Of a stretch of 64,000 nucleotides of DNA, positions 1 to 64,000 are shown one piece after another. This stretch comes from Moraxella caprae DSM 19149. Its GTDB lineage: Bacteria > Pseudomonadota > Gammaproteobacteria > Pseudomonadales > Moraxellaceae. Numbering within the stretch: the first letter of the stretch is position 1; each line of letters begins with the position of its first letter. The DNA lies in assembly GCF_000426885.1 (NCBI RefSeq), contig NZ_KE384583.1, positions 31,061 through 95,060 on the forward strand, read 5' to 3'. The notes beneath the pieces are model-generated. The model ran no database searches, was not told the DNA's origin, and worked only from the letters and a program-made list of their open reading frames with translations. The position numbers were made by a program, and so were the translations under genes.

Positions 1-555
1 GGCAAATGGGGGTTTATTGATAAAACAGGTAAAGTGGTTATTCCCATTCAATATGATTGGGCTTTGGGTTTTTCAGACGGCTTGGCAGAAGTCAGACAAA
101 ACAACAAATACGGTTTTGTTGATAAGACAGGTAAAGTGGTTATTCCCATTCAATATGATAATGCTTGGAGCTTTTCAGACGGCTTGGCAGAAGTCAGACA
201 AAACAACAAATACGGTTTTGTTGATAAGACAGGTAAAGTGGTTATTCCCATTCAATATGATAATGCTTGGAGCTTTTCAGACGGCTTGGCAGAAGTCAGA
301 CAAAACAACAAATGGGGGTTTATTGATAAAACAGGTAAGGTGATTATTCCCATTCAATATGATGATGTTGAAAGCTTTTCAGAGGGCTTGGCAAAAGTCA
401 AACAAAACGGCAAATGGGGGCTTATTGATAAAGCAGGTAAAGTGGTTATCCCTGTTCAATATGATAATGCTTGGGTTTTTATCGATGGTAAAGCCAAAGT
501 GCAACTAAACGGCGAAGAATTTTATATAGACGAAACAGGCAAACGCCTAAATTGA
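1..555 (+). CDS. WG-repeat protein, C-terminal part (5' end outside window)
   Basis: The reading frame is open from base 1, so only the C-terminal 184 residues are visible. They form five 34-residue units, each with a G-(K/Y)-x-G-(F/L)-(I/V)-(D) strand, then TGKVVIPIQYD, then a short F-(S)-(D/E)-G-L-A-(E/K)-V segment, followed by a partial sixth unit. This is the WG/KWG beta-repeat pattern (WG_repeat family), usually surface or secreted proteins of unknown function that probably mediate binding. The tryptophan of the WG motif is replaced by tyrosine (KYGFVD) in the two central units. No lipobox or signal can be judged because the N-terminus is missing. The family assignment is firm; the role is unknown. 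Confidence 0.85.
   Translation, partial: GKWGFIDKTGKVVIPIQYDWALGFSDGLAEVRQNNKYGFVDKTGKVVIPIQYDNAWSFSDGLAEVRQNNKYGFVDKTGKVVIPIQYDNAWSFSDGLAEVRQNNKWGFIDKTGKVIIPIQYDDVESFSEGLAKVKQNGKWGLIDKAGKVVIPVQYDNAWVFIDGKAKVQLNGEEFYIDETGKRLN
106..309 (+). repeat. Two identical tandem 102-bp units inside the WG-repeat gene
   Basis: Bases 106-207 and 208-309 appear identical by eye and each encode one 34-residue WG unit. The flanking units at 4-105, 310-411 and 412-513 have the same length but differ at several positions. This is a recent in-frame duplication and a likely site of length variation. Confidence 0.9.
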
Positions 556-587
556 TTTTGGCACTAGATTTTTAAAATAAATCCAAT

Positions 588-615
588 AAAAAACACGGTG
601 ATTATCGTGTTTTTT
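588..615 (+). terminator. Rho-independent terminator of the WG-repeat gene
   Basis: A stem AAAAAACACG / CGTGTTTTTT with an 8-base loop lies 33 bases after the stop codon and ends in a T run. Confidence 0.8.
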
Positions 616-672
616 ATTGTCATCGTACCCAAAAATGATTGTTTTTACAGAGAGTTTTGTCAAATAAATTCA

Positions 673-693
673 GGGCGAATTGCAATTCGCTCC
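673..693. repeat. Short palindrome (GGGCGAATTGCAATTCGC core)
   Basis: An imperfect 21-base palindrome followed by CCTAC lies between convergent genes. A related form, GGGCGAATGTAATTCATCCC, occurs at 44440-44460. It may be a degenerate member of the GC-rich intergenic palindromes found elsewhere in the window. Confidence 0.5.
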
Positions 694-717
694 TACACGT
701 CCAAATCTTAAAAGAAG

Positions 718-1476
718 TTACAACCAAACCCCCTGCACCCCTTGCCAACCAACCTTAATCCCAAGTCCGATAAGCACCCACAGGATAAGCGTGCGGAATT
801 TGTCGGACGGTAGGCGTTTGCCAAGTTTTGCTCCGATGACGATACCGACCACAGACAGCACGGTCAAGGCGATTATCATCGTCCAAGTTTGGGCAGGCAC
901 TTCTAATAAAACTTCTTTTAAAATAATGGCTTGTACCAATTTATTAACAAAATAACACAAATTACCGACCTTGATAATCGTGTCCTTATCATCAGTCATT
1001 GAACGTAGATACATCAAAAGCACGGACGACATCGCATTAGTTGCCCCGCCGACCACGCCTGCGACAAAGCCAATCACCACAAGCGATGTGGTGGCATTGG
1101 GTAGGACGATTTTTTTACCCATCAGACTCGTAGTCGCATACCACAGCACCACCACCGCTAGGGCAAGCATTAGATAAGCAGAATTAACCACCAAAAGCAA
1201 ATACGCCCCCAACGCACTGCCAAGAATGGACACCACAACGAGCAACCAATATTTTTTAAGATAAAAAGTGGCGTTGCGCCATACACCGCCTGAGCCACCG
1301 ACCCACGCAATCAGATTAAGCACCGCCGTTGGCACCAGCACCAGCACAATGGCAGAAGTCAGCCCATAAACCCCCGACAACGCCCCAATGGTAATCAGCG
1401 GAAAGCCCATACCTGCAATGCCGTGAAGTAGGCTTGCGATAAGAAATAGGGGAATGAGCCAAAGTTCAAATTTCAT
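718..1476 (-). CDS. TSUP-family membrane transporter (TauE/SafE-like)
   Basis: A 252-residue integral membrane protein with about eight hydrophobic segments. The N-terminal half carries the glycine-rich HGIAGMGFPLITIGAL motif, and the middle has GVVGGATNAMSS, the two pseudo-symmetric motifs of the TSUP (sulfite exporter TauE/SafE) family. Members export organosulfur or organic anions; the substrate here cannot be read from sequence. It begins 10 bases after the coaBC stop on the same strand, with an AAAGGAC ribosome site, so the two are probably co-transcribed. A second, divergent member of the family lies at 3544-4293. Confidence 0.85.
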   Translation of the reverse strand: MKFELWLIPLFLIASLLHGIAGMGFPLITIGALSGVYGLTSAIVLVLVPTAVLNLIAWVGGSGGVWRNATFYLKKYWLLVVVSILGSALGAYLLLVVNSAYLMLALAVVVLWYATTSLMGKKIVLPNATTSLVVIGFVAGVVGGATNAMSSVLLMYLRSMTDDKDTIIKVGNLCYFVNKLVQAIILKEVLLEVPAQTWTMIIALTVLSVVGIVIGAKLGKRLPSDKFRTLILWVLIGLGIKVGWQGVQGVWL

Positions 1477-1486
1477 AAAAGTCCTT

Positions 1487-2701
1487 TTATTTTAATAAGT
1501 TGGCAACACACCCCACCAACCGCTCGGCAATCTTATCCTTACTCATTTTTGCCAAGTTGACCTTATCAAGCCCATATTTTTCGGCAAAAAATACCGTCAT
1601 CGCATTGTCATCACTGCCAAAGCCAATCGTCTTATCCGAGACATCATTGACTGCAATCATATCCAAATTTTTGGCGATGAGTTTACCTTTGGCATAATTT
1701 TCAATATCTTGTGTTTCGGCAGCAAAACCAACGGTCAAAAGGTGCGGATAAGTGGTGGAAATTGTTGCCAAGACATCGGGGTTTTTGACAAGGTGCAAGG
1801 TCAAGCCGTCATTATCAGCCGTTTTTTTAAGTTTTTGTGTGGCGATATTGGCAACCTTAAAATCCGCTACGGCAGCGGTGGCGATAAAAATATCCGCCTT
1901 TTCACACACTTGTAAGCATACCTTTAACATCTCGTCCGCCGTACCAATCGTGCATTTTTCTGCTCCAAGTGGCGTGGGCAAGCTTACCTTTTCGCCTGCG
2001 ATGATGATAACCTTCGCCCCTGCACCCACGCACGCTTTTGCCAGAGCATAGCCCATTTTGCCTGTGGAGTGGTTGGACAGATAGCGGACGGGGTCAATGG
2101 GTTCAAGCGTTGCCCCTGCGGTGATGACGACCATTTTGCCCGCCAAAGTTTGGGCGGTGTTTTGGACGGTTAAAAACTGGGAAATTTGCTCGCACAAGGT
2201 TTCAGGCTCAGGCAATCGCCCCGCCCCGACATCGCCACACGCCTGCTCACCGCTGTCGGGGGCAATGATAGTAAAGCCAAAACGGGCAAGTTTTGCCAAA
2301 TTGTCCTGCACAATGGTGTTGCCCCACATCGCTTGGTTCATCGCAGGGGCGAGCATCACAGGGGCGGTGGTGGCAAGAATCACGGCAGTGACAAGGTTGT
2401 CGGCAAGTCCGTTTGCCAGTTTGCCAATGGTGTTGGCAGACGCTGGGGCAATGACAACCAAATCCGCCCATTTGGCAAGCTCAATATGCCCCATGCCACG
2501 TTCGGCTTGTGCGTCCAAAAGCTCGGTGTGGACTTCGTTGCCCGTCAAGGCTTGGAAGGTCAAAGGCGTGATAAACTCGCAAGCTGAAGGGGTCATCATC
2601 ACACGCACTTGATGTCCGTTTTTGATAAGTAGGCGTGCCAAAATGGCGGATTTGTAGGCGGAAATCCCGCCCGTAATGGCAAGTAGGATTTTGGGGGTCA
2701 T
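1487..2701 (-). CDS. coaBC: Bifunctional phosphopantothenoylcysteine decarboxylase / phosphopantothenate-cysteine ligase
   Basis: CoaBC joins cysteine to 4'-phosphopantothenate (CTP-dependent) and decarboxylates the product to phosphopantetheine, a step of coenzyme A synthesis in the cytosol. The 404 residues match the usual length. The N-terminal FMN-dependent CoaC half has the GGISAYK start, His72 in GHIELA, the PAMNQAMW segment and a catalytic cysteine near 155 in GEQACGDVGAGR. The C-terminal CoaB half starts near 190 with VVITAGATLEPIDPVRYLSN and keeps the KLKK substrate/CTP lysines. The start is the first ATG, although its ribosome site is weak. It heads a two-gene unit with the TSUP transporter. 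CoaE, the last enzyme of the same pathway, is at 35.5 kb. Confidence 0.95.
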   Translation of the reverse strand: MTPKILLAITGGISAYKSAILARLLIKNGHQVRVMMTPSACEFITPLTFQALTGNEVHTELLDAQAERGMGHIELAKWADLVVIAPASANTIGKLANGLADNLVTAVILATTAPVMLAPAMNQAMWGNTIVQDNLAKLARFGFTIIAPDSGEQACGDVGAGRLPEPETLCEQISQFLTVQNTAQTLAGKMVVITAGATLEPIDPVRYLSNHSTGKMGYALAKACVGAGAKVIIIAGEKVSLPTPLGAEKCTIGTADEMLKVCLQVCEKADIFIATAAVADFKVANIATQKLKKTADNDGLTLHLVKNPDVLATISTTYPHLLTVGFAAETQDIENYAKGKLIAKNLDMIAVNDVSDKTIGFGSDDNAMTVFFAEKYGLDKVNLAKMSKDKIAERLVGCVANLLK

Positions 2702-2808
2702 TGACTTAAAGATAAATTAAAAAAATGGGCTATTTTAGCATAAATTGGCGGTGTTTGCCATTTGGGGAGATTTTATTTATAATGGGAATAAATTTTGGAG
2801 CAATTACA

Positions 2809-3084
2809 ATGCAAGTTACCGCTATTATTCAAAATAACACTTTAATCATTCCTAATGTGGATTTGTCGCAGTTAAAGCTATTGGCTGATGAAAATGGGTT
2901 AATTCATTTTGATTTGCCGATTTTGGATAGGGTTAAACCCACCCAAGCCGAAATACCCAAGCCAAGCAAAAAACTGTCTTTGGCTGAATTATTGGCAAAA
3001 AAGACCATCAAAACCGACATTGTGGCAACGATTGAAGAAATGAATGAGAGTATTGCCGAAGTATATGCAAGCAGGGAGATTTAA
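2809..3084 (+). CDS. VapB-like antitoxin candidate
   Basis: A 91-residue protein whose N-terminus (MQVTAIIQNNTLIIPN) looks like a short AbrB/VapB-type beta strand pair, followed by a leucine- and lysine-rich C-terminal helix that could bind a toxin. The ATG at 2809 is chosen over an upstream one at 2725 because TTTGGAG lies eight bases before it and homology-like sequence starts there. It ends directly against the ATG of a PIN-domain toxin gene, the classic antitoxin-toxin arrangement. That toxin gene is broken, so this is now probably an orphan antitoxin. The family is inferred mostly from context. Confidence 0.6.
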   Translation: MQVTAIIQNNTLIIPNVDLSQLKLLADENGLIHFDLPILDRVKPTQAEIPKPSKKLSLAELLAKKTIKTDIVATIEEMNESIAEVYASREI

Positions 3085-3484
3085 ATGGTTTCTTTGGATA
3101 CCAATGTGCTGGTACGATTTTTTACCCAAGACGATGATGAGTAATTTTTAAAAGTTACCCAACTATTTGCCAACTTAGAAAATGAAAATACCAAAGCCTT
3201 TATTCCAATGTTAGTTCTTTTGGAAGTTAATTGGGTGCTGTCGCATTTATACAAAATCAAAAGACAAGAAATTATTGATAATTTATTGTTATTATGCGAC
3301 ACAAAATTTTTGGTGGTAGAAAATGCCAATCACGTCAAAAATACTTTATTACTTGCCAAAAACAATACTTATGATTTATCCGATTTGTTAATTGCTTGTC
3401 GTTGTCAATCAGCAAATAATTTACCCGTGATGACTTTTGATAAAAAAAGCGTCTAAGCATTTGAATTTTGAGTTGCTTGAATAA
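3085..3484 (+). pseudogene. VapC-like PIN-domain toxin, disrupted by a nonsense codon and a frameshift
   Basis: Translation starts MVSLDTNVLVRFFTQDDDE and hits TAA at 3142-3144; the same frame then continues through a PIN-like body (FIPMLVLLEVNWVLSHLYKI, later YDLSDLLIACRCQ and VMTFDKK). Aspartates expected in PIN nucleases are present: LDTN at the start, D in YDLSDLLIA, and TFD near the end. A second lesion is at the seven-A run 3442-3448: removing one A restores KKASKHLNFELLE and a stop at 3482-3484, a typical VapC ending. An RNA-cleaving toxin is the likely ancestral product. Either lesion could be a sequencing error, but two in one small gene favour real decay. Confidence 0.8.
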
Positions 3485-3543
3485 TGGTGTTATTTGGATT
3501 TTAAAGATTGCCTATTACGCACCTTCCCCCAATATCAATCCAA

Positions 3544-4293
3544 TCAAAAGAAAACATATTTTACCACCATACAAAAACACACCACCACAATCACAGGGCG
3601 GATAAATTTTGCCCCGCCTTTAACCACAAAATGACTGCCCAAAAACGCCCCAATGATTTGCCCGACCATCATCACAAGCCCCACCACCCAAACAATCTGC
3701 CCGCCAATGATAAAAAATATCAAACTGGCAAAATTGGTGGCAAAGTTTAACAGTTTCGCCCGAGCGGTGGCTTGCACCAATTCTCGTCCACGCAAAACCA
3801 CCTGCGACAGACTAAAAAATGTCCCCGTTGCAGGTCCAAAATAACCATCATAAAAACCAATCAAAGGGGCAATGGTGCGTTCGTAGGTTTTTTGGCTCAT
3901 TTTTGGCGTGGTTTGAAGTTTGCCCAAATTGGGCGAAAACAGCGTATAAAGCCCCACCAGCCCAATGACAAAGGGCAACGCCTTTTTTAAAAAATCAGGG
4001 GGCGAGAGCTGTACTAAAATCGTCCCTACGCCTGAGCCAACAAAGGCAAAGAGTAAGGCAATTTTCATCATTTTGGGGTGGATTAGCCCCTTTTTTATCA
4101 TCGCAAGGCTTGCCGAGAATGAGCCAGCGGACGCTTGTAATTTGTTGGTGGCAAGCACCGCCACAGGGTTCATGCCTGTCAAAAGCAAGGCAGGAATGGT
4201 CAAAAGTCCGCCCCCACCTGCCATGGCATCAATAAAGCCTGCAAATAACGCCACAAAAAAGAGTATGGAAATAAGCTGAGTGGTGAGTTCCAT
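3544..4293 (-). CDS. TSUP-family membrane transporter (YfcA/TauE-like)
   Basis: A 249-residue membrane protein with roughly eight transmembrane helices. It has the family motif GFIDAMAGGGGLLTIPALL near residue 20 and the second-half motif GFYDGYFGPATGTFFSL near residue 148, the usual pair in YfcA-type TSUP proteins. The role is probably export of a small anion; the substrate is unknown. An AAAGG ribosome site precedes the start. The gene converges on the broken toxin gene and is divergent from the symporter at 4421. Confidence 0.87.
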   Translation of the reverse strand: MELTTQLISILFFVALFAGFIDAMAGGGGLLTIPALLLTGMNPVAVLATNKLQASAGSFSASLAMIKKGLIHPKMMKIALLFAFVGSGVGTILVQLSPPDFLKKALPFVIGLVGLYTLFSPNLGKLQTTPKMSQKTYERTIAPLIGFYDGYFGPATGTFFSLSQVVLRGRELVQATARAKLLNFATNFASLIFFIIGGQIVWVVGLVMMVGQIIGAFLGSHFVVKGGAKFIRPVIVVVCFCMVVKYVFF

Positions 4294-4420
4294 AAATTGC
4301 CTTTATTTTAAGTTTTATCACAAAAACTTATTTTATCATAATTTATCCCAAAAAATCCTTTTTATGTTAAAATACGCAAATTTTTGTTATTTTTAGTTAT
4401 CATTCACATAGGGCATTTCA

Positions 4421-5701
4421 ATGTCAAAACTTTTTTCATGGTATTTTAAGCCAAACTTATTATTAAGAATCCTAATCGGCTTAATCCTAGGCTCAATCTG
4501 CGGTATCATTTTTCAAAATGCCCAAACCGCCATTAGCATTTTATCGCCCATTGGCGAGCTGTTCATTCGTCTGCTAAAGATGATTGTCATTCCTGTCATT
4601 GCGTCCACGCTCATCGTGGGAGCAAGCTCAATCACACCTGCCCAGCTTGGGCGTATCGGCATAAAAACACTCATTTATTATACCATTACGTCCATTTTTG
4701 CCATTATCATCGGGCTTGGCGTGGGCAAGCTCTTTAACCCTGGTTTGGGGCTAGAACTCATCGCCGACACCGCAAGCGAAGGCAAAACCGCCGAAGCCCC
4801 AAGCATGCTTCAAATCCTGCTTGAAATCGTCCCCACGAACCCAATCGGTGTGATTAGTAGCGGTCAAGTTTTGCCCATGATTTTCTTTTGTTTGATATTT
4901 GGCATCGCCCTTGCCTTTGGGCGTGATAGCGATGATGAGAATGTCAAAAAAAGCTCGGATACCGTGTTTTATTTTGTGGACGGGGTTAGCCAAGCGATGT
5001 TTAAGATTGTCGGTTGGGTCATGCAGTACGCTCCGATTGGCGTGTTTGCGTTGATTTTTATTGTTTTTTCAAAAAATGGGGCAACCGCTTTTGGTTCCTT
5101 GGCAAGCGTTACGGCAACCGTTTATGTCGGCTTTATCATGCAAATCCTACTGGTGTACTGCGTGATTTGTGCGTTGATGAAGCTCTCCCCACTTGTCTTT
5201 TTGAAAAAGGCTCGCCCTGCCCTTATCACAGGCTTTGTAACCCGCTCATCAGGGGCAACCTTACCTGTGTCTATCCAGTCATCGCAAAGCATGGGTGTGC
5301 CTAAGAACATTTATAGTTTTGGCTTGCCTGTCGGCTCGACGATGAACATGGACGGCACGACTGTATATCTTGGCGTGTGTGCGATTTTTATCGCCAATGC
5401 GGTGGGTGTACCGCTTGACGGCTCGCAAATGCTGACCATCACGATGACTGCCGTGCTTGGGGCGATTGGGACAGCAGGTGTGCCAGGGGCAGGGGCGATT
5501 ATGCTACTTATGGTGCTAGAATCCATTGGCTTGCCTGTGGAAGCTGGCTCGGCGGTGGCGATTGCCTATGGCATGATTTTAGGCATTGATGCCTTGCTTG
5601 ATATGGGACGCACTGCCCTAAACGTTGGGGGCGATATCGCAGGGGTGGTAACTGTTGCCAAACAAGAAAATACGTTGGATAAAGAAGCGTGGGATTCTTG
5701 A
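4421..5701 (+). CDS. Dicarboxylate/amino acid:cation symporter (DAACS family)
   Basis: A 426-residue inner-membrane carrier that would take up glutamate/aspartate, serine or C4-dicarboxylates with H+ or Na+. Typical features are the N-terminal PIGELFIRLLKMIVIPVIAST segment, the re-entrant serine-rich RSSGATLPVSI hairpin near residue 280, the NMDGTTVYLG motif near 313 and the second hairpin GVPGAGAIML followed by DALLDMGRTALNV. The last segments contain the substrate-binding Asp and Arg/Thr residues. Length is normal for GltP/DctA-like proteins, but substrate specificity cannot be set from sequence alone. It is a single-gene unit ending in a clear terminator. Confidence 0.9.
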   Translation: MSKLFSWYFKPNLLLRILIGLILGSICGIIFQNAQTAISILSPIGELFIRLLKMIVIPVIASTLIVGASSITPAQLGRIGIKTLIYYTITSIFAIIIGLGVGKLFNPGLGLELIADTASEGKTAEAPSMLQILLEIVPTNPIGVISSGQVLPMIFFCLIFGIALAFGRDSDDENVKKSSDTVFYFVDGVSQAMFKIVGWVMQYAPIGVFALIFIVFSKNGATAFGSLASVTATVYVGFIMQILLVYCVICALMKLSPLVFLKKARPALITGFVTRSSGATLPVSIQSSQSMGVPKNIYSFGLPVGSTMNMDGTTVYLGVCAIFIANAVGVPLDGSQMLTITMTAVLGAIGTAGVPGAGAIMLLMVLESIGLPVEAGSAVAIAYGMILGIDALLDMGRTALNVGGDIAGVVTVAKQENTLDKEAWDS

Positions 5702-5710
5702 TTATTTTTG

Positions 5711-5744
5711 AAAAAACCGCTCATCTTTTGTTGGGCGGTTTTTA
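5711..5744 (+). terminator. Terminator of the symporter gene
   Basis: Stem AAAAACCGC / GCGGTTTTT with a short loop, ending in a T run, about ten bases after the stop. Confidence 0.85.
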
Positions 5745-5914
5745 CTTGCATTTGGCAAATATATAGAAAGAAAACTTACACAAATAATCACAAAACTGCT
5801 TTCGTATTATTAATTTTTGTGATATATTCACAAGATTGGTTAATTTTTATTTATAACTAATTTTTATAATTATGGGTTTTGTTCCTTCATTTATATTTAT
5901 AGGAAAAGATAGTC

Positions 5915-7144
5915 ATGTCGATGAGTCGCATAAAAACCTTTTTTGCCTTAGAAGCCGCTGGGGGCATCATCCTTGCCTTAGCTGCCGTACTTGCAATGAT
6001 TGTTGCAAACTCACCTTTATCTGAACTTTATAATGCTTTTATTCATGCTCCTGTCGTGGTGCAAATTGGTCAATTTGAGATTGCCAAAGACGCTCATCAT
6101 TGGATTAATGACGGTCTGATGGCGGTCTTTTTCTTTTTGGTGGGGCTAGAATTAAAACGTGAGGCTTTGATAGGTGAGCTGTCCGATGTCAAGCAAATCG
6201 TCCTGCCTGCCATCTGTGCCATCGGTGGCATGACTGCTCCTGCTTTGGTCTATTATGGACTAAATTATGGTGATGCTGAGGCTCTAAAAGGCTGGGCAAT
6301 CCCTGCTGCCACGGACATCGCCTTTGCCATTGGCGTGCTTAGCTTGCTCGGCAACAAAGTCCCCAATGCCTTAAAAGTATTTTTGGTATCCATTGCCATC
6401 TTTGATGACATCGGGGCGATTATCATCATTGCCTTGTTCTACACGTCTGAATTATCATTGATATCACTGGGCGTGGCAGCGGTGTGTTTGCCCTTTTTAT
6501 TCCTACTAAATCGTCTAAACGTTACCCGTCTCACGCCTTATCTGCTTATCGGGCTTATCCTATGGGCCGCCATGTTAAAATCGGGCGTGCATGCAACCTT
6601 AGCAGGCGTACTTTTGGCATTTTTTATTCCTTTGAAAAACAACGCCGACCCTGAGCATTCGCCCCTAGAAGAGCTAGAACACGATTTACACAATACTGTC
6701 GCCTTTGGTATCTTACCTCTATTTGCCTTTGCCAATGCAGGGATTTCGCTGGCGGGGACTAACATGGGCGAGCTCATGCACGGCGTACCCATGGGTATTG
6801 CCCTAGGTCTGTTTATTGGTAAACAGCTTGGCGTGATAATTCCTGTGTTTTTGGTCGTCAAAATGGGTTTGGTCAAACTGCCCACAGGCACAAACTTCAT
6901 GCAAATCTATGGCGTATCTCTGCTTTGCGGTATCGGCTTTACCATGTCGCTCTTTATCTCAGGACTTGCCTTTGGTGGCATTCCTGAGGATTATGACCCA
7001 CGCTTGGGCATTATCCTAGGTTCGCTTATCTCGGGCATTGTGGGTTATCTTGTCTTGCGTGCCAACATCAAAGACGCTGACCATCCCACCCTTGCCAAAA
7101 ATGATGAGATGTATCTGGGTGTTGGCGAACCGCCCAAACATTAA
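5915..7144 (+). CDS. nhaA: Na+/H+ antiporter NhaA
   Basis: A 409-residue, roughly twelve-helix antiporter that exchanges cytoplasmic Na+ for external H+ in the inner membrane. The start [20 protein letters not shown] matches NhaA helix I, and the ion-binding aspartate pair is in [13 protein letters not shown] near residue 160. [19 protein letters not shown] and the late [15 protein letters not shown] are further signatures. An ATG at 5921 is an alternative start; the ATG at 5915 sits five bases after AGGAAAAG. It stands alone between terminators; in other bacteria nhaA is often paired with a regulator, and none is visible here. Confidence 0.96.
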
Positions 7145-7162
7145 TCATGCCAAAAACAAAAA

Positions 7163-7195
7163 AACAAAAAGCGGGTAACATGTCCGCTTTTTGTT
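7163..7195 (+). terminator. Terminator of nhaA
   Basis: Stem AACAAAAAGCGG / CCGCTTTTTGTT around a nine-base loop, 18 bases after the stop. Confidence 0.85.
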
Positions 7196-7293
7196 ATCTG
7201 CTCTTTTCATTTATCCGTGTTTGTCATACAATAAACCAACTTCATCACCCATCAGTGCCATCATTATCAGCCCCATGATTTAAGGAAACTCCC

Positions 7294-7626
7294 ATGTCTT
7301 ATCGCACCGTCCTTGGTTTGGCGTCCGCCTTGTCTGATACGGACAAACTAAAACTGGCTCATCATCTGCTCGGGCAACTCATGCTCGCCCCAAGCTCATC
7401 ATCCGCCCCTACCGAAAAACTGCCACCCTCTGCCGATTATGACTATTGCTTGGAGCGAGTGCTAAAAAGTAAGCCCAATCGCCTGCCTGCACTACGGACA
7501 TTTTTGGAAGCGATTTTTAGCTTTCGAGGCGGTCAAAATACCGATATCGATGACATCATCAAACGTTTAGAGCTTAACCATGTCATCAAAAAAGACGGCG
7601 ATAACGTGGTGTATTTGGTTGATTAG
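7294..7626 (+). CDS. Hypothetical protein, 110 residues
   Basis: A cytosolic protein with a good ribosome site (AAGGAAA). The first 30 residues (MSYRTVLGLASALSDTDKLKLAHHLLGQL) look helical and resemble the start of small antitoxin-like or Arc-type proteins; a serine/proline-rich linker follows at 35-50. The C-terminal 40 residues could fold as a small winged helix (DIDDIIKRLELNHVIKKDGDNVVYLV). No family is recognised. It lies alone after nhaA and overlaps the end of a decayed fragment on the other strand. Confidence 0.6.
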   Translation: MSYRTVLGLASALSDTDKLKLAHHLLGQLMLAPSSSSAPTEKLPPSADYDYCLERVLKSKPNRLPALRTFLEAIFSFRGGQNTDIDDIIKRLELNHVIKKDGDNVVYLVD

Positions 7627-7629
7627 GGC

Positions 7630-7786
7630 ATGCCGTTAGTCTTGCCACAAGCTCACTCATAGACTCATCACGGCAGTCCGCCACGCCCACACCATTCCAT
7701 AGGCTCATCAGCTCGCTGTTTTGGGTGGTTGCTCCATAGGCTCGCAGGGATTTTGTCATGGCGTTTAGCGTGAGATCGTGTGGCAA
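7630..7786 (-). pseudogene. Possible remnant of a nitronate monooxygenase C-terminus
   Basis: The minus strand encodes about 50 residues, including SLRAYGATTQNSELMSLWNG and a following DESMSELVARL. This resembles the last helix region of nitronate monooxygenases (LW-G-Q-x, then EL-x-x-L). There is no ribosome site and no upstream body of the enzyme, so if real it is only a remnant. The resemblance is from memory of the family and is weak. Confidence 0.3.
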
Positions 7787-7945
7787 GTCATTAAAATATA
7801 GCTTTTAGGCAAAACAAAGTCAAGGCATGATGGCTATTTTAAAAGAAAATGATGATTAGGGCATACCCGCCTTTTATCACATCAGTTTTTCACAATAAAA
7901 GTTGTGTTAAAGTTTTTTACAAGTTTACTCTTATTTTGAAAAAAT

Positions 7946-8000
7946 TTGTTACAAAAGTCATTGGAATTTCATTTATAATAAATATATCATTTAAATGATA
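7946..8000 (+). promoter_or_regulatory. Promoter and 16-bp palindromic operator candidate for the His-rich lipoprotein gene
   Basis: A TATAAT box at 7974-7979 has poorly matched upstream -35 candidates (TTGTTA, TTACAA). Six bases downstream lies a perfect palindrome, TATCATTTAAATGATA, at 7985-8000, about where transcription should start. A dimeric repressor bound there would block the promoter. A metal-dependent regulator is a guess from the His-rich product. Confidence 0.5.
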
Positions 8001-8034
8001 ACTGATTTTATTTTTATCTTTTAAGGAGATTGTC

Positions 8035-8508
8035 ATGCAAAAATTATTGATTGCGACTGCTGTGGGTGCCTTGGTATTGACAGGCTGTACCACGAATAAC
8101 AGCCAAACCATCAAACAGCCCAAACCCCAAGAAATGCAAGGCAAGCACGCCCACAAATATGGCGACAAGCATGAGCATAAGCACGGCAAAAAACATCATT
8201 ATGGCGAGATAACCGAAAAGTACCTGTGCGAAAAAGACGGTAAAGTCACCGCCAAATACAACCCTGACGCAGGTCATGCCCTGCTAAATATCACCGCTCC
8301 TAGCCTTGGGTTAGAAAGTGTTGATGTTGAAATGCAAACTGCCAAATCCGCCTCTGGCATGCTGTTTGTTAATGATGTCAATCCTGAGTCAAAATACGAA
8401 TGGCACACCAAAAACAAATTTGGCGTGTTGGATGTAACCACTGCTGATGGCGCTGTATATAGCCTAAAATGCGAAGGTACTCGCCCCATGCACAGCCATG
8501 CTCACTGA
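8035..8508 (+). CDS. His-rich lipoprotein with MliC-like (C-type lysozyme inhibitor) domain
   Basis: A 157-residue lipoprotein with lipobox LTGC (Cys18) and an AAGGAGA ribosome site. After the lipid anchor comes a charged His-rich stretch at about 35-57 with seven histidines (KHAHKYGDKHEHKHGKKHH), and the protein ends MHSHAH. The domain from about 63 to 150 has the MliC/adhesin-complex-protein layout: YLCEKDGKVTAKYN, a central SASGMLFV strand, then KYEWHTKNKFGVLDV and a final SLKCE. The two outer cysteines could form the conserved disulfide. Such proteins protect periplasmic or surface peptidoglycan against lysozyme. The His-rich insert suggests metal binding as an added function, which is inference. 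Confidence 0.75.
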   Translation: MQKLLIATAVGALVLTGCTTNNSQTIKQPKPQEMQGKHAHKYGDKHEHKHGKKHHYGEITEKYLCEKDGKVTAKYNPDAGHALLNITAPSLGLESVDVEMQTAKSASGMLFVNDVNPESKYEWHTKNKFGVLDVTTADGAVYSLKCEGTRPMHSHAH

Positions 8509-8552
8509 TGGTAGCGAACAAGTTAGCTTGTCTTGGCTAAATACAGCCAAAT

Positions 8553-8583
8553 AAAACGCATAAGCCATGCTTGTGCGTTTTTT
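8553..8583 (+). terminator. Terminator of the MliC-like lipoprotein gene
   Basis: AAAACGCATAAG pairs imperfectly with CTTGTGCGTTTT and is followed by T residues. It lies inside the longer possible reading of the next gene, which argues for that gene starting at 8608. Confidence 0.75.
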
Positions 8584-8607
8584 ATCAATAATAAAAGGCA
8601 ATCCGTC

Positions 8608-9081
8608 ATGAAACCTATCACAAAACCTATCACAAAAAAAGCATTCCTACTCACCGCCCTACCCATGCTCGCACTCACAGGCTGTGCTACAACTGCCACA
8701 TTAAAACAAGCCGACTGCTCGTCCGCCAATTGGGAGCAGGTGGGTCGTGCTGACGGTCTGCGTGGGGCAAGCAGTCAAGAGATATTACGCCATGCCAAAA
8801 CCTGCCAAGGGCTTGCCACGCCTGACCGCGCCTTGTGGGAGCAAGGTCGCCAAGCAGGGTTAAAATCCTACTGCACCATAGACAACGCCTACAACATGGG
8901 GCGAATGGGCTACACCCTACAAGGCGTGTGTGATGTCGGCGACAGCAAGACCCTAGAAGAGCTACACCGTGCCAATATGATGGGCTTAGAGCAACATCAG
9001 ATGAGCGAACGCATGACCCGCATGCATTATGGTTATGGCGGTTGGTATGGCTATCCTTACCGTCCTTATTGGTGGTGGTAG
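8608..9081 (+). CDS. DUF2799 lipoprotein
   Basis: A 157-residue outer-envelope lipoprotein. The ATG at 8608 gives a normal signal peptide ending LTGC; an in-frame ATG at 8533 would run through the preceding terminator and is rejected. The body has the DUF2799 repeats: WEQVGRADGLRG, then HAKTC with DRALWEQGRQAGLKSYC and YNMGRMGYTLQGVC, all rich in conserved Cys, Gly and aromatic residues. The tail is Tyr/Trp-rich (YGYGGWYGYPYRPYWWW). The function of DUF2799 is unknown. It follows the MliC-like lipoprotein gene in the same orientation but behind its own terminator. Confidence 0.8.
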   Translation: MKPITKPITKKAFLLTALPMLALTGCATTATLKQADCSSANWEQVGRADGLRGASSQEILRHAKTCQGLATPDRALWEQGRQAGLKSYCTIDNAYNMGRMGYTLQGVCDVGDSKTLEELHRANMMGLEQHQMSERMTRMHYGYGGWYGYPYRPYWWW

Positions 9082-9290
9082 AGCCAATTTGGGTGATTTT
9101 TAAAATATCAGTCCAATAAGCAGTGTGTGTTACACGCCCTACGGTTGCTCATGATAATAGACTTCTTTCCAAACCCCGATTTTTGTAGATTTTTAAAAAC
9201 TTCAAACCCAGTGTTTATCAGGGTTTATTTTTAGTTTGAAAAGAGATTTAATATAGACAATGTAAAATACCCTTACACCTTTTTATTTGT

Positions 9291-9887
9291 CTATTTTTTC
9301 ATGATAAGCTGGCAGGTATAATTGACGCATTCTGCCTTTAATATGCCATGTTTTTGTAGTAGCTCCGCCCCGACCGATTGCTCTGTCAGCATTTGCTCCA
9401 ACACCGCTTTGCCGTCATCGCCATATAAGGCGGTGGCAAGGGCGTGGGCTTTTTGGGCATGGGCGTGGCTTGCCTGCTTGATGGTATCGCTGTCTTTGGG
9501 GTGAGCGTAGTACCATGCCAGCTCAAAGAGTTTATCCGACTCGATGACATATAGAGGCGGTTCGTGTCCTGATGTATAGCTGTATTTGTCCGCCATAGCC
9601 CCATGAAAATCCAAGGCGTCCGACTTGGTGGCGGTCAGAGCTATCAGCGTTTTGGCACGCTCAAACCTGCCTCGCCCTGTCTCATTGATGGTAGGATTTG
9701 CTTGCCAATTTGCCACGTCATAGACCACTTTTTCATAAACCTTTGGCTCGCCGTCATCTTGCACCACATCCTTGTGCGTGGCAGGACGAAAAAACAACGC
9801 CAATACCACGGTACAGGCGATGATGACCGCCCAAATGATGGGGGTTTTAAAGGATTTTTTGGCAGGAGCAGAATTGGTGTCGGTCAT
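9291..9887 (-). CDS. Hypothetical membrane-anchored protein, 198 residues
   Basis: One transmembrane segment (FKTPIIWAVIIACTVVLALF) lies at about residues 15-35, followed by a hydrophilic domain that would face the periplasm, with AKTLIALTATKSDALDFHG and a C-terminal CVNYTCQLIM that could hold a disulfide. No family is recognised. The ATG at 9887 is preferred to one at 9983 because the extra 32 codons would be encoded by a repeat element (9926-10128). No clear promoter is visible; the repeat now occupies the upstream region. Confidence 0.6.
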   Translation of the reverse strand: MTDTNSAPAKKSFKTPIIWAVIIACTVVLALFFRPATHKDVVQDDGEPKVYEKVVYDVANWQANPTINETGRGRFERAKTLIALTATKSDALDFHGAMADKYSYTSGHEPPLYVIESDKLFELAWYYAHPKDSDTIKQASHAHAQKAHALATALYGDDGKAVLEQMLTEQSVGAELLQKHGILKAECVNYTCQLIMKK

Positions 9888-9925
9888 GGCTGATATAAAT
9901 GGTAAAATGGCTTGTGTTAATGATA

Positions 9926-10128
9926 GGGCGTGCCTGCCTTTGGTATTTGCAATGAAAAATAGGGGAAATCGCCCGTTTTTCAAGGAAAAGTCCGCAGTTG
10001 ATATTGCAATATCAACAAGGATTTTGACGAAGAAAAACCAGATTTAGCCATTTTTCATGCAAAAATGGATTGAAATCATCAAATCTTTGTCATATCCTAT
10101 AACAATGTTATCAATGGCAGGCACGCCC
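9926..10128 (+). mobile_element. MITE-like element, copy A (complete, TA-flanked)
   Basis: 203 bp bounded by perfect 13-bp inverted repeats GGGCGTGCCTGCC / GGCAGGCACGCCC. The dinucleotide TA flanks both ends, as expected for a TA target duplication of the IS630/Tc1-mariner type. There is no transposase gene. Internal blocks such as AATCGCCCGTTTTTCAAGG and TTTAGCCATTTTTCATGC recur at 43201-43402, and related parts at 20375-20497 and about 53650-53801. Confidence 0.85.
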
Positions 10129-10206
10129 TACATATATGGGAAAATAATGGCAGTTATTGTAGCCGTTTTTGGGTCATTTTAACAGTTTTTATTTTGGTAG
10201 TAGTCT

Positions 10207-10317
10207 AAAAAGTATGCCAAACTAGGTTTTCCGTTCGCCCTGAGCCTGCCTACGGGTAGGAAAACCGTTAGGTTTCCCAAGCTCGCCACGAACAGTTTTC
10301 TTTGTAGCATACTTTTT
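10207..10317. repeat. Palindromic repeat family R1, copy 1
   Basis: 111 bp bounded by perfect 11-bp inverted ends AAAAAGTATGC / GCATACTTTTT, with an internal TTTTCCGTTCGCCCTGAGCC block and a CCACGAACAGTTTTC block facing it. It resembles copies at 20256-20366, 29551-29674 and 29734-29819. It sits just upstream of aroE and can form a long hairpin in RNA. Confidence 0.75.
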
Positions 10318-10355
10318 GAACCAGAGCCTTTATTTTAAATTCATCAGGACAATGT

Positions 10356-11147
10356 ATGCACCACTTTATCGTCATCGGCAACCCAATTAGCCACTCTAAA
10401 AGCCCTGCCATTCATACCGCCTTTGCTCGCTCTGTGGGGCTTGACATCAGCTACAACCGCCAATTTTGCCCTGATGATTTTGGCAGTTTTAAGGCGGTCA
10501 TCGAAGCGTTTTTTCATGGCGGGGGCGTAGGGGCGAATGTAACCTTGCCCTTTAAAGAAATGGCGTTTGACATCTGCCAAGAAGTCGGCACATTAAGCGA
10601 ATACGCCAAAAACGCAGGGGCGGCAAACACACTTGCCATAAAAGACGGTAAGCTCTATGGCGATAACACGGACGGTCGGGGGCTGGTGGCGGATTTGGTG
10701 GGGCGTGGCGTGGATTTGAACGGTAAAAAAGTCGCCATACTCGGGGCAGGTGGGGCAACTCGGGGAGCGATTTTACCGCTTATCCAAAGTAGTGCGGTGG
10801 TGTCGGTGTTTAATCGCACACTTACCAAAGCCCAAATACTCGCCCAAGATTTTGCCAAGCAGGGCATTATTATCAACGCCCACGGCTTAGACGAGCTGAC
10901 AGGACATTTTGATGTCATCATCAATGCCACGTCCGCCACGACCACAGGGCAAAGTCTGGATTTGGGTGGTGTGTCGGCTGATGTGGCGTATGACATGATG
11001 TATGGCAAACCGTCTGCTTTTTTGGAGCATTTTAACACCGCCAAACAGATAGATGGCATGGGCATGCTTATCAATCAAGCTCGCTTATCCTTTGAGCTGT
11101 GGACAGGTCGGGCGGTGGATTTGGATAAGGTGGTGCTAGATTTATAA
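10356..11147 (+). CDS. aroE: Shikimate dehydrogenase
   Basis: AroE reduces 3-dehydroshikimate to shikimate with NADPH, the fourth step toward chorismate and aromatic amino acids. The 263 residues are of normal length. Shikimate-binding GNPISHSKSPAIH is at residues 8-20, the catalytic lysine is in NVTLPFKEMAF near 67, and the catalytic aspartate is in GDNTDGRG near 107. The Rossmann glycine motif is GAGGATRG, followed by FNRTL, an arginine typical of NADP specificity. It is a single gene behind a palindromic repeat. Confidence 0.96.
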   Translation: MHHFIVIGNPISHSKSPAIHTAFARSVGLDISYNRQFCPDDFGSFKAVIEAFFHGGGVGANVTLPFKEMAFDICQEVGTLSEYAKNAGAANTLAIKDGKLYGDNTDGRGLVADLVGRGVDLNGKKVAILGAGGATRGAILPLIQSSAVVSVFNRTLTKAQILAQDFAKQGIIINAHGLDELTGHFDVIINATSATTTGQSLDLGGVSADVAYDMMYGKPSAFLEHFNTAKQIDGMGMLINQARLSFELWTGRAVDLDKVVLDL

Positions 11148-11295
11148 TTTATTTTTATAAAAATAATAAAAATGTATGAAAAATAGTTATTTTTAACACA
11201 AAACCCCTAGTATAAATCACAAAATAAGGTATAGTAAGGAAATGATGTTTTCACACATTTCCCCTATCTTATTTTTATCACAAAGGAGCTGTCTT

Positions 11296-13116
11296 ATGCT
11301 AACGTACAAAGCCCCCCTACGGGACATCAAATTTCTCATCAATGAAGTCTTTGATTATCCAAGCCACTACAAAACCTTTGAGCATGGCAAAAATGCCGAC
11401 AGCGAAACGGTTAGCATGATTTTAGAAGGCTTTGCCGACTTAGCCGAAAACGTCATCGCCCCCCTGTATCAGTCAGGCGATGCCGAAGGTTGTCATTTTA
11501 AGGACGGCGAGGTTACCACGCCCCAAGGCTTTAAAGAAGCGTACGAGCAGTTCGCCCAAGGGGGCTGGCAAGGCATTGCCTACCCTGAACAGTATGGCGG
11601 TATAGCTCTGCCAATGTCGCTTAATCTCATCAAATCAGAGATGCTTGGCACCGCCAACTGGTCATTTGCCATGTATCCAGGGCTATCGCTTGGGGCGGTC
11701 AATACCATTTTGGAGTACGGCACGACCGAGCAAAAAGACCTATACCTACCTAAGCTCGTTACTGGCGAGTGGTCTGGCACCATGTGTCTGACCGAAGCCC
11801 AGTGCGGTACCGACCTAAACCAAATGAAAACATCCGCCAAGCCTAACAATGACGGCACTTATGCCATTAACGGCTCTAAGATTTTCATCAGTGCTGGCGA
11901 ACATGACCTAACCGAGAACATCGTACATATCGTACTGGCACGCCTGCCTGATGCCCCTACTGGCACCAAGGGCATTTCACTATTTATCGTGCCAAAATTC
12001 CTGCCTGACAATGACGGCAACATGGGCGAGCGTAATGGCGTGAGCTGTGGCTCTATCGAACACAAAATGGGTATTAGTGCGTCCGCCACGTGCGTGATTA
12101 ACTTTGACAACGCCACAGGGTTTTTGATTGGTGATCCAAACAAAGGGCTAAAAGCGATGTTCACCTACATGAACACCGCCCGTGTCGGCACTGGCATTCA
12201 AGGCTTGGCTCACATGGAGCTTGCTTTCCAAAACTCACTGCCCTATGCCAAAGAACGCCGTTCTATGCGTGCCTTGTCTGGCACCAAAGAGCCTGACAAA
12301 CCAGCTGATGCCATTCACTATCACGCCGATGTCCGCCGTATGCTATTGACCCAAAAGGCATTTACCGAAGGGGCAAGAAGCATGATTTATCATGTTGGGC
12401 GTTATTCGGACAAACTGGCGGATGCGACCGTGCGTGGCGACAAAAAAGAGATTGAGCGTTGGGAAGACAAAATGGGCTTTTTCACGCCTGTACTAAAAGG
12501 CTTTTTGACCGAAATCGCCCAAGAGTCTGTGAAAAACGGCTTGCAAATCTTTGGCGGTCATGGCTACATCAAAGAATGGGGCATGGAACAAATCGCCCGT
12601 GATGCTCGTATCAGCACGCTGTACGAAGGCACGACAGGCGTACAAGCCCTAGACTTGCTCGGTCGCAAGGTACTGCTACAAGGCGGTGGTAAAGTGGTGC
12701 GTGATTATACCGCCAGTATCATGAAGTGGTGTGGCGACTATGCTCTGGATAAAGACATGCGTAAATACGTCTGGGCATTGACCAAACTGTGTGCCGAATG
12801 GAACGCCTTGACCTTACGCCTTGCCATTACCGCCAAACGCAAAAACCGTGAGATTATCTCGGCAGCGTCCGAAGACTATCTCATGTACTCAGGCTATGTG
12901 ATGATGGCGTACCACTGGGCAAGAATGGCGGTGATTGCCTTTGATAAGATGAAAAATGGCGGTGAACAACCCCGTGAGTTCTACCTTGCCAAAACCCAAA
13001 CGGCAGAGTTTTACTTTGATAAAATCCTACCACGCACGAGTGGGCTTGCCGACAGCATGACCGCCCCAAGTGAAGTGATGACCGACATGGACATTGAGCA
13101 TTTTATCATTGATTAA
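11296..13116 (+). CDS. Acyl-CoA dehydrogenase family protein (large, DmdC/FadE-like)
   Basis: A 606-residue flavoprotein that would oxidise an acyl-CoA thioester to the trans-2-enoyl-CoA. It has the acyl-CoA dehydrogenase core (YPEQYGGIALP; CLTEAQCGTDLNQMKTSA; SGTKEP linker; GLQIFGGHGYIKEWGMEQIARDARI) and the LYEGTTGVQALDL segment that carries the usual catalytic glutamate. An extra C-terminal domain after about 480 places it in the larger subfamily that includes 3-methylmercaptopropionyl-CoA dehydrogenases. The ATG at 11296 is chosen for its AAAGGAGCT ribosome site; 11242 is the longer alternative. Chain specificity is not deducible. Confidence 0.88.
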   Translation: MLTYKAPLRDIKFLINEVFDYPSHYKTFEHGKNADSETVSMILEGFADLAENVIAPLYQSGDAEGCHFKDGEVTTPQGFKEAYEQFAQGGWQGIAYPEQYGGIALPMSLNLIKSEMLGTANWSFAMYPGLSLGAVNTILEYGTTEQKDLYLPKLVTGEWSGTMCLTEAQCGTDLNQMKTSAKPNNDGTYAINGSKIFISAGEHDLTENIVHIVLARLPDAPTGTKGISLFIVPKFLPDNDGNMGERNGVSCGSIEHKMGISASATCVINFDNATGFLIGDPNKGLKAMFTYMNTARVGTGIQGLAHMELAFQNSLPYAKERRSMRALSGTKEPDKPADAIHYHADVRRMLLTQKAFTEGARSMIYHVGRYSDKLADATVRGDKKEIERWEDKMGFFTPVLKGFLTEIAQESVKNGLQIFGGHGYIKEWGMEQIARDARISTLYEGTTGVQALDLLGRKVLLQGGGKVVRDYTASIMKWCGDYALDKDMRKYVWALTKLCAEWNALTLRLAITAKRKNREIISAASEDYLMYSGYVMMAYHWARMAVIAFDKMKNGGEQPREFYLAKTQTAEFYFDKILPRTSGLADSMTAPSEVMTDMDIEHFIID

Positions 13117-13136
13117 TTATTGGCTTACAAATCATC

Positions 13137-13166
13137 AAAAACCACTCATCAATTTGGGTGGTTTTT
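13137..13166 (+). terminator. Terminator of the acyl-CoA dehydrogenase gene
   Basis: Stem AAAAACCAC / GTGGTTTTT around TCATCAATTTGG, followed by TG and a T run. Confidence 0.85.
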
Positions 13167-13313
13167 GTTTGGCTTGGGCGTGATAAATTTTTATAAAATA
13201 CAAATAAATGTTATCAATATTCAATACGCCCTTATCAATCACGATTTACACAAATATTCATGACATTTTGTGGTAAAATTTGCCTTTTGCAAATCTTTTA
13301 AATAAACGACACC

Positions 13314-14222
13314 ATGACCGACATCAACCCATTACACCCCAACCCACAAGCTCCAACCGCCCTAAACCCCAAGCCCAACGACATCATACCGCCAAAATCC
13401 GCCCACCTTGCCAAACATGGCGACAAGCGTATCCTAAGGGTGGTATCTATCAATGTCAATGGACTAAGAGCGTCCGAGAAAAAGGGCTTATTTGACTTTA
13501 TCATCAACTCAGACGCAGACGTGATATGTATGCAGGAAACACGGATAACCCATGAACAATGGACGGATAAATTTAAGCCTGTGGGTTATCATACTCATCT
13601 ATTCCCTGCCGAGCGAGCGGGATATGCAGGGGTGGCGATTTATAGTAAATTGCCCTTTGTCCCAACGGACGGGCTGGGCTTTGACATTGCCGACACGCAA
13701 GGGCGGTTTACCTGTGGGCAGTTTGACCTAAGTGAATGGGGACTAGATACGCCTATACACATTGCGTCTTTGTATTTGCCGTCTGGCTCGTCAGGCGATG
13801 ACGCTCAGGCTCGTAAAGATGAGTTTTTGGAAAAATATAAAGCCATTTTAAAACGCTGGCGAGACGAGAACAAATCCATCATCGTCTGCGGTGATTATAA
13901 CATTGTGCATAAACGCATTGACATCAAAAACTGGTCGGGCAACCAAAAAGCGTCTGGCTGTCTGCCCCACGAGCGGGCGTGGCTTGACCATATTTATGAT
14001 GATTTGGGTTATGTGGATACGTTTCGGCTGGTGCGGTTTGACAGCGACATTTATTCGTGGTGGAGCAATCGTGGGCAGGCTCGTGCCAAGAATGTCGGCT
14101 GGCGGATAGATTATCACGCTTGCTCGCCCGACTGGAAGGCTCGCACAGTAGGGGCGTGGGTTTATCGTGATGAATGGTATTCTGACCACGCCCCTGTGGT
14201 GATTGATTATGTGATTGGTTGA
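13314..14222 (+). CDS. xthA: Exodeoxyribonuclease III / AP endonuclease
   Basis: A Mg2+-dependent AP endonuclease and 3'-phosphodiesterase for base-excision repair. After a 40-residue Pro/Asn/Lys-rich N-terminal extension, the catalytic domain begins with LRVVSINVNGLRASEKKG, then the metal glutamate in MQETRI, the YLPSGSSGDDAQ loop, the catalytic GDYNIVHKRIDIKN and WSNRG segments, and the terminal SDHAPV Asp-His pair. The 302 residues exceed E. coli XthA (268), mostly by the extension. No later ATG precedes the nuclease domain, so either the extension is real or a non-ATG start is used. Confidence 0.93.
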   Translation: MTDINPLHPNPQAPTALNPKPNDIIPPKSAHLAKHGDKRILRVVSINVNGLRASEKKGLFDFIINSDADVICMQETRITHEQWTDKFKPVGYHTHLFPAERAGYAGVAIYSKLPFVPTDGLGFDIADTQGRFTCGQFDLSEWGLDTPIHIASLYLPSGSSGDDAQARKDEFLEKYKAILKRWRDENKSIIVCGDYNIVHKRIDIKNWSGNQKASGCLPHERAWLDHIYDDLGYVDTFRLVRFDSDIYSWWSNRGQARAKNVGWRIDYHACSPDWKARTVGAWVYRDEWYSDHAPVVIDYVIG

Positions 14223-14239
14223 TATTGGGTTAAAAAGTT

Positions 14240-14262
14240 GGGCGATTTTTTCGCCCTTATTT
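14240..14262. terminator. Bidirectional terminator between xthA and the FKBP gene
   Basis: GGGCGA / TCGCCC hairpin with a T4 loop. T-rich sequence follows on both strands, so it can serve both converging genes. Confidence 0.7.
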
Positions 14263-14916
14263 TACTTCCAATAATTTGATTTTAAAAATCAAAGTCTCCC
14301 CACCCTCAAACAATGGCGTCCCCATTTCTGCATACGCCAAATGGTCAGGGATATACAGCTCAATTTCGCCACCTGCTCCAATATATTGTAAACCTTCATT
14401 AAATCCTTGAATTAAATCTTTGCCAATCCGTGCCTCAAATGGAGGGCGACCATAAGAACTATCAAACTCTTTGCCGTCTATCGTCCACCCTTGATAGTGG
14501 AGTGCAACCTGCGAATTTGGCTTTGGTTTTTTGCCTGTGCCTTGTTTGATGATTTTGTATTGTAAGCCTGATTTTGTGGTGATGATGCCTGACTTTTTGG
14601 CGTTTTCGGCTAAAAATTGCGTGCCTTTGGTGCGATTTTCTGCAATTTTTTCAATCCGTTCATGCTGTCTTTGCTGTTCAATATTTGCCATTGCCAGCAA
14701 AAATTCTTCATCAGAATAACGGCTTGGATTGCCTGCCAAAGCATCTTCTACTGCTTGCTTGATTGCGTCAGGATAATTTTTTAGCTCATCTGACGTGGCG
14801 ATGTCTTTTAAATATTCATAAACCGCTCGGTAGGTATAGATTTCGCCGTCCATAGGTTTGGCATAACTTGGGCTGGCAAACAAACATAATGCTAAGGCTA
14901 AAATTTTATATTTCAT
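14257..14916 (-). CDS. Secreted FKBP-type peptidyl-prolyl isomerase
   Basis: A 219-residue periplasmic folding factor resembling FkpA/Mip. It has a signal peptide ending SPSYA, then a helical FKBP_N dimerisation domain to about residue 105 (with EFLLAMANIEQQ and NRTKGTQFLAEN). The C-terminal FKBP domain shows SGLQYKIIKQGTGKKP, VALHYQGWTIDGKEFDSS, a FEARIGKDLIQGFNEGL core and the final LIFKIKLLEVK. The start at 14916 follows GGAGGTGAC and gives a clean signal peptide; an ATG five codons earlier is less likely. Proline isomerisation of envelope proteins is the expected role. Confidence 0.92.
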   Translation of the reverse strand: MKYKILALALCLFASPSYAKPMDGEIYTYRAVYEYLKDIATSDELKNYPDAIKQAVEDALAGNPSRYSDEEFLLAMANIEQQRQHERIEKIAENRTKGTQFLAENAKKSGIITTKSGLQYKIIKQGTGKKPKPNSQVALHYQGWTIDGKEFDSSYGRPPFEARIGKDLIQGFNEGLQYIGAGGEIELYIPDHLAYAEMGTPLFEGGETLIFKIKLLEVK

Positions 14917-15020
14917 GTCACCTCCTAACATATGGATTTGATTGGCTTTTTATAAACAGAGTTTGGGGTTTATTGTTGATAAACCGCCATTTTAACTCTT
15001 TGCACATTCACGCTTTTTTA

Positions 15021-16187
15021 TCATCGCTCGCCCAGACCCTCGGACAATGTCTTGGTAATCGGTTTGGTCAGATAGGATAATACCGTCCGCTCCATTGCCT
15101 TGATGTCTACACTGGCGGTCATACCCGGCTTGATGACAATCTCATCTTCACGAGCCGCCACCTGAGCCCCTGCAATACGAATCTGCACCCGATAATAGGG
15201 CTTATCTCCTTGCGGGGTTTTCTCCATGAGCGTGTCTGGGCTGATGTAGATGACCTCGCCATTCATCGCCCCAAAGATAGAATAATCATAAGCGTCCAGT
15301 TTGACACTGGCGGTCTGACCTTCTTTGACATAGGCGATGTCCACAGGCTGAACCTTTGCCTCCACAATCAAATCACTACTGGTCGGAAGCAGTTGCATGA
15401 TCGTATCGCCCGGTCGCACCACCCCGCCAATGGTCGTAACAGCGATGTTATTCACCTTGCCATCCACAGGAGCAAATAGCCGTTTTTCTTCTAATACTTG
15501 CGTGCGGTCTCTGAGCTGTTCGCTCTCAGATTCTAGCTCTTCTTGGGCTTTGGTAAGCTCGGTTTGGGCATCTTCAAAGTATTTATTGCGTTTGTTGGTA
15601 ATCTGCGCCTCGATGTCTGCCACTTGACGGCGAAGTCTGATCACGTCCGCCTGACTGACGTCGCCATGAGCCAATAGCGGTTCGTTCATGGCAAGCTCTC
15701 GCTTGGCAAGGTCAAGCATTTTTTGTAATGACGCCACATCTTGGGTGATGGCTTGGCGGCGACGGTTGTATAGCTCGGTTTGGTTTTGGACGTACTCGGT
15801 GTACTTTTGCACTTCTTCTGGGAAATTTAGTGGGCGGTCAAAAATCTCCGCCTCCAAACGTGCCACTCTCGCACGCAGGGCTGCCGCTTTGGTTGCTGAG
15901 TTATCCAATGCCGCCTTAGCACGCTCTTCTTCTAATATCGCCAATAGGTCGCCTTTTTTGACATCATCGCCCTCTTTGACCAGCAGTTCTGACAAAATAC
16001 CATTGTCCGCCGCCTGAATCTCTTGGGTGCGGTCAGATGCGATGACAGTCGCCTGAGCTCTGGTCACTTGGTCGATTTTAGCAAATGATGCCCATGTAAT
16101 AAGCACAATGATGGTCACCAGTGCCACCCAAATAATCGCACTGGGCTTACTGCGTGATTTGGCTTTTTGATAGTTTTTTTGACTCAC
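15021..16187 (-). CDS. Type I secretion membrane-fusion protein (HlyD/LapC-like)
   Basis: A 388-residue periplasmic adaptor linking the ABC exporter to the TolC-like channel. There is one N-terminal transmembrane helix (AIIWVALVTIIVLITWASFA), a lipoyl/barrel-sandwich half (GILSELLVKEGDDVKKGDLL), a long coiled coil at about 90-230 (RVARLEAEIFDRPLNFPEEV onward to EELESESEQLRD), then LFAPVDGKVNNIAV and the C-terminal beta domain ending with VIKPGMTASVDI. It starts 11 bases after the ABC gene stop. It is the last gene of the tolC-like/ABC/hlyD-like unit. Confidence 0.9.
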   Translation of the reverse strand: MSQKNYQKAKSRSKPSAIIWVALVTIIVLITWASFAKIDQVTRAQATVIASDRTQEIQAADNGILSELLVKEGDDVKKGDLLAILEEERAKAALDNSATKAAALRARVARLEAEIFDRPLNFPEEVQKYTEYVQNQTELYNRRRQAITQDVASLQKMLDLAKRELAMNEPLLAHGDVSQADVIRLRRQVADIEAQITNKRNKYFEDAQTELTKAQEELESESEQLRDRTQVLEEKRLFAPVDGKVNNIAVTTIGGVVRPGDTIMQLLPTSSDLIVEAKVQPVDIAYVKEGQTASVKLDAYDYSIFGAMNGEVIYISPDTLMEKTPQGDKPYYRVQIRIAGAQVAAREDEIVIKPGMTASVDIKAMERTVLSYLTKPITKTLSEGLGER

Positions 16188-16198
16188 AGTATCTCCCT

Positions 16199-18409
16199 TT
16201 ATGGTTGCTTGGGTGTATTAGGGTTGATGCCGATATTTTGTGTGGCACTAGTCTGCTCTACTTTTTTCATGGCATCTTTGGCATTTTGCTCATTTTGGAT
16301 AAGTCGTGATAGCACCGCCTGCTTAGGTCCATCCATGACCACTTTACCATCTGCCATGATGATGATGCGATTCACCAATGCCAAGAGTCCCATTTTATGA
16401 GTTGAGACAATAAGTGTCTTGGTGGGGTCTTGGAGTTCTTGGGTAAGCACTTGCAAGCATTGATTCTCTTGCATGTTATCCATGGATGCCGTTGGTTCAT
16501 CAAGTAGCCACACCGATGGCTTGGTCAGCACTAAGCGGGTGAAAGCAACCAGTTGTTTTTGCCCGCCTGACAGACCCTTGCCACCTTCGCTAATGGGCAA
16601 ATCTAGACCGCTAGAATGCCCTGACACCAAGCGGATAAGCCCCGTGCGATGTAGCTCTTGCCTGATGACATCATCAGGCGGAGCAGGCATGCCAATGAGC
16701 AAATTCTCGCGAAGCGTCCCTTGGAACAGACGATGGTCTTGTTGTAGATAGCCCACCTGTTCGCTCATAGATTCACGACTGATGTGACTGATGTCTAGAC
16801 CATCTAATAATACATGACCGCCTGTGGGCATATACAGACCTGATAGGATTTTTAGCAAAGTGGATTTGCCAGAGCCGATAGAGCCCAATATCGCCACCCG
16901 CTCGCCTGCCTTAATGTCCAAATGCTCAATATTTAGGGCATTTCGCTCATTGCCCGCATAGCTAAAAGTCATGTTATGGCACTGATACCAGCCATGAATG
17001 CGAGATGGGGCAAGTGGGTGAGCGACGTCGTTATTGTCTTGCTCTAGCTCAAAGAGTCGCTCAATGTTAGCTTTGGCGGCTTTGGCGTGCGAATATTGCA
17101 CCAATAGGTTCGGGGCATTCATAATGGGAGCCAAAATACGTCCGCCCAAAATAGTACAAGCAATCAAGCCACCGATGGTCATGGCTTGCGACATCACCAC
17201 AAATGCCCCCGTGATGACAATCCCCACATAACTGATTTGTTGGAGCATTTGTACGCTATAATTTAGATTGTCATTGGCGTGACGCATTTTTAGGTCATTA
17301 TCAATGGTATCGCCTGTTACATCTAGCCATTTGGACAAAAACTTCCAGTTACCCGAACCTGCCTTGATGGTCTCCACGCCCTCGACCGTCTCCACCAAAA
17401 TCCCCGTTTTTAGATAGGATGCGGTGGCATTTTCAGCAGAGATTTTGTCAATCTTTTTACGGCTAGATAAACCCAACATGATGCCAATTACTGCAGCGAC
17501 AAGTGGAATGACAGCAACAATGGGCGAGCCGATGACCGCAATCAAAATGATGAACAAAATACTCATCGGGATATCGACAAGCGTAAAGAGCGTACTTGCC
17601 GTAAAGAATGAACGCACCTGCTCATAACCACGAAGCTGTGCCGCCAGCGAACCTACCGAACCTGGCATTTTATCCACACGCACCGCAAGCAGTCGCTCAA
17701 AGATACTGCGAGAGAGCCTCTCATCAACACCAATGACCATCTTATCCATGACTTTTGAGCGAGCAAATTTCATCGCTGCCTCAAATAAAATCATGATTGC
17801 CACACCTGACGCTAGAATGATGAGCGTGTATTTGCTGTTTGTCGGGATAACGCGGTCATAGACCTGCATGGAAAATAATGAGACAGCAAGGGCAAGCAGG
17901 TTAATGATGAGAGATGCCACAACCGCCTCCACCACCACACGCTTGTGTCCTTTAAGGTTCTCCATAAGCAGGTCGTGAAAGCTGACCTTTTTTTCACTAA
18001 CCAACCTGTCAGACACCCTAATTTTTGCCACAAAATCCAAGTCCGAACTCTGACAACTCACTCGCCCTTCGGCACTCTCAAACAGCCAGCTTAGACCGTA
18101 TTTTTGTACAATGCGACCATAGCCTAACTTTTGGTGATGAGCAAACAGGGGCATGTAAGCAGCATCTGGCTCATCCATGACATCTGGCTCATCGAGGATG
18201 CCCAAGATGCCAAGCAAATGGGTCAATCGCTCTTCATGATCATCAAGGTCTGACACACGACCAAGTGCGGTGTCCAGACGATTTTTATCCACGGTCACGC
18301 CCACGTCTTTTAAAAGTTCAAACACCGCAATGCCCAAGGCATTATTACTGGTGTATTGTTTTGGCAGTTGTTGGTTGTCTGGGTGGTCAGTGGTTTGGTT
18401 TAACGACAT
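16199..18409 (-). CDS. Type I secretion ABC transporter with degenerate C39-like domain
   Basis: A 736-residue fused transporter/ATPase that would export a large substrate, such as an RTX protein or adhesin, in one step across both membranes. The N-terminal ~130 residues have the shape of a C39 peptidase-like domain but lack a catalytic Cys-His pair, so it should bind rather than cleave its substrate. Membrane domain about 155-430; nucleotide-binding domain with Walker A GSIGSGKST near 510, signature GLSGGQKQ near 613 and Walker B WLLDEPTASMD near 632. The substrate gene is not in the window, so the cargo is unknown. Confidence 0.92.
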   Translation of the reverse strand: MSLNQTTDHPDNQQLPKQYTSNNALGIAVFELLKDVGVTVDKNRLDTALGRVSDLDDHEERLTHLLGILGILDEPDVMDEPDAAYMPLFAHHQKLGYGRIVQKYGLSWLFESAEGRVSCQSSDLDFVAKIRVSDRLVSEKKVSFHDLLMENLKGHKRVVVEAVVASLIINLLALAVSLFSMQVYDRVIPTNSKYTLIILASGVAIMILFEAAMKFARSKVMDKMVIGVDERLSRSIFERLLAVRVDKMPGSVGSLAAQLRGYEQVRSFFTASTLFTLVDIPMSILFIILIAVIGSPIVAVIPLVAAVIGIMLGLSSRKKIDKISAENATASYLKTGILVETVEGVETIKAGSGNWKFLSKWLDVTGDTIDNDLKMRHANDNLNYSVQMLQQISYVGIVITGAFVVMSQAMTIGGLIACTILGGRILAPIMNAPNLLVQYSHAKAAKANIERLFELEQDNNDVAHPLAPSRIHGWYQCHNMTFSYAGNERNALNIEHLDIKAGERVAILGSIGSGKSTLLKILSGLYMPTGGHVLLDGLDISHISRESMSEQVGYLQQDHRLFQGTLRENLLIGMPAPPDDVIRQELHRTGLIRLVSGHSSGLDLPISEGGKGLSGGQKQLVAFTRLVLTKPSVWLLDEPTASMDNMQENQCLQVLTQELQDPTKTLIVSTHKMGLLALVNRIIIMADGKVVMDGPKQAVLSRLIQNEQNAKDAMKKVEQTSATQNIGINPNTPKQP

Positions 18410-18613
18410 CAGTTATCCTTGGCTTGTCACACTTTGGCATGACAATATTTGATAAATATAATTTGTAAATATGGGTAAAAAACTTAATTACGACACCATT
18501 TGGCTTAAAATAGACTTGCACCTGCCGGTGTTGAAACATGCCGTCATCATTTTGTCAGCCGATAAGTTTAATACAACCATTTTTTATAGGCTCAGATTGA
18601 GTTATTGATTTGC

Positions 18614-20173
18614 TTATTTAAAGTCATCAGTGGTCAAAGGCGGTATTGACTCATCCACAGACTGAACTTGCTCGCCCATTTGCACACCTTCACCATCAAT
18701 AATATGCTCCATCTGGGCATCTGATGAATGAATCTCATCAATCTCGTTATCCATCTCATCTGCTAAGCGAGGTGGCTCTATCCATAAATCCTGCTGATTA
18801 ACAAAACTGCCATCAGCCATTGGAGTGCTTAGCTTTGGTGTTGGCTGAGCATTGGTCTTACGCCATGCCAAAAATGTGCGATAAGGTCGAAACTCACTGA
18901 CAGGTGCATGGATACTACCGTACTCCGACTGCCAATCCATCGCCCCAAAATCTACTTGTAGCTTATAAAAGCTTGCCACCATCTGACTTTGCACTTCCAA
19001 GAGTTGCTGTTCGTATTGGGTGTGTTCACGCACCGCATTTAGCACTTCAAGCCATGATTTTCGCCCTGCGATGAACTGACGACCATAAGAGTCCACCACC
19101 AATTTTGCCCCATCGATGGCAAGATTGATGGACTGCTCCCTGTCTCGTGCTGAAGTAAATTCTTGATACTGAGTCTGCAAACCCTCCATAACCGTTCGTC
19201 GTGTCGCTTCTTGGGTTTGGATTAGGCTCATGGCACGAGCATTGGCAGCACGGGTTAAGGCAAGTGATGAAAAACCCGCCCCCGGGTCATAGGACATACC
19301 CACCGAAAAATCGCCATCATCTTCGTTATTCTCATGCTCAAAGGTGTGTTGGTATTGGGCATAGATATTAGGATAACGCCCTGCCGCCTGAGCTTTGGCT
19401 TCTTGTTTGGCAGCTTCTACCTGAAAATATTGACGCACTACGCTAGGGTGATGACTGCCTGAATTGCCAAACACCTGCGTCTCAAAATTTACCGACTGTG
19501 CTTTGGCATAGTCTGTTAGGGACTTCATGGTGATGTTGTATTTTTTTTCGCCCAACTCTTCACCGATAAGCTGTGAGAGTCTGGCGGCAGCAACTCGCTC
19601 TTGTTCTATGGCATTTTGCAGTGAGTTTTGATCTTGATAGATGCGATTTTTGACCAAATCAAGCTCAATCTTTGCCGACACGCCTTGAGCCACCCGACGC
19701 TCCATCATCGCTTCAAACTCTTTTAGGCGCGCCAAGCTGTCAGCATACAGCTCCTGCAAGGCAACAGCGTAGATGTAGCCCCGCCAGATGTCGATGGTGT
19801 TTTTGGCGACGGTGTTTTGCTGTTCAAATACATAAGCATTAGCGGCTTTATTATCATAAATACTTTGGTTAATTTGTGCTGTCAGTCGCCCCCCTGTCCA
19901 CAGTGGCTGACGAATGGCGATGGTACTCACCAGTCCATCATCCTTATCATGTCCTGCACTAATGGTCGGTGTGGGCAACAGACCCAACTTTGCCGCTTTC
20001 ATGCCTTCAACCGCAGCCATCTCGTCCGCTTTGGCTGCATTCACCAAGGGGTGTGTTTGAGTGGCACGGATGAGTAATGCATCCAAATCCAAAGGATTAA
20101 TGTCGGCAGACACCAACACAGGTAGCAGTCCCAATCCTAAGAGCAAGCATTTTTTTAAATTATGGTGAATCAT
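18614..20173 (-). CDS. TolC-family outer-membrane channel of the type I system
   Basis: A 519-residue outer-membrane efflux protein (TolC/LapE-like) that completes the secretion tunnel. It has a signal peptide (CLLLGLGLLPVLVSA), two OEP domains with long helices (TQTHPLVNAAKADEMAAVEG; later AAKQEAKAQAAGRYPNIYAQ) and the GRKSWLEVLNAVREHTQYE signature near 390. The final ~90 residues are an acidic tail (EMDNEIDEIHSSDAQMEHI) not typical of TolC. The start is the ATG at 20173; an upstream TTG is possible. A 204-base gap separates it from the ABC gene, long enough for a second promoter. Confidence 0.9.
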   Translation of the reverse strand: MIHHNLKKCLLLGLGLLPVLVSADINPLDLDALLIRATQTHPLVNAAKADEMAAVEGMKAAKLGLLPTPTISAGHDKDDGLVSTIAIRQPLWTGGRLTAQINQSIYDNKAANAYVFEQQNTVAKNTIDIWRGYIYAVALQELYADSLARLKEFEAMMERRVAQGVSAKIELDLVKNRIYQDQNSLQNAIEQERVAAARLSQLIGEELGEKKYNITMKSLTDYAKAQSVNFETQVFGNSGSHHPSVVRQYFQVEAAKQEAKAQAAGRYPNIYAQYQHTFEHENNEDDGDFSVGMSYDPGAGFSSLALTRAANARAMSLIQTQEATRRTVMEGLQTQYQEFTSARDREQSINLAIDGAKLVVDSYGRQFIAGRKSWLEVLNAVREHTQYEQQLLEVQSQMVASFYKLQVDFGAMDWQSEYGSIHAPVSEFRPYRTFLAWRKTNAQPTPKLSTPMADGSFVNQQDLWIEPPRLADEMDNEIDEIHSSDAQMEHIIDGEGVQMGEQVQSVDESIPPLTTDDFK

Positions 20174-20255
20174 CAAGAAGTCCAATTACTTATCACTAAT
20201 AATAAGCAAAGATTATGCCAATATTGGGGGCGTATTGAATATGAATAATATTAAA

Positions 20256-20366
20256 CTGCCTGCAAAACCAGTTTTGCGTTCACTCTAAGCTTATCAAAGG
20301 GTGGTGGAAAACAGTTAGATTTTCCAATCTCACCATGAACGGTTTTAATTTGGAGTTTTGTAGGAA
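20256..20366. repeat. Palindromic repeat family R1, copy 2 (diverged)
   Basis: Ends CTGCCTGCAAAAC and GTTTTGTAGGAA are near-inverted, with a GTTCACTCTAAGCTTATC block and a CACCATGAACGGTTTT block between. It is the same layout as the copy at 29551-29674 but more diverged. It lies upstream of the tolC-like gene. Confidence 0.6.
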
Positions 20367-20374
20367 ATTCATTG

Positions 20375-20497
20375 GGGCGTGCCTACCATTGATAACATTC
20401 TTATAGATATGGTAAAAGTTGACAATTTCAATCCATTTTTGCATGAAAAATGGCTAAATCTTGTTTTTTATTACAAATGTTAAAGTTAAACACGCCT
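20375..20497 (-). mobile_element. MITE-like element, copy C (internally deleted)
   Basis: In inverted orientation relative to copy A, it begins GGGCGTGCCTACCATTGATA, continues through AATCCATTTTTGCATGAAAA and TGGCTAAATC, then jumps to a diverged left end finishing AACACGCC. About 80-100 bp of the centre is missing. It abuts R1 copy 2. Confidence 0.7.
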
Positions 20498-20594
20498 TTG
20501 CATATGATAACAAATTTTACAAATAATTGCTGAAAAATTTGGATAAAGTGCAGGATTTACCCCATCGATTCAAGTTTATTACCTTGTCAAATAC

Positions 20595-20641
20595 AAACAA
20601 AAAACCCACCCCAAACTGACCTTCAGCATGGCGTGGGCTTA
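20595..20641 (-). terminator. Probable terminator of the Ala/Glu-rich membrane protein gene
   Basis: On the minus strand AAGCCCACGCC pairs with the downstream GGGGTGGGTT, followed by a T run. It lies just after the stop at 20652. Confidence 0.55.
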
Positions 20642-20651
20642 TATCTGCCAA

Positions 20652-21140
20652 TCAGTTGGTTGTTTCTTCTGCTTTTGGCTCTGCTTCGGCAGTTGCTGTG
20701 TTATCGGCAACCTTATCTTCGGCTGTTGTGTCATGTGGTGCATCGCTTGTTGCCACGTCACTGGCAACAGGCTTATCCTCTACCGCTTTTTCTTGGACAG
20801 GTGTTTGGGCATCGCCATTTGAATCCGCTACTTGGGCAGCTGCTTCTTGCTCTGAGGCGGGGCTGGCAGGAGTATCTGCGGTCGCATCCGGTGCGGTCGC
20901 TTCTGCCACAGCTTGTGCTTTTTGGGCATCAGTCGGGTTTGCCTCTTTTTGAGCAAGTTCATCCAAGGCTCTGCCCGCAGGTGTGGCTGAGACGGTTGCA
21001 GGCTCATGATTGCCCGCTGGGCGTAACCATGCAAAAACGGCAATACCGCCGATAATCACCAAAAGTAGAACCACGCCAATCAAAGCATGAATGATTTCTT
21101 TGGTTGGGTTATTTTCAGAAGCATCATGTGCGTGTGCCAT
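20652..21140 (-). CDS. Hypothetical single-pass membrane protein with Ala/Asp/Glu-rich tail
   Basis: 162 residues: a 15-residue cytoplasmic start, one transmembrane helix (IHALIGVVLLLVIIGGIAVF) and a long low-complexity tail rich in Ala, Asp, Glu, Thr and Pro. The tail is probably disordered and periplasmic. The ribosome site AGGTGA supports the start. It resembles in form the stalks of small envelope anchors, but no domain is recognisable and no function is proposed. Confidence 0.65.
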   Translation of the reverse strand: MAHAHDASENNPTKEIIHALIGVVLLLVIIGGIAVFAWLRPAGNHEPATVSATPAGRALDELAQKEANPTDAQKAQAVAEATAPDATADTPASPASEQEAAAQVADSNGDAQTPVQEKAVEDKPVASDVATSDAPHDTTAEDKVADNTATAEAEPKAEETTN

Positions 21141-21345
21141 AAATCACCTGTCGTGTTGATGGGTTTGATTTAACCATTTATTTGGCATTTGATTTTATTT
21201 AAAATTTTAACATTTTAAAAATCACTCATCAAATGCGTGAGTTTTGTTTTTAAACGAAATAAACTTTGCCCTATTATATACCAATTTTTACCATTTTGTA
21301 CAATCCCCCATTAAAATTATGGGTAATTTTTACATTTTTATGCCA

Positions 21346-22977
21346 TCAATCTCGCACACCCTCACCCTGATAATACAGCTCATGACTGGCATCATAGCGA
21401 CTTTGACGTTTGACGATAAAGCTAAGCCCGACCAAAATGAACGCCAACAGCAGTATCGGGTAACTGCCCCATCGCATAAAAGGCGTCACCCCCATCATCA
21501 TAGGCACCTCCCCACGCAGGACGGTCGGCACAAAGGGGGTCGCTTGGCTGACGATACGCCCCTTATCATCGATAAAAGCCGTCACCCCCGTATTGGTCGC
21601 TCGTGCGAACCACCGCCCTGTCTCCATGCTTCGCATTTGCACCATTTGTAGGTGTTGCAAAGGGCCTGCGCTTGTGCCAAACCATGCATCATTTGAGACG
21701 GTCAAGAGAAATTGGGTGTCTTTGGCATTTTTGCGAGTGGTGTCAGGGTATGCCACTTCATAGCACACCGCCGACCCCATGGGCTGATTTTTGACCAGTA
21801 GTGGCTTTTGGTTGTCATCACCACGGCTAAAACTGGCCACATCTTGCATGCCTGCCAAATCAGGTAAAATATTCAACATCCCCTCAAAAGGAATGTACTC
21901 GCCAAAAGGGACAAGATTTTGTTTTTTATACAGACCGCCACTGTCCTCGCCCAGTGCCAACACACTGTTATACAAATGCGGATATTCTCGTGTGGCAGGG
22001 TCAAAGTTTTCCACATCCTTATAGGGAATGCCCGTGACCCACGTCGCCCCCTGCATGCGTGCGTGCGTATGCACCTCGTTGATAAACTCCCACGCCTCAT
22101 CTTGGAACATGGGAATGGACGCCTCAGGCCACACCACGACATCTTGCCCCCACTCGCTCGCTGACAGCTCGGCATAGATTCTTAGGGTCTCGTAGCGGTA
22201 CTCGGTCAGCCATTTTAAATCTTGGGGAATGTTGCCCTGTATCAAGGACATGGATAGTTTCTCGCCCGTAGGGGTGGTCCATTTGGGGCTGATGACCCAC
22301 ATCATCATGGCAAACAGCACCAAAAAAGCACTGATGAGCAAAAAGCCCAGTTTTTGGCGAAAGACTTCCACCACACTCGCTCCAAACAACACCGCCACAA
22401 AGCTAATGGCAAGCACCCCAAACATCGGTGCCAGTGAACTTATCCATGCCACATCAGTAAAGGCATAACCCACAAACAGCCACGGAAAACCAGTCAGTAA
22501 CCATGTCTTTACCCATTCTTGTAACACCCACAACGATGCAAATGCCAACGGCTGACGACCCACAAAACGCACAAACGCCCACGCCATGACCGCATGAAAT
22601 AGCCCCATGATAAACGCCATCAAAGCTATCATGATAAGGGCAAGCCATGTCGGGATGTTGCCGTACTCATGAATGGATGTGTAGAGCCAAAACGCACCCA
22701 CCACCCACAGCCCAAACCCATACGCCTGCCCTATCCAAAACGCACGCCCTGCCCTATCTTCACCCACCAAACAAGCATACAGCACCATGGGCGAGAGTAT
22801 GGCTATCGTCCATAGCTTATACGGGGCAAGCGACAGTGAGAACATCGCCCCCACCCCCAGACACAGCAGGATAGGAATGATGAGTGGTAGGCGTTTTTTG
22901 GTGGCAATTTTTTGGCGAGTGGCGCGCTTGGCGATGCCGACGGTTGGCGTGGTGACAGGGTTTGATTGGTAAGTCAT
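21346..22977 (-). CDS. lnt: Apolipoprotein N-acyltransferase
   Basis: Lnt adds the third acyl chain to the N-terminal cysteine of lipoproteins in the inner membrane, needed for Lol export. The protein of about 543 residues has several N-terminal transmembrane helices (IPILLCLGVGAMFSLSLAPY) followed by a periplasmic nitrilase domain. Nitrilase residues are visible: glutamate in VVWPEASIPMF, lysine in LYKKQNLVPFGEYIPFEG and cysteine in AVCYEVAYPD. A final helix (YPILLLAFILVGLSFIV) closes it. The start at 22977 is uncertain; 23028 is possible. Four lipoproteins in this window would be substrates. Confidence 0.93.
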   Translation of the reverse strand: MTYQSNPVTTPTVGIAKRATRQKIATKKRLPLIIPILLCLGVGAMFSLSLAPYKLWTIAILSPMVLYACLVGEDRAGRAFWIGQAYGFGLWVVGAFWLYTSIHEYGNIPTWLALIMIALMAFIMGLFHAVMAWAFVRFVGRQPLAFASLWVLQEWVKTWLLTGFPWLFVGYAFTDVAWISSLAPMFGVLAISFVAVLFGASVVEVFRQKLGFLLISAFLVLFAMMMWVISPKWTTPTGEKLSMSLIQGNIPQDLKWLTEYRYETLRIYAELSASEWGQDVVVWPEASIPMFQDEAWEFINEVHTHARMQGATWVTGIPYKDVENFDPATREYPHLYNSVLALGEDSGGLYKKQNLVPFGEYIPFEGMLNILPDLAGMQDVASFSRGDDNQKPLLVKNQPMGSAVCYEVAYPDTTRKNAKDTQFLLTVSNDAWFGTSAGPLQHLQMVQMRSMETGRWFARATNTGVTAFIDDKGRIVSQATPFVPTVLRGEVPMMMGVTPFMRWGSYPILLLAFILVGLSFIVKRQSRYDASHELYYQGEGVRD

Positions 22978-23177
22978 GATAAAAAATTGGGGCAAATAAC
23001 CGCTTATTTTAGCAAATTTTTGGGGCAAATGCTTATCTTTTCATTTGCAATCCAATCTGAGTGTACTGTCAAAATTACTCCAATAAACAAAAATACCCTT
23101 TCCCAAACCCCCAATTTTACGGTAAAATTAGGGGTTTTTATTTTTATAGTTAATTCAAAGCATTTAAAGGTACTCTC

Positions 23178-26051
23178 ATGACCCTACCCACCACCTACAC
23201 CCCGTCCGACATTGAACAAAAATGGTACACCACTTGGGAAGACAAAGGCTATTTTCGTCCCACCCTTGACAAGCCAAAATCCTTCTCTATCGCAACTCCC
23301 CCGCCAAACGTAACAGGCTCGCTCCATATGGGACACGGCTTTAACAACACCATTATGGACGCTCTGACTCGCTTTCATCGCATGAAAGGCTACAACACCC
23401 TATGGCAACCAGGCACCGACCACGCAGGGATTGCCACGCAAATGGTGGTGGAGCGTCAGCTAGGTTTGCAGGGCATTAGCCGTCATGACTTGGGACGTGA
23501 GAAGTTCATTGAAAAAGTGTGGGAATGGAAAGGACAGTCAGGTGGCAACATCACTCGCCAAATCCGCCGTCTAGGCTCGTCTGTGGACTGGTCTCGTGAG
23601 CGCTTTACCATGGACGATGATTTGTCCAAAGTGGTCAAAGAAGTCTTTGTGCGTTTGTATGATGAAGGGTTGATTTATCGTGGCAAACGCTTGGTAAACT
23701 GGGACTGTAAACTACACACCGCCCTATCTGACCTAGAAGTGGAAAGCGTGGAAGAGCAAGGTAATTTGTGGCATTTTAGATATTATTTTGCCGACAAAAG
23801 TTTGACAACCCAAGACGGTAAAAATTACCTTGTCGTGGCAACCACACGCCCCGAGACCCTGCTTGGCGACAGTGCGGTGGCAGTACACCCTGATGATGAG
23901 CGGTATGCCCATTTGATTGGCAAAACCATTGTCCTGCCGATTAGTGGACGTGAAGTGCCGATTGTGGCGGACGATTATGTAGAAAAAGACTTTGGCACAG
24001 GGTGCGTCAAAATTACCCCTGCTCACGATTTTAACGACTATGAGCTTGGCAAACGTCATGACCTGCCACTTATCAATATTTTTGATGAAGATGCGTGCGT
24101 CAAGACCGAGTTTGACTTTATTGCCAAAGTGGGCGAGCAAATTTCCGACCACATTACCGCACCAGCCGAGTATGCAGGACTTGACCGTTTTGTCGCTCGT
24201 AAAAAACTCGTGGAGCAAGCCCAAAACGAAAACTGGCTTGAAAAAATTGAACCCTACACCCTAAAAGCCCCTCGTGGCGACCGCTCTGGCGTGATTGTTG
24301 AGCCACTTTTGACCGACCAATGGTACGTCAAAATCGCCCCCCTTGCCGAGCCTGCCATACAAGCGGTGCAAAATGGCGACATCAAATTCGTCCCTGAGCA
24401 GTACACCAATATGTACATGGCGTGGATGCGTGATATTCAAGACTGGTGTATCAGCCGTCAGCTGTGGTGGGGACACCGCATTCCTGCGTGGTATGATGAT
24501 AATGGCAATTTTTATGTCGGTCGCAGTGAAAACGAAGTGCGTGAAAAATATAATCTGGGCGATATTGCTTTACGCCAAGATGACGATGTTTTGGATACTT
24601 GGTTTTCATCAGCTCTTTGGACTTTTTCAACGCTTGGCTGGAAAGGAACGGATGAAGATTTTGATAATGCCATTTTACAAAACTTTCACCCCACAAGCGT
24701 CCTAGTTACAGGCTTTGACATCATTTTCTTTTGGGTTGCCCGTATGATTATGATGACGCTTCATTTTGTCAAGGACAAGGACGGCAAGCCACAAGTGCCA
24801 TTTCATACCGTCTATGTACATGGCTTGGTGCGTGATAGCGAAGGGCAAAAGATGAGTAAATCCAAGGGCAACGTGCTTGACCCCTTGGATTTGATTGATA
24901 GTATTGACCTAGAAAGTCTGGTCGCCAAACGTACCACGGGGCTGATGAACCCCAAAGATGCCGTTAAAATTGAAAAAGCCACTCGCAAAGAGTTCCCCGA
25001 AGGTATTCTTGCCTATGGCACAGATGCGGTGCGTTTTACCTTTGCAAGTCTAGCCAGTACAGGGCGAGACATCAATTTTGACCTAAAACGTGTGGAAGGC
25101 TATCGTAACTTCTGCAACAAAATTTGGAACGCCACTCGCTTTGTCTTGATGAACGTAGAAGGCAAGCCAATCAGCGACACGCCCCGCCCCGAGTTTTGGG
25201 AATTATCCGAAAAATGGATAATAAGCCGACTACAAAAATGCGAACAAGCGGTAAACTTGGCGTTTGAGACCTATCGTTTTGACTTGGCAAGCCAATCTAT
25301 TTATGACTTTATTTGGAATGAATACTGCGACTGGTATGTGGAGCTTGTCAAGCCTGTCCTAAACGATGAGAGCGTGCCTGATGAGCGTAAAGCCGAGATT
25401 CGCCGTGTGCTGTTGTCAGTGCTGGAAGTCGCCTTGCGTTTGACACACCCCATTATGCCGTTTATTACCGAAGAGATTTGGCAAACGCTTGCCCCCATGC
25501 TTGGGCAGACAGGCGAGAGTATCATGCTCGCTCCATTCCCTGTGGCGGACGATGAACGCATTGACGAGCAAGCCGAAAATGATATGGCATGGCTACAAAG
25601 CCTTATCGGTGCGGTGCGAAACATTCGTGGCGAGATGAAACTGGGCAATGCCGTGCGTTTGCCTGTGCTACTGCAAGGCGTAACGGACGAAGAGAGAGCA
25701 AGCCTTGCCCGCATTGAAAGTCAGTTTAAAGCCCTTGCTAAGGTTGAGCGTTTGGAATTTTTAGGCAATGATGAAAAAGCCCCGTTATCATCATCTAGCG
25801 TGATTGGGCAAGCGGTTGTTTATGTGCCGATGAAAGGCTTGATTGACCCTACGGTGGAATTGGCTCGTCTCAATAAAGAACTGGAAAAACTTACCAAACA
25901 ATACGACCAAATCGCAAATAAACTTGCCAATGAAGGTTTTGTTGCCAAAGCACCGCCTGCGGTTGTTTCGGCTGAACGAGAGAAATTAAGTGAGCTTGAA
26001 GGGCAGATTGGGAAGGTGAAAGAGGGTATGGGGGAGATTGAGGGGTTGTAA
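23178..26051 (+). CDS. valS: Valyl-tRNA synthetase
   Basis: ValS charges tRNA-Val. The 957 residues match the family. The HIGH motif is HMGHG near residue 51, the CP1 editing domain spans about 190-345 ([17 protein letters not shown]) and the KMSKS motif is [12 protein letters not shown] near 558. The anticodon-binding domain follows, and a C-terminal coiled-coil arm begins near 890 ([18 protein letters not shown]). The AAAGGTACT ribosome site precedes the ATG. It is a monocistronic housekeeping gene flanked by lnt and a likely foreign gene. Confidence 0.97.
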
Positions 26052-26089
26052 GTTTGAAAAATACTTCCATTATCATCCTAGTATATACT

Positions 26090-26114
26090 CTTTTGGAGTT
26101 GAATGCTCCAAAAG
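26090..26114. promoter_or_regulatory. Inverted repeat between valS and the split gene
   Basis: CTTTTGGAG / CTCCAAAAG, a perfect 9-bp stem with a 7-base loop, lies 39 bases after valS and 29 bases before the next ATG. It lacks a strong T run, so it may be a weak valS terminator or an operator for the downstream gene. Confidence 0.5.
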
Positions 26115-26142
26115 ATATAATTTAATTAAATGAGGTAATTTT

Positions 26143-27684
26143 ATGTTAGTTTATGCAAATCATTTTGAAATCATAGGCAAAGACCGTGAAAGTGAAGTTT
26201 TTCGAACGATTAAAGGTTGGTTAAAAAGTATCACAAAACTTGATTTATCTATCAATGACCTAAAAAGTGGTAGTGATTTTTCGGATGAGAGTAAGTATTA
26301 TTTCATTAGAACAATCAAAGATGATGATAGCAAACAGTAATCAATCTCTTTATTTCATTATGATATAGAAATAAAAGGTAGAGAGTGGAAAACGGAAATT
26401 GGTATTAAAAATAATACAGATACTTTATTTATGTCATTAAAGGTTGAAACGATAGAGCAAAGCACACTTGTGAGTGTTCAGCCTCAATCTACACGACCTA
26501 AATTGATTAATTTTTTACAACAAAATTGTAATTTTAACTTAAATACAATAGGTTCAAGTCATGTTAATGTAGATAACTTTAATGATTTTAAAAATATAGT
26601 TTTTGATCCTAATAGAGATTATCCAATAGTCTTGGTTAGTTGTATGAATGACAGTGGATTGTCATTTGTTGATTGTGAAAAACTACAAGAGCATTTGTTT
26701 GGGTTAGCTCAGGTTTATTTTTTAGAAAATAATATCAATTCTTACGAATTTGAGAGTTTTATGGGTACTACCAAATGTTGTGCTTGGGATGGTGCAATAA
26801 ATATTATTTACCCGATTAATAAATACAGCAATATTTCCAACACACTATTTTCCAGATCGAAATTAACTGAACTTGATAAGGAATCGAGTGCTATTTTTAG
26901 AAGTATTTTGTCTTATGTTACAAATTATACAAATATCCGTAAAAAATCTAGACATTTGAGCCCTTATGACGTAAAGTTAGAAGGCTTGAAAAATCGTAGA
27001 AACAAACTGAAGGCTGAAATTAGAAATTTAAATTTTGAAAATAGTTCTGATGAGTTAGTTGAATATAAAAAATTGGCTAATGAATTATTTGAAGAATTAG
27101 CAAATGCGGAAGAAAGTTTTTCAGAAAAAATTAAGCAGCAGGAAAATAGTTTTCTTGAAATGTTATCTCAAAGTGAGGAACAAGTTAATAAACTGTCTGA
27201 TGAAAATAATAGATTGAATTCTAGAATCTATCAACTTGAATATTCTAATTCTAATACCATTCAAAACAAAGTTGGGGACAATTCTATTATTATAAATTTA
27301 AATGAAAATGATTTATATAATAATGAAATTAAACTTTTTATTTTGGAGGCAATACAAAACTATTTTAATAGTTTGCCCCAAGATGATAAAAGCACAAGAA
27401 AATATCATATTTTCAAAAACTTATTGGATTGCAATCAAGGTTTTTTAAGTCAAAAAGATGACTTTTTTAATAGATTGAAAGTTGAATTTAAGGGTTATAC
27501 TAAGTTAAACAAGAAACAAAGAGATGTGCTATCAGAATGCAATGTCGAGTTAAAAAATGAAATCTCTCATAATACTATTGGGTTTATTGGGGATGATAGA
27601 TACACAATGACATTCGCAAAAACAGCTAGCGATGCCAAAGCTGGTGATAACATTGTTCGAGATATTAAGAAACAGTTGTTTTAA
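26143..27684 (+). pseudogene. AT-rich coiled-coil protein of unknown function, split by one in-frame TAA
   Basis: One reading frame runs from 26143 to 27684 with a single stop, TAA at 26338-26340. Before it are 65 residues (starting MLVYANHFEIIGKDRESEVF) with a good ribosome site (TGAGGT). After it the sequence continues without break in character (SISLFHYDIEIKGREWKTEI) for another 448 residues. Read through, it is about 513 residues: an N-terminal beta-rich domain, an alpha/beta domain with YPIVLVSCMNDSGLSFVD and DGAINIIYPIN, a coiled coil at about 280-370, and a C-terminal alpha/beta domain ending DDRYTMTFAKTASDAKAGDN. Codon use is far more AT-rich than the neighbours, suggesting transfer. 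No named family is recognised; a lone defence gene is possible but unproven. The part from the ATG at 26431 could still be translated. Confidence 0.7.
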
Positions 27685-27690
27685 CATTTC

Positions 27691-28590
27691 TTAAAATATC
27701 CCCACCACCCCAAACACCACACTATGCCCCTGCACAATCACATCAATATCAGGGGCATAGCCACCACCCATTGTTACCGCCATTGGAATTTGCCTATTAA
27801 ACATCGTCTCTACCACATAGCGTTCTCGCTCGTACAGTCCATCCATTGTTAGATTTATCCGCCCAAGCCTATCATCAGCCAGCACATCCACCCCTGCTTG
27901 ATAAAAGACAAAATCAGGGTTAAAGTCATCCAGCACTTTGGGCAAATGGTATTTTAACAAACTTAAATACTCATCATCGCCCACACCGTCCGCCAAACCA
28001 ATGTCCAAATCCGACTTAGGCTTATGATAGGGATAATTTTTCTCACCGTGCATACTCATCACAAAGACATTGGCATTATCCGCCATGATAGACGCATTGC
28101 CATTGCCCTGATGAACATCTAAGTCAAGGATTAAAATGCGTTTGGCAAGCCCTTCTTTTAACAGCACATTGCTCGCCACACAAATGTCATTTAAAATACA
28201 AAAGCCCTCGCCACTGTCCGCAAAGGCGTGGTGCGTCCCACCCGAAGTGGACAGGCTAATGCCGTCCGTCAAGGCATAATTGGCACATTCTATGGTTGCC
28301 CCAACCACCAGCCGTTCACGGTCTATCAGGGACTTACTCATTGGCAAGCCAATTTTTCGGCAGTCTTTGGGCGATAAGGTCAGATTATCAAGGGCGTGCC
28401 AATACTCCACCGTGTGCGTGGTCAAAATCTCGTCCACGCTTGCCATTTTTGGGGTAAAAAACTGCTCGGGCGTGGCAATGCCGTCCGCAATCAGTTTTTT
28501 GGGCAAAAGTTCATATTTTGCCATGGGGAAACGGTGTCCATCTGGCAAGGGCAGGGCAAACTCGGGGCAATGAGCGATTTTAAAGAACAT
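27691..28590 (-). CDS. Histone deacetylase-family hydrolase (AcuC-like)
   Basis: A 299-residue zinc hydrolase of the arginase/deacetylase fold, which in bacteria deacetylates lysines or small amides such as polyamines. Active-site signatures are GGTHHAFADSGEGFCILND (tandem His and the downstream Gly-Phe), LDLDVHQGNGNASI (zinc Asp/His) and DFVFYQAGVDVLADDRLG (second zinc Asp). The C-terminus has MGGGYAPD with the tyrosine that polarises the substrate. It is compact compared with AcuC (about 370). It follows the YbjN-domain gene by five bases, so the two are likely co-transcribed; the specific substrate is unknown. Confidence 0.85.
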   Translation of the reverse strand: MFFKIAHCPEFALPLPDGHRFPMAKYELLPKKLIADGIATPEQFFTPKMASVDEILTTHTVEYWHALDNLTLSPKDCRKIGLPMSKSLIDRERLVVGATIECANYALTDGISLSTSGGTHHAFADSGEGFCILNDICVASNVLLKEGLAKRILILDLDVHQGNGNASIMADNANVFVMSMHGEKNYPYHKPKSDLDIGLADGVGDDEYLSLLKYHLPKVLDDFNPDFVFYQAGVDVLADDRLGRINLTMDGLYERERYVVETMFNRQIPMAVTMGGGYAPDIDVIVQGHSVVFGVVGIF

Positions 28591-28595
28591 AAAGA

Positions 28596-29270
28596 TTATT
28601 GGGCGGTGTGAGTGGGCAGAAAAAACGTCCGCTTTTCATCGTCCACAACCGCCTTTATCTCATCGCCCACGTCCACATAATCCCCTGCAAACTGGCTTGG
28701 CTCATCGTCCGCCAGCACGAGCGTCATGATACCCCGAGCCACTTCGGTAAGTCCTGCTAGGGCTTGTAGATAACAGCCGAGCGATTTGTCGGTTAATGGG
28801 TTAAACTCCACGTCAAAGGCAATCTTGGCACGCACTTCGCCGTCTGTGGGGTCAAACTCAATCCCGCCAAAACTTACGTTCATGTTCATCTTGGCAATCT
28901 CCATAAGCATGGCGGTATAATGACTCGCAGGCACGCTGTCGTCTAATATGCCAAATGCCGAGACAAGCTGATTGTCTTCGTTGATACGAAACACGCACGT
29001 CCAGTCGTTCTCACGGTCGGTAAAGCCCATGATAAGATGATGTGTGTGTCCGCCGTCATCAGGTGGGCGGTGGTCGTATTTCCAGTCTTGTTTATCAAGC
29101 CATGCCATGATGTCACGGGTTATGGGGTGCGATGTGGGCTTGGCGGTTGGAGCGGTTAGGATTTGTTTGGGTTTGGCGGTTTTTAGGGTGTCTTTTGCCT
29201 TGCCCGCTACTTTATCCGCTGTCGTGTCGGGATTGGGTTTTTTAAATAGACTTTTGATTTTTTTAAACAT
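28596..29270 (-). CDS. YbjN-domain protein
   Basis: 224 residues from the ATG at 29270, which has an AAGG ribosome site; a longer reading would start in a repeat. The first 50 residues are basic and low complexity (FKKIKSLFKKPNPDTTADK). The YbjN/type III chaperone-like fold occupies about 50-195, with MAWLDKQDWKYDHRPPDDGG, FRINEDNQLVSAFGILD and MEIAKMNMNVSFGGIEFDP. YbjN proteins in enterobacteria affect motility and stress responses, but their biochemical role is unclear. It is the first gene of a pair with the HDAC-like hydrolase. Confidence 0.78.
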   Translation of the reverse strand: MFKKIKSLFKKPNPDTTADKVAGKAKDTLKTAKPKQILTAPTAKPTSHPITRDIMAWLDKQDWKYDHRPPDDGGHTHHLIMGFTDRENDWTCVFRINEDNQLVSAFGILDDSVPASHYTAMLMEIAKMNMNVSFGGIEFDPTDGEVRAKIAFDVEFNPLTDKSLGCYLQALAGLTEVARGIMTLVLADDEPSQFAGDYVDVGDEIKAVVDDEKRTFFLPTHTAQ

Positions 29271-29300
29271 AAGATTGCCTTGGTTGTATTTTAAAAGATT

Positions 29301-29430
29301 GATATTTACCGCGGATTTGTAGGGGTTGGCTCCGCACACCCTTTGATGACATTACCGTACAAAGCGTGCTTGGCACGCCCCTACATCCACACATCATTGC
29401 GTCTGTAATAATTTTAAAATTTCTTGGGCG
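29301..29430. repeat. Palindromic repeat family R2, copy 1
   Basis: Starts GATATTTACCGCGGATTTGT and contains GGGTTGGCTCCGCAC and GCGTGCTTGGCACGCCCCTA, then CCACACATCATTG. The same order of blocks occurs at 35374-35500 and, inverted, at 45750-45887. It contains no gene. Confidence 0.75.
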
Positions 29431-29550
29431 TATTTCAAGAATTAGCATAACAAAAAATAAGGAAATTAAAAAGCATTATTTGGGTTTTTTGGGGATTTTT
29501 CGATTTGACAGATTTTAACAAGGCATATTTTAAATCATCATTTACTTACT

Positions 29551-29674
29551 AGACTTCCTGCAAAACTAGGCTTTCCGTTCGCCCCGAGCTTGTTGAGGGG
29601 TGGCGGAAAACCGTTATGGTTCGACAAGCTCACCACGAACGGTTTTCCTTATTTTGGGTTTTGCAGGAAGTCTA
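29551..29674. repeat. Palindromic repeat family R1, copy 3 (best preserved)
   Basis: 124 bp with perfect 17-bp inverted ends TAGACTTCCTGCAAAAC / GTTTTGCAGGAAGTCTA. Internal arms contain TTTCCGTTCGCCCCGAGCTT and TTCGACAAGCTCACCACGAA. It could fold into a long cruciform or RNA hairpin. Confidence 0.85.
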
Positions 29675-29733
29675 CTGTTAAATACTGTGGTGTAGGCAAC
29701 CAAAATGATTTACACTCTACAAAATGAAAAAGT

Positions 29734-29819
29734 ACCACGGTTTCCGTTCGTGGTGAGCCTGTCGAACCATGACGGAAACCGACCCTTCGACAAGCTCAGG
29801 GCGAACGGTTTCCGTAGTA
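29734..29819. repeat. Palindromic repeat family R1, copy 4 (core only)
   Basis: Contains the R1 core TTTCCGTTCGTGGTGAGCCT and, facing it, TTCGACAAGCTCAGGGCGAA followed by CGGTTTCCGT, but lacks the TAGACTTCCTGC ends. Its right edge overlaps the last codons of the gene at 29796-30197. Confidence 0.7.
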
Positions 29820-30197
29820 AAATTCAATTTTGTTAGCTGTATCATAACGGTAATGGTCGGTACAATCCACGATGATGATACTGTCCTGCTTTTCATGCCA
29901 AATAAAGTGTAGCACCATATCAGACGTGTGATAACGCCCCGTTGGGCTTAGGCGGTAGGACGGTATGCCAATGTGATAATGCCACAAATGATTAGTGTAG
30001 GTATAGGTATAATTGGGGTCGGTTGGCGATAGATTTTTCCAAGACGGGCTGATTTTGCCTTTATAATGACAAAAAACGGCATGGTTAAATCCATGTTGCT
30101 CAACCAAATAAATAAAATCCACAATCGCATTTTGTAAATTGGGCGGAAAATTAGGATATTCTTTTACAAATTCATCGCCAAGTAAAATATCGGTCAT
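29796..30197 (-). CDS. Small protein, possible RelE-like toxin
   Basis: 133 residues with a mixed alpha/beta pattern: FPPNLQNAIVDFIYLVEQHG, then KISPSWKNLSPTDPNYTYTY, HLWHYHIGIPSYRL and DMVLHFIWHEKQDSIIIVDC. The size and the basic/aromatic C-terminal strands suit a RelE/HigB-type toxin, but no catalytic set can be confirmed. The last residues (GNRSP) and the stop are encoded by a repeat (29734-29819), so the native C-terminus may have been replaced. A terminator hairpin ends directly at its ATG and no ribosome site is visible. Expression is therefore doubtful. Confidence 0.5.
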   Translation of the reverse strand: MTDILLGDEFVKEYPNFPPNLQNAIVDFIYLVEQHGFNHAVFCHYKGKISPSWKNLSPTDPNYTYTYTNHLWHYHIGIPSYRLSPTGRYHTSDMVLHFIWHEKQDSIIIVDCTDHYRYDTANKIEFYYGNRSP

Positions 30198-30223
30198 AAA
30201 AAAGCCCTGTTTGTCATCAGGGC
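30198..30223 (-). terminator. Terminator between the two small minus-strand genes
   Basis: On the minus strand GCCCTG / CAGGGC with an eight-base loop is followed by six T residues that touch the ATG of the downstream gene. It should end transcription from the 30242-30481 gene before the possible toxin. Confidence 0.75.
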
Positions 30224-30241
30224 GTATTATATCAGGATTGT

Positions 30242-30481
30242 TTAGGCATGGTTAATTTGTTTGGCACGGTTTAACAAAAACGCATGAATTTGTGATTTTT
30301 CCAGCCCTTTTGGCAAAGCAACCCTATCAGCACGAATGGCTTTATCCATACGCTGTCGGTCTAAGGCAATGGGCGAGTAATCGTCCGTCATATGTTTATC
30401 ATAATAATATGCCACGATAGACGTGCGTACATATTGATGATGTACGGCATGGGTATTGTCAATGATAGGGGTAAATAACAT
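30242..30481 (-). CDS. Small protein, possible antitoxin partner
   Basis: 79 residues; an internal methionine at residue 31 (MTDDYSPIALDRQRMDKAIR) is an alternative start. The C-terminal half is helical and basic (MDKAIRADRVALPKGLEKSQ then IHAFLLNRAKQINHA), compatible with a short antitoxin or DNA-binding helix. It lies upstream of the possible RelE-like toxin on the same strand but is separated from it by a terminator. No family is recognised, and the pairing is inferred from position only. Confidence 0.45.
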   Translation of the reverse strand: MLFTPIIDNTHAVHHQYVRTSIVAYYYDKHMTDDYSPIALDRQRMDKAIRADRVALPKGLEKSQIHAFLLNRAKQINHA

Positions 30482-30599
30482 GAAAAACTCATAAATACTA
30501 TGCAGTAATGCATATTTTAAACATTTTTAACTGATAACACAAGTTATCATTTTTAATCCCACAAAACAATCATCATTTTTGCCGTCATCATTCAAATTT

Positions 30600-30640
30600 C
30601 CCCCAAAATTTGCTATGATAATACTTTATAATCAAGAACA
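30600..30640 (+). promoter_or_regulatory. Likely ccmA promoter
   Basis: TATGATAATACTTTATAAT contains two good -10 candidates (TATGAT, TATAAT at 30627-30632) 13-30 bases before the ccmA ATG. The -35 is not distinct. Confidence 0.4.
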
Positions 30641-30645
30641 GCCCC

Positions 30646-31248
30646 ATGACCCATTCAGCAACCCTACAACTGCACCAAGTCGCCATTGGACGGGGCGATT
30701 TTATCTTGTGCGATGACGTCAATCTTACCCTACACGCAGGCGATGTGTGTCATCTGGTCGGCGAAAACGGACTGGGCAAGACCACCCTACTTAACCAAAT
30801 CGCAGGACTACTCCCCACCACGCACGGCACAATCACCAAATCCCCACTGGTGTACGTCTCTCATCAACTGGGTATCAGTCCTGTCTTGACGGTCGCCCAA
30901 AATTTGCGGTTTTTGTTTTCGCTGTATGATGTACAAGCGGATAATGACACCATTGACACCGCCCTAGACATGGTTGGACTGTATGGCTTGGGCGATACGT
31001 CCAGCGTTCAGCTATCAGCAGGACAAAAAAGACGGATCGGACTGGCACGGCTGTTTATCATGACCCCCACCCATGCCCCCTTATGGCTACTTGATGAGCC
31101 TTTGACTGCCCTAGATGTGGCAATGGTCGCCAAATTAGAAAAACGCATGGGCGAGTTTGCAAACATGGGCGGAGCGGTGCTTGCCACAAGCCACCAAGCT
31201 ATGCAAGGGGCAAACCGTGTGCTAGACTTAGCGGAGTTTGCCCTATGA
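30646..31248 (+). CDS. ccmA: Heme exporter ATP-binding protein CcmA
   Basis: The ATPase of the CcmABCD complex that releases holo-CcmE during cytochrome c maturation. It has 200 residues, typical for CcmA. Walker A GENGLGKTT is at 39-47, the Q-loop region follows (VYVSHQLGISPVLTVAQNL), the ABC signature is LSAGQKRRIGLARL near 125 and Walker B is LWLLDEPLTALD near 147. The switch His is in ATSHQAM near 186. Its stop overlaps the ccmB start by four bases (ATGA), so the two are translationally coupled. Confidence 0.92.
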   Translation: MTHSATLQLHQVAIGRGDFILCDDVNLTLHAGDVCHLVGENGLGKTTLLNQIAGLLPTTHGTITKSPLVYVSHQLGISPVLTVAQNLRFLFSLYDVQADNDTIDTALDMVGLYGLGDTSSVQLSAGQKRRIGLARLFIMTPTHAPLWLLDEPLTALDVAMVAKLEKRMGEFANMGGAVLATSHQAMQGANRVLDLAEFAL

Positions 31249-31904
31249 AAGCCCTACTACAACGAGAATGGCAAATCAAACGTCAAGGGGCGGTGCAATG
31301 GCTCTACCCCTTGGTGCTGTTTTTGCTTATCATCACGCTGTTTCCCTTGGCTATCGGGGCAGAGCCTGCCACACTGTTACGCTTAGCAAGTTCGGCGGTG
31401 TGGATAGCGGTGCTGTTGTCGCTCGTTATGGGCATAGAAGAGCTGTTTCGCCCCGATTTTGACAATGGCACGCTTGCCGAGCTTGTCGTCTCAAACGCCC
31501 CACTTGCCACATGGGTAGCCGTGCGGTTGGCGGTGCATTGGCTGTTTAGTGCAGGCTTTGTGGCGGTGTTGTCATTTCTAGCGATACCGCTGTTTGGCTT
31601 GCCTATGGGCGACACGCTCATGCTTGCCGTCTCTATCGTAGTCGGCTCGCCCATGCTTCTCATGCTGTCCGCCATCGCAAGCTCGCTCACATTGACCCTA
31701 AAAAACGGGGCGGTACTTGTGCCACTCATCGCCCTACCCATGCAATTGCCTGTGCTGATTTTTGCCACAGGGGCGGTGGATTTGCACGCCACAGGGTTAA
31801 ATGGCTTACCCATTCTTGCCATGCTCGGGGCGGGCAGTATTTTGGCAGTGATGATAACGCCTTTTGTGATTGCAGGGATTTTAAAAATGGCGTGGGCGGA
31901 TTGA
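31245..31904 (+). CDS. ccmB: Heme exporter permease CcmB
   Basis: A 219-residue inner-membrane protein with six hydrophobic segments and the CcmB hallmarks QREWQIKRQGAVQWLYPLVL near the start, FRPDFDNGTLAELV near residue 67 and a glycine-rich C-terminal helix (LPILAMLGAGSILAVMITPF). It pairs with CcmA in the holo-CcmE release ATPase. In most proteobacteria ccmC follows directly; here the next gene is unrelated, so ccmC and the rest must be elsewhere or absent. Confidence 0.92.
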   Translation: MKALLQREWQIKRQGAVQWLYPLVLFLLIITLFPLAIGAEPATLLRLASSAVWIAVLLSLVMGIEELFRPDFDNGTLAELVVSNAPLATWVAVRLAVHWLFSAGFVAVLSFLAIPLFGLPMGDTLMLAVSIVVGSPMLLMLSAIASSLTLTLKNGAVLVPLIALPMQLPVLIFATGAVDLHATGLNGLPILAMLGAGSILAVMITPFVIAGILKMAWAD

Positions 31905-32030
31905 TTGTGATTTAACCACCGCTTGATATATTTACAATACATTACAAAAAATTTATTAACTGTGGATTGACAAAAAAAAAATCAGATATCCTATAATTAC
32001 ATTTTTGTTACTTTATTTAGGGTATATTTT

Positions 32031-32459
32031 ATGTTAGGTTTTTTACTCTTGGTTGTCATTCTCTTGGCTGTCATTCCAGTATTTATTGGTGCTAAATACT
32101 ATGACTTTAGGAGATACACAAAAGGATATGCAGATGCAATTGAATATGCAAGGAAAAATGCAGGTGTTGATTTTCAGCCAGACTATCTATTAAAAACTAG
32201 CATTTTAAAAGTCCCTGTATTTGGCATTGACTCTGAAAAAAAGCTTTTTTATATTTATGGTCGTAAAAGCTGTGGAATATTTCACGCATCAGAAGTTACC
32301 AATATCAGCCTTGATCAAAGACCTAGCGGCAATGCTTTTAAAACGTTCTTAACTTTAACTGTAAAAGACTTAGATGAACCTAAGCGATATGTCATATTTG
32401 GCAATATGATTGAAGCGGAAACTTGGTTTGGTAGAGTACAAGCCGTTTGGAATAGTTAA
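32031..32459 (+). CDS. Hypothetical membrane-anchored protein, 142 residues
   Basis: An N-terminal transmembrane helix (GFLLLVVILLAVIPVFIGAK) is followed by a soluble domain with a regular beta pattern (ILKVPVFGIDSEKKLFYIYG, then FLTLTVKDLDEPKRYVIFGN) and a terminal helix (EAETWFGRVQAVW). This outline resembles a PH-like domain tethered to the inner membrane, but that is only a fold guess. It lies alone in an AT-rich stretch after ccmB. Confidence 0.6.
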   Translation: MLGFLLLVVILLAVIPVFIGAKYYDFRRYTKGYADAIEYARKNAGVDFQPDYLLKTSILKVPVFGIDSEKKLFYIYGRKSCGIFHASEVTNISLDQRPSGNAFKTFLTLTVKDLDEPKRYVIFGNMIEAETWFGRVQAVWNS

Positions 32460-32530
32460 TTTGAATCAGTCCAATAACATTTTAATCGACAATGAATTAA
32501 GGGTAAAGCTCGTGTTTGGATGGATTGGGT

Positions 32531-32548
32531 AGTTTTGCAGGAAGTCTA
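32531..32548. repeat. Solo R1 end fragment
   Basis: AGTTTTGCAGGAAGTCTA is the right end of the R1 repeat (compare 29657-29674) with no partner nearby. It is probably the scar of a lost copy. Confidence 0.6.
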
Positions 32549-32681
32549 TTATTTGATATGGTAAAATAACGCTTATCAAATTCACGTTATATTTATTAAA
32601 TAAAGCACCCGAATTATTCAAACACTGGTTTCACCGCCAATTCACCAAAATATTTGTAATTTTGATTTAAAGGATTTAGTA

Positions 32682-33275
32682 ATGAAAAGATGTTTTTTAT
32701 TATCTTTAATGGTTGTTGGTTTATCAGCTTATGCCAATAACGCACACGCCAATGACACTGCCACGATTGATGGCTATAAATTACACGGTTGTACCACAGG
32801 CGGAGGCAAAAATTACTGCACGACTGATAAAAAAGAAATTTCCAAAATTATCGGCAAAAGTAAAGAGTTAAAGACAGCGAATTTCGCCCAAAATAAAAAG
32901 CTAGTACAGCTATTTTATCAAGGAAAAAACTCCCCCATCACAGACATCTTTGTCATTGATGATAAAGCAAAATCCATCTATCTTTATCCGCAATTTGCTT
33001 GGTTTAATTGGAGCATTGAGGAAAAGCAAACCTACCCCAAAAGAGCCCCAAAGGTCATTTCAAATAAAAAAAGTAACACTTTCTGTCTGCATCAGCCCTA
33101 CGCATGGTTTGATAGTTACGAACAAGAAGGGCAAATTGTCACAAGGGCGATGGTGGAATATGACATGGATGATGAGTTGCGGTATGTATGTACCAGTTTT
33201 GACAAATATGGCGACAAAGAATTTACATCAGATGAGCTCATCAAAGCCAAGGACTATCTTAAAATGGTAAAGTAA
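32682..33275 (+). CDS. Secreted hypothetical protein, paralogue 1
   Basis: 197 residues with a cleavable signal peptide (MKRCFLLSLMVVGLSAYANN, probably cut after a following AHA). The mature part has four cysteines that could form disulfides. The segment KSKELKTANFAQNKKLVQLF aligns with AHDIKSPNFAKDLKLIEY of the next gene, and the following strand pairs (TDIFVIDDKAKSIYLYP versus MAVIIDEKDKKIIPS) also match. An AAAGGA ribosome site supports the start. No family is recognised; periplasmic or secreted location is inferred. Confidence 0.7.
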   Translation: MKRCFLLSLMVVGLSAYANNAHANDTATIDGYKLHGCTTGGGKNYCTTDKKEISKIIGKSKELKTANFAQNKKLVQLFYQGKNSPITDIFVIDDKAKSIYLYPQFAWFNWSIEEKQTYPKRAPKVISNKKSNTFCLHQPYAWFDSYEQEGQIVTRAMVEYDMDDELRYVCTSFDKYGDKEFTSDELIKAKDYLKMVK

Positions 33276-33371
33276 TTTTAATTAAGGGGCTTTTTAAATG
33301 CTGCAGAATGCCTAGCACACCCCCCTTTTAAATGAAAAGGCATATTAAAGCGTAAACACTTAGGATTTTTT

Positions 33372-34061
33372 ATGAAAAAAATTATTTTTTGCACCTTGAT
33401 GATGGCTTTGGCAATGATGAGTCATGCTGATGAGTCGTATTGGTACGACATTCACTCTAACATCCCCCAAAAAACCATGAACAGCTATCGCATTCAGTGC
33501 TATTCAAAAGATGACATCTATTTGAAGATCGAGACCCTTGACAGTCAGCACCAGCCCTTTAACTTCTGTGCACAGCCTGTGGTGAATGAAATTTTAAAGA
33601 CCGCTCATGACATCAAGTCTCCGAATTTTGCCAAAGATTTAAAACTCATTGAATATCGACCTTATAATAACAAAACCTATAAAATGGCGGTCATCATTGA
33701 TGAAAAAGACAAAAAAATCATTCCATCAACGTTTGTGTATGGTCATAGGGAATATTTTTTAAATAACACTAAAAAACCAATCAAACCTACATTAAAGGCA
33801 TCTAAAGATTCCTATATGTACTGTTTTTCAGGTGATGCGAACGTTACTACCATAGATGAAATGATGGCGGGTTCCAATCGCTCAAAAAATCATCTCTGTA
33901 CGGTATTTTTGGGAGAGATTGATGGTTATTATGATTTTTTAGTGTTAGAAAGAGGCTATTATTTCGGTGCAAAACTACCTGAACAGGACAAAGAAATCTC
34001 ACAGATGATGACGCACCGAAACGCCAAAGAGCTAATTAAAAAAGCCAATCGCAAAAAATGA
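33372..34061 (+). CDS. Secreted hypothetical protein, paralogue 2
   Basis: 229 residues with signal peptide MKKIIFCTLMMALAMMSHA. It shares with the preceding gene the block around NFAKDLKLIEYRPYNNKTYK, the IIDEKDKKI strand and a late cysteine region (YMYCFSGDA, HLCTVFLGE), so the two arose by tandem duplication and have diverged strongly. The C-terminus is longer than in paralogue 1. The function is unknown; the pair ends near a GC-rich stretch without a clear terminator. Confidence 0.7.
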   Translation: MKKIIFCTLMMALAMMSHADESYWYDIHSNIPQKTMNSYRIQCYSKDDIYLKIETLDSQHQPFNFCAQPVVNEILKTAHDIKSPNFAKDLKLIEYRPYNNKTYKMAVIIDEKDKKIIPSTFVYGHREYFLNNTKKPIKPTLKASKDSYMYCFSGDANVTTIDEMMAGSNRSKNHLCTVFLGEIDGYYDFLVLERGYYFGAKLPEQDKEISQMMTHRNAKELIKKANRKK

Positions 34062-34149
34062 TTGCTTAATATTGAGGGTGTGGGGCGAGATAGAATATAA
34101 ACCCCCACATCATCAATAGTATTTAAGACTCCTTACAAGCCTAAGCCTT

Positions 34150-35184
34150 TCACACGCTTAGGCTCTCCATGCTCCACCGTGGCACGCACGCCACCGACAA
34201 ATCGTCTGTTTGTCCCATGCTAAGACGGCAATACCCTGCATAGGCTATCATCGCCCCGTTATCAGTGCATAGGTGCAACGGGGCATAATGCACGCTCGCC
34301 CCCATCTTGGCAAGGGCGATCTCCAAATGCGCGCGTAGGCTCGCATTGGCGGACACACCCCCTGCAATGACGAGCTGTGTTAGCCCTGTTTGTTTTAGGG
34401 CTTTGGTGCATTTTTTGACGAGTGTATCCACCACCGCATACTGAAAACTTGCCGAAATGTCCGCCCGCACCACAGGATCAGTATCACTCCCTTTGGTGTC
34501 CTTGATGAGATTATGCACGGCTGTTTTCATGCCACTAAAACTAAAATCTAGCCCACGACCCATCATCGGACGTGGCAAATCATAGGCATGGGGGTTGCCC
34601 CCTTTGGCAAGTCGCTCCACGTTCGGCCCCCCAGGGTAAGGCAGACCGAGCATTTTGGCGGTTTTATCAAAACACTCACCCACCGCATCATCAATGCTCT
34701 CGCCCAATATCTCATACCGCCCCACGCCGTCCGCTCGCACCAGCATAGTATGACCGCCCGAGACAAGCAGACAGACAAAGGGAAAATTGACCCCCTTATC
34801 ATTTTCTATCATCGGAGCCAGCAGGTGCCCTTCCATGTGATGAACGCCAATGGCAGGCACGCCAAGCCCATAGGCAAGCGTCCGCCCAAATAACACTCCT
34901 GTCATGAGCGCCCCAATCAGCCCCGGCCCTTTGGTGTAGGCGACCGCATCAATGTCGGATTTGGCGATATTTGCCTTATCCAGCAGCTCATTAAATAATG
35001 GTACAAGTTTACGAATGTGGTCTCTACTGGCAAGCTCAGGCACGACCCCGCCATAAGTGGCGTGTAGCTCAATCTGGCTATACAGCACCTGTGCCAACAA
35101 CCCACCTTGACCGCCGTTTAGCTCACTGTCATAAATGGCAAGTCCTGTTTCATCGCAGGACGTTTCTAAACCTAATACTTTCAT
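34150..35184 (-). CDS. tsaD: tRNA N6-adenosine threonylcarbamoyltransferase
   Basis: TsaD transfers the threonylcarbamoyl group to A37 of ANN-decoding tRNAs, with TsaB and TsaE. The 344 residues fit the family. It has the ASKHA start [16 protein letters not shown], the metal-binding histidines in [11 protein letters not shown] near 110-115, the SGGHTMLV phosphate loop, [12 protein letters not shown] near 180 and the C-terminal [13 protein letters not shown] aspartate region. It is monocistronic here and divergent from coaE across a palindromic repeat. Confidence 0.97.
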
Positions 35185-35373
35185 GATTTCTTTTCCAAAA
35201 ATTTGGGGTATTATAGCATTTTTTAGATGATTGACATTCAGATAAAGATTTTTGATTTTTAATATTGTTAAATTTTATTTTATAAATCATTGATAAGATT
35301 AAAATTATTTAAAAATCACAATCTACCCCTACCAATTGCCAAACCTTTATTATAAACTACACCCAGCGAATTT

Positions 35374-35500
35374 GATATTTACCACGGCTTTGTAGGAACT
35401 GGCTCCGCATGTCCTTTGATAACAAATCAATTTTTATAGGCGTGCTCAGCACGCCCCTACACCCACACATCATAAATTTGTGGTAATTTGAAAGTTCTTT
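35374..35500. repeat. Palindromic repeat family R2, copy 2
   Basis: Begins GATATTTACCACGGCTTTGT, contains AACTGGCTCCGCATGTCC and GGCGTGCTCAGCACGCCCCT, and ends near GTGGTAATTTGAAAG. It fills most of the gap between divergent tsaD and coaE. Confidence 0.75.
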
Positions 35501-35538
35501 GATTATAAACATCCTTTGATCATTTAAAAAGACAAACC

Positions 35539-36186
35539 ATGCCAAACACCCCCACCCCCCCTTTTATCATCGGCTTAACAGGCGGTATCGGTAGCGGAAA
35601 AACCGCCGTGAGCGACCATTTTGCCACGCTTGGCACAGATGTGATAGACGCTGATGTCATCAGCCACGCCATCACCGCCAAAGGCTCACCTGTGTTAGAC
35701 GAGCTTGCCCACGCCTTTGGGACGGATATTCTTACAGACGGCGTGCTTAACCGAACTTACCTGCGTGAGCTTGTCTTTGCTGACCCTGCCAAACTTGCCA
35801 CGCTAAACGCCATCACCCACCCTGCCATACGCACCCAAATCAAGCATGAGCTTGACCACGCCAGTAGCCCCTACGCCATATTATCCGCCCCGCTTTTGTT
35901 AGAGAGTATCAAGGGCGATGATAAGGGCTTGACCGCCCTTTGTGATAGGATTTTGGTTGTGGACGTGCCGACAGAGTTGCAAGTTCAGCGAGCTGTCAAG
36001 CGAGACGGACAGGGCAATAAGGACATTTTGGCAATCATTGATAAGCAAATCAGCCGAGATATACGCCTATCCTATGCCGATGACGTGATAGATAATTCAG
36101 GCAGTTTAGATGATTTATACCGCCAAATCAATGCGTTACATCAAAAATATCTGGCTATGGCAAACGATTTGGCAAAAGACAAATGA
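35539..36186 (+). CDS. coaE: Dephospho-CoA kinase
   Basis: CoaE phosphorylates the 3' hydroxyl of dephospho-CoA, the last step of coenzyme A synthesis. 215 residues. The P-loop is GLTGGIGSGKTAVSDHF near residues 11-27, followed by DADVISHAI, the LAHAFGTDIL and HPAIRTQI segments and the RVLVVD-like LVVDVPTELQVQRAVKRDG block. It is not linked to coaBC. Unlike many relatives, it is not next to pilD or yacG genes in this window. Confidence 0.95.
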   Translation: MPNTPTPPFIIGLTGGIGSGKTAVSDHFATLGTDVIDADVISHAITAKGSPVLDELAHAFGTDILTDGVLNRTYLRELVFADPAKLATLNAITHPAIRTQIKHELDHASSPYAILSAPLLLESIKGDDKGLTALCDRILVVDVPTELQVQRAVKRDGQGNKDILAIIDKQISRDIRLSYADDVIDNSGSLDDLYRQINALHQKYLAMANDLAKDK

Positions 36187-36293
36187 TTTAAAAAGCACCT
36201 TGTAAGCAAATGCTTACACGCATTGATGACATTGGCGTATTTTCTTAGGGGCTAGATTTTGGCATAATACACCCATCAGCAAGGAGACGGCAA

Positions 36294-36365
36294 ATGGATA
36301 AGCCAACATGGACGAGAGCTGATATTATGGAAGCCTTTACGGATAACGCAAGTAGCAAAACCCCT
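36294..36365 (+). other. Short translated-looking leader or truncated ORF
   Basis: An AAGGAGA ribosome site at 36281-36287 and an ATG six bases later start MDKPTWTRADIMEAFTDN, preceded by a promoter-like GGCATAATAC. After about 24 codons the frame runs into a strong terminator hairpin (36369-36405), so the coding part is probably a truncated gene start. No product is proposed. Confidence 0.35.
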
Positions 36366-36368
36366 ATA

Positions 36369-36405
36369 AAACCACAAACTCCCCCAAGTTTGTGGTTTTG
36401 TTTTT
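36369..36405 (+). terminator. Strong terminator after the short ORF / coaE
   Basis: Perfect stem AAACCACAAAC / GTTTGTGGTTT with an eight-base loop, followed by TGTTTTT. Confidence 0.85.
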
Positions 36406-36458
36406 ATGGTTTCATGCCATTATTAACTTTTAAAATTATCAGCACACCAAAAATAAAA

Positions 36459-36487
36459 AAGACAAACATTGAAGTTTGTCTTTTTTA
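36459..36487 (-). terminator. Terminator of the BON/LysM gene
   Basis: AAAAAAGACAAAC / GTTTGTCTTTTTT hairpin, T-rich on the minus strand, 12 bases after the stop at 36499. Confidence 0.85.
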
Positions 36488-36498
36488 TGAGTCAGTGA

Positions 36499-36990
36499 TT
36501 AAGCAGGGATACGCAACACTTGTCCCACATAGATTTTGTCAGGGTGTGATAGCAGTGGCTGATTCGCTTCAAAGATTTTGTTGTAATCATTGGCATTGCC
36601 GTACATTTCTTTGGCGATTTTAGATAGGGTATCGCCTGATTTGACGGTATAAAAACGAGACTCAGGCTCAGGGGTTGCTAAGGTTAATTGGTCGTCCACT
36701 TGGGCAACGTGCTGAACGTTACCTGCGGCAAGTACCGCTTTTTCACGGTCGGCTTGTGAAGCGGCGGTACCTGACAGCACCACCGTGTCAGTGTCGCCAT
36801 TGTAGCTGACTTTTAAGCCGTCAATCTTGGCATTGGCTTGCACACGAGATAATAGCAAGTTGGCAATCTCTTGGGCATTTGGCTCAGCAGGGGCTGATGG
36901 TGTCGCCACAGGGGCTGGGACCGACTCTTCTTTTTTGTTACGGTTAAATACTTTATCGCCGATGTCTTTGGCAAAACTAAAAATACCCAT
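36499..36990 (-). CDS. kbp: BON and LysM domain protein (Kbp/YgaU-like)
   Basis: 163 residues with the Kbp layout: a start MGIFSFAKDIGDKVFNRNKK, a BON domain at about 45-100 (LKVSYNGDTDTVVLSGTAAS) and a C-terminal LysM domain (FYTVKSGDTLSKIAKEMYGN through VGQVLRIP). The E. coli homologue binds K+ and is made under osmotic stress. A linker of Ala/Pro residues joins the start to the BON domain and is longer than in E. coli. The start has a good AAGGAG ribosome site. It is monocistronic, with its own terminator. Confidence 0.88.
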   Translation of the reverse strand: MGIFSFAKDIGDKVFNRNKKEESVPAPVATPSAPAEPNAQEIANLLLSRVQANAKIDGLKVSYNGDTDTVVLSGTAASQADREKAVLAAGNVQHVAQVDDQLTLATPEPESRFYTVKSGDTLSKIAKEMYGNANDYNKIFEANQPLLSHPDKIYVGQVLRIPA

Positions 36991-37140
36991 GATGACTCCT
37001 TATTTGGATTTGATAGAAAGTGTGTTGACATTTAGATGATTTGTCTAGCAACCATCCTTAAAAAACTCCTTACTATCTTAGTATAAAATGATAAAAATTT
37101 GCACTGCATTTATGCGTAAAATTGTTATACTTATGTAATA

Positions 37141-37170
37141 AAAAAACCACTTTTTAAAACTAAAAAGTGG
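37141..37170 (-). terminator. Terminator of the fab cluster after acpP
   Basis: Perfect stem CCACTTTTTA / TAAAAAGTGG with six T residues on the minus strand, 24 bases after acpP. Confidence 0.85.
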
Positions 37171-37193
37171 CGTGTGTTTGACTTCTACCTAAT

Positions 37194-37427
37194 TTACACT
37201 TTGGCAGACACGTAGTCAATGGCTTTTTGAACGGTGGTTAGCTCAGCTGAATCTTCGTCAGGAATGGTAATACCAAACTCATTTTCAAACGCCATCACAA
37301 GCTCCACTAAGTCAAGAGAGTCTGCACCTAGGTCGTCCATGAAAGACGCTGCATTGTTAATTTCGTCAGCATTTAGGCTAAGTTGCTCGGCAACGGCCGC
37401 TTTTACTTTGGCTTCGATATCGCTCAT
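37194..37427 (-). CDS. acpP: Acyl carrier protein
   Basis: A 77-residue carrier for growing fatty acids. It is phosphopantetheinylated on the serine of [12 protein letters not shown] (near residue 37). Very acidic helices ([28 protein letters not shown]) are typical. The ATG at 37427 follows AAAAAGGAT; an upstream in-frame ATG has no ribosome site. It is the last gene of fabD-fabG-acpP, 157 bases after fabG, so it may also have its own promoter, as acpP often does for high expression. Confidence 0.97.
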
Positions 37428-37584
37428 AAGAGTATCCTTTTTAACATGGGAATTTAAGAAAATCAGCACCAATGATTTGATGACTGAAAACTTGTGTATG
37501 ATAAAACATTTTTGTCATTTATGCAAGTGCTATTAGTACGCTCGTTCACAAATTTACATAAAATCGTGACGTACACGTGACAAA

Positions 37585-38313
37585 TCACATGTACATGCCA
37601 CCATTGACCGCCAACACTTCGCCTGTGATGTAGCTTGCCCCATCACTTGCCAAAAACGACACCGCTGCGGCAATCTCCTCAGGCTGAGCCATACGCCCAA
37701 GCGGTACAGCATCTAGCATAGAGTTTACCAAACGCTCGTCTAGCTCTTCGGTCATGTCCGTCTCGACAAAACCAGGGGCGACACAGTTTACCGTAACCCC
37801 ACGAGAGCCAATCTCACGAGCCAACGCACGGGTAAAGCCTTCCACGCCTGCCTTGGACGCGGCATAGTTGGTCTGACCTGCGTTACCCATCTGCCCGACC
37901 ACGGATGTGACGTTGATGATACGTCCAGAGCGGGCTTTCATCATGCCACGCACCGCACGGCGACTCATGCGATAGATGGCGGTTAAGTTGGTATCAAGCA
38001 CGCTCGCCCAGTCTTCATCTTTCATACGCATGAGCAGACCGTCTTTGGTAATGCCTGCGTTATTGACCAGTACATTGACCGAGCCGTACACGCTGTCAAT
38101 CTCTTCAAAGAGTTTATCAATCGCCGCATCATCACAGACATCAAGCACACGCCCGATACCCCCCGACTCGGACAGATACTCTTCTATCGCTTCCGCTCCA
38201 CGCTCGCTGGTGGCGGTACCAATGACAAAATGCCCTTCACTGGCAAACTGCTCGGCAATGGCACGCCCGATACCACGGCTCGCCCCTGTGACTAGGATAA
38301 TCTTACGACTCAT
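37585..38313 (-). CDS. fabG: 3-oxoacyl-ACP reductase
   Basis: FabG reduces beta-ketoacyl-ACP with NADPH in fatty acid elongation. 242 residues. The cofactor motif is TGASRGIGRAIA at 8-19, NNAGIT near 86 is present, and the catalytic Ser-Tyr-Lys triad is in NVTSVVGQMGNAGQTNYAAS followed by K. The C-terminus ITGEVLAVNGGMYM is standard. Its start overlaps the end of fabD by 11 bases, with GGAG inside fabD as ribosome site, so translation is coupled. Confidence 0.96.
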   Translation of the reverse strand: MSRKIILVTGASRGIGRAIAEQFASEGHFVIGTATSERGAEAIEEYLSESGGIGRVLDVCDDAAIDKLFEEIDSVYGSVNVLVNNAGITKDGLLMRMKDEDWASVLDTNLTAIYRMSRRAVRGMMKARSGRIINVTSVVGQMGNAGQTNYAASKAGVEGFTRALAREIGSRGVTVNCVAPGFVETDMTEELDERLVNSMLDAVPLGRMAQPEEIAAAVSFLASDGASYITGEVLAVNGGMYM

Positions 38314-39250
38314 GTAATTGCTCCAATTTTTCTAAACGTGCTAATTTGTCCGTCGGCAAAGCGACAATCGGTGTCTCTTGACGTTTGGCAAGATTAGACA
38401 GGACATTGCCCGGCCCGCACTCAATCACAACATCGATTTGTTTATCGGCAAGTTTTTGCATGGTTTGTGACCACAGCACTGGCATGGAGAGCTGTTCGGT
38501 GAGAGCGGTCTTGATGTCGCTGACATGCTTATGCACTTGGGCATGACGGTTTTGGATGACAGGGATTTGGGCGGTGGCAAATTCGGTCGTATCCAAAAGT
38601 TTTGCCAATGCGTCGCTGGCAGGGTTCATCAGCTCACAGTGCGACGGCACAGAGACTTTGAGTGGCACCGCCTTTTTGCCCAGTGACTCTACCGCTGACA
38701 GCACATGGCTCACACCCACTTGTGTGCCTGCAATCACCACTTGTCCGGGGTTATTAAAGTTGGCAGGACCCACAATGCCTGCGTTTTCGGTAGCATCTTC
38801 GCACAGACTGGCAACCTGCTCATCATCCAACCCCAGCACCGCCACCATCTGCGTGTCTATCCCTGCCACCGCCCCTGTCATGAGCTTGCCACGCTCATGC
38901 ACGAGCTTGACCGCATCTGTCAGGCTAAGCACGCCACTTGCCACCAGTGCCGAGTACTCACCGAGCGAATGCCCTGCCAAGCACAGCGGTGTTATCCCCT
39001 GTGCTGACAGTTTGTCTTTGACAATCTGCCAAATCGCCACGCTCGCTGTGAGCAGAGCAGGCTGAGTAAATTCGGTCTTATTAAGACGGCTCTCATCATG
39101 GGTTATCTCCCACAAATCCACGCCCAACGCACCACTTGCTTCGTCAAACGTAGTCTTTACCACACTAAAATGCTCGGCAAGCTCATCCATCATGCCAATG
39201 GTCTGCGACCCTTGACCAGGGAAAATCACTGCCACACGTTTTGTTGTCAT
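38303..39250 (-). CDS. fabD: Malonyl-CoA:ACP transacylase
   Basis: FabD loads malonyl groups on ACP. 315 residues from the ATG at 39250 (MTTKRVAVIFPGQGSQ). The nucleophile serine is in GHSLGEYSALVASG near residue 92, the catalytic histidine is in VSVPSHCELM near 205 and the late EIG-like ECGPGNVLSNLAKR is present. It leads the fabD-fabG-acpP operon. plsX and fabH, which often lie between rpmF and fabD in other gammaproteobacteria, are absent here. Confidence 0.95.
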   Translation of the reverse strand: MTTKRVAVIFPGQGSQTIGMMDELAEHFSVVKTTFDEASGALGVDLWEITHDESRLNKTEFTQPALLTASVAIWQIVKDKLSAQGITPLCLAGHSLGEYSALVASGVLSLTDAVKLVHERGKLMTGAVAGIDTQMVAVLGLDDEQVASLCEDATENAGIVGPANFNNPGQVVIAGTQVGVSHVLSAVESLGKKAVPLKVSVPSHCELMNPASDALAKLLDTTEFATAQIPVIQNRHAQVHKHVSDIKTALTEQLSMPVLWSQTMQKLADKQIDVVIECGPGNVLSNLAKRQETPIVALPTDKLARLEKLEQLHES

Positions 39251-39464
39251 GTTACACCATTTTTTATCAAACATTCATCACGCTGATGAACGTATCATTT
39301 TACCATAAATAATAAACATTTGTTTACAAATTATCGATTAAATTTACAAACAAATTTTTTACAATTTAATGTCCGATAACCATTTTTATAAAACAGCTCT
39401 TGTTTAAAGCAAACTACACCATAAAAGCAGGCACGTCCCACTAATGGCAATCAATAATTTAAAA

Positions 39465-39501
39465 CAAAAAAGCCAAGCTCATGCGGTCATGGAACTTGGC
39501 T
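39465..39501 (-). terminator. Terminator of yceD-rpmF
   Basis: AAGCCAAG / CTTGGCTT stem, followed on the minus strand by TTTTTGTTTT. It separates rpmF from fabD. Confidence 0.8.
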
Positions 39502-39536
39502 TAGGCTTGGTTTTTACAAGGTAGAAACCAAACAAA

Positions 39537-39719
39537 TTAGCTTTCGGCGGCTACTTTAAATAGCTGACGACCACGGTAAAAACCGTCTTTGGTCGCATGA
39601 TGACGAATGTGTTTTTCGCCAGTGGTAGAATCAATGCTTAGAGTGGCAACGCTGATACGGTCGTGAGAACGACGCATATCACGGCGTGAACGGCTTTTGC
39701 GGTTTTGTTGAACTGCCAT
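39537..39719 (-). CDS. rpmF: 50S ribosomal protein L32
   Basis: 60 residues: [20 protein letters not shown], then [17 protein letters not shown] and the C-terminal [11 protein letters not shown]. The highly basic start and the [12 protein letters not shown] motif are diagnostic of L32. AGGAGCT precedes the ATG at 39719. The zinc-binding cysteines of some L32 versions are absent, as in E. coli. It follows yceD, the conserved neighbour. Confidence 0.97.
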
Positions 39720-39893
39720 GATAGCTCCTAAAATAAAGTACGGCAAATGACTGCCAAATTTAATGAAAGTGGGTATCTGTGGCGGTAGCATCATTTTCGC
39801 CTAATCAAATGGGTGCAGATACATTAAACGCCCTATTATACCAAAAATTTGACATTTTAAAAGCCTATTTTTGCAAAATTTACAAAATATTGC

Positions 39894-40445
39894 TTAGCCC
39901 GACAGTTTACCCTTTAACTGCTCCAACACAGCAAAGGGGTTTTCGGCAGGTTCGTCCGCCACATCGCCCACGCTGTCCGTGTGCATGTCGCAGTCGTCAT
40001 GGCGTGGCGAGAGCGGAATGGCAAGCAGTAGCTCATCTTCTAGCATGTCCTCCACAGGGAGTATTTTTTTGCCATCGGGACAAATCTCATCTAGCAGGAC
40101 ATAATCTGCCGTCTCATCTAGGGCTTCTAGGTAGCCAATCTTGTTTTCGCTCTCTAAGATTGCCATGCGGTAATTGCCCGAGACATCCACAGGCATGGAG
40201 TTAAGACAGCGTTGGCACGCCACGGACAGCACCGCTTTGACATCATAGGTTAGCCACAGGATTTTGTCTTGTCGGGCGAGCGTTAAGGCAACGCTTAGCA
40301 CATCATCACTAGCGATAACCTGCCCTGCTAGGCGTGGCAAGGCAGTCACAGGAACATCGCCCTGCCATGTAAAGCCGATGTCTGCCCATTTGTCAAAGGC
40401 GATGTTTTGGGGCAGTGTGGCTGATTGGTGCGTGGGTGCGGTCAT
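39894..40445 (-). CDS. yceD: YceD/DUF177 protein (23S rRNA accumulation protein)
   Basis: 183 residues of the DUF177 family, whose gene nearly always precedes rpmF and is linked to 23S rRNA accumulation. Motifs are LTYDVKAVLSVACQRCLNSM with the paired cysteines, YVLLDEICPDGKKILPVEDM and LEDELLLAIPLSPRHDDC. A 174-base gap separates it from rpmF, so rpmF may have an extra promoter. Confidence 0.9.
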   Translation of the reverse strand: MTAPTHQSATLPQNIAFDKWADIGFTWQGDVPVTALPRLAGQVIASDDVLSVALTLARQDKILWLTYDVKAVLSVACQRCLNSMPVDVSGNYRMAILESENKIGYLEALDETADYVLLDEICPDGKKILPVEDMLEDELLLAIPLSPRHDDCDMHTDSVGDVADEPAENPFAVLEQLKGKLSG

Positions 40446-40555
40446 CTTGTCATCATCATAAAAATTTGGCTTATTATTTCATAAAACCTGCCAAAATTCA
40501 CGCAAAATTTGTGGAGCGTGGTATAATTTTTGTTTTTAGATTCAGATAACACCCC

Positions 40556-41236
40556 ATGAGCACCACTGATTTTAGCAAGCTGGGTCTGCACACCCAAACA
40601 TCACTCTGGCAAGCCTTTTATGATGACAAAACCATACAGGCGTGCGTGGCAGACGTGTGCCGTTTTGATGAGACATATCGCACGCTAAAACAGACATGGC
40701 AAACCCTAAGCGATGATGAGCATGAACAGACCGACTGGCTCATCACCCTATTTAATCATCTCTATCAGCACAGCGCCATGCCGACCCTACTTGTACGTGG
40801 TAAGAGCGAACCTGAATACTTTGCTGGCAAAGACGGCATGCCTGCTCGCATTGAGTTCGCTCACGGGTTTTTCCAAAGTGCGTTGCATGAGATAAGCCAT
40901 TGGTGCGTGGCAGGGGCGACACGCAGGGGACTTGATGATTTTGGCTATTGGTACTGCCCTGACGGGCGAGATGAGATGACCCAACGCCAGTTTGAGAAGG
41001 CAGAAATCAAACCCCAAGCCATCGAATGCCTGCTGTCATTGGCGTTGGGGCGGTATTTTTATGTCTCAGCGGACAACCTAAATGCCGATTTTGACACATC
41101 AAACAGCACCTTTGCCACAGACGTGTACGCCCAAGCTCATGCCTATTTGCAAAATCCACACGCACCGTCTTGCCTTTTATCCAAAGATGCCAAACGCCTG
41201 ATTTGGGTGTGTTTAGACATGAATATGGCAAGGTAA
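40556..41236 (+). CDS. epmC: Elongation factor P hydroxylase
   Basis: EpmC (YfcM) hydroxylates the beta-lysylated lysine of elongation factor P, using an iron centre. 226 residues. The metal-binding block is FFQSALHEISHWCVAGATRR near residues 105-125, followed by DFGYWYCPDGRDEMTQRQFE, both well conserved in EpmC. The upstream half (SALPTLLV-like SAMPTLLVRGKSEPEYF) also fits. The EF-P and EpmA/EpmB genes are not in this window. The next gene is a YciO-like protein in the same direction, 71 bases away. Confidence 0.92.
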   Translation: MSTTDFSKLGLHTQTSLWQAFYDDKTIQACVADVCRFDETYRTLKQTWQTLSDDEHEQTDWLITLFNHLYQHSAMPTLLVRGKSEPEYFAGKDGMPARIEFAHGFFQSALHEISHWCVAGATRRGLDDFGYWYCPDGRDEMTQRQFEKAEIKPQAIECLLSLALGRYFYVSADNLNADFDTSNSTFATDVYAQAHAYLQNPHAPSCLLSKDAKRLIWVCLDMNMAR

Positions 41237-41307
41237 ACGGGGAATTTATAAATATCATTTGCCCCCATAAACCCATCTAACACATTATCAATTTGTAAGG
41301 ACAATCC

Positions 41308-41856
41308 ATGAAAACACTCTATATCCATCCCGACAACCCCCAACCCCGCCTGATAGACGAAACGGCAACTACCTTATCATCAGGCAAAGTCATCATCACA
41401 CCGACCGAGTGTGGCTATCGTTTCGCCTTTGGGATGAATGCCAAAGACGCCTTTGAACGCTTGGTGCGTCTGGGACTAGATGAGTCCGATTTGCTACTGG
41501 TGTGCCAAAACATCAGTCAGCTGTCGGACGTGGCGGTCGTGGCAAATGATGCTTTTCGTACCCTAAAAAGCGACTTTACACCCCATCACGCCTTTGTCTT
41601 GGAGCCGACCAAAGTGGTCAATAAAAAAATCATCAGCAAAAAATCACTTCGCTTTACCACGTCCGCCACGCCCGTGATGATGGCACTGTTAGAGCAAATT
41701 GGCGAGCCGTTTTTCATCGCTCCACTCGTCTATCAAGGCGAGCCTGTCAGCGAACATTATGACATCACGGACAAATTAGACTCACAAGCAGACATTTTTG
41801 TGGATGTGGGCGTGATTGATGATATTGAGATAAGCGTGGTTGATTTGATGGATTAG
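41308..41856 (+). CDS. YciO/Sua5-YrdC family protein, divergent and short
   Basis: 182 residues of the YrdC-fold family, closest in pattern to YciO: VIITPTECGYRFAFGMNAKD, then LLLVCQNISQLSDVAVVAND and AFRTLK, HHAFVLEPTKVVNKKI, and TSATPVMMALLEQIGEPFFI. Relative to threonylcarbamoyl-AMP synthases the KxR-type catalytic basic motif after the first helix is replaced by LGLDESD, and the protein stops at SVVDLMD, before the usual terminal V-R-x-G strand. It may therefore bind RNA or nucleotides without full synthase activity. The ribosome site is AAGGAC. Confidence 0.75.
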   Translation: MKTLYIHPDNPQPRLIDETATTLSSGKVIITPTECGYRFAFGMNAKDAFERLVRLGLDESDLLLVCQNISQLSDVAVVANDAFRTLKSDFTPHHAFVLEPTKVVNKKIISKKSLRFTTSATPVMMALLEQIGEPFFIAPLVYQGEPVSEHYDITDKLDSQADIFVDVGVIDDIEISVVDLMD

Positions 41857-41908
41857 GATTTATTTTTAAAATCCAAACCTTAACTCAATAATACCAATTT
41901 TAAAAAAC

Positions 41909-41934
41909 AAAAAAGTGCAAATCGCACCTTTTTA
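41909..41934. terminator. Bidirectional terminator between the yciO-like gene and minE
   Basis: AAAAAGTGC / GCACCTTTTT-type hairpin with A-rich and T-rich flanks on both sides. Confidence 0.65.
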
Positions 41935-41947
41935 TCTGCCCTGCCTG

Positions 41948-42223
41948 TTATTTACGGTCGGGCAAATTGATGTTCATTTCAAGCACATCAAGGCTTTCTT
42001 CATGACGCTGTTTGATATTGACATCATCAATCTGTACGCCACTAATGAATTTATTGACCACCGCCAAAATCTCACGCTTCATCTCATCCACACGCTCAGG
42101 GGTCAGGCGAGTGTTTAGGCGGTCGTGGCTTGCGACGATGACTTTTAGGCGGTCTTTGGCGATAGACGCACTGGTTGGCTCATCGCCCCCACCAAATAAC
42201 GTACTCCAAAATCCTTTTTTCAT
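41948..42223 (-). CDS. minE: Cell division topological specificity factor MinE
   Basis: 91 residues; sets MinCD oscillation by stimulating MinD ATPase. The N-terminal membrane and MinD-binding part is [20 protein letters not shown] with [14 protein letters not shown], and the dimerisation domain holds [19 protein letters not shown]. The ATG at 42223 is one base after the minD stop, so the pair is translationally coupled. It is slightly longer than E. coli MinE (88). Confidence 0.95.
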
Positions 42224-42224
42224 A

Positions 42225-43040
42225 TCAGCCCCCGAACAACTTAGCAAAGAAACCTTTCTTTTTGACATCAATGTGACGCAAAGGACGGTTTTCACCCAAG
42301 AATCGTGCCACGATGTCATCATAGCATTGACCTGCTGCCGAGTCTTTAAAATAAATGACAGGCTGACCGTGGTTTGACGCTTCTAGCACGGCATTAGACT
42401 CTGGAATGACACCGATGAGTGGCACTTTTAGAATGTCATTGGCAATGTCATCAATGCCCATCATCTCGCCGTGGGCGGCACGCTCTGGGTTGTAGCGAGT
42501 AATGATGAGATGTTCTTTGACGCTACCACCTTCTTCGACACGTTTGGTGCGAGACTGCAAGATACCAATGATACGGTCAGAATCTCGCACGCTCGATACT
42601 TCTGGGTTGGTGACAATCAAAGCTTCATCGGCGTGATACATGGCAAGCTGTGCCCCACGCTCAATCCCTGCCGGACTGTCGCAGATGATGTAGTCAAAGC
42701 CCAGCTCATCAGACAGCTCTTTCATGACCGCCGCCACGCCTTCATCGGTTAAGGCGTCTTTGTCACGGGTTTGCGAGGCAGGCAGAATGTACAGATTTTC
42801 CTGCTGTTTGTCTTTGACCAGTGCTTGTGAGAGCTTGGCATTACCACTGATGACATCCACAAAGTCATAAACAATGCGGTTCTCACAGCCCATGATAAGG
42901 TCAAGGTTACGCAAACCCACGTCAAAGTCGATGATGACCGTCTTATACCCACGCTCTGCCAGACCTGCCCCAAAAGACGCACTGGTGGTGGTTTTGCCCA
43001 CACCGCCTTTACCTGATGTTACTACGATGATTTTTGCCAC
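42225..43040 (-). CDS. minD: Septum site-determining ATPase MinD
   Basis: 271 residues. A deviant Walker [18 protein letters not shown] at 10-26 with the signature lysine, switch [16 protein letters not shown], and a C-terminal amphipathic membrane-targeting helix ([12 protein letters not shown]). It recruits MinC to the membrane and oscillates with MinE. In most gammaproteobacteria minC lies a few bases upstream; here 385 bases containing a complete MITE intervene. The start follows AAGGAGTTGCCCTGTGGCA on the minus strand. Confidence 0.96.
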
Positions 43041-43200
43041 AGGGCAACTCCTTATAATTTGGTATTGCTACATTTAGCAATTTAAAAATACTTTGTGCTC
43101 AACTGTCTTTTTTATCATTGCTGTTATTTTTACTCTATTCATCAATGATTTGCCACCAGTTAAGATTTAGAAAAAATTTATCTATTTTACCATAATTTTA

Positions 43201-43402
43201 GGGCATGTTGAACTTTTGTATTTGCAATGAAAAATGAGAAAAATCGCCCGTTTTTCAAGGAAAAAGTGAAGTTTGATAGTCATTCTATCAAACGAGCTTT
43301 TGACGATGAAAAACAAGATTTAGCCATTTTTCATGCAAAAACATCATTTTATTTTTTAAACTTTCTAAAATGTAAATTGTGTTACAAAGGTTCAACATGC
43401 CC
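43201..43402 (+). mobile_element. MITE-like element, copy B, between minC and minD
   Basis: 202 bp with perfect 13-bp ends GGGCATGTTGAAC / GTTCAACATGCCC; these ends differ from copy A in the last bases but share GGGC-TG. It shares the internal blocks AATCGCCCGTTTTTCAAGG and TTTAGCCATTTTTCATGC with copy A. TA precedes the left end; the right flank is CG, so the target duplication is not intact. Confidence 0.85.
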
Positions 43403-43425
43403 CGAACAATAATAAACCAAACCCA

Positions 43426-44265
43426 TCACGCCATGAGCGTAAAGATAAGTCCCTTATCTTCATCATAGCTGACCTGCACTGCCTTATCTATCATCTCAGG
43501 CGGAATGGCGTCGCTTAGGCAGTAGGTGCCTGCCACTGAGACCAGCGTGGGGTTGAACTTTTGGCAAAAAATACGGGCGTGTTTGTCGCCTGTTGCCCCT
43601 GCCACCAATCGCCCTTGTCCATGTCCATAGATGTGCAAACTGTTGTCAGTAATGGCTTCTGCCCCTTTATTGACCCCACCAATAACAATCAAATCACCGC
43701 CCAAATGTTGCAGGCTCTGACCCGAGCGAAGCATTTGGCTGTGTACGCTACTGGTGACGCCCTGCTCTTGTTTGGAGGTGTTATCGGCAGTGTCCAGCCC
43801 TAGGGGGGCGGTTTGAGTTTGGGTGGCGGTCGCTTCTTTTTGGGCTACGGGCTGATTGGCGGACTCGCCTGCTTGTCCTGATGGCGTAGCTTCTGATGAC
43901 TGAGTTTCTGGTGATTGGGCATTATTGGCATTTGTATCGTCCGCCTTTATGGAGGCAGGACGTGAATCGGTCGGCTTGATACGCTCCATGCGTTTGCCAT
44001 CGGCAGGAAAAGTCGCCAGTCGCAGGGCGTTTGCCTGCTCGCTTAGCACGCCATCAACCACACCTATCGGCTGTACGCCCATCTGCCACAACATCTCAAT
44101 CAATGCCGACAAATCAAGCTTACACTCACTGTCTAGCACCACAGGCACGGACGTGTTGTCTTTTAATAGAACACTTAGTTCATCTTGAATGGCGGTCAGG
44201 TCGTCAGTGTGCAGTTTTAGACGGCTAAAACTGAGCATTTTGCCAAATAAAGTAATCGGTTTCAT
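43426..44265 (-). CDS. minC: Septum site-determining protein MinC
   Basis: 279 residues. The N-terminal FtsZ-inhibiting domain runs from MKPITLFGKMLSFSRLKLHT to about 105; a linker of some 70 residues rich in Ser, Thr, Gln and Ala follows (about 120-185). The C-terminal beta-helix domain shows RSGQSLQHLGGDLIVIGGVN and IYGHGQGRLVAGATGDKHAR, which bind MinD. The linker is longer than in E. coli MinC (231 residues). The ATG at 44265 is supported by GGTGATGA just before it and by the start of the conserved domain; a longer frame upstream is not. Confidence 0.93.
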   Translation of the reverse strand: MKPITLFGKMLSFSRLKLHTDDLTAIQDELSVLLKDNTSVPVVLDSECKLDLSALIEMLWQMGVQPIGVVDGVLSEQANALRLATFPADGKRMERIKPTDSRPASIKADDTNANNAQSPETQSSEATPSGQAGESANQPVAQKEATATQTQTAPLGLDTADNTSKQEQGVTSSVHSQMLRSGQSLQHLGGDLIVIGGVNKGAEAITDNSLHIYGHGQGRLVAGATGDKHARIFCQKFNPTLVSVAGTYCLSDAIPPEMIDKAVQVSYDEDKGLIFTLMA

Positions 44266-44439
44266 AACATCATCACCTAAAATTTTGCCAATTTTACCAT
44301 TTTTTTGGTGTTTTGGGGCAAAATCATCGCCTTTGGGTGGCGATTTTGGCATTTTTGGTGATGAGTGGCGTGGGTTTATTTGGCAAAATGATAAATCCTT
44401 TGCCTCATTCTCACTTTGTATCAGTGATTGATTTATCAA

Positions 44440-44460
44440 GGGCGAATGTAATTCATCCCT
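44440..44460. repeat. Short palindrome (GGGCGAATGTAATTCATCCC)
   Basis: A diverged relative of the palindrome at 673-693, upstream of minC and downstream of the 44528 gene. Confidence 0.45.
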
Positions 44461-44467
44461 ACAATCC

Positions 44468-44493
44468 GAAAAATAATCATTGAAAAATCAATA
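44468..44493. repeat. Shared 26-bp motif, first copy
   Basis: GAAAAATAATCATTGAAAAA followed by TCAATA matches 45935-45960 with two mismatches. Both lie just downstream of a minus-strand gene end. Confidence 0.4.
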
Positions 44494-44527
44494 AGTTGCA
44501 ACTTTAAATTGAGATTAAAGCACCCTC

Positions 44528-45634
44528 TTATAAATGCAACTGCTCTTTGTGCTTCCACTGCTGGACTTTGACTTGCTTTTCAAAGGCATTTAGAGCGTCA
44601 TCAATCACCCCACTCACGAGCTTTTGTAGTTGTGGGTGTGTGGTATCAATGCTTGCCACCCCTTTGGCGACATTGACCATCAGGGCGTCTAGGGTTTTTT
44701 CATCAAACAAATGCTCATTGACCGCCATGGTAACATTCTCGCCAATATGACGACCCACACTCGTAATCTGCGACTCTATCATGCCCCCTGCGATGGGAAT
44801 GAGTTTAAGATAACGTCTTAGCTCAGGCGTGTCAAGCAGTGCCTGCTCAACGGACGTGCCGATGTCATGCGAGAGCTGTTGCCCTGTCTGTGACAAAAAC
44901 GCCTGCTGTAACTTCGGGGCAAGCTCACGGCGAAGCAAATCAAGCACCACACTCTCAAACTCAGCACGGTTACGGTCAATGGTCGTCTGAATCAGCGTGC
45001 CATGCGTCTTGGACTGCGCCATCTGGTCACGAAAGTTATCAATGGCGGTCAAAATCACCCTGTCCGAGAGTTCTTCTAAGATGACATGGTAATAAAACTG
45101 GGCGGATGTTATCCATTTTTTGGGAATGACCATCACACCTGTGTCGTGCAAGCGTTTGATGATAATCCCTGCTCGCAGTAGCCTTAACGCACGAAGCATG
45201 GGAAAACACGCCAGCACTTCATACCAATGCACAAAAGGAAAAAAGAACCAACGATAATAAGTGCGACGCTTGATGGTAAGCAGCCACCGCACCAACAGCT
45301 CACTCACCCAAAACAGCGTAAACATCCCCCCGATGGCGGATAAACTAACATGGTATCGCTCTTGATAAGCACTAAGCATGCCACTAAATCCGCCCCACTC
45401 GGCAAGTTTGGTCACAAGTCCGCTCATCAAAATGTTATCGGCAAATATCAAACACAGGTCAATAACCAGCAGGATAAGCATGCCGACATCGTAGATGATT
45501 TTGGTGCGACTTTGCTTAGCGGTCGGCTCTCGCTCGTCTTTGTCCGTGCCAAAGAGCGGAATGACATCATCTGGCACATCAGATGGTTGGGGGATTTCTA
45601 GGTCGGACAAATGGGGTGTGTGTTTGCTACTCAT
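44528..45634 (-). CDS. Predicted membrane protein, 368 residues, ion-transporter-like N-terminal half
   Basis: The first ~65 residues are hydrophilic. Transmembrane segments then follow (VGMLILLVIDLCLIFADNIL; IGGMFTLFWVSELLVRWLL; HWYEVLACFPMLRALRLLRA), a voltage-sensor-like S1-S4 arrangement with arginines spaced along the last. The C-terminal half is soluble and amphipathic (RDQMAQSKTHGTLIQTTIDR and similar) with no pore motif. It may be an ion-channel relative or a membrane scaffold; function is not assigned. The gene lies between minC and an acyltransferase, on the same strand. Confidence 0.6.
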   Translation of the reverse strand: MSSKHTPHLSDLEIPQPSDVPDDVIPLFGTDKDEREPTAKQSRTKIIYDVGMLILLVIDLCLIFADNILMSGLVTKLAEWGGFSGMLSAYQERYHVSLSAIGGMFTLFWVSELLVRWLLTIKRRTYYRWFFFPFVHWYEVLACFPMLRALRLLRAGIIIKRLHDTGVMVIPKKWITSAQFYYHVILEELSDRVILTAIDNFRDQMAQSKTHGTLIQTTIDRNRAEFESVVLDLLRRELAPKLQQAFLSQTGQQLSHDIGTSVEQALLDTPELRRYLKLIPIAGGMIESQITSVGRHIGENVTMAVNEHLFDEKTLDALMVNVAKGVASIDTTHPQLQKLVSGVIDDALNAFEKQVKVQQWKHKEQLHL

Positions 45635-45749
45635 GGTGTTTTGCTATGATTAAACTTGTAAACATTGGGGTATTGTAAAACTTTTTGGGCGGTTTTAAAA
45701 GGTTTGGTTTTTCTGTCTTGTTTTCAGCTTTATACACCCAAAAAACTTC

Positions 45750-45887
45750 AAAATTACCACAAACGCAAGATGTTTGGGTGTAGGGGCGTGCTGAGCACGC
45801 CCCTAAAAATGACATATTAAAAGATGTGTGAAATGACATATTAAAAGATGTGTGGAGCCAATCCCTACAAAACCGTGGTAAATATCA
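45750..45887. repeat. Palindromic repeat family R2, copy 3 (inverted, expanded)
   Basis: Contains TAGGGGCGTGCTGAGCACGC and CCCTA, then a 24-bp tandem duplication, then GTGTGGAGCCAATCCCTACA and ACCGTGGTAAATATC. It is inverted relative to 29301-29430 and 35374-35500. Confidence 0.75.
45807..45854. repeat. 24-bp perfect tandem duplication inside R2
   Basis: AAATGACATATTAAAAGATG plus TGTG is repeated exactly at 45807-45830 and 45831-45854. The other R2 copies do not carry it. Confidence 0.9.
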
Positions 45888-45934
45888 GGTTTGTTGGGTA
45901 TAGGATATGGGGCAAATATCATTTACCCCACCAT

Positions 45935-45960
45935 GAAAAATAATCACTGATAAATCAATA
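45935..45960. repeat. Shared 26-bp motif, second copy
   Basis: GAAAAATAATCACTGATAAA followed by TCAATA; see 44468-44493. Confidence 0.4.
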
Positions 45961-45999
45961 GGTTAGAATTTTAAGCTAAGATTGGCATTTTAAGCCATG

Positions 46000-46974
46000 C
46001 TAGACCTGCTCAAACTCACGCATCATCTGCCCAATTCGCTCATCTTTGGCAGTCCACGCCTTATCCAAAAAGTCAAACAGCTCCGCCTTGACCGTCTCAT
46101 CGCTGTCGTATTTGCCATCTTTTAAATCAGCAAATAACCGCTCATCCATTTCCAGATGACGAATGTCCACGCCCAAACGGGTCATCTTACCTGCCCACAG
46201 CTCGCCATAGTCAGGCACGCCATCAGGATAGACCACCGTCATGTCCAGTATGCCGTCTATCTTATCGCCCAAACTGGCGATGGCTAAGGCAAAGCCCCCT
46301 GCTTTGGGCTTTAATAGGTGCTGATAAGGCGAGTTTTGGCGGGCGTGCTTGTCCTTACTAAACCGTGTGCCTTCTAGGTAGTTGAGCAGAACAAATGGCT
46401 TATCAGCGAGCAGGCCACAGGCACGTCTGGCTTCTTCCAAATCCCGAGTGGCAAGGGCAGGATTTTTGGCGATTTGTGCCTTAGAGTGGCGTTTCATCAT
46501 CGGAAAATCCAAAAAATAAAACGCCTGCCCCACGATAGGAATATAGAGCAGTTCATGCTTGGCAAAAAATCGAGTAATCGGCAACCGTGACTCGCTCACA
46601 TACTGCACCACGCTTGTATCCACCCATGACTGATGGTTGCACACGAGCAGATACCGCCCGTCTTTTTTTAGGTCGTCAGGCATCGATATCCGCCAGTCAC
46701 GCTTTGGCATGAGCGTATCTAGCAGGCGGTTATTGGTGTTAATCCAGTGATTGGCGATAGATAGTACCGCCTTATCGCCCTGCTTTGAGCCAAGCAATGT
46801 CTTGGCAAGCCCCGCCCCATATAACGGCACGCTGATTGCCACGCTGTTAGCAACCATCGTCCCAAGCCCCGTACCTAGGCGGAGTTTTTGGGCAAGTTTG
46901 GGGTGTTTGTCATGGATTTTTTGAAAAAAGGAGGTGGTATTAGGGTTATTTTTATGCATACGAAAACCGCCCAT
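46000..46974 (-). CDS. Acyltransferase of the PlsC/YihG type
   Basis: 324 residues; a membrane-associated glycerol-phosphate or lysophospholipid acyltransferase. The NHxxxxD active site is VCNHQSWVDTSVVQY near 107-121, followed by FFAKHELLYIPIVGQAFYFL, the LNYLEGTRFSKDKHA motif near 198-212 and a hydrophobic N-terminal segment at about 35-60. The overall layout matches YihG rather than the shorter PlsC. The start is uncertain between 46974 and an ATG five codons later. Located upstream, divergently, is the OmpA-type lipoprotein gene. Confidence 0.85.
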   Translation of the reverse strand: MGGFRMHKNNPNTTSFFQKIHDKHPKLAQKLRLGTGLGTMVANSVAISVPLYGAGLAKTLLGSKQGDKAVLSIANHWINTNNRLLDTLMPKRDWRISMPDDLKKDGRYLLVCNHQSWVDTSVVQYVSESRLPITRFFAKHELLYIPIVGQAFYFLDFPMMKRHSKAQIAKNPALATRDLEEARRACGLLADKPFVLLNYLEGTRFSKDKHARQNSPYQHLLKPKAGGFALAIASLGDKIDGILDMTVVYPDGVPDYGELWAGKMTRLGVDIRHLEMDERLFADLKDGKYDSDETVKAELFDFLDKAWTAKDERIGQMMREFEQV

Positions 46975-47400
46975 CAGATAAATATAACAACTTGTGTCAA
47001 AATCTACTCGTCATCAACCCATCAGGATAAGTACCATACCGCACCCCGATGTCGCTTGATGATGGGTGTATTATTATGCACTATTTTAGCAAATTTTTAT
47101 CAAAATAATCAAAAAAACATCAAAAAAAATAATTAAAAACCATCAAAGTTTTCAAAGGCTTTTTAAAAAATGACTTTAAAAACTAAATAAGTCGATTTTA
47201 CCATCGTTATTAATTTAAAATAAGTAAAAAATCTTGGTAAAAACCGCCCTTTTTGACAAATTTTGATACAATTTTACCAAAATTTTATGCATTTTCCTGT
47301 AAGGATTGTCCCTATTTTAGGGCGATTGTGCAAAATGCCAGTCCATTTTTACAATTAAAATAACCGATTAACTACATACTTATAACAAATAAGAGAGTTT
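46975..47400. other. AT-rich intergenic region without a recognisable gene
   Basis: About 425 bases between divergent genes, with poly-A tracts and one short hairpin (CCCTATTTTAGGG near 47311). No ORF with a ribosome site was found. Promoters for both neighbours probably lie here or just downstream. Confidence 0.5.
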
Positions 47401-47558
47401 TTTACGGCATAATAGTCTCATCACTCATCAAATGGTTTGGGCTTGGTTTAAATGCGTTTAAATATCTGTTTAGATTTTAATATCTAAACACCCATATCAA
47501 AGTTAAGCCCAAACCGCATTTGAGGACTTTCATTTTACCATCTCTAATAGGAGTATCC
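47400..47558 (+). promoter_or_regulatory. Structured 5' leader of the OmpA-type lipoprotein gene
   Basis: After a GGCATAATAG -10-like site, an outer stem GGTTTGGGCTT (47434-47444) / AAGCCCAAACC (47505-47515) encloses an inner stem GTTTAGAT / ATCTAAAC (47468-47489) and a TTTAAATGCGTTTAAA hairpin. The ribosome site TAGGAG (47549) lies outside. It could stabilise the mRNA or be a regulatory RNA structure; no known riboswitch is recognised. Confidence 0.55.
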
Positions 47559-47559
47559 C

Positions 47560-48204
47560 ATGAAAAAAATTCTTACCATCACCGCCGTTTCTGCAAGCAT
47601 GATTTTGGCAGGTTGTGCCAGCACTGGTACCACGGGTGTGAATGACACCACCAAAAAAGCAGGTCTTGGTGCATTGGGCGGTGCTGTCCTAGGTGCTGCC
47701 ATCTCTAAGGCGACAGGTGGCGAACACACAGGTCGTGATGCTGCCATTGGTGCTGCCATTGGTGCAGGTGTTGGTACTTACATGAGCAAGCAAGAAGCCA
47801 AATTAAGACAGCAAACCGCAGGTACAGGCATTGAAGTACAAAGAGACCCTGTCACCAACAACATTAACTTGTCTATCCCAGAGGCGATTACCTTTAATGT
47901 TGGCAGATATGACATCAAGCCTAGCTCGTACAACACCCTAAACCAAGTGGCGAGCACCCTAAACCAATACAACCAAACCACGGTTATGGTAAACGGCTAT
48001 GCGTCTATTGAAGGTAACGCCAACGCCAACCAAGTACTATCACAAAACCGTGCCGCTGCTGTTGCCAACTACCTAGCAGGTCAAGGCGTGAGTGCTAGCC
48101 GCATCAGTGCTGTTGGACGTGGTGCAACCACTCAGTTTGGTAGCAGTTATGAACCAAACCGCCGTGTTGAGCTAACCATCCTAGCCCCACAAAGCATGAA
48201 CTAA
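47560..48204 (+). CDS. OmpA-family lipoprotein with glycine-zipper segment
   Basis: 214 residues. Signal peptide with lipobox LAGC at Cys19. Then a glycine-zipper membrane-like stretch (LGALGGAVLGAAISKATGGE and AAIGAAIGAGVGTYMS), a short linker, and a C-terminal OmpA domain that binds peptidoglycan (TFNVGRYDIKPSSYNTLNQV, then VMVNGYASIEGNANANQVLS, ISAVGRGAT, EPNRRVEL). The conserved Asp of many OmpA domains is replaced in the NGYASIEG strand, but the NRRVEL arginine is kept. It likely anchors the outer membrane to the wall. A strong terminator follows. Confidence 0.9.
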   Translation: MKKILTITAVSASMILAGCASTGTTGVNDTTKKAGLGALGGAVLGAAISKATGGEHTGRDAAIGAAIGAGVGTYMSKQEAKLRQQTAGTGIEVQRDPVTNNINLSIPEAITFNVGRYDIKPSSYNTLNQVASTLNQYNQTTVMVNGYASIEGNANANQVLSQNRAAAVANYLAGQGVSASRISAVGRGATTQFGSSYEPNRRVELTILAPQSMN

Positions 48205-48225
48205 TCTTATCCCCTTGGGTAAACC

Positions 48226-48256
48226 AAAACAGGTCATGTATGTGACCTGTTTTTTG
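48226..48256 (+). terminator. Terminator of the OmpA-type lipoprotein gene
   Basis: AAAACAGGTCA / TGACCTGTTTT hairpin followed by a T run. Confidence 0.85.
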
Positions 48257-48322
48257 TTTTTTAATTTTTCTTTTTAAAAGCCATCATGTTAAAATATTTT
48301 TAAACTCAATACATCACCATCC

Positions 48323-48991
48323 ATGCCCCACACCGATTTATTCGCCCATTTTGACAAACATGACATCACGCTCATCATCCACAAAAAAGCCGTCAAAAAC
48401 GTCAATTTTCGCCTAACATTCATAAGCGCTCGCCCCTGTTTTGCTGTCAGCGTGCCACGTCATCTGTCTGATGGTGACATCCACCGCCTTATCATGTCCA
48501 AGTCCGCATGGGCAATGGCTCACGCCCACAAACGCAAACATACCCACGCCGACCACAGCTCAAGCCATGCCCATTCCAAGCTGTGGGGCGAGTCTTTTGA
48601 TGTGGCAGATTATCTAATACAGCACCCCATCAGGCCATCAAAACAGCAACGCCAAGACCTCCACGCCTGCCGACTTGTCATCTATGAGCATGAACTCAAA
48701 GCTCGCCTGCCTGCTCTGGCAGACACATGGCAACCTGTGGTCGGTCACTTTGCCGATGAGATTCGCACCAAGAAAATGCACACTCGCTGGGGCAGTTGCA
48801 ACACCCATGAAGCTCGCATTTGGCTATCCACTTATCTGCCTGCCTATCCCTACCCCTGCACCGAATATGTCTTTGTGCATGAACTGTGCCATCTTATCCA
48901 TCCCAACCACAGCCCTGCTTTTTGGCATGAAGTCAAAAAAGCCATGCCTGACTATCAGACATGGCATAATTTGCTAAAAGGTAAGCCCTAA
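48323..48991 (+). CDS. YgjP-type metal-dependent hydrolase (DUF45, M48-like)
   Basis: 222 residues. The zinc motif is YVFVHELCHLIHPNHSPAFW (HExxH plus a downstream His) near residue 195, with the RWGSCN motif (KKMHTRWGSCNTHEARIWLS) upstream, both diagnostic of the YgjP/SprT-related DUF45 family. The N-terminal half is a substrate domain with an insert of His-rich residues (HAHKRKHTHADHSSSHAHSK) near 70-90 that is not typical. Its substrate is unknown; related proteases act in DNA-protein crosslink repair, which is not shown here. Confidence 0.85.
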   Translation: MPHTDLFAHFDKHDITLIIHKKAVKNVNFRLTFISARPCFAVSVPRHLSDGDIHRLIMSKSAWAMAHAHKRKHTHADHSSSHAHSKLWGESFDVADYLIQHPIRPSKQQRQDLHACRLVIYEHELKARLPALADTWQPVVGHFADEIRTKKMHTRWGSCNTHEARIWLSTYLPAYPYPCTEYVFVHELCHLIHPNHSPAFWHEVKKAMPDYQTWHNLLKGKP

Positions 48992-48996
48992 TTGGC

Positions 48997-49893
48997 TTAG
49001 CCTTTGGCTTCATGGGCGGTTAAGGCTTCATTAAAAATCTCGCTTAGGATTTTGACGTCATTGACCCGTGCATAGTTTAGGCGAGTAACGAACGCGAGTC
49101 GTCTGTGTGGTCCTGTCTCATTTAGGGGTAAGGCAGTTACGTCATCGCCGATTTGCTCTAACGCCATCTTAGGTACTAGGGTTGTCCCCATGCCCGCTTT
49201 TGCCATCTGAATGAGTGTATTAAGACTGGCGTCCGAAAAGCCTGATTTTAGCTCGTTTTTATTCATGGTACAAACCGACAGCACTTGGTCGGTCAAACAA
49301 TGCCCTTCACCCAGTAGCAACACGTCATTTTCAAACAGCTCCATGCTTGAAATACTCACTTTGTCATACTTGCCATCTTTGGGGAAAATGGCATAAAAAT
49401 TCTCCGCCCAAAACTCAAAGGCATGCAGACCATCAACCGCATAAGGCAGTGCCACGATGGCGGTGTCAATATACCCATAACGCACCTGCTCTAACAGGCG
49501 TTCGGTCTGCTTTTCGGTCACCGCCATCTCAAACTGGGGGTACTTGTCTTTGATTGTTGGCAAAACTTTGGGGAGCAGATACGGAGCGATGGTCGGGATA
49601 ATGCCTATCGTCATCGGGTAGGCAAGGGGCAACTGATGGCTGTGGGCTCGGGTCGTTAAGTCGCTAATCTCGCTAAACACCCGCTGGGCTCGCTCCAACA
49701 GCTCTTCGCCGATGGGCGTGATAAGCACCTGCTTGTTATTTCGCTCAAAAATCTGCGTGTCTAGCTGTTTTTCAAGCTCGGCAATGCCAAGACTTAGGGC
49801 AGATTGGGAAATGTTACACTCTTCGGCAGCACGTTTAAAATGCTTGTGCTTGGCAACGGCAAGGGCGAACTCTAACTGACGCAAGGTAATCAT
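48997..49893 (-). CDS. oxyR: Hydrogen-peroxide sensing LysR regulator OxyR
   Basis: 298 residues. The N-terminal HTH is LEFALAVAKHKHFKRAAEEC with QSALSLGIAELEKQL. The redox pair is Cys199 and Cys208 in GEGHCLTDQVLSVC, exactly as in E. coli OxyR when translation starts at 49893; ATG at 49896 adds one residue. Oxidation to the disulfide activates peroxide genes. It is divergent from ahpC across 202 bases, the expected arrangement for direct control. It converges with the DUF45 gene. Confidence 0.94.
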   Translation of the reverse strand: MITLRQLEFALAVAKHKHFKRAAEECNISQSALSLGIAELEKQLDTQIFERNNKQVLITPIGEELLERAQRVFSEISDLTTRAHSHQLPLAYPMTIGIIPTIAPYLLPKVLPTIKDKYPQFEMAVTEKQTERLLEQVRYGYIDTAIVALPYAVDGLHAFEFWAENFYAIFPKDGKYDKVSISSMELFENDVLLLGEGHCLTDQVLSVCTMNKNELKSGFSDASLNTLIQMAKAGMGTTLVPKMALEQIGDDVTALPLNETGPHRRLAFVTRLNYARVNDVKILSEIFNEALTAHEAKG

Positions 49894-50095
49894 CACGCAT
49901 TCCTTATTTTAAAAAATCGTACCTGCTATTTTACACCTAAGTTTGATAAAACAAAACCTTTTATTTAAAACTTTTAACTGCATAAACCGTTAATTTTTGT
50001 TATCATATAATGCTTTCAAGGGTTTTCCCTTTATGACAAAGCTACTTTTACTCTTTTTGTCGCACCATTTTGAACAACAAACCATAGGTGACAAT
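49894..50095. promoter_or_regulatory. oxyR-ahpC divergent intergenic region
   Basis: An AT-rich 202-base region with a TTGTTATCATATAATGC stretch near 49998-50014 that fits an ahpC -10 (TATAAT). OxyR-type half-sites are not clear by eye, so binding is inferred from the arrangement. Confidence 0.45.
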
Positions 50096-50662
50096 ATGAC
50101 TGCTATCATCAACCAACAAATTCCAGAATTTACCACCGAAGCTTTTGTAAATGGTGAGTTCAAAACCATCTCATCAGAAGACACCAAAGGCAAATGGTCT
50201 ATCTTCATGTTCTATCCACACGACTTTACGTTCGTCTGCCCAACTGAGCTTGAAGACATGGCTGACCACTACGAAGAGCTAAAAGCCCTTGGTGTAGAAG
50301 TGTATGCCGTCTCTACCGACAGCCACTTCGTTCACAAAGCATGGCACGACTCATCTCCTGCCATCGGTAAAGTAAAATACCCAATGCTAGGCGACGGCAC
50401 TGGTAAAATCACTCGTGGCTTTAACATCATGATTGAAGACGAGCACGCCGCATTGCGTGGTACTTTCTTGGTAGACCCAGACGGTCTTATCAAAGTTGCC
50501 GAGATTCACGACCTAGGTATCGGTCGCTCTGCCAAGGACATGATTCGTAAAGTCAAAGCTGCCCAATACGTGCGTGAAAATGACGGTGAAGTCTGCCCAG
50601 CCGCTTGGGAAGCAGGTCAAGAGACCTTAAAGCCAAGCCTAGACCTAGTTGGTAAAATCTAA
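50096..50662 (+). CDS. ahpC: Alkyl hydroperoxide reductase subunit C (peroxiredoxin)
   Basis: 188 residues; reduces H2O2 and organic peroxides. The peroxidatic cysteine is in FYPHDFTFVCPTELEDMADH near residue 47 and the resolving cysteine in NDGEVCPAAWEAGQETL near 168, so it is a typical 2-Cys peroxiredoxin of the AhpC type. The ATG at 50096 after AGGTGACA is the conserved start; an upstream in-frame ATG adds an atypical 33 residues. AhpF, its reductant, is at 52037. A strong terminator follows. Confidence 0.97.
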   Translation: MTAIINQQIPEFTTEAFVNGEFKTISSEDTKGKWSIFMFYPHDFTFVCPTELEDMADHYEELKALGVEVYAVSTDSHFVHKAWHDSSPAIGKVKYPMLGDGTGKITRGFNIMIEDEHAALRGTFLVDPDGLIKVAEIHDLGIGRSAKDMIRKVKAAQYVRENDGEVCPAAWEAGQETLKPSLDLVGKI

Positions 50663-50698
50663 TCTAATAATTTAGTTACTCTGAGATTTTAGATAACC

Positions 50699-50731
50699 CA
50701 AACCGCTTAGCCATCAGGTTAGGCGGTTTTT
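50699..50731 (+). terminator. Terminator of ahpC
   Basis: AAACCGCTTAGCC / GGTTAGGCGGTTT hairpin followed by T residues. Confidence 0.85.
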
Positions 50732-50827
50732 ATTTTATGACAAAAACATCGGTCAAGTTGGTGAATGTGTGTTAAAATTGTTGCTCTCCATTTTTAGACA
50801 TTTTGTTAACAACATTGAGACAATTAT

Positions 50828-51430
50828 ATGAAGCTCTACCGCACCCTATTGGCAGTTGCCGTTTCTGCCACCCTACTGACCGCTTGTAACAAGACCGAAG
50901 CCCCAGCCGAACAGCCTGCCAACACCGCAGAGACCACCCAAACTACCCCTGCTAAGACCACCAGTGTCAATTTGGATAACTCACCAAGCATTGCCATGAT
51001 GAACAAAATCTTGCAAGCGTCCACGCTCATGCATTTGGCACAGACCAATCCTAACATCACCGACGAGCAAGGGGCTTGTCTGATGTCCAAAGACGGCGAA
51101 GCGACCTATCATGAGACCAGCAAGCAGACGCTCGTGGACGCTGTTGGCGTTGAAGGCATCCAAGAAGCAGATAAATTCTATGAAAGCGAAGTCGGTCAAA
51201 AGGCACTAAAATACACCGAACAACAAGAAAAACTGGCTCGTGGCGAGAGCATTGATGGTGAACCTATTGTCATGACCGAAGAAGACCAAGCCAAGATGGT
51301 AGAGATGAGTCAGAGCGAAGCCAATCAAAAGCTAGAAGCTGCCATACAAGAGAGCATTACCCCCGAGAAGATGAAAGCACTCATCGAAGACTTTGCCACC
51401 AAAGAAAAAGCTCGTTGCAACATCAGCTAA
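50828..51430 (+). CDS. Hypothetical lipoprotein, 200 residues
   Basis: Signal peptide with lipobox LTAC (Cys20), a Glu/Ala/Thr-rich linker to about residue 50, then an all-helical domain (SIAMMNKILQASTLMHLAQT; later DEQGACLMSKDGEATYHETS, EADKFYESEVGQKALKYTEQ and QKLEAAIQESITPEKMKALI). Two cysteines (in GACLM and at the end, RCNIS) may form a disulfide. The helical part resembles DUF2059-type periplasmic domains only loosely. The gene is monocistronic, between ahpC and ydcH. Confidence 0.7.
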   Translation: MKLYRTLLAVAVSATLLTACNKTEAPAEQPANTAETTQTTPAKTTSVNLDNSPSIAMMNKILQASTLMHLAQTNPNITDEQGACLMSKDGEATYHETSKQTLVDAVGVEGIQEADKFYESEVGQKALKYTEQQEKLARGESIDGEPIVMTEEDQAKMVEMSQSEANQKLEAAIQESITPEKMKALIEDFATKEKARCNIS

Positions 51431-51444
51431 TTTTGATAAATCAC

Positions 51445-51475
51445 AAAAATCGCTCAATATGTTGGGCGATTTTTT
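51445..51475 (+). terminator. Terminator of the 200-residue lipoprotein gene
   Basis: AAAAATCGCTCAA / TTGGGCGATTTTTT hairpin with a T run. Confidence 0.8.
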
Positions 51476-51499
51476 AGCATCAAAAAATTACAGCCAAAC

Positions 51500-51530
51500 A
51501 AAAACACAGGTCGTCTGGCCTGTGTTTTTT
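51500..51530 (-). terminator. Terminator of the YdcH gene
   Basis: AAAAACACAGG / CCTGTGTTTTT hairpin, used mainly on the minus strand after the stop at 51552. Confidence 0.75.
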
Positions 51531-51551
51531 ATCACTTAAACAAGCGATTGA

Positions 51552-51773
51552 TTATGCTTTGGTCAAAAGATACTGATAAAGTTCATCTTTTAGAGCCAAT
51601 TTTTTGCGTTTTAGCCCTTCGATTTCTTCGGCACGGCTGTTGGCGGCAACAGGGTCATTTTCAAGCTTGGTGATTTCTTCGTCAAGCTCGTTATGCTCAT
51701 CAAACAGCTTAACAAAGTGCAAATCATTTTCGGTTTTTAGTTTGGTGATGAGTTCACGGTATTCTGGGAACAT
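51552..51773 (-). CDS. YdcH/DUF465 small coiled-coil protein
   Basis: 73 residues. The DUF465 pattern is clear: FPEYRELITKLKTENDLHFV, then FDEHNELDEEITKLEND and EGLKRKKLALKDELYQYLL, an antiparallel helical hairpin. The function of this widespread small protein is not established. AGGAGAA precedes the start. Confidence 0.88.
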   Translation of the reverse strand: MFPEYRELITKLKTENDLHFVKLFDEHNELDEEITKLENDPVAANSRAEEIEGLKRKKLALKDELYQYLLTKA

Positions 51774-52036
51774 GAAAATTCTCCTAATTTATCAATGGGT
51801 TAGTAATATTCCAATAGCTGATTTGATGGCAACTTACCCACCAAATCCACTTATTTGGCATGGCTTTATCTTAGCAAGAATTGACGGTATAAGCAAGCAA
51901 AATTATGGCTTTTTATGGCTTTTTGCAATTAATTGACTTTGATAAATATTGTCTTAAAAACATTTAATTTCATCAATGGTAAAAAATCCCTTATAATATA
52001 GTCAAGTTTATTGACCATGATACAATAAGGCTCCCT

Positions 52037-53593
52037 ATGCTAGACAAATCTTTACTTGATGCCATCAAGACTTACAGCACCAACATGACTCGCCCCATTG
52101 CCATGATTTTGGGACAAGGCGACCATGCCAAACGTGCCGAGCTTGTGGACTTTTTGGAGCAAATCGCAAGCTGTTCAGACAAAATCGGCTTTGATAAAAC
52201 CGTTGTGGACACCGACCTGTCGCCCATGAGCTTTAAGATTACCACCGACAACCGTGATACGGGAATTGTGTTTAGTGGCATCCCCGGCGGTCATGAGTTC
52301 ACGTCCCTGCTACTTGCGATTTTGCACGCAGGCGGTCATACCATGAAGCTAGACGAAGGCATTCAAGAGCTTGTTAAACGCATTCAAAAACCACTTAAAT
52401 TTCAAACCTTTGTCTCGCTATCGTGCCACAACTGCCCTGATGTCGTGCAAGCGTTAAACCAATTTGCCATCTTAAATGACGGCATTGAAAACGAGATGAT
52501 TGACGGTGGTGTATTCCCCGAGCTTGTCGAAGCCAACAACATTCAAGGCGTGCCTGCGGTATTTTTAAACGGCAAGCCATTTTTAAACGGTAAAGTCGAT
52601 ACCGCCCGTATCATTGACAAACTACAAGCCGAGTACCCCGACTTACTTGCCGAAGGTCAAAGCGAAGAGCTAGAAACCCAAGACGTAACCGTCATCGGTG
52701 GTGGACCTGCGGGCAGTGCGGCGGCGATTTATACCGCTCGCAAGGGACTTCGTGTGGCACTCGTTGCCGACCGTATTGGCGGGCAAGTCAAGGATACCCA
52801 AGACATTGAGAACTTAATCTCAATCCCACTCACCAACGGCAACACCCTAGCAAGCAACCTTGCCACACATATTAAAGAATACAACATCACGGTCAAAGAA
52901 CACGTGAGCGTGTCGTCTATCGAAGAAGTCAAAGGCGGTTATCAAGTTACCCTAAACACAGGGGCAAGTTGGACTTCACGCACGCTCATCATTGCCACAG
53001 GAGCCAAATGGCGTAAACTTGGTGTCAAAGGCGAAGATGAAAACATCGGCAACGGCGTGGCGTATTGCCCACACTGCGATGGCCCCTTCTTTAAGGGCAA
53101 GCCTGTGGCGGTCATTGGGGGCGGTAACTCAGGCGTGGAAGCGGCGTTGGACTTGGCGGGTATCGTTGCTCACGTTACCGTGTTAGAGTTTGGCGATAAA
53201 CTACGTGCCGACCAAGTCCTGATTGACAAAGCGAGTGCCAAAGACAACATCACAATCATCAAAAACGCCACCACGCAGGAAATCACGGCAAATGGCGGTA
53301 AAGTAGATGGTCTTATCTATCAAGACCGAGTGTCGGGCGAGAATGTAACTTTGCCACTATCGGCGGTATTTGTGCAAATCGGACTGGTGCCAAACTCTGA
53401 TGTCGTCAAGGGCTTGGTCGATGTTACCGTTCATGGCGAGATTGAGATTGATGTCAAATGTTGCACGAGCAAAGCAGGCGTGTTTGCTTGTGGGGACGTA
53501 ACCACCGTGCCTTATAAGCAAATCAACATTGCCATGGGCGAAGGCTCAAAGGCAGGGCTGTCGGCATTTGAGTATCTCATGATGAATTCTTGA
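52037..53593 (+). CDS. ahpF: Alkyl hydroperoxide reductase subunit F
   Basis: 518 residues; NADH-dependent flavoprotein that reduces AhpC. The N-terminal double thioredoxin-like domain has the CxxC of SLSCHNCPDVVQA near 129-132. FAD motif GGGPAGSAAAIYTARKGL near 220, redox CPHCDGPF near 345, NAD motif AVIGGGNSGVEAALDLAG near 358 and the C-terminal FACGDVTTVPYKQ. It is separated from ahpC by two genes and about 1.4 kb, so it has its own promoter. The AAGGCTCC before the ATG serves as ribosome site. Confidence 0.96.
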   Translation: MLDKSLLDAIKTYSTNMTRPIAMILGQGDHAKRAELVDFLEQIASCSDKIGFDKTVVDTDLSPMSFKITTDNRDTGIVFSGIPGGHEFTSLLLAILHAGGHTMKLDEGIQELVKRIQKPLKFQTFVSLSCHNCPDVVQALNQFAILNDGIENEMIDGGVFPELVEANNIQGVPAVFLNGKPFLNGKVDTARIIDKLQAEYPDLLAEGQSEELETQDVTVIGGGPAGSAAAIYTARKGLRVALVADRIGGQVKDTQDIENLISIPLTNGNTLASNLATHIKEYNITVKEHVSVSSIEEVKGGYQVTLNTGASWTSRTLIIATGAKWRKLGVKGEDENIGNGVAYCPHCDGPFFKGKPVAVIGGGNSGVEAALDLAGIVAHVTVLEFGDKLRADQVLIDKASAKDNITIIKNATTQEITANGGKVDGLIYQDRVSGENVTLPLSAVFVQIGLVPNSDVVKGLVDVTVHGEIEIDVKCCTSKAGVFACGDVTTVPYKQINIAMGEGSKAGLSAFEYLMMNS

Positions 53594-53606
53594 TTTTTTA
53601 AGCAAT

Positions 53607-53640
53607 AAAAACACGCTCCGAGTTTGGGGCGTGTTTTTTG
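53607..53640 (+). terminator. Terminator of ahpF
   Basis: AAAAACACGCTCC / GGGGCGTGTTTTTT hairpin with T residues. Confidence 0.85.
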
Positions 53641-53649
53641 TGATTGGGA

Positions 53650-53801
53650 TATTCCTGCCCTTTATAACACAATTTACATTTTAGAGCGTTTAAAGAAAAT
53701 GATGCTTTTGCATGAAAAATGGCCATCCGACCACTTAATTTAAAAAAAGTTAAGCTAAAATTCTTAAAATTTACATGACTAAGTGGTCGGACTGTTTTTC
53801 A
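53650..53801 (-). mobile_element. MITE-like element, copy D (truncated and interrupted)
   Basis: ATAACACAATTTACATTTTA, GAAAATGATGCTTTTGCATG and AAAAATGGCCA match the inverted right half of copy B. An inverted-repeat segment (53726-53791) interrupts it, after which CTGTTTTTCATC resumes the MITE order. The copy ends against the stop codon of the next gene. Confidence 0.65.
53726..53791. repeat. 66-bp inverted-repeat insert within MITE copy D
   Basis: Perfect 12-bp ends TCCGACCACTTA / TAAGTGGTCGGA around 42 AT-rich bases. No other copy was seen in the window. Confidence 0.7.
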
Positions 53802-54443
53802 TCATAACCCCTGCAAATCTGGGCGTACTGCGTGGGTTATCTCATCAGTCAGATAACCTTGCACCGTACAAGCAAGGGCGACTTTGTCCTGATACTCTTC
53901 GACAAATAACACCTTTTCTGCCGAACCTTTGACAGGGGCGGTGCCACCTACGGCATTGTCGTTAATTGTCCAGTGGGTTGATTGGTTAACATCATCAATA
54001 ATCCATGTCTTACCTGCCCAATGTCCATCACTTTGGGCGGTCAGGTGTAATTGTGGTAGTCTTTTGGCAAGCTCAGCAGGGCGAGTTGTGCTATGCAAAC
54101 CCCAATAATAGACATCAATGGTATTCAACGGCAATGCTGTATGCTCTTGATAAAACCCTGTAAACGCCACACCATTGACCATCATGGGTCGTTTAAAGGT
54201 AATGCGGTTGTTTTTGGGGTCGCCACTGGTTTTAAAATAGGCAATGCCATTTTTACGCTCAATGGGAGCATATTTTTCTAAGGCTCGCTGATTGGCATGA
54301 ATAAACTCAAATAATGACGCATCGCACACGGCTAATTTTTGTACAAATTGCATTTCAATGCTTGGCGTGGCTTGGGGTGCTTGGTCAGGACTAGCACCCA
54401 ATACCGCCAATAACCCCGCCAACGAAAATGATGAAAATTCCAT
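53802..54443 (-). CDS. Hypothetical secreted or periplasmic protein
   Basis: 213 residues from the ATG at 54443. The N-terminus (SFSLAGLLAVLGASPDQAPQ) looks like a short signal peptide. The body has a beta-rich pattern (NRITFKRPMMVNGVAFTGFY; NTIDVYYWGLHSTTRPAELA; GKTWIIDDVNQSTHWTINDN), and two cysteines (KLAVCDASLF, VALACTVQGY) could pair. No family is recognised. Its stop lies at the edge of the truncated MITE, so its C-terminus may be altered. Confidence 0.65.
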   Translation of the reverse strand: MEFSSFSLAGLLAVLGASPDQAPQATPSIEMQFVQKLAVCDASLFEFIHANQRALEKYAPIERKNGIAYFKTSGDPKNNRITFKRPMMVNGVAFTGFYQEHTALPLNTIDVYYWGLHSTTRPAELAKRLPQLHLTAQSDGHWAGKTWIIDDVNQSTHWTINDNAVGGTAPVKGSAEKVLFVEEYQDKVALACTVQGYLTDEITHAVRPDLQGL

Positions 54444-54498
54444 AAATAACAACCAAATAAGAATGATGATTGATTATAACAAAACCACACCCAAAAAC

Positions 54499-54526
54499 AA
54501 GCCCCAAACAAATGTTGGGGCTTTTT
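54499..54526 (-). terminator. Terminator of cytochrome b561
   Basis: On the minus strand AAGCCCCAACATTTGTTTGGGGCTT is followed by GTTTTTG. Confidence 0.75.
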
Positions 54527-54543
54527 ACCATTGCATTAACACT

Positions 54544-55071
54544 TTACTTCATGCGACTTATCAAATTATCTTTTATCACAAACTGATGATACAACGCCCC
54601 ACCAACGTGGGCGATGACCAGAAATACCAACACATAAAACACCGCCCCTGTGTGCAGTCCGTTCATCACCTTTGCCATCTCTCTGTCAATACCCACCACG
54701 CTCGGGAAACTAAACAGCCCAAACACGCCCACGCCACGACCGCCATACATACTCATGAGCATACCTGTAATAGGCATGGCAAGCATGGCAACATACAAGC
54801 CCAAATGGGTCAGATGGGCCATCGCCGTTTGCCATTTTGGCATGGGCGGGTGCGGTGGGACTTTGATGACAAAGCGGTTAATGATACGCAAAACCGTCCA
54901 AATAAAAAAGCTCGCCCCGATGGATTTGTGCAGACCGATATACTCATCGCCCATATTAATAGTCACAAATGCCACGATGATAAGTAACACCCCCATCCAA
55001 TGAAAAATGCGAGTGGCAAGGCTGTATTTATCGGTGTGGCGTGTCGGCTGGCTCGTGGCTGGCGTGGTCAT
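54544..55071 (-). CDS. Cytochrome b561 family protein
   Basis: 175 residues with four transmembrane helices and the diheme b561 pattern (CybB/YodB type). Candidate heme histidines are in SLATRIFHWMGVLLIIVAFV, IGLHKSIGASFFIWTVLRII, MAHLTHLGLYVAMLAMPITG and LHTGAVFYVLVFLVIAHVGG. It would move electrons between quinol and a periplasmic acceptor such as superoxide. The ribosome site AGGGGAAG supports the ATG at 55071. It is a single-gene unit. Confidence 0.9.
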   Translation of the reverse strand: MTTPATSQPTRHTDKYSLATRIFHWMGVLLIIVAFVTINMGDEYIGLHKSIGASFFIWTVLRIINRFVIKVPPHPPMPKWQTAMAHLTHLGLYVAMLAMPITGMLMSMYGGRGVGVFGLFSFPSVVGIDREMAKVMNGLHTGAVFYVLVFLVIAHVGGALYHQFVIKDNLISRMK

Positions 55072-55088
55072 GATGCTTCCCCTAAATA

Positions 55089-55119
55089 AAAAACTTCGTT
55101 TTATTATAACGAAGTTTTT
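55089..55119 (-). terminator. Terminator of the chp operon after chpC
   Basis: AAAACTTCGTT / AACGAAGTTTT hairpin, T-rich on the minus strand, 37 bases after the chpC stop. Confidence 0.8.
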
Positions 55120-55156
55120 GGTAAAAATTATAAGACAAAAGTAGCTTTTTGGTAAA

Positions 55157-55657
55157 TCAGCTGTCCAAATCCACCAAGCGGTGAGCGATTAAGTCCAAAT
55201 CAGGCACGACATACATCTCGCCATCTAACATGACCGCTTGGTACAGATAGTTTTCTTGTCTTTGCTCACGGTTAGGTAGATTAGGAATGGACAGCTGAAT
55301 GTTAGCAATCTCTTCATCACTTAGAATAATATCTGTCACATCTGAGATACGAACCCTTCTGGTTGTCAGCTCGCCTGCGGTTTGTAGTGCCAAACGGTGA
55401 ACGTCCGAGTTACCTTCTAAGATGACGAGCTTGTCCACTTCGATGTCTTTGGGAATCAGATGGTACACCGAGACCTCTTGACCTCGCCACAGATATGTCC
55501 AGATTCGCTCATGGTATTCGTCCACGCTTATGATAAGGGCGGTTGGCACCAGCCAATCAGGCTGACCGATGGCAGGAATGGCGGTCACCTCAATGGTACC
55601 ATGCTCAGCGGTAAGCAAGCTTACAGGTTCAAACTGGTGTTTTTGAATTTTTCTCAT
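55157..55657 (-). CDS. chpC: CheW-domain chemotaxis adaptor ChpC
   Basis: 166 residues with a CheW-like fold: AEHGTIEVTAIPAIGQPDWL, ALIISVDEYHERIWTYLWRG, VYHLIPKDIEVDKLVILEGN and a final VMLDGEMYVVPDLDL. CheW proteins tie receptors to the histidine kinase; in Pseudomonas ChpC is encoded after chpB in the Pil-Chp cluster, the same order as here. The ATG at 55657 is preferred over an upstream TTG. It follows chpB by 126 bases. Confidence 0.8.
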   Translation of the reverse strand: MRKIQKHQFEPVSLLTAEHGTIEVTAIPAIGQPDWLVPTALIISVDEYHERIWTYLWRGQEVSVYHLIPKDIEVDKLVILEGNSDVHRLALQTAGELTTRRVRISDVTDIILSDEEIANIQLSIPNLPNREQRQENYLYQAVMLDGEMYVVPDLDLIAHRLVDLDS

Positions 55658-55783
55658 AACTATTCTCAATCAATGGTAAATGATGACATCATCTTTAATA
55701 TTCATCATGCTATTTTGCCAAGAATCATCCATCCGTGATACATTTGGTGGCACGCTTAAAGCAAATTTAGGCATCTCTGTTTG

Positions 55784-56893
55784 TCATTGTGAACATTTAA
55801 GACCCCGAAGCATGTGATTGATGCGTTTGGCAAGTTCCAAAGGTGTCCCAAAAAATTGGCAAAATCCTGAATCAATCATCGCTTGGGGCTGGCTAGGACA
55901 ACCACTACTCTCAGGGCTTTGAGCCCACAGATGGCTTTTGTTTTGGGCAATTTGGGCAAGATAGGCAGAACCATCATCACCCATGCCAGAGAATATGATG
56001 CCAATAAGTTCACTGCCATACACGTCGCTGGTGTTTTTAAGGAGCTGACTGATGTTTGGCTGATATTCACCCTCCCACGGCTTATCGAGTAAAATCACTC
56101 GCCCTTCACTGTCACAGACGATTTGTTGCTCAATCGGGGCAATCAAGCAAGTCCCCGTTTGTAATCGCTGACTGATGCCAATTACCCGACATCGCCAGTC
56201 ATTATTGCGAGTGAGTATCTTTGGCAGACCATGAATCATCTCTTTATCAAAATGATGAGCAATTAAAACAGCAAGCGGCAACTCAGGGGAGATGTTATCC
56301 AAAAATACCTTCAAAGCATCAGGTCCGCCCATCGATGCTCCCAAAAATAGCACGTATCTCCAAGGGCGTACAGACACATGGGAGATGGCCGTGGATTTTT
56401 TATCCGTAGTCTTTATCGTGGGCATGCCAAGCGAGTTACAAAGACGGCGTAGCAGTGAACGTTGCCATTTTTTATAACTCTCATCATGCTTTGGATTGGG
56501 AGCCTCTTGAAAACCCACCAACATCAGGCGTGGCTTATGACCATCAATGAGTACCTGCAACCCATCCAATAAAGGTGGCTCCACTAGCCACACCATCGCT
56601 TTGGGCAATTTTGACTGTATCATCACATCAAGCTGTTCGGTGCTAAAACAGCCAATAACGTCAAAGCCTGCCTCACGCAAACCATCATCAAAAGCAAGTC
56701 GCTGACTGCGTTGGTCACTTATCACAATGACCTTAATATCCTTAATCTGCTCGTCAGATGGCATGATTTGATGGGTGCAAATATCATCAACATCCGAGTG
56801 CTGAAAAGTAGGGCTAACACCAATCTTGCTTTGCCAGTACCGTGCCGCCACACTCAAAGGTCTTTGTTTCGACACATCTTTGTTAGATTCCAT
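55784..56893 (-). CDS. chpB: CheB-type methylesterase of the Pil-Chp system
   Basis: 369 residues. A receiver-like N-terminal part is present (DIKVIVISDQRSQRLAFDDG through DVIGCFSTEQLDVM) without a clear phosphoacceptor context. The CheB methylesterase domain has the nucleophile in LFLGASMGGPDALKVFLDNI near 195, His in VLIAHHFDKEMIHGLPKILT near 222 and the aspartate in IFSGMGDDGSAYLAQIAQ near 320. It would demethylate the pilus receptor. It begins 30 bases after chpA stops. Confidence 0.88.
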   Translation of the reverse strand: MESNKDVSKQRPLSVAARYWQSKIGVSPTFQHSDVDDICTHQIMPSDEQIKDIKVIVISDQRSQRLAFDDGLREAGFDVIGCFSTEQLDVMIQSKLPKAMVWLVEPPLLDGLQVLIDGHKPRLMLVGFQEAPNPKHDESYKKWQRSLLRRLCNSLGMPTIKTTDKKSTAISHVSVRPWRYVLFLGASMGGPDALKVFLDNISPELPLAVLIAHHFDKEMIHGLPKILTRNNDWRCRVIGISQRLQTGTCLIAPIEQQIVCDSEGRVILLDKPWEGEYQPNISQLLKNTSDVYGSELIGIIFSGMGDDGSAYLAQIAQNKSHLWAQSPESSGCPSQPQAMIDSGFCQFFGTPLELAKRINHMLRGLKCSQ

Positions 56894-56923
56894 CGCCCAC
56901 CATCATCTTTCATGAACGAACCG

Positions 56924-59900
56924 CTAAATGTTTAGCAGTTTGCCAATACGTTCCAAAAGCTCCACTTCTTGGAACGGCTTACCCATGTAGTCATTAACAC
57001 CAATCTCGAAGGCACGGTCTCGATGCTTTTCGCCCGTTCGCGATGTAATCATGATGATTGGTAGGTGACTCAAACGGGGACTGTGACGCACCTGAGTTGC
57101 GACCTCAAAACCATCCATGCGTGGCATCTCAATGTCAAGTAGCATCAAATCGGGAATATTGTCTTGTAAAATCTCAATGGCATCAACGCCATCTTTGGCA
57201 ACGATAACCTCAAAACCTTGACGTTCTAAGAAACGAGATGTGACCTTGCGTACTGTCACAGAATCGTCTACCACCATGATGAGGTGACGACGACTGACGA
57301 CAGGTTCCACCTCTTTGTTTTCTCGTTTCGCCTGAGCGGTACGCATGAGTGCCAACAGATCAAGGATGAGCATGACCGAGCCATCACCCATGATGGTTGC
57401 TGCCGAGATTCCCGATAGGTTAGAAAGCTGACGACCTAATGGCTTGACCACAATCTCAATACGAGAACCCACAATCTCATCCACCTGCAAAGCAAGGGCT
57501 TGCCCTGTCTGAGTTTTGATGATAATCACAGGCAAACTCACTCCTGAGACAATCTCATTAAAATAATTGCCTGTTAAGATTTCATTAAGATAACGCAAAC
57601 GATAGTTTTTGTTATCAATCTTGATGGTGTTATTGCCCGATTGATGATAGGTTAATAGTTCTGTGGCATTCATCTGCACCACACGCTCAATCTGCACCAG
57701 CGGGATGGCGTATTGGCGGTCAGCCACACGCACAATCAGTGCATCTGACACAGATACAGTCAATGGCACACGGATGATAAAACGAGAGCCCCTACCAAAC
57801 TCCGACTCCACCGATACCGAACCACCCAATTGACGAATCTCTGTACGCACCACATCCATACCCACGCCACGACCTGAGATTTGGGTTACTTTGTTTGTGG
57901 TGGACAGACCTGCATTAAAGATATACTGCATGATGTCGTTATCAGCAAGCTGTTCGTCGGGGTGAATCAATCCTTGACTGATGGCCTTATTACGTACCGC
58001 ATCTACATTCACGCCTGCCCCATCATCAGATAGCAAGATAACCATCTCACCCCCTTCACGTAGCACCTCTAACGTGATATGACCTGTTAATGGTTTGCCA
58101 AGCTCACTACGCTTAGCAGGCATTTCAACACCATGATCAACAGCATTACGAAGCATGTGTTCTAGCGGTGATGTAATGCGGTCAAGAATACTTCTATCCA
58201 TCTCATCATCAGCATTAATCACCGTCAGCTCTACGTTCTTGCCAAGCTCGCTTGCGGTTTGACGCACAATGCGTTGGAGGCGTGGGGTCAGTCGTGAAAA
58301 TGGCACCATCCGTGAATTCATCAGACTGTCCTGCAAGTCTGCTTGGGTACGTGATAATTGTAACAACAAGTTTTCACCATCACGGGTTTTGTCTAGCATG
58401 GTCGCTTTAATGTCTAGCAAGTCTGATGCTGACTCCGAGAGTGATTTGGACAACTGGTTAAGTGACGAATACTGGTCCATCTCCAAGGGGTCAAAATCTT
58501 CATCAAACGTACCATCATCAATCTGTGCCAGAATCTGCTCTTCTAGTTCAATATCCATGCGACGTAGCTGGTCAAACAGACGCTGAACCGTAACCCCCAT
58601 CTCCTCGATACTGCCTGTGATACTAGCAAGGTTCATGTCAATACGAGCACGGTTAATCGCCGCCTCGCCTGACAAGTTAATCATGCGTTCAAGCAGTGGG
58701 GCTGAGATACGAATCATCTCATTGTTACTGCTACTGTCCACACTTTCTCCAAACACACCTTTCATGGGTGGCATGCGGCTGATATCACGGGTATTTTTTG
58801 ATTCTGCCAAGAAGGCTTGATATTCACTGATGAAATCAATTTCATTCTCAAGCGACACCACAGGCACTTCGTTTAGGTCATCGGGGTTTTTGATGAAACA
58901 GTGCAAAGCATCTACTAACGGCGTAGGGCGAGGTGGGTTGTAGTTATGTTCTAGTAGCCCAACCGCTGATGTGATCCAATCATGACATGCAAAGAGTAGA
59001 TTTGCCACCATACGTGTTGCAGGCAGACGGCGGTTACCCAAGCCCTCATAGACCGTTTCCATCTCGTGAGCGAGGTCAGCCACACCATTGGCAGAGACCA
59101 TTCTTGCTCCACCTTTGATGGTGTGTAGCTTACGTTGCAATGCTTGCAAACTTGCCACGTCCGATGTGTTATTACGAAATGCCGCAAAGTTCTCACTACT
59201 GCTCTCAGCAAGCTCTTTAGTTTCTTCTAAGAATACACCCAAGATGTCTTTGTCAGGCAAGTTGCCCTGCCAAGAGTCTTTAATAAAACTTTGGTATCTG
59301 GCTTCTTCATCAAGCTCAGGTGTAGCAGGTTGGGCAGATGCACTCTCTTCTTTTTTGGCATCAAGCACAGGAATGGCAATCACAGCCCCCTCTGGCACTT
59401 CTCCTGCGGATAAATAAGCCTGTAAATCAGCAATGGTGTTATCTGCAAAGAAAGACTGCTTGGTATTTTTAACCGCATCTAGCTGCAAGGATAATACATC
59501 CTGCACACGTTGCATGGTGCGAACCCACGGGTCGGTGACGGTCATTTGTTTATTGGTAAAGCGTTCGTATACACTCTCTGCTTCGTGAGTTAGATCGCCA
59601 ATACTGCTAATACCTGCCAGTCTCGCTCCACCTTTTATGGTGTGCAAATGTCTTTGCAGGGTTTTTAGATGGTCAAGATTTTCCTTATCATCTCGCCATT
59701 GACCGAAAACTTCAGTTACCTCAGCATCAAGCTCCAACGCCTCATCTAAAAAGATCTCCAACAGCTCATCATCTGTGGCAATCATCTCTAAACGAATAGG
59801 TGCTTGAGAATCAGACTGTGATACTCCCTTATCAATTGATGCCTTAGATGAATCGGCATCCTCTTTAATCTTAGACTGCTCTTTTAGAGTATTGCCAAGC

Positions 59901-62900
59901 TCTTGATAATAATTCTCTCGCTCTAACGTAATGGTACTTAGGTTATTTAGAATTGATTTATCCACCGTTAACGCCATGCTACCTGCCATGGCGTCAAAGA
60001 GCCCAATGAGCTCATGATGAACCGCAAGCAAGGCATCAATAAAACTGTCATCTTTGGCTTGTTCGGCATGCTCTGCCATCAGTTCATAGGCAGGCTTTAA
60101 GGACGCAAGCAGGCTTTGAAATTTTGGCAAATCTTGCGTACGCGCTAAAAGCATGTCAATCTGAGTAAGCTGTGTTTTGGCATAATCACAAATCACATTT
60201 TGTTCTTTGGCACTCATGCCCTCCAATTCAAGCTCAGCATCAAGCAGCTCATCAATCCCATCAATCAGACTCTCTACATGATAAACATTAGTCTCATCAA
60301 GCATGAGCTCTTCAATTTCTTGCTTATCCTCAGCCAATTCCCCCAACTCTTGGGCGGTGATGAGACCGCCATCGGTTTGGTTGTAGGCATCAAGATAGCC
60401 ATCAATAAATGCCACTGCATTTTTGAGTGCTTGTTTGTGCTTATCACCCATCGGTGCATCATGATGTTGCAAACTTTGCAAACCACGCTCAATAATAGCA
60501 CCCACCTCACCCACTGCCACCAGTGGTGCCAAGCCTGATGCTCCACGCAAGGTGTGAAATGCACGCACCACCTTATTGTCCACGGGTGTCTGAGTATCTG
60601 CTTCATGTGCATTTAAAAATATTGTCACCTCCGCCAATAATTCTCTGGCTTCTTCGATAAAGATTTGGCACAGCATGTCCTCTTCATCATCTACAGGACT
60701 GCTTGGCGTGGTGTTAGACATGATCTGACCTGCCTGCTCCACCAAACTAAGTGCTTCGTGAGTGGGCTTGGTCTTCTTGTCAGTCTCATCATCTTGGGTG
60801 CGGTCTGTTTGTTCAGTGGTTTTGTCATTGATGACGTCTAGATTTGACTCACCTTCTACTGATGACGCCACCAAAACAAGCTCAGGCACCAATACTCCAT
60901 CATCTAATGACTGCAAAGCGCCATTATCGGCAACACTGTCAATGTCATCACCGTTTTCTGTATTGGCATTTTGTATATCGGTGTTTTTGTCCAACCCATC
61001 AGCTACATCCAATGTGCGATAGTCAAACTCCTTGCCATGCCCTTTGCTATAAGCGTGAGCGACCGCCTCCCACAGTTTTATCTTGGCAGGGTAATCGTCA
61101 GATTTGGATTCAAAGATGGATACCAACGCACCAAACTCGCCCAACACGTCACCGATGAGTGCCTGCATGCCATCATCCATCGGCACGGTCTCATCTAGGA
61201 CACGGTTTAGCATGTTCTCAATCGACCAAGCCAGCTCACCAAGCTCATACGCCCCAACCATACGTCCTGAGCCTTTTAGGGTGTGAAAGCCCCGGCGGAT
61301 ATCGGTCAGCGTGCCTTTGTCAGGACTGCTTTGGTATTTATCAAAAAGCGGAATGATGGTCTCTAAGACCTCGCCTGCCTCTTCGATATAAATCTCGCGA
61401 ATGTCTTCATCGACCTCCATCGGCTCATGCGTGGTTGCTTTGGCAGTCTCGATAAATGGCAATAGTACCGCAGGCATGTCCGCTGTTTGGACTTGCTCAT
61501 CATTGGTGGTATCATCAACAATCTCCTCAGAAACACTTTCGATTTCATCAGCATTTGCCAACTCATCACCAATAGACTCATCGTCATCCTCGCCAATCAT
61601 GATGTTGTCATCTGCCACATCATCACCGACCGACTCGTCTGTCTCTACTAATGGCTCGTCTTGCACCTCATATTCTATGCTCTCGCCTGCTAGGTCAGGT
61701 CTGCCTTCATCCATGGGTCTACCCGCCAAGATATTATTGGCACGCATGACTACCAGTGCATTATCCACGCTCGGGGGTTGACTGCTTGCAAAGTCCTGCA
61801 CCATAACAGGGATAATTTCGGCAGTCTCACTAACGATGGCCACCACATCAGGACTGACTTTGATCGTCTCGTCTAGAACACGGTTAAGCATATTTTCAAT
61901 GGCCCAAGCAGTCTCACCCACTTGAAATGCCCCAACCATACGCCCTGAGCCTTTTAGGGTGTGCCAATTACGGCGAATCTCTTTTAGCGGTTTGAGATTT
62001 TGGGGGTCAGCTTGCCATTTTGGTAGGTGCGTGTGCATCTCTTCCATGACTTCATCGACCTCTTCGATGAAAATCTCACGGAATTCTTCATCATGACTAA
62101 AATCATCTTCTTTTAGGCTTGCCTTGGCAGCAAGATAAACCTCACTTAGCCCATCTGTAGCCTGCCCCTCTGCTACGTCTTGTTTTGTCTCACCAAGAAC
62201 TACCACTTGCTCATCAGACTCTTTTTGGGCAAGTTTTTCATCGGCAATATCAGCAATATTGATATTATTCGTATCGTCTGCATCATCTATATCGTCAAAA
62301 ATAACATCAGCTTCGCCAATCATCTCATCATCAAAGACGACTTCATCAAACACATCTTGGTCTGGCAAATCTTGGCTATTGTCGGCTTGAACAACATCTA
62401 CATCATCGACAACCATCTCATCTTCGTTGGTGCCATTTTCAGGTAGCTCATCAGTCAATAACTCACTACTTGCAAGACTTGGTACAACATTATCCACCGT
62501 GCCTTCATTGACATAATCAGACAACAAAATTTCATCATCTTCTTGGGTTGCATACACACCATCTTCTGCCGTGTGAGGCTCTTGGTCGGGCAACTCATCC
62601 ACCATAAGTTCATCGTCGTCAAGCTTCTCATCATCCAAGGTCAATGCAATACTGTCATCAAATAAATCTAACTCAATATCTTCATCAGGCAAATGATTGA
62701 TGATTTGTGGCTCATCTTGGACTGGGTCATCATCTAAGCGTGGATTTTGGCTTTGGTCGCCTACTTGACCGACTGCCAAAACTGGTTCATCAACAAAAAT
62801 ATCATCAAACAGCTCATCATCTGCCACATCAAAGTCGACTGTTTCACTCTTTGTGGATGTTTTGATGTCATCAACACCAAAATTATCATCAAAGGTAAGC

Positions 62901-64000
62901 GTATCATCAAACAAATCATCAAAATCATCTTGGCTGATTTGGTTGTCTTGGGCGACTTGATGGCTGATATTAATACTCTCATCAGGTGTTATGATGGCTG
63001 TCTTATGAGCATCATGAATGTCTAGACCAATCTCATCCAAAGTCTTATCATGCATGCCATCAATGCTAACGTCAATAACATCAACATCATTCTCTGCTTT
63101 GGCATCATCCAAAGACATGTCATCCGCTGGCAACTCATCGATGGTCAATGTACCATCTAACTCAAAATCATCAATAACCTGCTCGGTTTGATTTTCATCT
63201 TGGGCATTTTTTTGCACAGACGGCTCAACCATCTGACTTTCAAAGACGACATCATGAGCCAGTTCTCGCCCATCTTCTGCTTCGCTGTCTTGCCCATCAT
63301 TAACATCTAGATTGACATCAATACCTAATCCCAAATCCACATTTGTATTTGTGTCTGTATCCAAAACATCTTGGATGCCATCTTGAGCGTCGTCAAGGTT
63401 TGTTTGTGATGGCAAAGTGGGGACATGCTCGCCTGCGTCATCATAAACCGTGACATGCTGATGAGCAGAGTGACGTGCCATCTCCACATCATGCAGTTCA
63501 GGCTCGCTTAGATTGGCATCAAGCAGTAGTCTTTGAGCATCATCGGTGCATTCTTCTGTTCGGATGAGTAGAGCATGGTCAAATACTTGTTGTGCCAAAT
63601 TATCAAGAAACATCTCAAACAAAGACAAACACTCGGCAGTCTTATGAGCGATTTGCCATGGGATATGATTTGGTGATTTTTCTTGGAGCAGGGTAAATAC
63701 CCCCGCAATTTTTGTTGCCACTGTCGCCGCATCAAATAACCCTAGGTCATTAAAGTTTTTAACCAGTAACTCAAAATTCTTAGATGATGGCAGTTTATCA
63801 GCTTGTTTATGGTTTAGGTAATCTGAGAACTTATCTTTGACTTCTTCTATTAAGATACGAACTTCACGAAGCACATCTCGCTCATTGGCAACAATGTCAT
63901 CATGACGACCGCCTTTGGTGTTGATAACCTCGGCGGTACTGGCGATGGCAGTATACAAATCTTGGAGCTGAGTGTTGAGTTGCCATTGCATTTGGGCAAA
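56924..64000 (-). CDS. chpA: Hybrid chemotaxis histidine kinase ChpA (5' end outside window)
   Basis: At least 2,358 residues of the kinase controlling type IV pili. An acidic linker occupies about 190-640. Five Hpt domains carry HTxKG-type histidines: HTLKGSGRMVGAF (~677), HTLKGSGRMVGAY (~903), HTLRGASGLAPL (~1145), HTIKGGARLAGI (~1449) and HTIKGGARMVSA (~1624); the third has Arg for Lys. A CheA-like dimerisation and ATPase region follows (LEHMLRNAVDHGVEMP ~1945, GRGVGMDVV), then a CheW domain, and a C-terminal receiver with its phosphoacceptor in LLLDIEMPRMDG (~2285). The frame is open to the right edge, so the start is beyond it. It leads the chpB-chpC genes. Confidence 0.93.
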   Translation of the reverse strand, partial: FAQMQWQLNTQLQDLYTAIASTAEVINTKGGRHDDIVANERDVLREVRILIEEVKDKFSDYLNHKQADKLPSSKNFELLVKNFNDLGLFDAATVATKIAGVFTLLQEKSPNHIPWQIAHKTAECLSLFEMFLDNLAQQVFDHALLIRTEECTDDAQRLLLDANLSEPELHDVEMARHSAHQHVTVYDDAGEHVPTLPSQTNLDDAQDGIQDVLDTDTNTNVDLGLGIDVNLDVNDGQDSEAEDGRELAHDVVFESQMVEPSVQKNAQDENQTEQVIDDFELDGTLTIDELPADDMSLDDAKAENDVDVIDVSIDGMHDKTLDEIGLDIHDAHKTAIITPDESINISHQVAQDNQISQDDFDDLFDDTLTFDDNFGVDDIKTSTKSETVDFDVADDELFDDIFVDEPVLAVGQVGDQSQNPRLDDDPVQDEPQIINHLPDEDIELDLFDDSIALTLDDEKLDDDELMVDELPDQEPHTAEDGVYATQEDDEILLSDYVNEGTVDNVVPSLASSELLTDELPENGTNEDEMVVDDVDVVQADNSQDLPDQDVFDEVVFDDEMIGEADVIFDDIDDADDTNNINIADIADEKLAQKESDEQVVVLGETKQDVAEGQATDGLSEVYLAAKASLKEDDFSHDEEFREIFIEEVDEVMEEMHTHLPKWQADPQNLKPLKEIRRNWHTLKGSGRMVGAFQVGETAWAIENMLNRVLDETIKVSPDVVAIVSETAEIIPVMVQDFASSQPPSVDNALVVMRANNILAGRPMDEGRPDLAGESIEYEVQDEPLVETDESVGDDVADDNIMIGEDDDESIGDELANADEIESVSEEIVDDTTNDEQVQTADMPAVLLPFIETAKATTHEPMEVDEDIREIYIEEAGEVLETIIPLFDKYQSSPDKGTLTDIRRGFHTLKGSGRMVGAYELGELAWSIENMLNRVLDETVPMDDGMQALIGDVLGEFGALVSIFESKSDDYPAKIKLWEAVAHAYSKGHGKEFDYRTLDVADGLDKNTDIQNANTENGDDIDSVADNGALQSLDDGVLVPELVLVASSVEGESNLDVINDKTTEQTDRTQDDETDKKTKPTHEALSLVEQAGQIMSNTTPSSPVDDEEDMLCQIFIEEARELLAEVTIFLNAHEADTQTPVDNKVVRAFHTLRGASGLAPLVAVGEVGAIIERGLQSLQHHDAPMGDKHKQALKNAVAFIDGYLDAYNQTDGGLITAQELGELAEDKQEIEELMLDETNVYHVESLIDGIDELLDAELELEGMSAKEQNVICDYAKTQLTQIDMLLARTQDLPKFQSLLASLKPAYELMAEHAEQAKDDSFIDALLAVHHELIGLFDAMAGSMALTVDKSILNNLSTITLERENYYQELGNTLKEQSKIKEDADSSKASIDKGVSQSDSQAPIRLEMIATDDELLEIFLDEALELDAEVTEVFGQWRDDKENLDHLKTLQRHLHTIKGGARLAGISSIGDLTHEAESVYERFTNKQMTVTDPWVRTMQRVQDVLSLQLDAVKNTKQSFFADNTIADLQAYLSAGEVPEGAVIAIPVLDAKKEESASAQPATPELDEEARYQSFIKDSWQGNLPDKDILGVFLEETKELAESSSENFAAFRNNTSDVASLQALQRKLHTIKGGARMVSANGVADLAHEMETVYEGLGNRRLPATRMVANLLFACHDWITSAVGLLEHNYNPPRPTPLVDALHCFIKNPDDLNEVPVVSLENEIDFISEYQAFLAESKNTRDISRMPPMKGVFGESVDSSSNNEMIRISAPLLERMINLSGEAAINRARIDMNLASITGSIEEMGVTVQRLFDQLRRMDIELEEQILAQIDDGTFDEDFDPLEMDQYSSLNQLSKSLSESASDLLDIKATMLDKTRDGENLLLQLSRTQADLQDSLMNSRMVPFSRLTPRLQRIVRQTASELGKNVELTVINADDEMDRSILDRITSPLEHMLRNAVDHGVEMPAKRSELGKPLTGHITLEVLREGGEMVILLSDDGAGVNVDAVRNKAISQGLIHPDEQLADNDIMQYIFNAGLSTTNKVTQISGRGVGMDVVRTEIRQLGGSVSVESEFGRGSRFIIRVPLTVSVSDALIVRVADRQYAIPLVQIERVVQMNATELLTYHQSGNNTIKIDNKNYRLRYLNEILTGNYFNEIVSGVSLPVIIIKTQTGQALALQVDEIVGSRIEIVVKPLGRQLSNLSGISAATIMGDGSVMLILDLLALMRTAQAKRENKEVEPVVSRRHLIMVVDDSVTVRKVTSRFLERQGFEVIVAKDGVDAIEILQDNIPDLMLLDIEMPRMDGFEVATQVRHSPRLSHLPIIMITSRTGEKHRDRAFEIGVNDYMGKPFQEVELLERIGKLLNI

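What the first reader, a model, noticed from the sequence alone, without database searches (positions are those of the whole stretch)
26143..27684. Foreign-looking coiled-coil gene split by one stop codon
A 513-codon frame is interrupted only by TAA at 26338-26340 (CAG TAA TCA). The gene is much more AT-rich than valS and the HDAC-like gene it sits between, and it is a lone insertion. The domain order (beta-rich start, alpha/beta core, long coiled coil, C-terminal alpha/beta domain) matches no family I can name and is reminiscent of single-gene phage-defence proteins. The stop could be real inactivation, phase variation by mutation, or a sequencing error.
Basis: partly seen in the sequence, partly recalled or inferred. 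Interest (0 to 1): 0.65.

Follow-up and report, generated by a model that had tools for sequence, protein, structure and literature searches.

The report
Broken single-gene phage-defence candidate
A foreign, AT-rich gene sitting in a spot where related bacteria keep different phage-defence genes is a stop-interrupted copy of a little-studied defence candidate whose tail resembles an RNA-cutting toxin; intact copies exist in other bacteria.

Summary
In detail: 26143-27684 is one 513-codon frame broken only by TAA at 26338-26340; GC is 0.28 against 0.48 and 0.47 in its neighbours. It is not family-less: residues 58-369 match HEC-07, a PADLOC candidate anti-phage family (E 6e-13). Five relatives with the same full architecture are intact, in other genera. 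Relatives look like integron cassettes (one near AriAB/PARIS), lie in a prophage, inside BREX, near GajA, or singly beside dnaK or ychF. The valS/HDAC gap is itself variable: of 16 congeners where both flanks were seen, 10 carry restriction or defence-like genes, 3 uncharacterised AT-rich genes, 2 other genes, 1 is empty. Models suggest a START-like and a thioredoxin-like domain, then a coiled coil. Instead of the usual HEC-07 end there is an end that resembles HicA toxins; the tests for this are individually weak but converge. Best reading: a horizontally acquired, recently inactivated single-gene defence candidate, possibly a fused sensor-toxin. Defence activity, RNase activity and the reality of the stop in the living strain are untested. 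New variant of a known candidate family.

The parts
26143..27684 (+). interrupted gene, HEC-07-like, 513 codons with one internal stop
26338..26340 (+). internal TAA, codon 66, inside the START-like domain
26143..26532 (+). START-like (helix-grip) domain, about residues 1-130, placed by alignment to the model of L018
   Evidence: Z 8.3, rmsd 3.5, 120 aligned for L018
26545..26937 (+). thioredoxin-like domain without a CxxC pair, about residues 135-265
   Evidence: Z 9.8, rmsd 3.1, 110 aligned for L018
26962..27267 (+). coiled-coil region, about residues 274-375
27508..27681 (+). HicA-like C-terminal domain, about residues 456-513; the His that is invariant in the 11 rows of the alignment is residue 476 (27568-27570)
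26089..26115 (+). hairpin (11-bp stem) between valS and the gene; possibly the valS terminator
   Evidence: 1 found; shuffles mean 0.5
23178..26051 (+). valS, left flank of the variable site
27691..28590 (-). HDAC-like gene, right flank of the variable site

Best explanation
The gene is a horizontally acquired, recently interrupted copy of a single-gene anti-phage defence candidate of the HEC-07 kind, lodged in a site between convergent valS and an HDAC-like gene where this genus exchanges defence genes. Intact forms probably work as a fused sensor-toxin: the START-like and thioredoxin-like half senses something made during infection (inferred), the coiled coil holds an oligomer in an inactive state (inferred), and activation frees the HicA-like end to bind and probably cut RNA, stopping growth before phage release (inferred, by analogy with fused toxin-antitoxins such as CapRel, which PMC10865869 discusses in a passage seen). 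In the window strain the stop after 65 codons should leave it inactive unless it is a sequencing error. Shown: frame, stop, family match, intact relatives, mobile and defence-linked contexts, variable site. Moderately supported: the HicA-like end. Not shown: defence, RNase activity, trigger.
For: HEC-07 match E 6.1e-13 over residues 58-369 and E 5e-20 to 4e-28 for four of the intact relatives (L024 5.6e-19, L021 5.2e-20, L020 2.4e-27, L018 3.7e-28). Contexts: between PglX- and PglZ-type genes, near GajA, near AriAB in a cassette-like array, behind prophage tail genes. Variable site: 10 of 16 congener gaps hold restriction or defence-like genes. HicA-like end: helix-strand-strand-strand-helix in the model, the order given for HicA in PMC10865869; hhalign P 0.0011, above 300 of 300 column shuffles; HicA second of 5 PDB sequence matches, E 0.15; Pfam HicA_toxin in 3 of 11 members, more than any other family; PADLOC HicA-like E 4.8e-4 for L024; one His invariant in 11 of 11 rows. 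The window copy keeps 33 of 38 columns invariant in the other 9 rows, which fits recent inactivation.
Against: No experiment. HEC-07 itself is only a candidate, and no paper on its activity was found. The HicA tests are each weak: hhalign probability only 20%; no Pfam match over the cut-off, and HicA_toxin not listed at all for the longer 155-residue pieces; the longer profile ranks HicA only eighth of 10 PDB matches, E 1.9; PADLOC HicA-like appears for 1 of the 7 proteins with this end and not for P0001 or L009; model confidence there is 41-76. Two of 16 congener gaps hold genes that do not look like defence, 3 more are uncharacterised, 1 is empty. Foldseek found no match at E 0.001 or better. 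The window row has a long end branch, which could mean more decay than I assume.
Confidence: 0.6

Rival explanations
1. It is of the HEC-07 defence kind, but the C-terminal domain is an RNA- or protein-binding sensor and the N-terminal START-like/thioredoxin-like half is the effector or passes a signal on.
For: The end differs between sub-groups while the front is kept, which would also fit an exchangeable sensor on a constant effector; the model resembles a dsRBD, which binds RNA.
Against: No catalytic motif was found in the front: no CxxC and no P-loop in the window protein or the five intact relatives. The invariant His in the end fits a HicA-type active site (His role recalled).
Confidence: 0.2
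2. A selfish or plasmid-type element gene (addiction or competition with other mobile elements) rather than anti-phage defence.
For: Relatives sit on small and large plasmids and in 7 viral contigs; a gene annotated as RelE/ParE toxin lies just upstream of the L009 copy.
Against: Location inside BREX, near GajA and AriAB and in a site used by restriction genes. Mobile elements also carry defence genes, so the two readings overlap.
Confidence: 0.15
3. The stop is a sequencing or assembly error and the window strain has a working gene.
For: One stop only, 447 open codons after it, conserved columns kept at about the rate of L021 (33 of 38 against 33 of 37).
Against: Nothing direct; the same pattern is expected from a recent real mutation. 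Separate breakage in relatives shows that such genes do get broken: two parts with a transposase-like gene between them in G497, and a shortened copy beside Tn4401 in a Citrobacter plasmid.
Confidence: 0.25

Closest known systems
HEC-07 (Hma-embedded candidate 7), PADLOC-DB 2.0.0, model PDLC04161
   Same: START-like plus thioredoxin-like front and coiled coil, alignable over residues 58-369; the L028 model of the usual type shows the same thioredoxin-like core
   Different: The usual HEC-07 end, shared with NsnC, is replaced by a HicA-like end in the window protein and its closest-architecture relatives
HicA toxins (Pfam PF07927)
   Same: Predicted helix-strand-strand-strand-helix end with an invariant His; weak profile matches
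   Different: Part of a 500-residue protein, no HicB-type gene beside it among the ORFs listed, no match over the Pfam cut-off
HicA fusion classes 11-14 of Gerdes 2024 (PMC10865869)
   Same: HicA domain fused in a one-gene unit; class 14 has a coiled coil and a C-terminal HicA domain
   Different: Those fronts are HicB, mainly helical or SMC (passages); here START-like and thioredoxin-like, and without a P-loop
CapRel-type fused toxin-antitoxins (passage in PMC10865869)
   Same: Proposed: one protein with sensor and toxin parts
   Different: Unrelated domains; trigger and toxin activity untested here

Membership tests
HEC-07 (PADLOC) | Sequence match to the PADLOC model over the front and coiled coil | tested here: met
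   E 6.1e-13, residues 58-369 to model 84-395 of 553; PADLOC's own cut-off was not shown
HEC-07 (PADLOC) | Match over the C-terminal part of the model | tested here: not met
   Match ends at model position 395 of 553; hhalign of the two ends finds no similarity, P 0.66. Hence 'variant of', not plain member
HEC-07 (PADLOC) | Occurrence within or beside defence systems | tested here: met
   Relatives in BREX, near GajA and AriAB; the window copy itself in a site used by restriction genes. Embedding in an Hma system was not tested
HicA toxin | Profile match over the Pfam cut-off | tested here: not met
   3 of 11 members match HicA_toxin, best E 0.059, none over the cut-off
HicA toxin | dsRBD fold, helix-strand-strand-strand-helix | tested here: inconclusive
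   Right order in the L018 model, but pLDDT only 41-76 there; the domain was not folded alone
HicA toxin | Conserved His in the second strand region (role recalled) | tested here: met
   His invariant in 11 of 11 rows; in register with the HicA alignment by hhalign
HicA toxin | RNase activity neutralised by HicB | not testable with these tools
   No HicB-type gene was recognised among the neighbouring ORFs (by eye); activity needs an experiment
SMC-HicA fusion (class 14) | SMC ATPase with P-loop | tested here: not met
   No P-loop pattern in the window protein or the five intact relatives

The most novel reading that the evidence does not exclude
A so far undescribed class of one-gene phage defence: a START-like/thioredoxin-like sensor carries on a coiled coil an exchangeable end, either the usual HEC-07/NsnC end or a HicA-like RNA-targeting toxin. 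It travels as integron cassette, prophage cargo and lone chromosomal insert, and is found broken more than once, perhaps because it is costly.
Probability: 0.4. Interest if true: 0.65.

Novelty: new variant of a known kind. Interest (0 to 1): 0.5.

Why it matters
HEC-07 is a named defence candidate; no description of its mechanism was found in the searches made here. A sub-group with a recognisable toxin-like end would give it a directly testable mechanism and suggest that ends are exchanged between proteins. The valS-HDAC gap is a ready place to look for further defence genes in this genus: 3 of 16 congeners carry uncharacterised AT-rich genes there.

Tried and rejected
Phase variation by repeats: no long homopolymer or short repeat. 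Housekeeping gene of the genus: 0 of the 21 congeners searched has a match. SMC/ATPase coiled-coil protein: JetC matches only at E 0.03-0.04, no P-loop. Relation of the usual HEC-07 end to HicA, or to the HicA-like end: none by hhalign. A RelE-like reading of the usual end (my guess from memory): a profile search of PDB sequences gave no support, best E 1.2. Paper search for NsnC: the listing held unrelated papers. Paper search for Moraxella with valS: nothing on this site in the 8 of 75 papers listed.

Exchange of ends: the tree of the N-terminal parts needs 4 changes of end type among 23 rows (0 of 200 bootstrap trees with one) and 3 among 17 rows (0 of 200), but the AU test does not reject one clade (p 0.169 with the window row, 0.185 without). 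Repeated exchange is suggested, not shown. Rows left out: L009, L013, L016, L032, L034 (distant HicA-like rows) and L029 (long branch).

Viral contigs: A2 and L018 found no relative; A1 found 7 loci, of which 6 have the usual end and 0 the HicA-like end at E 0.001. E. coli genomes: no match for L024 or L023. Phage records: no match for P0001 or L018. In the fold searches HicA does not appear among the rows shown, which says nothing, as the thioredoxin-like part filled the lists. The column shuffling is a lenient control, since it also destroys ordinary helix/strand patterning; reversing either alignment gave scores of about 10 against 22.7.

Full report
Observation. The frame 26143-27684 is open for 513 codons except for TAA at 26338-26340. 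The 447 codons after the stop are open, while 2000 letter shuffles of that stretch never exceed 162 open codons. GC is 0.28; the part 26431-27684 is the lowest of the 49 long ORFs of the window. The gene lies alone between convergent valS and the HDAC-like gene.

Family. For the two pieces, and for the read-through protein, no Pfam match reached its cut-off; for the two pieces no NCBIfam match did. PADLOC gave HEC-07, E 6.3e-8 for the 417-residue downstream piece and 6.1e-13 for the read-through protein, residues 58-369. HEC stands for Hma-embedded candidate. PMC12988326 (passages) says that several HECs, including HEC-06, showed antiviral activity; HEC-07 is not mentioned in those passages. 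A search for 'HEC-07' found one unrelated paper. PMC8565338 (passages) defines Hma as a helicase, methyltransferase and ATPase system.

Relatives. Of 57 near-relative genomes 2 have a match, own included; none of the 21 congeners does (searched with the 417-residue piece). Of 369 genomes of the class, 6 have one, own included. Of 398 of the phylum, 4 have a match to the end, own included. Plasmids: 28 of 72,556 records. Phage records: 0 of 50,697. Genome contigs: 12 loci, from one peptide pattern. Five of the 12 match over residues 1-513 and are open frames: L018 Allopseudospirillum, L019 Marinobacterium, L020 Alteromonas, L021 Haemophilus parainfluenzae, L024 Providencia rettgeri. L009, L013, L016, L032 and, in two parts, G497 share the end with a diverged front.

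Where relatives sit. L018 and L019 share 1570 bases at 98% that stop sharply on both sides. Behind the L019 gene lies a palindromic, attC-like stretch (DNA fold z -3.9; likeness to attC recalled). In L018 there is an integrase-family gene, read as an integron integrase (phage-integrase match; the finer name is recalled), and an AriAB gene, E 9e-228. These two copies therefore look like integron cassettes. The pattern scan for attC found six candidate sites in L018 and none in L019, where the stretch was seen by eye. L020 follows prophage genes (head-tail adaptor, endolysin, tail terminator, neck/tail completion). L021 lies behind dnaK, with dnaJ two genes further, and L024 behind ychF, both singly (gene names by eye). 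L025, the same protein as L004, lies between PglX- and PglZ-type genes. L028 lies about 3.7 kb from a GajA-type gene, E 1.5e-186. L023 lies next to an integrase gene.

The site. valS was found in 21 of 22 genomes of the genus, own included. Stretches downstream of valS were fetched for 20 congeners; the HDAC-like gene was found in 16 of the 20. Of the other four, three end at a contig end and one (G004) shows none in 7 kb. In the 16 the gap is 99 to 6053 bases. Ten proteins from nine genomes were scanned. Seven of the 16 gaps gave matches to restriction or defence families: AbiJ_NTD4 (PADLOC PDC-S32); a mad8-like ATPase (weak, E 1.1e-5); a restriction-type cluster with a MutH-like protein (weak, under the cut-off; its methyltransferases recognised by eye); type IIG plus PDC-S18; DpnI; MmeI type; PDC-M16A with a TOTE domain. 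Three more (L067, L073, L074) hold 80-98% identical copies of that cluster's genes or of DpnI. Three (L058, L071, L064) hold AT-rich genes without a PADLOC match: two related operons (one protein scanned, the other compared by blastp) and one PIN_12 protein. Two (L063, L076) hold genes that by eye look like a transporter and a sulfatase-type membrane protein; these were not scanned. One (G008) is empty. In 13 of the 16 the insert has GC 0.28-0.33 with 0.42-0.51 around it.

Architecture. AlphaFold2 of intact L018 (12 rows, mean pLDDT 77.1) and of usual-type L028 (6 rows, 77.7). VIA-align for L018: thioredoxin-like core Z 9.8, rmsd 3.1, 110 aligned; START-like front Z 8.3, rmsd 3.5, 120 aligned. 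For L028: thioredoxin-like core Z 9.8, rmsd 2.9, 104 aligned. Foldseek itself reached only E 5e-3 to 7e-3, with helix-grip proteins on top, and none at 0.001. There is no CxxC and no P-loop in the window protein or the five intact relatives, so redox and ATPase activity are unlikely.

The end. The usual HEC-07 proteins end in a domain shared with NsnC. The window type ends otherwise, with a His invariant in 11 of 11 rows. For HicA likeness: strand and helix order in the model, the one that PMC10865869 gives for HicA (introduction read); HicA second of 5 PDB sequence matches, E 0.15; Pfam HicA_toxin in 3 of 11 members, best E 0.059; PADLOC HicA-like E 4.8e-4 for L024; hhalign P 0.0011, probability 20%, against P 0.66 and 0.18 for comparisons with the usual end, and above 300 of 300 shuffles. 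Against it: HicA_toxin not listed for the 9 longer pieces, HicA eighth of 10 at E 1.9 for the longer profile, HicA-like listed for 1 of 7 proteins of this type and for neither P0001 nor L009, and low model confidence (41-76). Taken together I put the HicA-like reading at about two in three.

Literature. Gerdes (PMC10865869; abstract, introduction and passages) lists 14 contexts of HicA domains; none in those passages has this front. DefensePredictor (PMC13092281, passages) names a HicA mRNA interferase among newly validated defence domains; that protein was not compared here.

State of the gene. The window row keeps 33 of 38 columns invariant in the other 9 rows; L021 keeps 33 of 37 and L012 33 of 48. 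Decay is thus not far advanced, although its end branch in the trees is long (1.25 and 1.49). A restart at the ATG at 26431 would give 417 residues without most of the START-like domain, probably inactive (inference).

Verdict. An interrupted copy of a candidate defence gene, in a variable site used by defence genes, with an unusual toxin-like end. The defence reading is well supported by context; the fused sensor-toxin mechanism is a moderate inference.

Noticed in passing
L058:666-3057 and L071:719-3095 (valS-HDAC gap of two congeners): Related AT-rich operon (64-70% identical proteins) at the defence site; the one protein scanned (L058:1831-3054) has no Pfam or PADLOC match: a possible unrecognised defence operon.
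   Followed up: partly
L064:756-2632: AT-rich PIN_12-domain gene at the same site, with smaller ORFs behind it; no PADLOC match for the PIN protein.
   Followed up: partly
L033 and L034 (G497): A HicA-like-end relative found in two parts with a transposase-like gene between them, so breakage of these genes is not unique to the window.
   Followed up: no
L074:707-2467 and L070:649-2408: In gaps with DpnI, short pieces of the methyltransferase genes flank DpnI, as if a methylase-type restriction cluster had been replaced by a methyl-directed one.
   Followed up: no
window 56924-63991, minus: A 2355-residue ORF runs nearly to the window's end; not examined.
   Followed up: no
window 32682-34061: Two neighbouring lower-GC ORFs (0.36-0.38), by eye small secreted proteins; not examined.
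   Followed up: no
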